Positions 1-33,704 of a stretch of 33,704 nucleotides of DNA are shown in pieces; within the stretch, counting starts at the first letter, position 1, and each line of letters starts with the position of its first letter. The notes below the pieces were generated by a model that was not told the DNA's origin, did not search any database, and saw only the letters and a list, made by a program, of their open reading frames with translations. The stretch comes from Candidatus Aminicenantes bacterium (GTDB lineage Bacteria > Acidobacteriota > Aminicenantia > UBA2199). The translations under genes were made by a program, and so were the position numbers. The stretch spans positions 1-33,704 of the forward strand of contig DSBM01000050.1 of assembly GCA_011049425.1 (NCBI GenBank). The letters run 5' to 3'.

Positions 1-84
1 CTATGGCTGAGAAGAATGACCGAGCATAACGCCGTCAATGCGGCCATATCCGCCATTGCAGCAGATCGTTGTGAGAAATGCAGG

Positions 85-1509
85 TTAATAACGGTAGTGG
101 TCCGATTTGTACGGTCCGTTCACGTCCACGCCAAGGTATTCCGCCTGTTCAGGTGTCAAGCGGGTGAGCTGCGCACCCAGCCTTTCCAGATGCAGTCGCG
201 CCACTTCTTCATCCAGGTACTTGGGCAGTACGTACACCTTTTTATCGTGATTCTCACCGGCCAGCTTGATCTGGGCCAGGACCTGGTTGGTGAAACTCGA
301 GCTCATCACGAAGCTGGGGTGCCCGGTGGCACAACCCAGGTTAACCAATCGGCCTTCGGCCAGAACGATGATTGAACGGCCCGAAACAAGAGTCCATTGA
401 TCGACCTGGGGTTTGATGTTGCGACGACGGCACTGGGGACTCTTCTCCAGGTAATCCATCTCGATCTCGTTATCAAAGTGGCCGATGTTGCAGACGATGG
501 CACCGTCTTTCATTTGCTCCATGTGTGCTCCGGTCAGGACCTTGAAGTTGCCCGTGGCGGTCACGAATATATCCATATCGGCCACTACGTCATCGGTACG
601 CACGACGGGATACCCTTCCATGGCGGCCTGCAGGGCGCAGATGGGATCGATTTCCGACACAAAAACACGCGCGCCGTATGCCTTCAGGGATTGAGCGCTT
701 CCCTTGCCGACATCTCCAAAACCCATCACCAGAGCCTTTTTCCCGGCCAGCATGACGTCGGTGGCCCGCTTGATGCCGTCACTCAGGGACTCTCGGCAAC
801 CGTAAAGGTTGTCGAACTTGGACTTGGTTACCGAGTCATTGACATTAATGGCGGGAAACAGCAAATTTCCCTCACGCTCCAATTGATACAAGCGGCTCAC
901 TCCGGTCGTGGTTTCTTCGGAAACCCCGCGAATGTTGGCGGCCACCTGTTGCCAGCGTTTCGGATCAGCCTGGTATGCCCGCAGCAGGCGCTGGATCAGG
1001 GCCTGAAAGTCCGCATGATCATAGGATTTCTTTAGGCGGGCGGGATCCGCTTCACCGCGGACACCCTCATGCACAAACAATGTGGCGTCCCCGCCGTCGT
1101 CCACGATCAGGTCGGGACCACTGCCGTCCGGCCATGTCAGGGCCTGTTCAAGACACCACCAGTACTCGTCCAGGGTTTCTCCTTTCCAGGCGAACACGGC
1201 GGCTTTGTCGGCGGCGGCAATGGCGGCCGCGGCATGGTCCTGGGTGGAAAAAATGTTGCAGGAAGCCCAGCGCACATCCGCCCCCAATTCAACCAGCGTT
1301 TCAATCAACATGGCCGTTTGAATGGTCATGTGCAGGCTGCCGGTGATTTTATGGCCCGCAAGGGGTTTGTCGGCACCGTACTTCTCGCGCACCGCCATCA
1401 GTCCGGGCATTTCCCCTTCCGCCAGCTCCATTTCCTTGCGGCCCCATTCGGCCTGTGAAATATCCGCAACGCGGTATTTCAGATCAAGGTCCAGTTCAAT
1501 AAAATTCAT
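85..1509 (-). CDS. ahcY: Adenosylhomocysteinase (S-adenosylhomocysteine hydrolase)
   Basis: Hydrolyses S-adenosylhomocysteine to adenosine and homocysteine, removing the product inhibitor of SAM-dependent methylation. The 474-residue product matches the family from end to end: an N-terminal substrate region with [12 protein letters not shown], an NAD-binding segment with [18 protein letters not shown], and the typical C-terminus ending KSDHYRY. The start is the ATG at 1509, which has GGAGG five bases upstream; an in-frame TTG four codons earlier overlaps that ribosome binding site and is unlikely. It lies 17 nt downstream of the ArsR-methyltransferase gene on the same strand and has no promoter of its own that I can see, so it is probably expressed from the operator-bearing promoter at 2460-2488. 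Full length; identification is secure. Confidence 0.97.
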
Positions 1510-1526
1510 ACTAGCCTCCAATTCGA

Positions 1527-2453
1527 TTAATTTTGCATATCTATTTTTGTAGCCGGAAGAAAAAATCCCTCCAGCCCCTTTTGCAACGCAATGGTCTCTA
1601 TCCGTCCGGCGGAAAAGCCGCTTTTTTGCAACCAGGCATGGATCTGCTCCCGGTCAAAACCCAACCAGCGATCTCCATATCGCTGCCGCATCTCTTTACG
1701 ATCATGGCGGAGGAAATCCACAATCAGGAAGGGGGCCCGTGGTTTCAATACTCGATGGGCTTCGTCAAACACCTCAACCGGGTCTTCCAGATGATGCAGC
1801 ACCATGTGAATGATCGCCAGATCCGCTTCCGCGTCCCGCAGGGGAAGGTGTCGCAAGCCGCCAATGCGCAGATCCACCGCGCCTTTTTGATTTTGAAAAC
1901 GACGATGGGCGCTTTCAAGCATGCGGGGGGAATTGTCTACACCGATGACCCGGCGGCATCGCCGCAACAGCAGGGGAATCAAATCTCCCGCACCGCAACC
2001 CAGGTCGACCCCCGTGTCCACGGGCGGAATGGTGTTTAAAATCAACGATGCGAGGTCGAAATCGCCGAAAATTTCCCGCCTCAAGGCATCCCAGTCCTCG
2101 GCGATATTGTCGAAAAAACGCGTGGTTTCAGATTCACGCTGCATGACTACGCGTTGTGCCGCCTCGATATCCGCCTCATTCTCGGGAGTATCACCCAGAA
2201 ACGAGCGCACGGCCTTTAGAAACGCGCCGCCTTCTCCATCACGGGCGGCGGCATAAAAGGTCCACAACCCCTGGCGTCGGTGGGTGACCAGTCCCCCCAC
2301 GGCCAACATGCGCAGATGATGGGAAACACGTGACTGCCCGGTACGCAATACGGCAACCAATTCGTTGACGTTCAACTCCATGTGGAGCAATAGATGGATG
2401 ATACGCAGACGCATGGGGTCCGACAGCGCCTTGAAACGGGAAAGTGTCGACAT
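1527..2453 (-). CDS. ArsR-family regulator fused to SAM-dependent methyltransferase domain (SahR-like)
   Basis: 308 residues. Residues 1-90 form an ArsR/SmtB winged helix, with a recognition helix around [12 protein letters not shown] (39-50). The metal-binding ELCVCDL motif of metal sensors is replaced by ELNVNEL, so it is unlikely to sense metal through that site. Residues 105-308 are a class I methyltransferase fold with a SAM motif VDLGCGAGD (149-157), an acidic end of strand 2 (GVDNS, 171-175) and a later [10 protein letters not shown] segment. ArsR-family SahR proteins are known from comparative genomics as SAH-responsive repressors of methionine-cycle genes. Its position directly upstream of ahcY suggests the same role, with the C-terminal domain binding SAH as ligand rather than necessarily catalysing. 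The ATG at 2453 has no Shine-Dalgarno sequence and lies six bases after a -10 box, so the mRNA is probably leaderless. The effector assignment is inferred. Confidence 0.85.
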
Positions 2454-2459
2454 AAAAAC

Positions 2460-5423
<2,964 letters not shown>

Positions 5424-5446
5424 TGAAAACCGAAAGGAGAACGCCC

Positions 5447-6334
5447 ATGACCAAATTTAAGAGAACCTGGACGAAACTGGCGGTCATTGCCGCCATGGCG
5501 GCGGGGATCACTTGTCCCCTGGATGCCAGGCACTTTTTGTGGTCCGTTAAAGGCGAACAGGGATCGGCGTACATCATGGGATCGATTCACCTATTAAAGA
5601 AAGACTATTTTCCCCTGCCCGCAGCCATCCGTAACGCCTTTGCCGAATGTGGCGCCCTGGCGGTGGAAGCCGACATCTCCGCGGACAAAATGGCCGGGGC
5701 CGCTCTGATGCAGATGCAACTGGGAATGTATGCTGAGGACGACAGCCTGAAAAACCACGTGTCCACAAAAACCTGGCAATTGGCCGAGCGCAAGCTGAGC
5801 GAATTGGGCATGGATATCAAGGGCTTCTCCCGTTTCAAGCCCTGGATGCTGGCCCTCACCATTGTCAGCATGGAGATGATGCGCATGGGGTTCGATCCAC
5901 GTTGGGGTGTGGACCGGTATTTCCTGGAAATCGCGCCGGAAGAAATGGAAATCCTGGAACTCGAGGGGCTGAAGTCGCAAATGGAGCTGTTTAACGGTTT
6001 CTCTGAAGCCATGAGTGAGCGCTTCCTGTTTTTCAACATCCAGGAATCCGAGAATGCGCGCAAACAGGTCGAAGACATGGTAGCCGCCTGGTTCACCGGC
6101 GACATCGACGCCATGGAATCCCTGCTGACCCGCAGTATCCAGGATCACCCCGAACTGACCGACCTCTATGATAAAATTGTGTATCAGCGCAACCGATCCA
6201 TGACTGAACGCATCCTGGAACTGTTGTCAGCGGAACAAAAGCTTTTTGTGGTAGTGGGGGCGGCCCATCTGGTGGGGGATAAAGGTATCATCTCCCGGCT
6301 GCGTGGACGCGGATACCTCGTTCAACAACTGTAA
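5447..6334 (+). CDS. TraB/GumN-family protein with signal peptide
   Basis: 295 residues. The start at 5447 is preferred over an ATG at 5423 because AAAGGAG lies just upstream. Residues 1-29 look like a signal peptide (basic start, then LAVIAAMAAGITCP), so export is likely. The mature part carries the family's GSIHLL motif near the N-terminus and the C-terminal LFVVVGAAHLVGDKGIISRLRGRGY block, with a conserved Glu in ALAVEADIS. The family resembles erythromycin-esterase/Tiki-type metalloproteases by fold, but most bacterial members have no known substrate. It follows the NIF3-like gene by 23 bases and is probably the last gene of the ligA unit, since a new promoter follows. Confidence 0.85.
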   Translation: MTKFKRTWTKLAVIAAMAAGITCPLDARHFLWSVKGEQGSAYIMGSIHLLKKDYFPLPAAIRNAFAECGALAVEADISADKMAGAALMQMQLGMYAEDDSLKNHVSTKTWQLAERKLSELGMDIKGFSRFKPWMLALTIVSMEMMRMGFDPRWGVDRYFLEIAPEEMEILELEGLKSQMELFNGFSEAMSERFLFFNIQESENARKQVEDMVAAWFTGDIDAMESLLTRSIQDHPELTDLYDKIVYQRNRSMTERILELLSAEQKLFVVVGAAHLVGDKGIISRLRGRGYLVQQL

Positions 6335-6345
6335 ACGAAGCGGAT

Positions 6346-6375
6346 TTGCTCTTCTCCCCCGCCCTGGCATATAAT
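6346..6375 (+). promoter_or_regulatory. Promoter of the ABC-F/metallophosphoesterase unit
   Basis: TTGCTC (6346-6351), an 18-base spacer and a consensus TATAAT (6370-6375). The expected transcription start near 6382 leaves a leader of about 29 bases before the ATG at 6411, without a clear Shine-Dalgarno sequence close to the start. Confidence 0.6.
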
Positions 6376-6410
6376 CTTTGGGGGGACCGGGCTTTTCACC
6401 CCTCAACACC

Positions 6411-8375
6411 ATGTTGACACTCCGCCAAGTAACGTTTTCCATTGACGGCCGCGCCCTGCTGCACCAGGTCGACTGGACCGTGATGCCGGGAAGGCGCCTG
6501 GCCCTGGTCGGCGCCAACGGAACCGGAAAAACCACTTTATTGCGCATCATGGCGGCGGAACTGGAGCCCGATTCCGGAGAAGTCGTCAAATCTCGCAGCT
6601 ACCGCGTGGCTCACCTGCCCCAGGAAACGGTTGCCGGGGGCGAAGGCACGCTGATGCAATCCGTCCTGAACGGACGTAGCGATATTCTCCGGCTTGAAGC
6701 CCAACTCGAGGCATTGCGGGCCGATCCACCACCAGAAGATTCGGATTACTCTCAATGGTTGAAACGGGTGGAAAACCTGGAGACCCGGTATTCCAGCAAA
6801 AAGGGCTATGAACTTGAGAATCGGGCCCGCCGTATCTTGTCCGGTCTGGGATTCGAGCGTGCCCAGGAAGGGCTTTCCCTGTCAAGCTTCAGCGGAGGTT
6901 GGCGCATGCGTGCCCTGCTGGCACGCCTGCTTCTGAAAGAACCCGACCTTTTGCTGCTGGACGAACCCACCAACCATCTCGACCTGCCCTCCCTGGAATG
7001 GCTGGAGCGATTCATCTTGAATTTCAGCGGCAGCATGGTGATGGTTTCACATGACCGCTTTTTTATCGACCGCCTGTCCCAGGAGATCGTTGAGTTGGAA
7101 AACGGGTGTTTACATCATTATCCCGGCCGCTACCGCACATATCTAAAGATGCGGGCGCAACAACGTGAACACACAACACAGTTGCAACGGCAGCAAAAGG
7201 TGGAACGCCGCCGTCAAGAGAAATTCATTGAACGATTCCGCTACAAGGCAACCAAGGCCGCCCAGGTTCAAAGCCGCGTTAAACAACTGGAAAAAATGGA
7301 AGCCGCCAAACCCATCCCCGCTCCGGACCCGAAAATCAATTTCCGCCTGACCCCGGCCCAGGCATCTTTCCGGGATGTGTTAAGCCTGAAAAACATGGGA
7401 TTCGCTTATTCACCCGGTCAATGGGTATTTCGCGGCATCGACCTGGAGGTCAGGCGCCAGGACAAAATCTGCCTGGTAGGCAGAAACGGAGCCGGCAAAA
7501 CCACCCTGACGCGGTTGATTAACCAGGAACTCACCCCGCTGGAGGGAACACTGACCCTGGGAAGACGAACCGTCGTCGGGTACTACGCTCAGCACCAGGT
7601 AGAGGCCTTGAACCTGGATTTGCCGATAATCCGTGAAGTCAGTGATGCCGCGCCGCCGGCGCGGATCCCGGAAGTGCGCTCCATTCTGGGACTGTTCGGA
7701 TTCCATGGCAATGAAGTGTTTAAGCCGATCCGGGTTTTAAGCGGGGGAGAAAAGGCAAGGGTATCCCTGGCCCGCATCCTGATATCCGGAACCAACTTTC
7801 TGATCATGGACGAACCCACCAACCACCTGGACATCCATGCCCGGGATGCGTTGGAAAAGGCACTGGACGCCTACGAAGGCACCATTATGCTGGTATCCCA
7901 CGACCGTTTTTTCCTGGATGGAATCGTGACCCGGGTGGTTGAGATCCAGGATGGATGCCTGCGTGAATACCTGGGCAATTACTCTGAATACCTGGAAAAA
8001 CGAGACGAACCCGTCGACGAGCCGGCTCTGCCGGAAACCATGGCGGGAAGCGGGGAAAGCCGGCGCAATGAACGGCAACGACAGGCCCTGGCTCGGCAGG
8101 CCGTCAGCAAAGAACGGGGACGCCTCAGCGAAAATATCCGGACTCTTGAGGAACGGATTGAAATCCTGGAGCTGCGGCAGGCGGAGTTGGAAAGCCACCT
8201 GGCACATCCCGAAACCTATGATAACAGCGAAAAAGTCGTGGACCTACAAAAGCAATATGCCCGGGTGATCGAGCAAGTAGAGACCGCTGTTTCGGATTGG
8301 GAGTCCCTTCACCACGAACTGGACACCTTGCTGGAGAACCTGTCTCCGGCTTCCTCCGGGGAGACAAACACATGA
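6411..8375 (+). CDS. ABC-F family ATPase (Uup/YheS-like)
   Basis: 654 residues, no membrane segment, two ATP-binding cassettes on one chain. NBD1 has Walker A GANGTGKT (34-41), signature FSGGW and Walker B LLLLDEPTNHLD. NBD2 has Walker A GRNGAGKT, signature LSGGEKAR and Walker B LIMDEPTNHLD. Between them lies the basic, helical ABC-F linker (QQREHTTQLQRQQKVERRRQ), and a C-terminal coiled coil of roughly 90 residues follows NBD2, as in Uup and YheS. ABC-F proteins act on the ribosome near the E site or in DNA-related roles (Uup); the subtype cannot be settled here. I chose the ATG at 6411 because a cassette normally begins with this beta strand (MLTLRQVTFS), and an upstream in-frame TTG precedes the expected transcription start. 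The gene overlaps the next by ATGA. Confidence 0.93.
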   Translation: MLTLRQVTFSIDGRALLHQVDWTVMPGRRLALVGANGTGKTTLLRIMAAELEPDSGEVVKSRSYRVAHLPQETVAGGEGTLMQSVLNGRSDILRLEAQLEALRADPPPEDSDYSQWLKRVENLETRYSSKKGYELENRARRILSGLGFERAQEGLSLSSFSGGWRMRALLARLLLKEPDLLLLDEPTNHLDLPSLEWLERFILNFSGSMVMVSHDRFFIDRLSQEIVELENGCLHHYPGRYRTYLKMRAQQREHTTQLQRQQKVERRRQEKFIERFRYKATKAAQVQSRVKQLEKMEAAKPIPAPDPKINFRLTPAQASFRDVLSLKNMGFAYSPGQWVFRGIDLEVRRQDKICLVGRNGAGKTTLTRLINQELTPLEGTLTLGRRTVVGYYAQHQVEALNLDLPIIREVSDAAPPARIPEVRSILGLFGFHGNEVFKPIRVLSGGEKARVSLARILISGTNFLIMDEPTNHLDIHARDALEKALDAYEGTIMLVSHDRFFLDGIVTRVVEIQDGCLREYLGNYSEYLEKRDEPVDEPALPETMAGSGESRRNERQRQALARQAVSKERGRLSENIRTLEERIEILELRQAELESHLAHPETYDNSEKVVDLQKQYARVIEQVETAVSDWESLHHELDTLLENLSPASSGETNT

Positions 8376-9418
8376 CCCGGTCTATGGTCACGCGCCGGTT
8401 AGAGCGTTTGTATGCAGCGGCAGCGGTCCACCGGTTGGGGGAACGGGACCGCCTGGTGGTAGTCAGCGACCTGCATCTGGGAGACGGCGGCAAATTGGAC
8501 GATTTCAGCCACAACGGCACCCTGCTGCAAAACGCCCTTGAGCATTACTACCTGCCCCGGGGCTTTCATTTGCTCTTGAACGGGGATATCGAAGAACTGC
8601 AGCGATTTTCCCAGCACCGGGTGCGGAAACGCTGGCAGGAATTGTTTCAACTCTTTTTGAAATTTCAATCCAGCAACGGATTGACCCGCTTGATCGGCAA
8701 TCATGACATGTCACCCGCTTCCCTGGGTCCCGGATTAAAAAACCCGGGACACGCCGTTCGCCTGCTCACCGCATCTGGAGAGATCCTGGTTTTTCACGGG
8801 CATCAGGCAGCATTGTACGGGCCGCTGATCAACCACCTGTTGGGATGGTTTTTGCGCTGGGTTGCCTCGCCCCTGGGAATTCGCAACTATACCGTGGCCT
8901 TTAACAGTCGCCGAAAATACCGCTATGAAAAAAGGGTTTACCTTTTCGCCCGCAGCCAGCGCATTATGACCATAATCGGCCATACCCACCGCCCCCTGTT
9001 CGAGTCCATGTCCCGGCTGGACACCCTGAAAATGCGGATTGAATCGGCTTGCCGCCGCTTGGCACATGAACCCGACGCGGAATTGGCCGCCGACATCGGG
9101 AACATGAAAAGCGAGTTTTTCACACTGATATGCTCTCGAAAAAAATACGCGGGTCAAAGCATGTTATATCACCAGGGCCTTCTGGTTCCCTGCCTGTTCA
9201 ATTCAGGAAGCGCAATCGCGCCGGGCGGCGTCACAACACTGGAAATCGACCAGGGAACCGCAAACTTGACCCTGTGGTTTCATTCAGCCCGCAATCGCCG
9301 CTACATGGAAGTGGATGGCCGCGAAGCGGTCCGTCTGGGAGAACAGGATGTGCATCGAATCGCGATTAAGTCGGACGAGTTAAATTACATTCAGACCCGC
9401 ATTCGTTTGTTATCCTGA
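8372..9418 (+). CDS. Calcineurin-like metallophosphoesterase
   Basis: 348 residues. All five metal-binding blocks of the calcineurin-like superfamily are present: DLH (33-35), GD (71-72), GNHD (109-112), HGH (142-144) and GHTH (203-206). The dinuclear site should therefore be active. No signal peptide is visible; a hydrophobic stretch near 152-165 (LINHLLGWFLRWVA) might lie at a membrane surface, as in LpxH-type lipid pyrophosphatases, but the protein is about 100 residues longer than LpxH. The substrate is unknown. The start at 8372 shares ATGA with the ABC-F stop, indicating coupled translation; another ATG lies four codons downstream. Confidence 0.87.
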   Translation: MTRSMVTRRLERLYAAAAVHRLGERDRLVVVSDLHLGDGGKLDDFSHNGTLLQNALEHYYLPRGFHLLLNGDIEELQRFSQHRVRKRWQELFQLFLKFQSSNGLTRLIGNHDMSPASLGPGLKNPGHAVRLLTASGEILVFHGHQAALYGPLINHLLGWFLRWVASPLGIRNYTVAFNSRRKYRYEKRVYLFARSQRIMTIIGHTHRPLFESMSRLDTLKMRIESACRRLAHEPDAELAADIGNMKSEFFTLICSRKKYAGQSMLYHQGLLVPCLFNSGSAIAPGGVTTLEIDQGTANLTLWFHSARNRRYMEVDGREAVRLGEQDVHRIAIKSDELNYIQTRIRLLS

Positions 9419-9447
9419 TTGCATGTTTCCCGAGTAGAGACTAGAAT
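9419..9447 (+). promoter_or_regulatory. Promoter of the acyl-CoA synthetase gene
   Basis: TTGCAT (9419-9424), beginning immediately after the TGA of the preceding gene, a 17-base spacer and TAGAAT (9442-9447). The leader would be about 55 bases, ending in a strong GGAGG ribosome binding site. Confidence 0.65.
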
Positions 9448-9509
9448 GCAATCAAAGCGGCCGGGAGGCGAATCCCCGCCCGGTGTGGACATTTACCGAA
9501 GGAGGGAAC

Positions 9510-11186
9510 ATGAAAGCGAAAACACTGGTAGAGGCTTTGCACGGCAGTATTGAGCACAACTGGAATCTTTCCGCCCTGACGGATTTCGATCAGAAAGGAT
9601 TGACTTATGGCGAAGTCGCAGGACGCATCACCTGGCTTCACCTTTTGCTGCAGCGAGCGCATATCCGTCCGGGAGACAAAATCGCCCTGTTGGGAAAGAA
9701 TTCGGTCAACTGGGCGCTCTGCTACCTGGCCACGGTGATGTATGGAGCCGCCATTGTGCCCATTCTTCCCGACTTTCATCCCAGTGATGTGCACCATATC
9801 GTCAACCATTCCGACTCCGCATTGTTGTTGGTTGCCGACAATCTGTTTGAGAAACTGGATATCGACAAAATGCCCGACTGCTCCGCATTTGTATCCCTGG
9901 ACAGGTTGGAGCCTCTGGGGTTAAACAAAAAGACGGTGTATAAAGCCTTTGAAAAGATGAACGAGGAATTCCCCTCGCGTCGAGATATTCAGGTCGAACC
10001 CGACTCTTTTGTGGTGAAACCCGTTTCCCCTGAGGCCACGGCCACCATCAACTACACTTCCGGAACATCCGGATTCTCGAAAGGCGTGGAGTTGTCACAC
10101 GCCAGCCTGATGTCCAACATCCGATACGGGCAGGAAAACATGCCGCTGGTGCAGGGAGATCGCATCCTTTCATTTCTTCCCCTGGCCCATTCATATGGAT
10201 GCGCTTTTGAGTTTCTCTTTCCGTTTACCTTGGGTTGCCACATCACATTCCTATGCAAAACCCCTTCTCCGCGAATTATCATGGAGGCCTTTGCGCGCAT
10301 ACGCCCACAACTGATTTTATCCGTACCCCTGATCATCGAAAAAATCTATCGCAAACAGGTCAAACCCGTACTTCAGAAACGAATGATACGCGCGGCCCGC
10401 AAACTCGGACCCATCAACAAGTTGCTGCAGCGCAAGCTCTACCAGAAGCTTTATGACGCATTCGGGGGCAAGTTTCACGAATTGGTCATCGGCGGAGCGG
10501 CATTGAACCCTGAAGTAGAAGATTTCTTCCGCTCCATTTCCTTTCCCCTTACCGTGGGGTACGGCATGACGGAATGCGGCCCGTTGATCGCTTACAGCCC
10601 CTGGAAAAGTATTCGCGCCCGTTCAGTCGGCACCCCGGTGGACCGCATGGAAGTACGCATTGATTCAGCGGACCCAGCCGGCGTTGTGGGCGAAATCATG
10701 GTGCGGGGAGTCCATGTCATGAAAGGGTACTATAAAAACCCCCAGGCCACGGCGGAAGCATTAGACGAGCACGGATGGCTGCATACCGGGGATCTGGGGC
10801 TGATGGATAAGGAGGGTTTTGTCTATATCAAGGGCCGCAGCAAAAACATGATTCTGGGCTCCAGCGGCCAGAACATTTACCCTGAAGAAATTGAGAGCAA
10901 ACTGGACAACCAGGAGTTCGTCATGGAATCACTGGTCATGGAACGTGAAAACCAGATATCCGCCCTGGTTTATCCCGATTTTGACCGCGTATACGCCGCG
11001 GGAATGACCGAAACCGACCTCGAACGGCATTTTCAACTGGTTAAGCAACGCGTGAACCACGAATTGCCCGCCTACAGCAAGATTGCGCGAATCGAAGTCT
11101 ATCCCGAGGAATTTGAAAAAACCCCCACGCGTAAGATCAAACGTTTCCTGTATACCATTCCCGCGGCCGGAACACGACCGAAATAG
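9510..11186 (+). CDS. AMP-dependent acyl-CoA synthetase (long-chain fatty acid-CoA ligase type)
   Basis: 558 residues of the ANL adenylating family, expected to activate a fatty acid with ATP and CoA. Visible motifs: the phosphate-binding loop YTSGTSGFSKG (182-192), GYGMTECGP, the TGD-containing HTGDLGLMDKEGF, the hinge KGRSKNMI followed by GQNIYPEEIE, and a C-terminal lysine in TRKIKRF. This arrangement is typical of long-chain acyl-CoA synthetases. The ATG at 9510 is preceded by GGAGGG, so the earlier in-frame GTG at 9483 is rejected. It has its own promoter and ends at the hairpin shared with the convergent operon. Chain-length preference cannot be read from the sequence. Confidence 0.92.
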   Translation: MKAKTLVEALHGSIEHNWNLSALTDFDQKGLTYGEVAGRITWLHLLLQRAHIRPGDKIALLGKNSVNWALCYLATVMYGAAIVPILPDFHPSDVHHIVNHSDSALLLVADNLFEKLDIDKMPDCSAFVSLDRLEPLGLNKKTVYKAFEKMNEEFPSRRDIQVEPDSFVVKPVSPEATATINYTSGTSGFSKGVELSHASLMSNIRYGQENMPLVQGDRILSFLPLAHSYGCAFEFLFPFTLGCHITFLCKTPSPRIIMEAFARIRPQLILSVPLIIEKIYRKQVKPVLQKRMIRAARKLGPINKLLQRKLYQKLYDAFGGKFHELVIGGAALNPEVEDFFRSISFPLTVGYGMTECGPLIAYSPWKSIRARSVGTPVDRMEVRIDSADPAGVVGEIMVRGVHVMKGYYKNPQATAEALDEHGWLHTGDLGLMDKEGFVYIKGRSKNMILGSSGQNIYPEEIESKLDNQEFVMESLVMERENQISALVYPDFDRVYAAGMTETDLERHFQLVKQRVNHELPAYSKIARIEVYPEEFEKTPTRKIKRFLYTIPAAGTRPK

Positions 11187-11195
11187 GCGTGGACA

Positions 11196-11735
11196 CTACG
11201 GGTTATCCCCTTCTGTTTGGGGATAACCCGCCAGATAATCCTTCACTACCTGGTCGGGATCGAGGCACATAAACTCCGCGTACTTGCGCAAGTAGAGGCG
11301 GACATAGGCTTTCGGAGGCAGCTGGTTGAATTCGTCGGCTTCGATATGCCGCAGGTGGGACAGGGGGATGCCACAGGCAAAGGCCACCTCTTCCAGGCTG
11401 ATTCCAAGGACGTCTCGCGTCAGGCGCAACGCTTCCCCGCGGTAGTGTTCAAAATCCGGTATGCGTTGTTCCTGAACCGTGTCCCGGGTGGTGTCCCTGC
11501 GTTCCTGACGACGCCGGGCATGGTGTTCCCGCAAAGTGAAATAGGCGCGTTGAATCCGGGACAACATCTCGCGTTTGCGGGGATCGGGCATGGAAAAACC
11601 GAGGCAGTGAAAGAGCGGGGAATCCGTGGAATAGAGTGTCTTTAGATGCAGGTACTGGGCCTTGACCTGGTCCAGTGAGGCGCCCTCCTCCAGGTCCAGG
11701 ATCTGGTAATAACCGCGCAGTTCCGGATCAGACAT
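11196..11735 (-). CDS. J-like domain plus RodZ-type HTH protein
   Basis: About 179 residues from the ATG at 11735; a GTG at 11744 would add three. The N-terminal half resembles a J domain (GYYQILDLEEGASLDQVK and later RIQRAYFTLREHH), but the HPD motif that activates Hsp70 is not present; STD stands in its place in TLYSTDSP. The C-terminal half is a helix-turn-helix of the RodZ type (RLTRDVLGISLEEVAFACGI, then AYVRLYLRKYAEFMCLD). No transmembrane segment is present, unlike full RodZ. The start overlaps the ParA-like gene's end by eight bases, so the two are probably made together and may interact. Possible roles are a polarity or cell-cycle adaptor, or a DNA-binding partner of the ATPase. Function is unknown. 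Confidence 0.75.
   Translation of the reverse strand: MSDPELRGYYQILDLEEGASLDQVKAQYLHLKTLYSTDSPLFHCLGFSMPDPRKREMLSRIQRAYFTLREHHARRRQERRDTTRDTVQEQRIPDFEHYRGEALRLTRDVLGISLEEVAFACGIPLSHLRHIEADEFNQLPPKAYVRLYLRKYAEFMCLDPDQVVKDYLAGYPQTEGDNP
11200..11229. terminator. Perfect 11-bp hairpin between convergent genes
   Basis: GGGTTATCCCC (11200-11210), an 8-base loop and GGGGATAACCC (11219-11229). It lies 14 bases after the acyl-CoA synthetase stop and forms the last codons of the convergent HTH gene. It can fold on either strand and probably ends or protects both transcripts, although no run of T follows on either side. Confidence 0.65.
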
Positions 11736-12687
11736 TGAGCACACTGTCTATGCGTAATTCCCGCCCGTGCAAAAGATTCTTGCCGATCCTCAGGATTTCA
11801 AGGCGGATGCGCGGAGTAATGTGAATCCTGGGGCGACCCTGTACCGCGCTCAGTTTCTTCCATACCTTGGGCTCGCTTTCCACGTATCCCGCATAGCTGA
11901 GGTGGACATCCAGGTGCTTGCGGCACAGGCTGAGTATGGAAAAGCCGTGTTGCACCTCATCGATGCTGGTTAAGTGGTTGAGAACCAGATGCACTCGTGG
12001 GGGAGAGGGAACCTGCCGGGTGGAAGCGCCACGGCGTCCGATTACAGCCGGCAAATAGTGACGCAGATCATTCAAATCCACGATCTCTTCCCTGGGGCGT
12101 TCTTCCCAGATGTTTTCAGCCTGAAGGGACAAACTTTCCCGGGCGAGCCAGCGGTTGATGGTGTGAAACCGCAGTGCCCGGCAGAATTGAAAAAAGTTCT
12201 CTAGTGCGGGCATTTCGGGCAAGGTGACCGCAATGGATTCATGCGCGGAGAGAAACAGGTCCAGAATCTCAGGAGCCATCCCACCCCCCAGGTCCATGAT
12301 TACCAATTCCGCGTCGAGTTCCGCCATCTGGGCGCAAAGCCTTTCCATTTTGACGTGCGTGAAAGCCGGCAACGGCCGGGTACCCGCGTTGCCGAATACA
12401 ATACGCAGGTTGTTGACCTGTGTACGATGAAGACATTCTACGAGGGGTTTTTCTCCATACAGGCAGTCCGCAAAGGCCGGAGTGCGATGGGCCAGACCCA
12501 GCAAACCGTGCACCCCCGCTCCCTGCGGGTCCGCATCCACCAGCACCACTGATCGGCCGCGTGAAGCCTGGGTAATAGCCAGTTGTGAAGCCAGGAACGA
12601 TTTCCCGGTACCGCCTTTTCCACCGCAAACAGCCCACACCCGCGGACCCGGGGAATCAGGCATTTTTCCAGTTGTGTCTGAAAACAT
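11728..12687 (-). CDS. ParA/MinD-like P-loop ATPase
   Basis: 319 residues with a deviant Walker A motif KGGTGKS (24-30), the switch segment VDADPQGAGVHGLLG (50-64) and a Walker B-like VIMDLGGG. Such ATPases dimerise on ATP and position cellular cargo (chromosomes, chemoreceptors, flagella, division sites). The C-terminal third, with repeated basic patches (RGRPRIHITPRIRLEILRIGK), is not typical of plasmid ParA and is closer to the FleN/Mrp-like chromosomal group often described only as MinD/ParA family. No adjacent parB or minC is present; instead it overlaps a J-like/HTH gene, which is its most likely partner. It begins six bases after the DUF1573 gene. An internal ATG at 12663 is an alternative start. 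The cargo is unknown. Confidence 0.85.
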   Translation of the reverse strand: MFSDTTGKMPDSPGPRVWAVCGGKGGTGKSFLASQLAITQASRGRSVVLVDADPQGAGVHGLLGLAHRTPAFADCLYGEKPLVECLHRTQVNNLRIVFGNAGTRPLPAFTHVKMERLCAQMAELDAELVIMDLGGGMAPEILDLFLSAHESIAVTLPEMPALENFFQFCRALRFHTINRWLARESLSLQAENIWEERPREEIVDLNDLRHYLPAVIGRRGASTRQVPSPPRVHLVLNHLTSIDEVQHGFSILSLCRKHLDVHLSYAGYVESEPKVWKKLSAVQGRPRIHITPRIRLEILRIGKNLLHGRELRIDSVLNV

Positions 12688-12693
12688 ACCGCG

Positions 12694-13410
12694 TCAATCC
12701 GAAGCAACGACCTCGGGAGCGCCTGTCTCTGCAATGTCGGCATCTACCTTAACCACGGCCAGGCTTTGCCGGAATGCGTTGCTGCGGATTTTCAGGTAGG
12801 TGACAAAAGGGCCCGCGGCCATACCCTTCAGATGCAAAGTTACGCTGAGCGACTCTCCGGGGCCCACGGATTTCCCATCGAAACGGGGGCTGACCTCCGG
12901 TCCGTGAATCACCTCGATAATGCGCAGGGGCAGGGAGCCGGGATTGCGTATTTCAAAAGTCTGTTCGGCTTCTCCTCCCAGCGGCACCTTTTCGAAATGC
13001 AATCGATTCGGAGCCACCTCGATGCCGGCGTAGTTCTTCATGGTTACGATTCCAGTCAAACGCAGGCGCACATAAGCTTTCTTGGGGTCATTGGTAGAAA
13101 CAGTGAGGGTTTTGACCACGCGTCCCTGGTACCCGCGGGAATAAAACTTGACGGGAATGATGCCTTTCTCGCCAGGCTTAAAGGTTTTCTTTTCCAAGCT
13201 GGTCACCGTGCATCCACATGTGGACGTGATGTTTTTGATCTCCAGGATGTCGTTGCCCGTATTCGTAAATTCGAATTCCAGATCCACTATTTTGCCGCTG
13301 TCAACTTCGCCGAAATCCACCTGCTCTGAAGTAAACTCGATTCCGGCCTGTGCCGGGACCAGGACCGCACACACCAGGGCAACGGCGATTCCTGCTATGA
13401 ATTTTTTCAT
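12694..13410 (-). CDS. Secreted DUF1573 protein with Ig-like repeats
   Basis: 238 residues beginning with a clear signal peptide (MKKFIAGIAVALVCAVLVPA, cleavage likely after AQA). Two immunoglobulin-like beta domains follow, of the DUF1573/ASPM-SPD-2-Hydin type: the first contains VDFGEVDSGK and the family's CGCT motif (65-68), the second starts near LHFEKVPLGGEAEQTFEIRN. Proteins of this kind are common in the periplasm or on the surface of Bacteroidota and Acidobacteriota, with no settled function; the paired cysteines may be redox-active or bind metal. The start has GGAGG five bases upstream, placed inside the end of lpxD, and the ATGA overlap couples it to lpxD. Confidence 0.85.
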   Translation of the reverse strand: MKKFIAGIAVALVCAVLVPAQAGIEFTSEQVDFGEVDSGKIVDLEFEFTNTGNDILEIKNITSTCGCTVTSLEKKTFKPGEKGIIPVKFYSRGYQGRVVKTLTVSTNDPKKAYVRLRLTGIVTMKNYAGIEVAPNRLHFEKVPLGGEAEQTFEIRNPGSLPLRIIEVIHGPEVSPRFDGKSVGPGESLSVTLHLKGMAAGPFVTYLKIRSNAFRQSLAVVKVDADIAETGAPEVVASD

Positions 13411-14423
13411 TTTGCCTCCAATTCCTTTATTTGTTTTTCCAACTCACGGATTCGCGCATAGTAATCATCCAGGTTTCTCAATAATGCGTGCATACGGCGC
13501 CAGCCACGCAGGTCCATGTGGGGATTGCCGGCGATAATGCCACGCTTCTTGATGTGCCCGGAAACCCCGGTTTTCCCCGCGATCATGACACCGTCGGCAA
13601 TACGCAGATGGTCGGCGATTCCGACCTGGCCCCCCATGATCACATTGCGTCCGACATCAACGGAACCGGAGATACCCGTCAACGCCGATATGGTTGAACC
13701 GGAACCGATGCGACAATTGTGCCCCACCTGGACCAGGTTATCCAACTTCACGTGGTTTTCCAGTCGGGTTTCCTCAATGGTTGAGCGGTCAATGCAGGTG
13801 TTGGCGCCGATTTCACAATGGTCACCGATAATCACTTTTCCCTTTTGGGGAATTTTGCGTGGAATTCCCCCGGAATCCCGGGAAAAGCCGAATCCGTCAC
13901 TCCCGATCACCGCTCCGGCATGAATGATACAATGATCTCCGATGACGACTCCTTCACGGATCACCACGTTGGCATAAACCAGGCAGGAACGCCCGATCAC
14001 CGCGCCGGGATACACCACGCAACCGCTGTGGATCTCCGTATCGTCACCAATGGAGGCCGCGGCGCCCACTTCAACAAAAGCGCCAAGGCGCACGTTTTGA
14101 CCCAGCCGGGCGTCCACGTCAACGCGGGCGCTGTCATTCACTCCGGTGCAACAGGGCCGCGCCGGGAAAAAATGTTCAAGCAATTGCGCGAATGCCAGAT
14201 AAGGGTCGTCCACATAAACCAAGTTGGGATATTCGATGGGATTGTCCCGGGCTACGACCAAGGCTGCGGCTTGAATCGCGGACGGTTCCGCATCGCGTTT
14301 TGCCAGAAAAGCGATCTCGCTCGCTCCGGCCCGCTCCAGCGAGTTGACCCCGAGGACAGGCGTATTTGGATCCCCTTTTAATTCACCCCTCAGCAGGAAA
14401 CTGATTTCCATTAATGTGTTCAT
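13407..14423 (-). CDS. lpxD: UDP-3-O-(3-hydroxyacyl)glucosamine N-acyltransferase
   Basis: Third step of lipid A synthesis: transfers a 3-hydroxyacyl chain from acyl-ACP to the amino group of UDP-3-O-acyl-glucosamine. The 338-residue product has the N-terminal uridine-binding domain (about 1-100), a long left-handed beta helix of hexapeptide repeats (about 105-290) including GSDGFGFSRD and the catalytic histidine segment VGHNCRIGSG, and a C-terminal helical coiled coil (RELEKQIKELEAK). Its presence indicates an LPS-type outer membrane. It overlaps the YihY gene upstream and the DUF1573 gene downstream, each by four bases. No other lipid A gene adjoins it, which is unusual compared with the bam-lpxD-fabZ-lpxA clusters of Proteobacteria. 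Confidence 0.96.
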   Translation of the reverse strand: MNTLMEISFLLRGELKGDPNTPVLGVNSLERAGASEIAFLAKRDAEPSAIQAAALVVARDNPIEYPNLVYVDDPYLAFAQLLEHFFPARPCCTGVNDSARVDVDARLGQNVRLGAFVEVGAAASIGDDTEIHSGCVVYPGAVIGRSCLVYANVVIREGVVIGDHCIIHAGAVIGSDGFGFSRDSGGIPRKIPQKGKVIIGDHCEIGANTCIDRSTIEETRLENHVKLDNLVQVGHNCRIGSGSTISALTGISGSVDVGRNVIMGGQVGIADHLRIADGVMIAGKTGVSGHIKKRGIIAGNPHMDLRGWRRMHALLRNLDDYYARIRELEKQIKELEAK

Positions 14424-15274
14424 GGATTGCGATCCAGATTAAACGTCAGCTTCGCGCCATAGAGCAGTATGGCGGTTGAAGCTTCCATCCAGAAACCGAA
14501 AAGAATAATGGCGATAATGGGGCCCTGGATGCGACCGATAATGGACAAATTGACCAGGTAATACGCATAACCCCGCTTGACCACTTCCCACATCAACGAA
14601 GAAACCAGGGCCGCGATCCAGGCGGCACGGGTGCGGACATGTCGTTCGGGAATCCATTTGTAGAGCAAAAAGAAGAGGCTGAACGTGATGGCGACCGGCA
14701 ACAGGTATTTTAACAGGAATTGGTTGATCGATTCAATGAAAACCGGCGAAATGTGCTCAGCGATAAAGGTGTTGTGCTGAAACAATCCGGTCACGGTAGA
14801 GATGAATCCGGTCATGGCGAAAGAGGCCACGAAAAACAGGCCAATGAAAAACATCAGGGCGAATTCCTTGAAGCGCTTGAACAAAAAGCCCCGGGCCAAA
14901 CGGATGTGAAACATCTCGTTGACGAACTGAATGACCTTCTTAAACACCAGAATACCCAGGAACAGTGAAAGACCGATACCCAGGACACCGATCTGCTGGA
15001 TGGTACCCGAAAATTCCTTGGCTTTAATAAAAAAATCCGGCGAGATCTTCGAGGTGAAGTCGGGAGAAAATGGGTAAAAGGAAGTCAGGTAACGGTCGGG
15101 ATTACCCAGAAATCGGGTAAAAAGAAAAGTAAGGAAGGTAAGTAAAAAGAGCGTGGAAAAAATCGAAAAATAGGCCAGTATACTGGCTTTATCCAGGCCG
15201 TCTTCCCGTAGAAAATCCTTCAGGGACTTCCACAGCGCGCGGGCGAACCGTTCCCATCTTTTACCAAGGGTCAT
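14420..15274 (-). CDS. YihY/BrkB-family inner-membrane protein
   Basis: 284 residues with six predicted membrane helices (for example ILAYFSIFSTLFLLTFLTFL, IGVLGIGLSLFLGILVF, FALMFFIGLFFVASFAM, LLPVAITFSLFFLLY) and the family's pattern of a short cytoplasmic N-terminal helix followed by a polar break. The C-terminal WIPERHVRTRAAWIAALVSSLMWEVVKRGYAYYL block is characteristic. The family was once labelled ribonuclease BN, which is incorrect; its true function is unknown, with transport or envelope roles proposed. It follows a strong hairpin after atpE and is coupled to lpxD by an ATGA overlap, consistent with an envelope role. Confidence 0.88.
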   Translation of the reverse strand: MTLGKRWERFARALWKSLKDFLREDGLDKASILAYFSIFSTLFLLTFLTFLFTRFLGNPDRYLTSFYPFSPDFTSKISPDFFIKAKEFSGTIQQIGVLGIGLSLFLGILVFKKVIQFVNEMFHIRLARGFLFKRFKEFALMFFIGLFFVASFAMTGFISTVTGLFQHNTFIAEHISPVFIESINQFLLKYLLPVAITFSLFFLLYKWIPERHVRTRAAWIAALVSSLMWEVVKRGYAYYLVNLSIIGRIQGPIIAIILFGFWMEASTAILLYGAKLTFNLDRNP

Positions 15275-15287
15275 TGATCTGAAACCG

Positions 15288-15316
15288 GGACGGGAGGGAT
15301 GCGATCCCTCCCGTCC
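15288..15316 (-). terminator. Strong hairpin downstream of atpE
   Basis: A perfect 13-bp inverted repeat (15288-15300 and 15304-15316) with a 3-base loop, 16 bases after the atpE stop and 13 bases before the YihY start. No T-run follows. No promoter is visible between the hairpin and the YihY gene, so it may be a partial terminator or an mRNA-end stabiliser that raises F0 expression over the genes beyond. Confidence 0.6.
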
Positions 15317-15332
15317 AGTGGGCCGGCTTTAC

Positions 15333-15677
15333 TCAGAAAGTGTACTTGCCCCATAAAACGAAAAAGATGATCAGGTCAATGAGCAGCACGTAAATCACCA
15401 GGGATTCGATCAGGGCCAGTCCGATAATCAGGACCGTGCGGATGTTATCTCCGGCAGCCGGGTTGCGCCCGATGTTGTCTGCGGCCGTGCGAATGGCTCT
15501 TGACTGCGCGAAAGCCGCCAGAATAGCCGTGAAGGCAAGGGCCAAAACTCCCACGACGATGGACCAAAGGAAAAGTGGTGTGGCATCGGCAACGTTGCGT
15601 ACCTCGGTCTCCGCCGCCGGCATGAGGGTCCCCATAACGGCAAAGGCGATTAGGGTCAACATTAATTTCTTTTTCAT
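15333..15677 (-). CDS. atpE: ATP synthase F0 subunit c, predicted sodium-binding
   Basis: 114 residues: an N-terminal hydrophobic presequence (MKKKLMLTLIAFAVMGTLMPA) that looks like a signal peptide, then the two c-ring helices joined by the polar loop GRNPAAGDN. The ion-carrying glutamate is Glu91. Gln58 in helix 1 and Ser92 and Tyr96 in helix 2 occupy the positions of Gln32, Ser66 and Tyr70 of the sodium-translocating c subunits of Propionigenium and Ilyobacter; the Gln-to-Glu spacing is 33 residues, as there. This predicts Na+ coupling, although Thr67 is replaced by Leu. AGGAGG precedes the ATG by seven bases. The gene follows atpB by 16 bases. Confidence 0.95.
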   Translation of the reverse strand: MKKKLMLTLIAFAVMGTLMPAAETEVRNVADATPLFLWSIVVGVLALAFTAILAAFAQSRAIRTAADNIGRNPAAGDNIRTVLIIGLALIESLVIYVLLIDLIIFFVLWGKYTF

Positions 15678-15693
15678 TTATGATCCTCCTGAA

Positions 15694-16413
15694 TTAATGC
15701 TCTGATTCCATTGCGCCGGCCAGGTAGATGGCCGACAGCATGACAAAAATAAAGGCCTGAAGCAAAGATGTGAACACGGCCATCCCCATCATGGGCAGGG
15801 GTGCGATAAACGGTACCAGCGAAGCGACAATAATGATAACCAGGTCCTCGCCGAAAATGTTGCCGAACAGACGCATGGACAAAGACAGGGGCCGCGAGAA
15901 GTGGGAAATCACTTCAATGGGGATGAAAAGCGGGGCCATCCACCACACGGGGCCGGCAAAGCTGCGTATGTATTTCAGTAAACCGTGCTTGCGGATGCCC
16001 TGGTAGTGGTAATAGAAAAAGATAAAAACCGCGCAGCCCACGGTAACGTTCAAGTTCGCCGTTGGCGATGCCAATTCCGGCAACAAGCCCAGAATATTGC
16101 AACTGGCGATAAACAGGCCGACCGTACCCAGTGCGGGGATAAAACGTCGCCCCTCCGGCCCGATCACGTCGTCCACCAGGGAGCGGAACCCGCGGTAGAT
16201 CATCTCCATGAATGCCTGCAACCGATTGGGAAACAAGTCAACGTGCCGGGCCCCCATCCGAAAAAGAAAGGTCAGGACAAGGGCAACGAGTATGGCCATC
16301 ACCACATGAGACGGGAGAATTTCATGGGTCTGGGGTTGAATGCCGAACAGGCCGAGTACACTTCGCAGCAGCCTGTTTATCCATTCAACGATGATTAACT
16401 CGTGTTCTTCCAT
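15694..16413 (-). CDS. atpB: ATP synthase F0 subunit a
   Basis: 239 residues, stator channel subunit of the F-type ATP synthase. The conserved arginine is seen in LSMRLFGNIFGE, followed by the last two helices with MAVFTSLLQAFIFVMLSAIYL, the typical a-subunit ending with its conserved glutamine. Five to six hydrophobic helices are present. GAGGAG stands eight bases before the ATG. The start overlaps the end of the AtpI-like gene by 29 bases. The F0 subunit b and F1 genes do not follow, so the ATP synthase genes are split between at least two loci. Confidence 0.95.
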   Translation of the reverse strand: MEEHELIIVEWINRLLRSVLGLFGIQPQTHEILPSHVVMAILVALVLTFLFRMGARHVDLFPNRLQAFMEMIYRGFRSLVDDVIGPEGRRFIPALGTVGLFIASCNILGLLPELASPTANLNVTVGCAVFIFFYYHYQGIRKHGLLKYIRSFAGPVWWMAPLFIPIEVISHFSRPLSLSMRLFGNIFGEDLVIIIVASLVPFIAPLPMMGMAVFTSLLQAFIFVMLSAIYLAGAMESEH

Positions 16414-16789
16414 GGGTCAGACTCCTCAGCAACTGAATACCTCCCTCGACAAGGACGGCCATCACCACAACCGAAAGACCCAACAGGAAAAATAATACCA
16501 CCTGCTCGGAAATGCGACTGGCGATGAGAAAGAACAACACAATTACAACCAACTTGGCCAGGGATACCATGAAAAAGGGGCCCATGCCCCGGCGCAACCG
16601 CATGTACCTATCGAGGGCTCGGGTCATCACCAGAAAACCCAGTTGGGCGATCAGAGCAGCCGAAAACGCAATTATACTACAAAGCCACGATCGAGTACAA
16701 GCAACGGCCGCGACCACAACCACAACCGTCAGGCCCGCTGAAATACGCAGGATCCGTTGAATCACGGCACGGGCACGATCACTTTTCAT
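16385..16789 (-). CDS. atpI: ATP synthase subunit I-like protein
   Basis: 134 residues, four hydrophobic helices (LTVVVVVAAVACT, LCSIIAFSAALIAQLGFLVM, MVSLAKLVVIVLFFLIA, VVLFFLLGLSVVVMAVLV) with short basic loops, in the position and with the size of the AtpI/UncI family that assists c-ring assembly or Mg2+/Ca2+ supply. Sequence similarity in this family is weak, so the call rests on topology and on its place between atpZ and atpB. It overlaps AtpZ by 11 bases and atpB by 29 bases. Confidence 0.75.
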   Translation of the reverse strand: MKSDRARAVIQRILRISAGLTVVVVVAAVACTRSWLCSIIAFSAALIAQLGFLVMTRALDRYMRLRRGMGPFFMVSLAKLVVIVLFFLIASRISEQVVLFFLLGLSVVVMAVLVEGGIQLLRSLTHGRTRVNHR

Positions 16790-17027
16790 GGCGTCGGGAA
16801 ACCTTGAACAGGTTGACGAACCCGGCGGCTACACCGTAAAGCACAAAGAGAATGGTGAAGATCGGAGCCGTACGCAACCATCGGTCCAGCATGTATCCCA
16901 TGCCGAAACCAACTGCAATGGAAACGGGAAACACCAATCCGACACTGGAGTAATCAACCCAACTGCGCCGGGATCGGCCGGCATCATCCCGGTTAACTAT
17001 CTGCCCCTTATCGTTGCGCTCAACCAT
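16779..17027 (-). CDS. atpZ: AtpZ/AtpI family small membrane protein
   Basis: 82 residues from the ATG at 17027 (a TTG at 17033 is in frame). It has a charged N-terminus, then two membrane helices separated by the family's YMLDRWLRTAPIFT segment: VGLVFPVSIAVGFGMGYMLD and TILFVLYGVAAGFVNLF. AtpZ-type proteins open many F0 operons and form a complex with AtpI. It lies seven bases after the acidic hypothetical gene; no strong ribosome binding site precedes it, so it probably depends on coupled translation. Confidence 0.85.
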   Translation of the reverse strand: MVERNDKGQIVNRDDAGRSRRSWVDYSSVGLVFPVSIAVGFGMGYMLDRWLRTAPIFTILFVLYGVAAGFVNLFKVSRRHEK

Positions 17028-17033
17028 ACCCAA

Positions 17034-17390
17034 TCAGAATGTATCATCATCCTCTTCAGTGCGGATATTATAACCATTGAAGTCGTCTTCCTCTTCATCG
17101 CGGCTGAAAGCATCATCGTCTTCAAAGTACTCCAACGCCTCTGCCTCTTCTTCTCCCAACTCTTCTCGGCGTTTGGCAATATGTTTAAAGAGTTCGTCTT
17201 CATCGTCAAAGCGTCTCAGATAATTGGCTTCCAGCTCGCTGTAGTGAAGTTCCAGGTAGTCTTCTTCAATGACACAAAACAACGACATCTGCTCATTGGT
17301 GTCGAGATTGCCGATTGAATCAATGACACGGGTTGAAGCTTCTTTCAGCGCGTCCAGCGTGATCCAGGAAAGGATCTCGATTTCCTGCAT
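17034..17390 (-). CDS. Hypothetical acidic protein, first gene of the F0 operon
   Basis: 118 residues, not recognised. It starts at the ATG at 17390 with GAGGAG six bases upstream. Residues 1-60 look like a small folded helical domain (EIEILSWITLDALKEASTRVIDSIGNLDTN); the last 50 are dominated by Asp and Glu, including runs such as EELGEEEAEALEYFEDDDAF and a DDD near the end. No membrane segment and no signal peptide. It is directly downstream of a good promoter and seven bases ahead of atpZ. It could be an assembly or regulatory factor for the ATP synthase, but position is the only hint. Confidence 0.8.
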   Translation of the reverse strand: MQEIEILSWITLDALKEASTRVIDSIGNLDTNEQMSLFCVIEEDYLELHYSELEANYLRRFDDEDELFKHIAKRREELGEEEAEALEYFEDDDAFSRDEEEDDFNGYNIRTEEDDDTF

Positions 17391-17420
17391 TGCCAACTCC
17401 TCTTACCAGATACAATTTAG

Positions 17421-17450
17421 TATTTAATGAGAGATTTTTCCATTTGTCAA
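17421..17450 (-). promoter_or_regulatory. Promoter of the F0 (atp) operon
   Basis: Minus strand TTGACA (17450-17445), an 18-base spacer and TAAATA (17426-17421). The consensus -35 box contains the TGA stop of the upstream UvrA-like gene (17449-17447). The leader before the ATG at 17390 would be about 25 bases. Confidence 0.7.
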
Positions 17451-20095
17451 GGCCGGCACTTTTTTTTTAATTCTTTCGCGGTCAAGGTCTTTCCATGGCG
17501 CAGGAAATCCGCAACCGTTCCACAAAAAAGCAGCCTTCCACCCCGATCGCCACCACCGGGCCCCAGTTCAATTACCCAATCACTGCCGGCCAGCAATTCC
17601 AGGTTGTGATCGGCAACCACGACCGTGTGTCCCGAAGCGGTCAAGCGACGGAAAAGATCTTTGACGCGGTCCAGGTCCACGGGATGAAGGCCGTAGGAGG
17701 GATCATCCACCAGGTACAGCGTGGATGCCTTGCCGTTGACCAAGTGGCGACAGAGCTTGAGGCGTTGACGTTCACCCTCCGACATGGCGCCCAGGGTCTG
17801 GGAAAGACGCAGGTAACCGAGACCGTTTTCCTCAATGGCCGCCAGAATGCGGGCCACTTGCGGCAATGGTTCCTTTAGCAGGCGCCAAGCCTCTGATGCC
17901 GTCATTTCCAACCATTCGACCAGGTTCTTTCCCTGGACGCGGATTTTGATTGATTCGGCTCTCAGCCCTGTGCCATTGCAATCTTCGCAGGGAATCCAGA
18001 CTGAGGGCAGGAACTGCATCTCCAATTCCCGGCCGCCCTTGCCCCTGCAGACCGGACAGCGTCCCCGGGGCGAGTTGGCGGAGAAATGGCCGGGTGTATA
18101 ACCCAGTCGACGGGCCGCCGGCTGATCCGCGAACCATTCACGGATGGGTGCATGGATACGCATAAAGGCCGCCACTCCGGACCGCGACACCGCGGCATTC
18201 ACCTCCGGATCTACATATTCCACGGAGGCAATGCCCTGCGGACACGGTCGGGCTGCCAATTCATCCCGCAAAAGAGATGTCTTTCCGGCTCCGCTGACCC
18301 CGCATACCATGGTCACGCCCGCGCGGGGCAGCCCGACATCAAATCCAGTAAGGTTGTGCGCCGACAAGCTCCGGAATTCCAGCATGGAAGCGGGGAGAGT
18401 GGAGACAGCTCCGATAGTGATCGGGCAATGGATGCGTTGCTGGGTAAGGGTTTGCTTTCCCTGCAAAAAATCGGCCCGGGTGTCGGAAAATACCACTTTA
18501 CCACCGGCATTCCCGGCTCCGGGACCCAACTCCACCACCCAATCCGCGGCGCGAATCAAGTCGGGGTCATGCTCGATCATGATCACCGTGTTTCCCGCCT
18601 CACGCAATCCCCTGAGAAACTCCATGATGTGTCGGCTTTCCGCGGGGTGGATATCAGCTGAAGGTTGATCCAGTATCAAAAGCGAATCGGACAGAGTCGA
18701 CCCCAGGATAAACGCCATGTTCAACCGTTGATGCTCGCCCCGGGAAAGTGTAAACGTCAAACGGTCCAGGTTGAGGTATCCCAGACCGCTGCGATCCAGG
18801 TATTGCAGCCGGGCCTGGATCTCCCGGAACACATCCGGTGTAACTCTTCCCGCAAGTTCACCCGCATCCAGGTCGGCAAAAAACCGGTGCACGTCCCGGA
18901 TGGTCATGGCGCTCAGCTCCGCAATATTGAGACCTTTCACCCGGTAGGCCAAAGCTTCCGCGTTCAGGCGCGCGCCGCGACATTCCGGGCATGGCTGATA
19001 GGAAGAATAGCGACTCAGGAGCACGCGTGCTTGAACTTTGTACTGCTTGCCCTTTAAGAAGCGGAACCATTCGCTTACTCCGGGGAAACCGGGGCCGCCG
19101 TCCAGAATGAAATCCTGGTGGGTTAGGGATAAATCTCTGAACGGTTGGTGGATATCAATTCCCGATTTCTTTGCGGCGGCCAGCAGTTGTTCGCGGAACG
19201 AGCGGTGAATGGCCGTGCGCAAGGGCCGTATCGCTCCTGCGGCGAGCGATAAAGCCGGGCTGAATATCTTTTTCGGGTCCGGTTCCTGCAGGTCGCCATA
19301 TCCCCGGCAACGGGGACAAGCGCCCCTAGCGCTGTTAAAAGAAAACAGGTTTTCATCGGGATCGGTATAAGTCACATTGCAATGAGGGCATCGCAAACTG
19401 GCGGCATAGAAAACAGTTTGACCATTGCGCAGAATCACCACCCGTTCCCGGCCCAGGGCAATGGCGCGATCAACGGCTTCAAACAAACGTGACCACTGGT
19501 CTTGGCTGACCGTTACCTCATCCAACACCACCTGGATATTCCGGCCGGCAAGGGCTCCCCGTAATCTTTGCGGCTTGCCGTTATGCAGGTAATGGTAATA
19601 TCCCCGGTTTACCAGGAAAGGGATTTCTCCACGGTAATCAAAAGCAACCAGAACATCTCCGCCGGGATGGGCAAGCAGGTCCGCCACGATTTCATCCAGG
19701 CTCCATCGTCTAAGCCGGCGGCCGCAACCCGGGCAGAAAAAATGCCCGCCCCGGGCATACAGGATGCGGAAGTAATCATACAAATCGATACTGGTGGCCA
19801 CAGTCGAACGCGGATTTCGCGCCGGTCGCCGGTGACGAACAGCCACGGCGGGAGGCAACCCGGTGACACCATCCAGGGGAGGTTTCTCTATCTTGTCCAG
19901 GAATTGACGGATATAGGGGGAAATCGACTCCATATAGCGGGAATACCCCTCTGCGTACAAAGTATGAAAAGCCAGCGAAGATTTACCGGCTCCCGAAACG
20001 CCGACTAAGGCGATAATCTTTCCCCTGGGAATATCCAGGCCGATATGTTTCAGGTTATGGGTTCGGACACCCCGAACGCGGATCCAGTCAGTCAC
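17447..20095 (-). CDS. Divergent UvrA paralogue with altered ATPase motifs
   Basis: 882 residues, UvrA-like throughout but shorter than the usual 940 or so. Zinc modules are intact (C121/C124 with C236/C239; C260/C263 with C369/C372; C680/C683 with C703/C706) and both Walker A motifs remain (GVSGAGKS at 32-39, GVSGAGKT at 599-606). Other ATPase residues deviate in both halves: signatures are LSRGE (450-454) and MSEGE (771-775) instead of LSGGE, the Walker B glutamate is Gln477 in one and Asp798 in the other, and the IDQK and DQSPIGRTPRSN Q-loop blocks are changed. H-loop histidines (509, 830) are kept. Canonical UvrA recognises bulky DNA lesions and loads UvrB; this copy probably binds DNA but hydrolyses ATP slowly or differently. 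GTG start, 33 bases after eno, without a clear ribosome binding site. Confidence 0.85.
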   Translation of the reverse strand: MTDWIRVRGVRTHNLKHIGLDIPRGKIIALVGVSGAGKSSLAFHTLYAEGYSRYMESISPYIRQFLDKIEKPPLDGVTGLPPAVAVRHRRPARNPRSTVATSIDLYDYFRILYARGGHFFCPGCGRRLRRWSLDEIVADLLAHPGGDVLVAFDYRGEIPFLVNRGYYHYLHNGKPQRLRGALAGRNIQVVLDEVTVSQDQWSRLFEAVDRAIALGRERVVILRNGQTVFYAASLRCPHCNVTYTDPDENLFSFNSARGACPRCRGYGDLQEPDPKKIFSPALSLAAGAIRPLRTAIHRSFREQLLAAAKKSGIDIHQPFRDLSLTHQDFILDGGPGFPGVSEWFRFLKGKQYKVQARVLLSRYSSYQPCPECRGARLNAEALAYRVKGLNIAELSAMTIRDVHRFFADLDAGELAGRVTPDVFREIQARLQYLDRSGLGYLNLDRLTFTLSRGEHQRLNMAFILGSTLSDSLLILDQPSADIHPAESRHIMEFLRGLREAGNTVIMIEHDPDLIRAADWVVELGPGAGNAGGKVVFSDTRADFLQGKQTLTQQRIHCPITIGAVSTLPASMLEFRSLSAHNLTGFDVGLPRAGVTMVCGVSGAGKTSLLRDELAARPCPQGIASVEYVDPEVNAAVSRSGVAAFMRIHAPIREWFADQPAARRLGYTPGHFSANSPRGRCPVCRGKGGRELEMQFLPSVWIPCEDCNGTGLRAESIKIRVQGKNLVEWLEMTASEAWRLLKEPLPQVARILAAIEENGLGYLRLSQTLGAMSEGERQRLKLCRHLVNGKASTLYLVDDPSYGLHPVDLDRVKDLFRRLTASGHTVVVADHNLELLAGSDWVIELGPGGGDRGGRLLFCGTVADFLRHGKTLTAKELKKKCRP

Positions 20096-20128
20096 GTGGT
20101 TGGGTGGCGTGTTTCGGCAGAGATCTCT

Positions 20129-21784
<1,656 letters not shown>

Positions 21785-21788
<4 letters not shown>

Positions 21789-22156
21789 GATCGACCTCCT
21801 TTCGTTTTTCGAACCATGTTCCAGCCAAAGCGGATGGCCGGGATGAAGGCCATGACGCCGGCGGATTTCCGCAGGACATTCCGGTTGACAAGGTTGAGTG
21901 CCCTGGTGATGACGTGAAGCGATTTTTTCGAGGACTCAATGATCTCGCCCACTTTCTCTGCCTCTCCATCCACGCGTTCAACCACACCCTGCAATTTTAT
22001 CGTCAGGTCCCGCGCTTCTTCAGAGGTTTTCGCCAGGTCGGCCATGAGCAAACGCAACTGGTTGATGGCCGGAACCAAGGTCAGTACCAAAAGCAGAAAA
22101 CCCACCGAAACCAGCAGGGCGACAATAAACACGACAATCGTTGTAGCTGTTCCCAT
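21785..22156 (-). CDS. DUF948-like membrane-anchored coiled-coil protein
   Basis: 123 residues: one N-terminal membrane helix (TTIVVFIVALLVSVGFLLLV), then a long amphipathic helix with LAKTSEEARDLTIKLQGVVERV that should form a coiled coil in the cytoplasm or periplasm, and a basic C-terminus (RKTKGGRS). This matches the DUF948 family often found next to YtxH. It is the first gene of its operon, about 20 bases after a consensus promoter, with GGAG upstream of the ATG. Confidence 0.75.
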
Positions 22157-22182
22157 CTCTACGTCTCCGGAATTCCTATTTC

Positions 22183-22211
22183 ATTATAGAACAACACCTA
22201 TGGGATATCAA
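22183..22211 (-). promoter_or_regulatory. Promoter of the DUF948/YtxH/eno operon
   Basis: Minus strand TTGATA (22211-22206), a 17-base spacer and a consensus TATAAT (22188-22183). The expected start near 22176 gives a leader of about 20 bases. Confidence 0.8.
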
Positions 22212-22219
22212 CCATATCC
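22203..22219. promoter_or_regulatory. Inverted repeat over the -35 box of the DUF948 promoter
   Basis: GGATAT (22203-22208), a 5-base gap and ATATCC (22214-22219). It overlaps the -35 box, so it could be an operator. It shares ATATCAAC followed by ATATC with the sequence in the SahR-like promoter. Six-base arms are short and chance is possible. Confidence 0.3.
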
Positions 22220-22232
22220 GCAAGATACTTCG

Positions 22233-23111
22233 TTACTCGTTTTTCAATCCATCAACCAGGCGGCGTAATGCTTCCAGGTCCGGCAGGTCCAGGTTGACTT
22301 GAATGCCCGGGGGCTCAAAAAAGGGCGCATGGCGGACGCTGATTTCCTTCGGTAATTCAAGCCTTTCCACTCTTTCGCGCCATTCCTTTTCGGCTGCAGT
22401 GACCATGGGGAACCTCAACGCATGCAACCGGTTGAGTACCGCTTCAGCCGGGCGTTGATGGAGAAGGGCCGTGTGCACCTCAGCTCGACGCAAGACATCG
22501 TCAACTTCGCAACCGTCCCGTGCCAGGATCTCTCTTACCATGGCCGCCAGGCGCAACCCCTGGGATGCGGTGAAATGGACCGTTTCCATCAGGCCCAGCA
22601 GGGAGCGCCGTGAATCCACCGCGAGGGCGGCCAGCTCGCGGGCCGCCGGCAACGCGATACGCCCCTCGCGCAACAAAATCGCAAAATCCCGGCCCAGCAG
22701 GGTGGGCAATTGCGCAATCAGGCCCGGATTCAGGGGGATATCCAACCCGGTACGGCGGCGGATCTCTTCCGGCTTCGCCTCTTCCAGGGCCAGGGAGGCG
22801 AAATACAGTTTTTCATACAGGTTGACGGAAAAGACCGCCTGGAGCAGGTTGAAACCCAGATAAAGGCTTTCCAACGGCGAAAGCGCCACCTGCATGATCT
22901 CTGCCGTGACCACTTTTCGTTGTTTCAGGAATTCCAGCCGACACTCTCCCCAGATCACTCTTTGCTTTGAGTCGACGATGATCAACGGCATACCCGGGAA
23001 TCGCCTGTCCAGCGACTCTCCCCGGTTTTCCATGCTGGAGGGCCGACTCAAACGGCGATGGGGATCGATTTTCAAGGAATCGAGCGGCAAGGTACAAATG
23101 GTCCCGATCAC
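22233..23111 (-). CDS. Degenerate ParB-like domain protein
   Basis: 292 residues from a GTG at 23111 that overlaps the kinase stop as GTGA. The N-terminal half resembles a ParB N-terminal domain: TLPLDSLKIDP, then PLIIVD, then GECRLEFLK (55-63), where canonical ParB has the GERRxRA box, followed by a LSPLESLYLGFNLL segment. The centre (GRDFAILLREGRIALPAARELAAL) matches the end of ParB's central HTH region, with much divergence. ParB proteins are CTPases that slide on DNA, and the GERR arginines contact CTP; here only one arginine remains. It may be a DNA-binding regulator or a repurposed nucleotide-binding protein. Its place behind a sugar kinase and nucleotidyltransferase is unusual. A longer frame upstream is antisense-like and rejected. 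Confidence 0.65.
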   Translation of the reverse strand: MIGTICTLPLDSLKIDPHRRLSRPSSMENRGESLDRRFPGMPLIIVDSKQRVIWGECRLEFLKQRKVVTAEIMQVALSPLESLYLGFNLLQAVFSVNLYEKLYFASLALEEAKPEEIRRRTGLDIPLNPGLIAQLPTLLGRDFAILLREGRIALPAARELAALAVDSRRSLLGLMETVHFTASQGLRLAAMVREILARDGCEVDDVLRRAEVHTALLHQRPAEAVLNRLHALRFPMVTAAEKEWRERVERLELPKEISVRHAPFFEPPGIQVNLDLPDLEALRRLVDGLKNE

Positions 23112-24208
23112 CGTATTTCCCCAGTCTTGGCGCCTTTTTCTGCACTGACCCTCAGGCCCGGACCGATGTTGATGGCCATTGCCCTTCCACCGGCCCGGCG
23201 AATCGCCTCCATAACCGCCTCGCGGTTTCCGGGACACCAGGCGAACATGCATCCCCCTTCTCCGGAGCCGTTGATCTTGGCCGCCAGGGCTCCGGCTTTG
23301 AGGGCGGCATCGATCATGGCGTTTAAACGCGGAGTGGATACCCGCAGTTTATCTCGCAGGATCTGCTGCAGCCGGATCATGAGGCCGGCCAGAGCAACGT
23401 TGTCCGGCTGGGATGAACGCAGCACCTGCCTTGCCCTGCGGGTGATCCAGTGGTTCTCTACCGCAGCCTGGGCATATTCCCGCCATTCCCGGTCCACGGC
23501 TTTCAGAAAAACCTCTGCATGATCCGGAGTCAGTTCCCGGCGGTCTCGAATATGCGCCGCTTTCATCAACTGACGCAACCCCTCATTCTGACCGCGATTC
23601 AATCGGGCCAGTGTCTTTAACGTATCCTTGGGTTCCCCGGAATCTCCGAGAACAAACTCTTTCATGCAAGCCGGCAAAGATTCACAATTCACCCGGGGCT
23701 CGCACTCCAGATAGATTACGCCTCCACAAGCGGAAGCGTAATGGTCCATGCGCCCGCCGTTCTCGCCGAATTCCTTTACTTCGGCGGTATACGCCAGTTC
23801 CGCCACCCGCATGGGGTCATCGAGAAAGGCGGACCGCCCTGCCGCAGCCAGCAGGAAGCCGGTCCAGGCAACCACCAGTGCGGAAGAAGACGAAGCCCCC
23901 GCCTGGATGGGTATGTTTCCCCGCACCGCGGCGTGCACCCCCGCGGGTCCCAGCAGACCCCGGCGCGCCAATACCCGGGCACAACTGCGCAGGTAATCTC
24001 TGGAACGGCTATAATGTTCCGGAGGCAGGTTGAACTCCTCCCGGGAACCGATGTCCGGGAGTTCGACCAACGCCCTTGGCGGGCCCTTCACATCTCCCTG
24101 GATCACGATGGTACGGTCAATTGCGGCTGCGATAACCGGGAAGCCGAGATAATCCTGGTGTTCGCCGAACAGGCAGATTCGTCCGGGAGCCTCGGCGGTA
24201 ATGGTCAT
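23108..24208 (-). CDS. GHMP-family sugar kinase (galactokinase-like)
   Basis: 366 residues with the three GHMP kinase motifs: substrate loop GRICLFGEHQDYLG (9-22), ATP loop GASSSSAL (104-111) and the C-terminal NGSGEGGC (313-320). The galactokinase-type catalytic aspartate is present as GRMDHY (Asp155), in place of GIMDQ. The GEHxDY block puts it with sugar 1-kinases (galactokinase, galacturonokinase, arabinokinase, fucokinase) rather than mevalonate or homoserine kinases; the sugar is not determinable. It overlaps the nucleotidyltransferase upstream (ATGA) and the ParB-like gene downstream (GTGA). Kinase plus nucleotidyltransferase suggests that a free sugar is turned into a sugar 1-phosphate and then into an NDP-sugar. 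Confidence 0.88.
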   Translation of the reverse strand: MTITAEAPGRICLFGEHQDYLGFPVIAAAIDRTIVIQGDVKGPPRALVELPDIGSREEFNLPPEHYSRSRDYLRSCARVLARRGLLGPAGVHAAVRGNIPIQAGASSSSALVVAWTGFLLAAAGRSAFLDDPMRVAELAYTAEVKEFGENGGRMDHYASACGGVIYLECEPRVNCESLPACMKEFVLGDSGEPKDTLKTLARLNRGQNEGLRQLMKAAHIRDRRELTPDHAEVFLKAVDREWREYAQAAVENHWITRRARQVLRSSQPDNVALAGLMIRLQQILRDKLRVSTPRLNAMIDAALKAGALAAKINGSGEGGCMFAWCPGNREAVMEAIRRAGGRAMAINIGPGLRVSAEKGAKTGEIR

Positions 24209-25194
24209 TCAGTCCGGGATCCGTTGACCGCGCCGCCGCAGGGTGGAACCACTCCACCATCCGGGATGGTATCGTTGCGCAGATACGCGAACGGCCCTAT
24301 CCGGCAATCCCGGCCGATACGGGTCCCGGCACCGATATAAGTGCAGGGGAACAACACCGTATCCTCCCCGATCGACACATCACATTCCACAGTGGTGCTT
24401 CCGGGATCCATCACCGTTACCCCGCCTTCTTCAGCCAGGCGCCGCAGTTTTCGCAGGTTGAACTCGCGTTCCGCCGCCTGCAGATCCCAGCGGTTGTTGA
24501 TCCCCAGGGCGACCCGATAGTCCTGCGCACATAGCGCGTGAACCCGGTGACTTTGATCATGCAGTATCTCAATGATATCGGTCAGGTAGTATTCGTTTTT
24601 GCGATTGCGGTTTGTAATGCGGGAAAGAAGAGGCCAAACCGTGGGCGTGTGAAAAAGGTAAATCGAGGAATTGACTTCGCGCAATTTCAACTGATCCGGA
24701 GTGGCGTCCAGTTCTTCCACCACCGCCGCCACACCCCCCCCCGGAGTGCGAACCACGCGCCCATACGGTGGTGGGGTATGGGGAAAAAGGGCCGACAGGA
24801 ACGTACATGGGACCGGATCCGCGCTATGGCTTTCACACAGGCGCCGGATCTCTCCGGCTGTAATCCATGGGTTGTCGCCCACGGTCACCAGCAGTTCTCC
24901 GGAAAAATCCGCCACCTGATCCGCGGCGCTGAGCAGGGCGTGGGCGGTACCCATAGGCGGTGATTGAACAGCGTAACGCACGGGCCGGCCTGAAACCGCT
25001 TCCTGCACCTCTTCCAGGTTTTCCCCGCAGACCAGAACCGTGTTTTCCGCGGGAATGCCGGCAGCGGCCATGTTTTCCAACAGCCAGAGAATGAGCGGGC
25101 GCCCCAGCAGGGGGTGAACCACTTTGCTGCGGCGGGAACGCATGCGGCGGGATTGGCCCGCCGCCAGGACAACAGCAGCGATGGAACCCTTCAT
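24205..25194 (-). CDS. GlmU-type nucleotidyltransferase lacking the acetyltransferase half
   Basis: 329 residues. The N-terminal 230 match the GlmU uridylyltransferase domain: LAAGQSRRM (10-18), Lys24 in SKVVHPLLGRP, QSPPMGTAHALL, a VGD metal site where GlmU has YGD, PYGRVVR, VVEELDA and NEYYLTDIIEIL, then GINNRWDLQAAE. A short left-handed beta helix follows (GVTVMDPGSTTVECDVSIGEDTVLFPCTYIG). The protein ends about where GlmU reaches residue 320, before the acetyltransferase catalytic residues (Lys351, His363, Tyr366 and Asn377 in E. coli numbering). It should therefore join a sugar 1-phosphate with UTP or another NTP but not acetylate. The downstream sugar kinase would supply the sugar 1-phosphate. 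No frameshift is evident, so I read this as a natural short form. Confidence 0.85.
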   Translation of the reverse strand: MKGSIAAVVLAAGQSRRMRSRRSKVVHPLLGRPLILWLLENMAAAGIPAENTVLVCGENLEEVQEAVSGRPVRYAVQSPPMGTAHALLSAADQVADFSGELLVTVGDNPWITAGEIRRLCESHSADPVPCTFLSALFPHTPPPYGRVVRTPGGGVAAVVEELDATPDQLKLREVNSSIYLFHTPTVWPLLSRITNRNRKNEYYLTDIIEILHDQSHRVHALCAQDYRVALGINNRWDLQAAEREFNLRKLRRLAEEGGVTVMDPGSTTVECDVSIGEDTVLFPCTYIGAGTRIGRDCRIGPFAYLRNDTIPDGGVVPPCGGAVNGSRTE

Positions 25195-25200
25195 TCCGCC

Positions 25201-25229
25201 ATTTTAAGAGGCGTAAAGGGGGAAGTCAA
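25201..25229 (-). promoter_or_regulatory. Promoter of the GlmU-like/kinase/ParB-like operon
   Basis: Minus strand TTGACT (25229-25224), a 17-base spacer and TAAAAT (25206-25201). The ATG at 25194 follows after six bases (GGCGGA), too close for that purine run to act as a ribosome binding site, so a leaderless transcript is predicted. Confidence 0.8.
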
Positions 25230-25248
25230 CCACGGCACATGCACGACT

Positions 25249-25276
25249 TTGACGATCTTTGTCCGCTTTTTATCTC
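25249..25276 (+). promoter_or_regulatory. Possible promoter of the lipoprotein gene
   Basis: TTGACG (25249-25254), a 16-base spacer and TATCTC (25271-25276). The -10 box is weak. It is the best candidate in the 151-base divergent region ahead of the lipoprotein, and would give a leader of about 60 bases. Confidence 0.35.
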
Positions 25277-25345
25277 AAACCTATTGATTTTTTTCGGCTC
25301 TGCATTTACCCTGAAAGGGAAATCCAATGGATTTGAGGAGGAATC

Positions 25346-26374
25346 ATGAAAGGAATTCGTGTATTCACGACTATCGGCGTTCTGATTGCAGCGCTGCTTA
25401 TGTTCACCGCTTGCGGCGGAAAGGAAAAAGCCACGAGCGGCGGTGATGTCAACCTGCTGTCCCTGATCCCGCAGGATGCTGCCGGGGTTATGACCATGAA
25501 TTTTGAGAAAATCCGTGAACTCGACTTTTTCAAAAAAGCGGTTTCAGAAATGGAAGCCAAGGAAGAGAAAGAGGAAACGGAAAAAGCGTTCAAGAACTAC
25601 CAGGACTTCGTAAACAAAACCGGAATCGACCTGCGGAAGGACTTGCATGGCGTGGCATTCGGGCTGTTTGGTGACTTCCAGGCTTCCGGTATGGACGCTG
25701 ATTTCGTGATCGTGGCCCGGATCGACATGGACCGCGCCAAGATCCTTGACATAATCAAGGCGGAAGCAAAGGATTTGACGTCCACGGAGTACAGTGGCCA
25801 GGAGATGTTCGTGGGCAAAGACGAAGAAGGCGAAGAGATGAGTTTCGCGTTCATTTCCGACAGCATGGCCACGGCCGGCAAGCCCGTCCAGGTAAAGAGG
25901 GTGATTGATCTTGCTCAGGGCCGGGGTGAAAGCGTTCTCATGAACACGGAGAAGATGCCTTATCTCGAGCAGATGAAACCGGGAACGGCCATGACTTTTG
26001 TGTTCGACTTCCCGGAAAAGCTGAAACAGGCCGGCCAGGAGGGGGGTCCCTTCAAGATGGATCTCTCCAAGGCGGAGATGCTCTTCGGTTATGTTGATCA
26101 CGGCGGAGCCGAATGGAACGGCGAACTGAAAATGATCTCCCGTGACGAGGCGACCAACAAGCAGATGGTCACCATGCTCAACGGCTTCAAGGGCATGGGC
26201 GCCATGGCCGGACCCGAGGTGGCGGAGCTGGTCGGCAACATCAACCTGACTGCTGCAGCTGATCACGTTAAACTCACCTTTAATGTGTCTGACGAGCTGA
26301 TCCGCAAGCTCCAGGAGAAAGCCAAAGAAAAAGCCGATGCCATGACCACGCCGGACCCCGACGAAACAGAATAG
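25346..26374 (+). CDS. Predicted lipoprotein of unknown function (DUF3352-like fold possible)
   Basis: 342 residues. A type II signal peptide ends in a lipobox FTAC with Cys23, so the protein should be lipid-anchored. The mature part begins with NLLSLIPQDAAGVMTMNFEKI, a pattern often seen in DUF3352-type proteins, then an acidic helix (MEAKEEKEETEKAFKNYQDF), and alternating beta/alpha segments (ADFVIVARIDMDRAKILDII; AMTFVFDFPEKLKQ). The C-terminus is Lys- and Asp/Glu-rich. Its composition is unusually rich in Met and Glu. A strong AGGAGG precedes the ATG. Followed by a hairpin terminator, it is probably transcribed alone. Function is unknown. Confidence 0.82.
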   Translation: MKGIRVFTTIGVLIAALLMFTACGGKEKATSGGDVNLLSLIPQDAAGVMTMNFEKIRELDFFKKAVSEMEAKEEKEETEKAFKNYQDFVNKTGIDLRKDLHGVAFGLFGDFQASGMDADFVIVARIDMDRAKILDIIKAEAKDLTSTEYSGQEMFVGKDEEGEEMSFAFISDSMATAGKPVQVKRVIDLAQGRGESVLMNTEKMPYLEQMKPGTAMTFVFDFPEKLKQAGQEGGPFKMDLSKAEMLFGYVDHGGAEWNGELKMISRDEATNKQMVTMLNGFKGMGAMAGPEVAELVGNINLTAAADHVKLTFNVSDELIRKLQEKAKEKADAMTTPDPDETE

Positions 26375-26386
26375 ATGATCGCATTC

Positions 26387-26420
26387 ATCCGGGGGTGGGG
26401 GCAAAGCCCCGCCCCCGGAT
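26387..26420 (+). terminator. GC-rich hairpin after the lipoprotein gene
   Basis: A 14-bp stem (26387-26400 with 26407-26420, one G-U pair) and a 6-base loop, 12 bases after the stop codon. No T-run follows. The promoter of the STAS gene begins six bases beyond it, which supports a transcription boundary here. Confidence 0.65.
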
Positions 26421-26425
26421 CCGCA

Positions 26426-26454
26426 TTGAAAAACAATCCGGCATATGCTATATT
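26426..26454 (+). promoter_or_regulatory. Promoter of the STAS/GT-C/asnB unit
   Basis: TTGAAA (26426-26431), a 17-base spacer and TATATT (26449-26454). The leader of about 33 bases contains AGGAG (26482-26486) seven bases before the STAS start. Confidence 0.75.
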
Positions 26455-26493
26455 GCTTCCGGCGCAACCGCCAAGGTGAAAAGGAGAAATTCA

Positions 26494-26832
26494 ATGAGAA
26501 TTGAAAAGAGGAAAGTCGGTGATGTTGCCGTTTTCGACATCAAGGGAAAAATACTCGCCGGTGAAGGCGTGGATGAATTGCGCGAATCGATCAACCAGGC
26601 CGTGAATGACGCGGAAACCAAGATCCTGTTCAACTTCAAGGACGTACCCTACCTCGATTCAACCGGTCTGGGTGAAGTCGTGCGCTCCTATACTTCGGTT
26701 AAGAACCGTGGCGGCGTGGTAAAGATCGTCAACTTAACCAACAAAGTACATGACTTGCTGTCCGTTACCAAGTTGATTACCGTTTTCGAAACATTCAACG
26801 AAGAAGACGAAGCAATCAAGAGTTTCAGCTGA
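26494..26832 (+). CDS. STAS-domain anti-sigma factor antagonist (RsbV/SpoIIAA type)
   Basis: 112 residues, a single STAS domain. The regulatory serine is Ser56 in VPYLDSTGLGEVV; phosphorylation there by an anti-sigma-factor kinase would switch off partner binding in RsbV/SpoIIAA proteins. The rest fits the fold (VAVFDIKGKILAGEGVDELR at the start, GGVVKIVNLTNKVHDLLSVT later). No kinase, phosphatase or sigma factor gene is nearby, so the partner must be encoded elsewhere. The start is the ATG at 26494 because AGGAG lies upstream; a longer frame reads through the promoter and hairpin. Confidence 0.92.
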   Translation: MRIEKRKVGDVAVFDIKGKILAGEGVDELRESINQAVNDAETKILFNFKDVPYLDSTGLGEVVRSYTSVKNRGGVVKIVNLTNKVHDLLSVTKLITVFETFNEEDEAIKSFS

Positions 26833-26890
26833 CCCAACCGCATCTCCGTTTACCTTGCCTGCCCGGCATTGAAGGCGGATTCTCATTCCA

Positions 26891-28627
26891 GTGACCACGG
26901 CCTTGAACACCAAGTATCGCAATTTCTTCCTGTTCGCCCTGGTTTTCGTACTGGCGTTTTCCGTATCCACCAGCCTTGCCAAGCGGCGGGGCTTCCTTTC
27001 CGACGAATCTTCCTATTTTTCGATTATTCAGAGCCTGGCTCATGACGGTGACCTGGAATACACCCGCCGGGACATCCAGCGGATCCGCCGCCATTTCTAT
27101 ACCGGTCCCCTGGGCCTCTTCCTGAAGAAAGCTGAAAACGGACGCCTTTACTTTGCCAAATCATTCGCCTATCCGCTGGCCGCGGCTCCCTTTTTCCGCT
27201 TGTTCGGCCAGAATGGACTTCTCCTTTTCAACGGCCTGATGATCCTGCTGTGCCTGTGGATGGGTTATCTTTTGTTGCGAAAACACCACGACGAGTCCGA
27301 CAGTTTCCGCTTCAGCCTGGTGTTTATCCTTGCCAGCGTGGTTCCGGTCTACATCTGGTGGGTTACCGCGGACTTGTTTAATTTCTTTGTCGTGTTCGCC
27401 GGCCTGTTCTGTTTTTTCTATCCATTTCAGCGCAAGGGCTGGTTCTACCTTTCCGGATTGTGTTTCAGTTTTGCTGTGTTCTCCAAGCCCAACACAACCC
27501 TGCCCATTGCCATCCTGTACCTAATGCTGCTGTTTCAAAGGGAATGGAAACGCTTCCTGGCCCTTTCCCTGATCACCGTGATAATCTGCTCACTCCTGCT
27601 GGGATTTCTCTACGCCCAGACCGGGGGAATCAACTTCATGGGCGGCGAACGGCGCACATTTTACAGCCACTATCCCTTTGAAATGCCGGAATACCGGTTT
27701 GAAAACGGCTTTAAAATGACCGCGGACAATTACTGGGAGCGCTTTTACCTTTCTCCAAAGATCGTGGCCTTGAACCTTTTTTACTTTGTGTTCGGACGGT
27801 TCACCGGCATGTTCATTTACACTTTTCCGGCCCTCTTCGCTTTATTGCTTTTCCTGTTTCAGAAACGGGGCCGCGAGGACTGGTTCATTCTGAGCGCCAT
27901 TACCGCCGGGGTCCTGTTTTTTGTGCTGGTTACCCCGGACAACTACTTCGGGGGCAGCGGATCGGTGGGCAATCGCTACCTGTTCAGCATATTGCCTTTT
28001 TTCTTTTTTCTGGGTTACCGCCATCGTCCCATGCGCCTGACCTGGATCCCCCTCCTGGTGGGCCTGATATTTCTACCCGGGCTTTTCATGGACGCGGTCC
28101 ATCACTCGACCTATTCGCGCAGCGCGGGCTTGTCATTCCCCATCAACCAATTCCCGCCGGAAAAAACCCAGTACCAGGCCTTGCAGGCAAACGAGAATCC
28201 CCGGGCTTTCGGCCGGCTGGTTCATGACCAGCAAAGACGCTATACCATGCATTTTCTCAACGACAACAACTGGCCGCTGGAAGCAAACAGTTTCTGGACC
28301 AACGGCACCAGTCCGGCGGAGATGTTCGCGGTCATGCCCGGCCCCGTACGCAATTTCCGCATCAAGTTAAAAAACATTCCCGTGGAAAACCGCGTGGTAC
28401 TGCAGCTGGAACACCTACGCCGCGAGTTTCGCCTGCAACCCAACCAGGAAGTCATGGTCAACGTGGATTGTCGGCGTCACCACATCAGCGGTTTGGCCAT
28501 GAAAAAACGCCAGATTTACTATTTCCGCATTCGCAGCCTCAAGGAGTACTGCCCCTTTTTTGCTGACCCCTACAAAGAGGACCGCCGCAACCTGGGTATC
28601 CAGGTCCACATCGGCTTCGAGCAGTAA
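26891..28627 (+). CDS. GT-C-like polytopic membrane protein, possible glycosyltransferase
   Basis: 578 residues with about ten hydrophobic helices in the first 400 (for example FFLFALVFVLAFSVST, LLFNGLMILLCLWMGYLL, FLALSLITVIICSLLLGFLY) and a soluble C-terminal part of about 170 residues with beta character. An acidic pair lies just after the first helix (FLSDESSYF), where GT-C enzymes using polyprenyl-linked sugars carry their catalytic Asp/Glu. The family cannot be named with certainty. Starts with GTG, 58 bases after the STAS gene, with only a distant purine-rich stretch upstream. It ends five bases before asnB, suggesting a joint role in glycan assembly or decoration. Confidence 0.7.
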   Translation: MTTALNTKYRNFFLFALVFVLAFSVSTSLAKRRGFLSDESSYFSIIQSLAHDGDLEYTRRDIQRIRRHFYTGPLGLFLKKAENGRLYFAKSFAYPLAAAPFFRLFGQNGLLLFNGLMILLCLWMGYLLLRKHHDESDSFRFSLVFILASVVPVYIWWVTADLFNFFVVFAGLFCFFYPFQRKGWFYLSGLCFSFAVFSKPNTTLPIAILYLMLLFQREWKRFLALSLITVIICSLLLGFLYAQTGGINFMGGERRTFYSHYPFEMPEYRFENGFKMTADNYWERFYLSPKIVALNLFYFVFGRFTGMFIYTFPALFALLLFLFQKRGREDWFILSAITAGVLFFVLVTPDNYFGGSGSVGNRYLFSILPFFFFLGYRHRPMRLTWIPLLVGLIFLPGLFMDAVHHSTYSRSAGLSFPINQFPPEKTQYQALQANENPRAFGRLVHDQQRRYTMHFLNDNNWPLEANSFWTNGTSPAEMFAVMPGPVRNFRIKLKNIPVENRVVLQLEHLRREFRLQPNQEVMVNVDCRRHHISGLAMKKRQIYYFRIRSLKEYCPFFADPYKEDRRNLGIQVHIGFEQ

Positions 28628-28632
28628 ACCCC

Positions 28633-30537
28633 ATGTGCGGAATCTGTGGATTTGTGCAACCGCAACGCAAAGCCGATCAGTCCGATCTGCGGCGCATGAA
28701 CGACCGCATTGTCCATCGCGGCCCGGACGACGACGGCTTCCACTACACGGGTGAAGTGGGTCTGGCGGCCCGCCGCCTGAGCATTATCGACCTCAAAACC
28801 GGTCACCAGCCGTTGTCATCCGCTTCCGGGCAATGCTGGATTACTTACAACGGAGAAGTGTACAACTTTCCCCAGCTGCGGCGGGAAATGGAGTCTGCGG
28901 GCGTGCGCTTCCGCACCGGCACGGATACGGAAGTGCTCGTCAATCTCTACGAACAACGGGGATTCGATTTTGTCGATCAACTGGTCGGCATGTTCGCCAT
29001 CGGCATCCACGATGCCCGCAAGCACCGCCTGGTACTGGCCCGGGACCGGCTGGGCATCAAACCCCTCTATTACTACCATGACACGGCCGGCGGCAACCTG
29101 ATTTTCGGTTCCGAAATCAAATCGATCCTGGAATACCCCGGCATGCCCCGGCGCCTGGATCACGAAGCCCTGGACTACTTTTTGTCCCTGGAATATGTTC
29201 CCGCGCCTCTTTCCATATTCAGAGACATCCGCAAACTGCCCGCCGGACATATCCTGGTATGGGAAAACGGTTGCATCCGCATTCAGCGTTATTGGGATGT
29301 CGCCACCACGGATAACGGCCGGCCGCGATTCACGGATGAAAGAGACAGGTTTATCGCCCTGCTGGAAGATGCGGTGCGATGCCGGCTGATCTCGGATGTC
29401 CCGCTGGGAGCGTTTCTTTCCGGGGGCATCGACTCCAGCGCCATCGTGGCCATGATGAGCCGCCACACACAGGAACCGGTCCAAACTTTTTCCATTGGCT
29501 TCGAAGAAAAATCTTATTCCGAACTTCCCTGGTCCCGGAAAGTCGCGGAAACGTTCGATACGCGCCATTACACGCGAAACCTGTCTCCGGATATCAATGA
29601 ACTCGTTTTGCGCCTGGCTGATTTTATGGATGAACCGCTGGGGGATTTTTCCAACTTTCCCACCTACCTTGTCAGCCGCACGGCCCGGGAACGCGTCACG
29701 GTTGTTCTTTCCGGCGACGGCGGCGATGAAATCTTCGGCGGGTACGAACATTACATCGCCCAGCGCATGGCCCGCTTCCTCGATCCACTTCCCATGCGGC
29801 CTTTTCACGGGGTTCTGGCCGGCCTGACCCATCTCTTCCCGCCTTCCACCAGGAAAAAGGGCATGATCAACCGCATCAAACGTTTCAGTGAAGGCTTGGA
29901 AAACCCCTGGGATCAACGTCATTTCCGCTGGATGCTCTTCTTGTCCCCCCGGTCCAAGGCCGGCTTGTACGCGCCGGAATTTCTTCAACCCCATTTTCTT
30001 GAACCCCTGACGCGACGCGAGCCGTTTGCCGCCCATTTCCGTCAGGCAAGCCGCTTTTCCGGCATTAACCAGGACCTCTACCTCGACCTCAAGACCTACC
30101 TTACGGACAACATCCTGGTCAAAGTCGACCGCATGAGCATGGCCAACTCCCTGGAAGCCAGGGTTCCCTTATTGGACCATCGCCTGGTGGAACTGGCTTT
30201 TTCCCTGCCGCCGGAATGGAAGGTGCGGGGCTCGGTTACCAAGTGGTTTTTCAAGCAATCCATGGAAGGGATCCTGCCCCGGTCGGTTATCCATCGCCGC
30301 AAAGAAGGGTTTTCCATTCCCATCAAAAACTGGCTGCGCACGGACCTGCGGGACTTAATGCAAGACACCCTTTCTGAAGCACGCATAAAGGATTCCGGAT
30401 TGTTTCAACCTCAAGCCGTGCAACGCATGGTCAACGAACATCTTAGCGGAAAACAGAATCATTCCCATCGCCTGTGGGCTTTGATTCAATTCAACCTGTG
30501 GCGCGAACTCTGGCTTACTTCCCCCTGCCGCGGTTGA
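28633..30537 (+). CDS. asnB: Glutamine-hydrolysing asparagine synthetase (class II amidotransferase)
   Basis: 634 residues. The N-terminal Cys2 of MCGICGF is the glutaminase nucleophile; the glutamine-binding RDRLGIKPLYYY and NGEVYNF blocks follow. The synthetase half has the PPi loop SGGIDSSA (263-270) and a later SGDGGDEIFGGYEHY. This length and the FxGGYEHY region fit the AsnB/amidotransferase 1 group often found in exopolysaccharide or surface glycan clusters, so the acceptor could be aspartate or another carboxylate. The ATG is five bases after the GT-C-like gene, without a ribosome binding site, implying coupled translation. Confidence 0.93.
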   Translation: MCGICGFVQPQRKADQSDLRRMNDRIVHRGPDDDGFHYTGEVGLAARRLSIIDLKTGHQPLSSASGQCWITYNGEVYNFPQLRREMESAGVRFRTGTDTEVLVNLYEQRGFDFVDQLVGMFAIGIHDARKHRLVLARDRLGIKPLYYYHDTAGGNLIFGSEIKSILEYPGMPRRLDHEALDYFLSLEYVPAPLSIFRDIRKLPAGHILVWENGCIRIQRYWDVATTDNGRPRFTDERDRFIALLEDAVRCRLISDVPLGAFLSGGIDSSAIVAMMSRHTQEPVQTFSIGFEEKSYSELPWSRKVAETFDTRHYTRNLSPDINELVLRLADFMDEPLGDFSNFPTYLVSRTARERVTVVLSGDGGDEIFGGYEHYIAQRMARFLDPLPMRPFHGVLAGLTHLFPPSTRKKGMINRIKRFSEGLENPWDQRHFRWMLFLSPRSKAGLYAPEFLQPHFLEPLTRREPFAAHFRQASRFSGINQDLYLDLKTYLTDNILVKVDRMSMANSLEARVPLLDHRLVELAFSLPPEWKVRGSVTKWFFKQSMEGILPRSVIHRRKEGFSIPIKNWLRTDLRDLMQDTLSEARIKDSGLFQPQAVQRMVNEHLSGKQNHSHRLWALIQFNLWRELWLTSPCRG

Positions 30538-30562
30538 GTTCAGCGGCTGTCTCGAGTATAAT
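30534..30562 (+). promoter_or_regulatory. Promoter of mutAB
   Basis: TTGAGT (30534-30539), a 17-base spacer and a consensus TATAAT (30557-30562). The -35 box contains the TGA stop of asnB (30535-30537). The leader of about 36 bases ends in AGGAG nine bases before the mutA start. Confidence 0.8.
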
Positions 30563-30604
30563 CAGGCATTCAACCATTTTCCGCAATTACAGGAGTGATG
30601 GGTA

Positions 30605-32755
30605 ATGTCTGAAAAAGAAACCGCAACCGCACGGGTGGAATTGGGAAAGAATTTGGACCTGAAACGGATATTCCCCCTCCACACCTACGGGGATTGGAAA
30701 AACGCCGCGGAAGCCGGACTCAAAGGGGCGCCTTTTGAAAAAAAACTGGTCTCTAAAACCCCGGAAGGCATTGACATTCAGCCGCTTTACCTGCGTGAAG
30801 ACGTGGTGTCCCTGCCCCACTTGAGAGAATTCCCCGGTCTACAGACCCGTTCCCGCGGCGGCACCGCGGCCGGGAACATCGAATGCGGATGGGAGACTGC
30901 CCAGGAAACCGTGGACACGGACCCGCAAGAGGCCGGCAAAGCCCTGCGAAACGCCTTGAAACGCGGGCAGACAGCGGTTACCTTCGCCTTGTCACCCGCT
31001 TTCCGCCGCGGCGCGGATGCTGAAGAAGACGGCGGCGACGGCCTCTACCTGACCGGGACCGGGGATCTGGAAGCGTTGATCCATGAAGTGGATTGGTCCG
31101 CCTGCCCGTTGCATTTCCTCGCCGGTTCATCCGGAATGGCGGTTGCCATGCTTCTGCAGGACCTGGCCCGCCGGGAAAACCGCGACCTGGCGAAAATCCG
31201 GGGCAGTATCCAGCAGGACCCCCTGGGCGAATGGGTGCGCAACGGCGCCCTGCCGCTGAACACGGATCAGGCCGGTCGCGAGACCGCGGCCCTGGTGCGC
31301 TGGGCCACGGACCAGGCCCCGCAGCTCCAGGTCGTATGCGCAAACGGGCTGATATACCACGAAGCCGGAGCGGACGCCGTCACGGAGTTGGGCTTTGTTC
31401 TCTCCACGGCCGTGGAATACCTCGCGGATCTCGTGCAGCGGGGCATTCCCGTTGATCAGGCGGCTCCCCGTTTCCGGTTCGGATTCGGTGTCGGCACCCA
31501 TTTCCTCATGGAGATCGCCAAATTGCGCGCGGCCAGGATCCTGTGGAGCCGCGTCGTTAGAGCATTTGCCGGCGATCACGCGGCCAGGCGCATTCGCATT
31601 CACGCACGCACTTCCCGCTACTACCAGTCAAGATACGACGCCCACGTCAACATCCTGCGTGCCGCGACCGCCACATTCGCCGCGGTTGTCGGGGGCGCGG
31701 ACAGCATCCATACATCCCCATTCGACGAGTCATTCCGCGTTCCCAACGACCTCTCCCGCCGCCTGGCCCGAAACACCCAGATTATCCTCGACGCGGAAAG
31801 CCATTTCCGCCACCTGATTGATCCCGCCGGCGGCGCGTATGCCCTAGAAACCCTGACCCATGAATTGGCCGCAAAGGCCTGGAACCTGTTCCGCGAAGTG
31901 GAGTCCCGGGGCGGCATGACCCGCGCCATAGCCGCGGGATTCCCGCAGGAGCGGGTTCTGGCCGTGCATTCGCAGCGGGCGCTCAAAATCGCGACGCGAC
32001 GCACGGTGATCGTGGGCACCAGCCATTACGCCGACATCCAGGGAGAGCCGGCAATCGTTGAAACCCCGGACTTGTCTCAAATGCAGGCGGCTAGCGCCCG
32101 CATGAAAACCCTGCAGTCCCTGCGAAACCCGGCGGCTTTGCGCGATCTGCTGGATAAAGCCCCGAGTCTGGAAGATTCGCAATGGGTCTTTTGGGGAGCG
32201 GAGACACTGGGCGCCGGGGCGGCGCCGTTCGAGATATTGTCCGCCCTGCGTCAGCGGCAGGAAACAATGCCGGCGGCGGAAAAACTCTTTGCGTGCCGTG
32301 CGGCCGCGCCGTTCGAAAAACTGCGGGACCGGAGTGAATCCTACCTGCAACAAACCGGGAATCGCCCCATGGTGTTTCTGGCCAACCTGGGTTCCCCGGC
32401 CCAGCACAAGGCCCGGGCCGAATTCTCAAGGGGCTTTTTTGAAGCCGCCGGTTTTGCGGTTGAATCTTCCGACGGATTTGATTCCCCGCAAACAGCGGCC
32501 GAGGCCGCGGCCGGATCCAAGTCCCCGGTAGTGGTGGTCTGCTCAAACGATGACTGCTATCCCGAGCTGGTTCCGCCACTGATCCGGGCCCTGCGGGAAA
32601 TGAAAAATTCAGCAGTGGTGGTTCTGGCCGGATACCCGGAAGAGAGCGTAAATGCGTTGAAAGAAGCCGGCGTGGATGAATTCATCCACTTACGCGCCAA
32701 CGCCATCGACGTGCTGTCCCGCATTCAACAACGCATAGGAGTGGCTGAATCATGA
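30605..32755 (+). CDS. mutA: Methylmalonyl-CoA mutase small (non-catalytic) subunit
   Basis: 716 residues, homologous to the beta subunit of heterodimeric methylmalonyl-CoA mutases. The TIM barrel part contains [20 protein letters not shown] and the [17 protein letters not shown] block. The C-terminal cobalamin-like domain has [13 protein letters not shown] where catalytic subunits carry DxHxxG, so it cannot coordinate cobalt through the usual histidine. The catalytic Tyr/Arg/His set of the large subunit is also absent, as expected for a structural partner. It overlaps mutB by ATGA, supporting one-to-one synthesis. The pathway interconverts succinyl-CoA and methylmalonyl-CoA in propionate production or use. 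Confidence 0.94.
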
Positions 32756-33704
32756 AACGACCCGATTTTACCCGCATGGATTATGCGTTTGACCCCATTC
32801 CCGGTAATGAAGAACAATGGCATGAAGTCTTCGTGAAGGAAACGGGAAAGTCCCCGCAAGACTTTGCCTGGCTGACCAATGAACAGATCAACTGCAAGCC
32901 CCTCTATACGGAATCCGATCGTTCCGCCTGGGAACATGAAGGATACCAGGCGGGCATGCCGCCCTTTCTGCGCGGCCCATACGCCTCCATGTACGTGCAG
33001 CGGCCCTGGACCGTGCGCCAATATGCCGGTTTTTCCACGGCGGAAGAAAGCAATGCTTTTTACCGCCGCAACCTGGCCGCGGGCCAGAAGGGATTGTCCG
33101 TGGCTTTCGACCTGGCCACCCACCGCGGTTACGACTCCGACCATCCCCGCGTGGAAGGCGACGTGGGTAAAGCCGGAGTGGCCGTGGACTCGGTTGAGGA
33201 CATGAAAATCCTTTTTGACCGCATCCCCCTGGACCAGATGTCCGTGTCCATGACCATGAACGGTGCTGTTCTGCCGATCATGGCTTTCTTTATCGTTGCC
33301 GCCGAAGAACAGGGCGTAACCCCGGAGCAATTGACCGGAACCATCCAGAACGACATCCTCAAGGAATACATGGTGCGCAACACCTACATCTACCCCCCGG
33401 CCATGTCGATGCGCATTATCGCCGATATTTTCCGCTATGCTTCCGAGCGCATGCCCAGATTCAACAGCATCAGCATTTCCGGCTACCACATGCAGGAAGC
33501 CGGGGCCACGGCGGACCTGGAGATGGCCTACACCCTGGCCGATGGTCTTGAGTACGTGCGCACCGGCATCGCCGCGGGCATGGACGTGGACCGTTTCGCG
33601 CCCCGTCTCTCTTTTTTCTGGGCCCAGGGCATGAACCACTTCATGGAAGTGGCCAAGATGAGGGCGGCCCGACTGATCTGGGCGCGTATGATTCACAGCT
33701 TTTC
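32752..33704 (+). CDS. mutB: Methylmalonyl-CoA mutase large (catalytic) subunit, 3' end outside window
   Basis: The first 317 codons are visible and open to the window edge. The residues match the substrate-binding half of the catalytic subunit: [18 protein letters not shown] with Tyr91, [20 protein letters not shown] with Arg209, and [13 protein letters not shown] with His246. These correspond, with a constant offset of two, to Tyr89, Arg207 and His244 of the Propionibacterium enzyme, so the mutase is expected to be active. The cobalamin-binding domain lies beyond the window. It starts with ATGA overlapping the mutA stop. Confidence 0.95.

Follow-up and report, generated by a model that had tools for sequence, protein, structure and literature searches.

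A split GlmU and a probable N-acetylhexosamine 1-kinase of the GHMP fold in Aminicenantia

Three overlapping genes of a Candidatus Aminicenantes bacterium raise the question whether they form one pathway for a nucleotide sugar and which sugar it would serve. They are located on contig DSBM01000050.1 of assembly GCA_011049425.1, whose 33,704 nucleotides were analysed here as a whole and are called the window in the following; the host genome is a 2.6-Mb MAG with 96% completeness. The original prediction, made from the sequence of the window, described the genes as an operon under one promoter that encodes a short GlmU without acetyltransferase half (here NT), a sugar 1-kinase and a ParB-like protein (here PB), and suggested a salvage route for an NDP-sugar with PB as a possible nucleotide sensor or regulator. 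The overlaps are real, as each adjoining pair of genes shares 4 bases (Table 1). For PB we accept a GTG start at 23111, where its homologues begin; a longer ATG frame reaching up to 23252 was rejected, as it is without homologue support. The single promoter is unproven. A sigma70-like match is found at 25229-25201, but three such matches occur against 1.4 expected by chance, and the same strand runs on with DUF948, YtxH and enolase genes from 76 bases downstream of the trio. The trio presumably acts as a transcription unit. Adjoining the enolase gene, the minus strand of the window (17447-20095) encodes an 882-aa UvrA-like protein, shorter than usual UvrA, with two ABC domains as well as the UvrA DNA-binding and interaction domains.

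Table 1. Positions of the trio and of related genes. Positions without prefix refer to the window.
Feature	Position	Strand	Remarks
NT, GlmU-type N-acetylglucosamine-1-phosphate uridylyltransferase half	24205..25194	-	329 aa; few hexapeptide repeats, without acetyltransferase half
GHMP-family sugar 1-kinase, probable N-acetylhexosamine kinase	23108..24208	-	366 aa
PB, ParB-fold protein, CTP motif lost	22233..23111	-	292 aa, GTG start
Overlap of kinase start and NT stop	24205..24208	-	ATGA, 4 bases, read from the sequence
Overlap of PB start and kinase stop	23108..23111	-	GTGA, 4 bases, read from the sequence
DUF948-like gene	21785-22156	-	3' of PB in many relatives, including those lacking NT and kinase
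YtxH gene	21447-21788	-	3' of PB in many relatives, including those lacking NT and kinase
Acetyltransferase protein, window genome	C2:18538-19590 (L089:2039-3091)		350 aa
Part of it matching the GlmU profile	C2:18907-19572		profile positions 230-451, 259 bits
TPR protein 5' of the acetyltransferase gene	L089:1530-2042		~170 aa, 4-base overlap
NagB-kinase fusion, family f5	L090:990-2840		616-617 aa, behind two phosphohexomutase genes
NagB-kinase fusion, family f2	L091:1601-3454		616-617 aa, behind two phosphohexomutase genes

The gene order NT-kinase-PB is not peculiar to this genome, and the original prediction withstands its own refuting condition on this point; recurrence of the contiguous trio also speaks against a chance arrangement. 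It is intact in at least ten genomes (G000, G001, G003, G007, G008, G010, G014, G015, G018 and G021) from five genera (g1, g3, g7, g8 and g9), all of the single Aminicenantes family f1, and was not seen outside this family. In G004, G009 and G016 the trio is interrupted by contig ends. In the kinase-less G005, PB directly follows NT, and G013 has the NT-kinase pair with PB apart from it. Members of genus g6 have no kinase, carry NT at another place, and their PB adjoins genes for an M19 peptidase and a patatin. All these absences are called on incomplete MAGs. PB as such was found in 42 of the 119 relatives searched.

NT comprises NTP_transferase and Hexapep domains and fits best to the GlmU models (TIGR01173/PRK14354, 250-258 bits). 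The match covers only positions ~2-307 of the 452 in the GlmU profile; the score of 250.6 bits stays below the curated value of 366.85 for TIGR01173, and the acetyltransferase half is not in the same chain. Judged by invariant alignment columns and by alignment to solved GlmUs, NT holds what characterizes the N-terminal domain of GlmU, namely LAAGxxxRM and the equivalents of K25, Q76, GT, D105, E154, N169 and N227. In 13 relatives, K24, Q77, G82-T83, D107, G145, E160, N175, Y203, T205 and N233 are invariant; we take their catalytic and sugar-site roles to be those of E. coli GlmU. Since small changes adjoin the sugar site (VNSSI for NTGI, GDNPY for GDVPL), another sugar-1-phosphate is a possible substrate.

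A full-length GlmU above cut-off was detected in none of the 34 f1 genomes searched, that of the window included, and in 116 of 149 sampled Acidobacteriota. Nearly all of these 34 genomes carry NT together with a second protein that matches GlmU positions ~230-452. In the window genome, this second protein shows the acetyltransferase-site motifs SHLAY and NYDG in its C-terminal part, and its first ~125 residues contain no Pfam domain. GlmU is split here into two proteins encoded at two loci. The acetyltransferase gene is preceded, with overlap, by the gene of a TPR protein, itself a possible partner of the acetyltransferase. Because a gene of equal size and overlap also precedes glmU in families with an intact GlmU, the f1 acetyltransferase probably sits at the old glmU locus, with its first half eroded. 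Neighbouring families have either a full GlmU behind the TPR gene or an acetyltransferase with an eroded N-terminal half, and families f4 and f8 hold GlmU versions of 437-446 aa whose first half is without a recognisable nucleotidyltransferase domain. Among the latter are L106:1080-2420 and L107:1463-2776, with an intact acetyltransferase half and a nucleotidyltransferase half that is not recognisable; no short GlmU was found in the genomes carrying these two.

Also encoded in the window genome are GlmS (781 bits, above cut-off) and, with 351 bits and below cut-off, a GlmM-like mutase. The predicted short GlmU stands, but a role restricted to salvage is improbable: together with GlmS, the mutase and the acetyltransferase encoded elsewhere, NT probably serves the essential de novo UDP-GlcNAc pathway. 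A search for eukaryote-type UDPGP (PF01704) gave no match, in the control genomes likewise, and carries no weight here. NT is very probably the sole UDP-GlcNAc pyrophosphorylase of the cell. A tree of uridylyltransferase domains, rooted by midpoint only, separates the full GlmUs from a clade (100/98) that unites the copies from f1, f2 and f5 with the second copy of G038. In G038, a complete GlmU is accompanied by a separate short paralogue that directly adjoins the kinase. On this tree, the NT lineage would be a paralogue of GlmU that has assumed the uridylyltransferase function. In f2 (L208:635-2014, L209 and L211), the short GlmU follows a CheX chemotaxis-phosphatase domain (PF13690, 77 bits) within one fused protein. 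Half-length GlmU matches, either acetyltransferase-only or uridylyltransferase-only, turn up in other Acidobacteriota families (G170, G191, G248, G201, G182, G190 and G249), and GlmU splitting may thus have happened more than once. The open-access full texts searched yielded no description of a split or monofunctional GlmU, or of GlmU from Aminicenantes.

The second protein of the trio is a GHMP-type kinase. GHMP_N (PF00288), GHMP_C (PF08544) and GalKase_gal_bdg (PF10509) all score above cut-off, the SSSA loop and the catalytic Asp of the GHMP superfamily are present, and the motif residues APGRICLFGEHQDY and GGxMDHY are kept in 29 relatives. Its AlphaFold model (pLDDT 94.5) has galactokinases as best Foldseek matches (E 9e-26). 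The solved GalNAc kinase is matched at 1e-27. The kinase scores far below the cut-off of every named NCBIfam equivalog, with 90.9 bits against 226.65 in case of galactokinase (TIGR00131). "Mevalonate kinase", the top-ranking NCBIfam model (113 bits against a cut-off of 403), was rejected, as the galactose-binding signature and the galactokinase fold are stronger. Orthologues with 39-53% identity were found by a collection scan in Cytophagales, Ignavibacteria, KSB1, Zixibacteria, Armatimonadota and others. They constitute an unnamed, galactokinase-like clade that is spread over Bacteroidota, Ignavibacteria, KSB1 and further groups.

Outside Aminicenantia, an NTP transferase is encoded on the same strand directly beside the kinase in 37 of 65 loci, mostly at a distance of -3 to +36 bases. 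This partner mostly belongs to a family of 286-291 aa that is not GlmU, and the kinase is therefore paired with two different transferase lineages. As expected for a salvage pair, the adjacency of kinase and nucleotidyltransferase recurs, namely in Aminicenantia families f1 and f6 and in other phyla. Annotated on cluster representatives only, the neighbours outside Aminicenantia include GH109 (23 loci), a UDP-sugar C4-epimerase (15), a NagC-like ROK protein (10) and a NagP-like MFS transporter (7), besides clusters of an SSS symporter, a LacI regulator and SusD. In f2 and f5 a NagB domain (TIGR00502, above cut-off) precedes the kinase in one fused protein, and two GlmM/PMM-like mutases are encoded directly before the fusion. 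These 616-aa open frames had been considered as NT-kinase fusions and turned out to be NagB-kinase fusions. EF-P, which adjoins the kinase in f4 and f7, was rejected as a meaningful partner. In f5, NT adjoins a genuine galactokinase (TIGR00131, above cut-off). Given the GH109, NagC-like, NagP-like and epimerase neighbours together with the NagB fusion, the kinase is probably an N-acetylhexosamine 1-kinase feeding UDP-HexNAc. The predicted pairing of a sugar 1-kinase with a nucleotidyltransferase is thus found well beyond this genome, its substrate class now likely being narrowed to hexosamines. No bacterial HexNAc or GalNAc kinase of the GHMP type was found described in the open-access papers searched.

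PB gave no Pfam or NCBIfam match at all, PF02195 and TIGR00180 included, and a homologue from the class level (L046) reaches weak ParB matches of 20-33 bits, below cut-off. Its structure model (pLDDT 87.5) finds ParB, Noc and Spo0J as best Foldseek matches (E 3e-6 to 1e-5, TM 0.26-0.42), which suggests a degenerate ParB fold; the label "ParB-like" is right in terms of the predicted fold. The GERR-type CTP motif is lost, with GECR in the window and G(I/H)D in most f1 members; GW(R/K)(R/K) stands at this place only in the class-level homologues. A further ParB-like frame on C141 of the window genome rules out PB as its only ParB. In 12 of 12 examined loci outside f1, other Acidobacteriota included, PB homologues directly precede a radical SAM gene of the DNA-repair-type SPL (spore photoproduct lyase) family, and the adjacency is seen again in f2 and f4. 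On their other flank, such loci of Acidobacteriota (L046:8925-11017, L192-L200) often encode a nucleoside phosphorylase and a 2-hydroxyacid dehydrogenase. In f1, SPL has moved away from PB; it is found on C79 of the window genome, with 41% identity to the class-level SPL. Within f1, 24 genomes have both PB and SPL, 8 have neither, 2 have SPL only and none has PB only (Fisher p 2.5e-6). The association of PB with the kinase is weak (p 0.02), and both p values are inflated by relatedness. In the kinase-less genus g6, PB occurs in 9 of 9 SPL-bearing and in 0 of 7 SPL-less genomes, although the co-loss may be a single event. A description of such a ParB-fold/SPL gene pair was not found in the open-access papers searched.

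Taken together, the best-fitting reading, which we consider probable, is that NT and the kinase constitute a kinase-pyrophosphorylase pair making UDP-N-acetylhexosamine, with GlmU split and NT also serving de novo synthesis, and that PB is tied to the SPL-like protein. With ATP as donor, the kinase would phosphorylate O1 of free N-acetylhexosamine (GlcNAc and/or GalNAc); NT would then transfer UMP from UTP onto the HexNAc-1-phosphate. On the de novo branch, GlmS and the GlmM-like mutase would provide GlcN-1-P, the hexapeptide acetyltransferase on C2 would acetylate it and NT would then complete UDP-GlcNAc. At the old glmU locus behind the TPR gene, the nucleotidyltransferase half would have shrunk to ~125 residues without motif, the uridylyltransferase job having passed to the GlmU paralogue. 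The 1-phosphate could also enter catabolism via a mutase and NagB to fructose-6-phosphate, the adjacency of NT being a mere operon convenience. The NagB-kinase fusion behind two mutases in f2 and f5 fits such a route, as does the retention of NT where genus g6 has lost the kinase; we nevertheless judge it unlikely, since neither NagB nor a mutase adjoins the kinase in f1 and the repeated pairing of the kinase clade with nucleotidyltransferases of two lineages argues for a nucleotide sugar as destination. Quite unlikely is salvage of galactose, in which the kinase would be a divergent galactokinase and NT would work like the UDP-sugar pyrophosphorylases, as a UDP-galactose/UDP-glucose pyrophosphorylase. 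The sugar-binding motif PF10509 is of the galactokinase type, the best Foldseek matches are galactokinases with galactose, and the true galactokinase beside NT in f5 would suit UDP-Gal as well. The kinase itself falls well short of the galactokinase cut-off, its neighbours elsewhere are hexosamine genes and the NagB fusion, and NT is by far nearest to GlmU and the sole one in the genome.

As to PB, its neighbours and its presence follow SPL and not the sugar genes, so it is most likely an SPL partner that became a passenger in the sugar operon through a lineage-specific gene arrangement. We regard it as very unlikely that PB genuinely belongs to the system as its third component, acting on the NT-kinase pair as a nucleotide-binding regulator or as a scaffold with ParB fold. 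The 4-base overlap, the third position kept in five genera and the direct succession of NT and PB in the kinase-less G005 speak for it, and some local role of PB is conceivable on account of its conserved place. The proposed nucleotide sensing is at odds with the loss of the CTP motif in f1, and the pairing with SPL outside f1, the persistence of PB in g6 without kinase and away from NT, and the far stronger association with SPL than with the kinase in f1 all point to the SPL-like radical SAM protein instead.

Compared with GlmU (TIGR01173), all uridylyltransferase motifs are present in NT and the acetyltransferase motifs in the C2 protein; unlike it, both proteins are under the family cut-off, and NT belongs to a paralogue clade, so that the split is more than a glmU locus broken in two. 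AmgK/MurU and Fkp couple a sugar 1-kinase to a nucleotidyltransferase for NDP-sugar salvage. The zebrafish glucuronokinase-pyrophosphorylase follows the same logic (PMC3938481). The pair presented here resembles these systems in its salvage logic and differs from them in the lineages of kinase and transferase as well as in the sugars. NahK of Bifidobacterium and BT4240 of Bacteroides thetaiotaomicron, N-acetylhexosamine and GalNAc 1-kinases, respectively (PMC11992087, PMC6264712), catalyze the reaction proposed for our kinase. BT4240 works with the GH109 alpha-N-acetylgalactosaminidase (PMC11992087), and GH109 is likewise found near loci of the present clade. Both enzymes are APH-family proteins (PF01636) as opposed to the GHMP fold, so the present clade would be analogous and not homologous to BT4240. 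The GHMP fold and the sugar-site motif are shared with GALK1 and with human GALK2, a GalNAc kinase; the identity to GALK1 is 22-24%, and the kinase stays below all galactokinase cut-offs in a bacterial clade of its own. From the ParB/Spo0J/Noc CTPases, whose fold is predicted for PB, PB differs by the missing CTP motif, and it is separate from the ParB-like gene on C141.

GlmU, an enzyme of cell-wall sugar synthesis, is essential and an antibacterial target, and most bacteria have it as one bifunctional chain. Its occurrence as two independent proteins in a lineage indicates that the fusion is dispensable and shows how GlmU can come apart. In a wider reading, for and against which we see the balance as even, a paralogue would have taken on the essential uridylyltransferase role in three Aminicenantia families, a fourth family having a relative of this paralogue in a salvage operon with a GHMP hexosamine kinase, the old GlmU would be left with acetylation only, and the kinase would found an undescribed bacterial family of GHMP N-acetylhexosamine 1-kinases that lead scavenged amino sugar to UDP-GlcNAc. 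The annotation oddities "truncated GlmU", "galactokinase" and "mevalonate kinase" in Aminicenantes genomes find an explanation, and the ParB-fold/SPL gene pair is brought to notice. If true, the GHMP hexosamine 1-kinase would mean that bacteria accomplish the NahK reaction in a second way, with an enzyme of unrelated structure, and it would give a function to a kinase clade that is present in many Bacteroidota.
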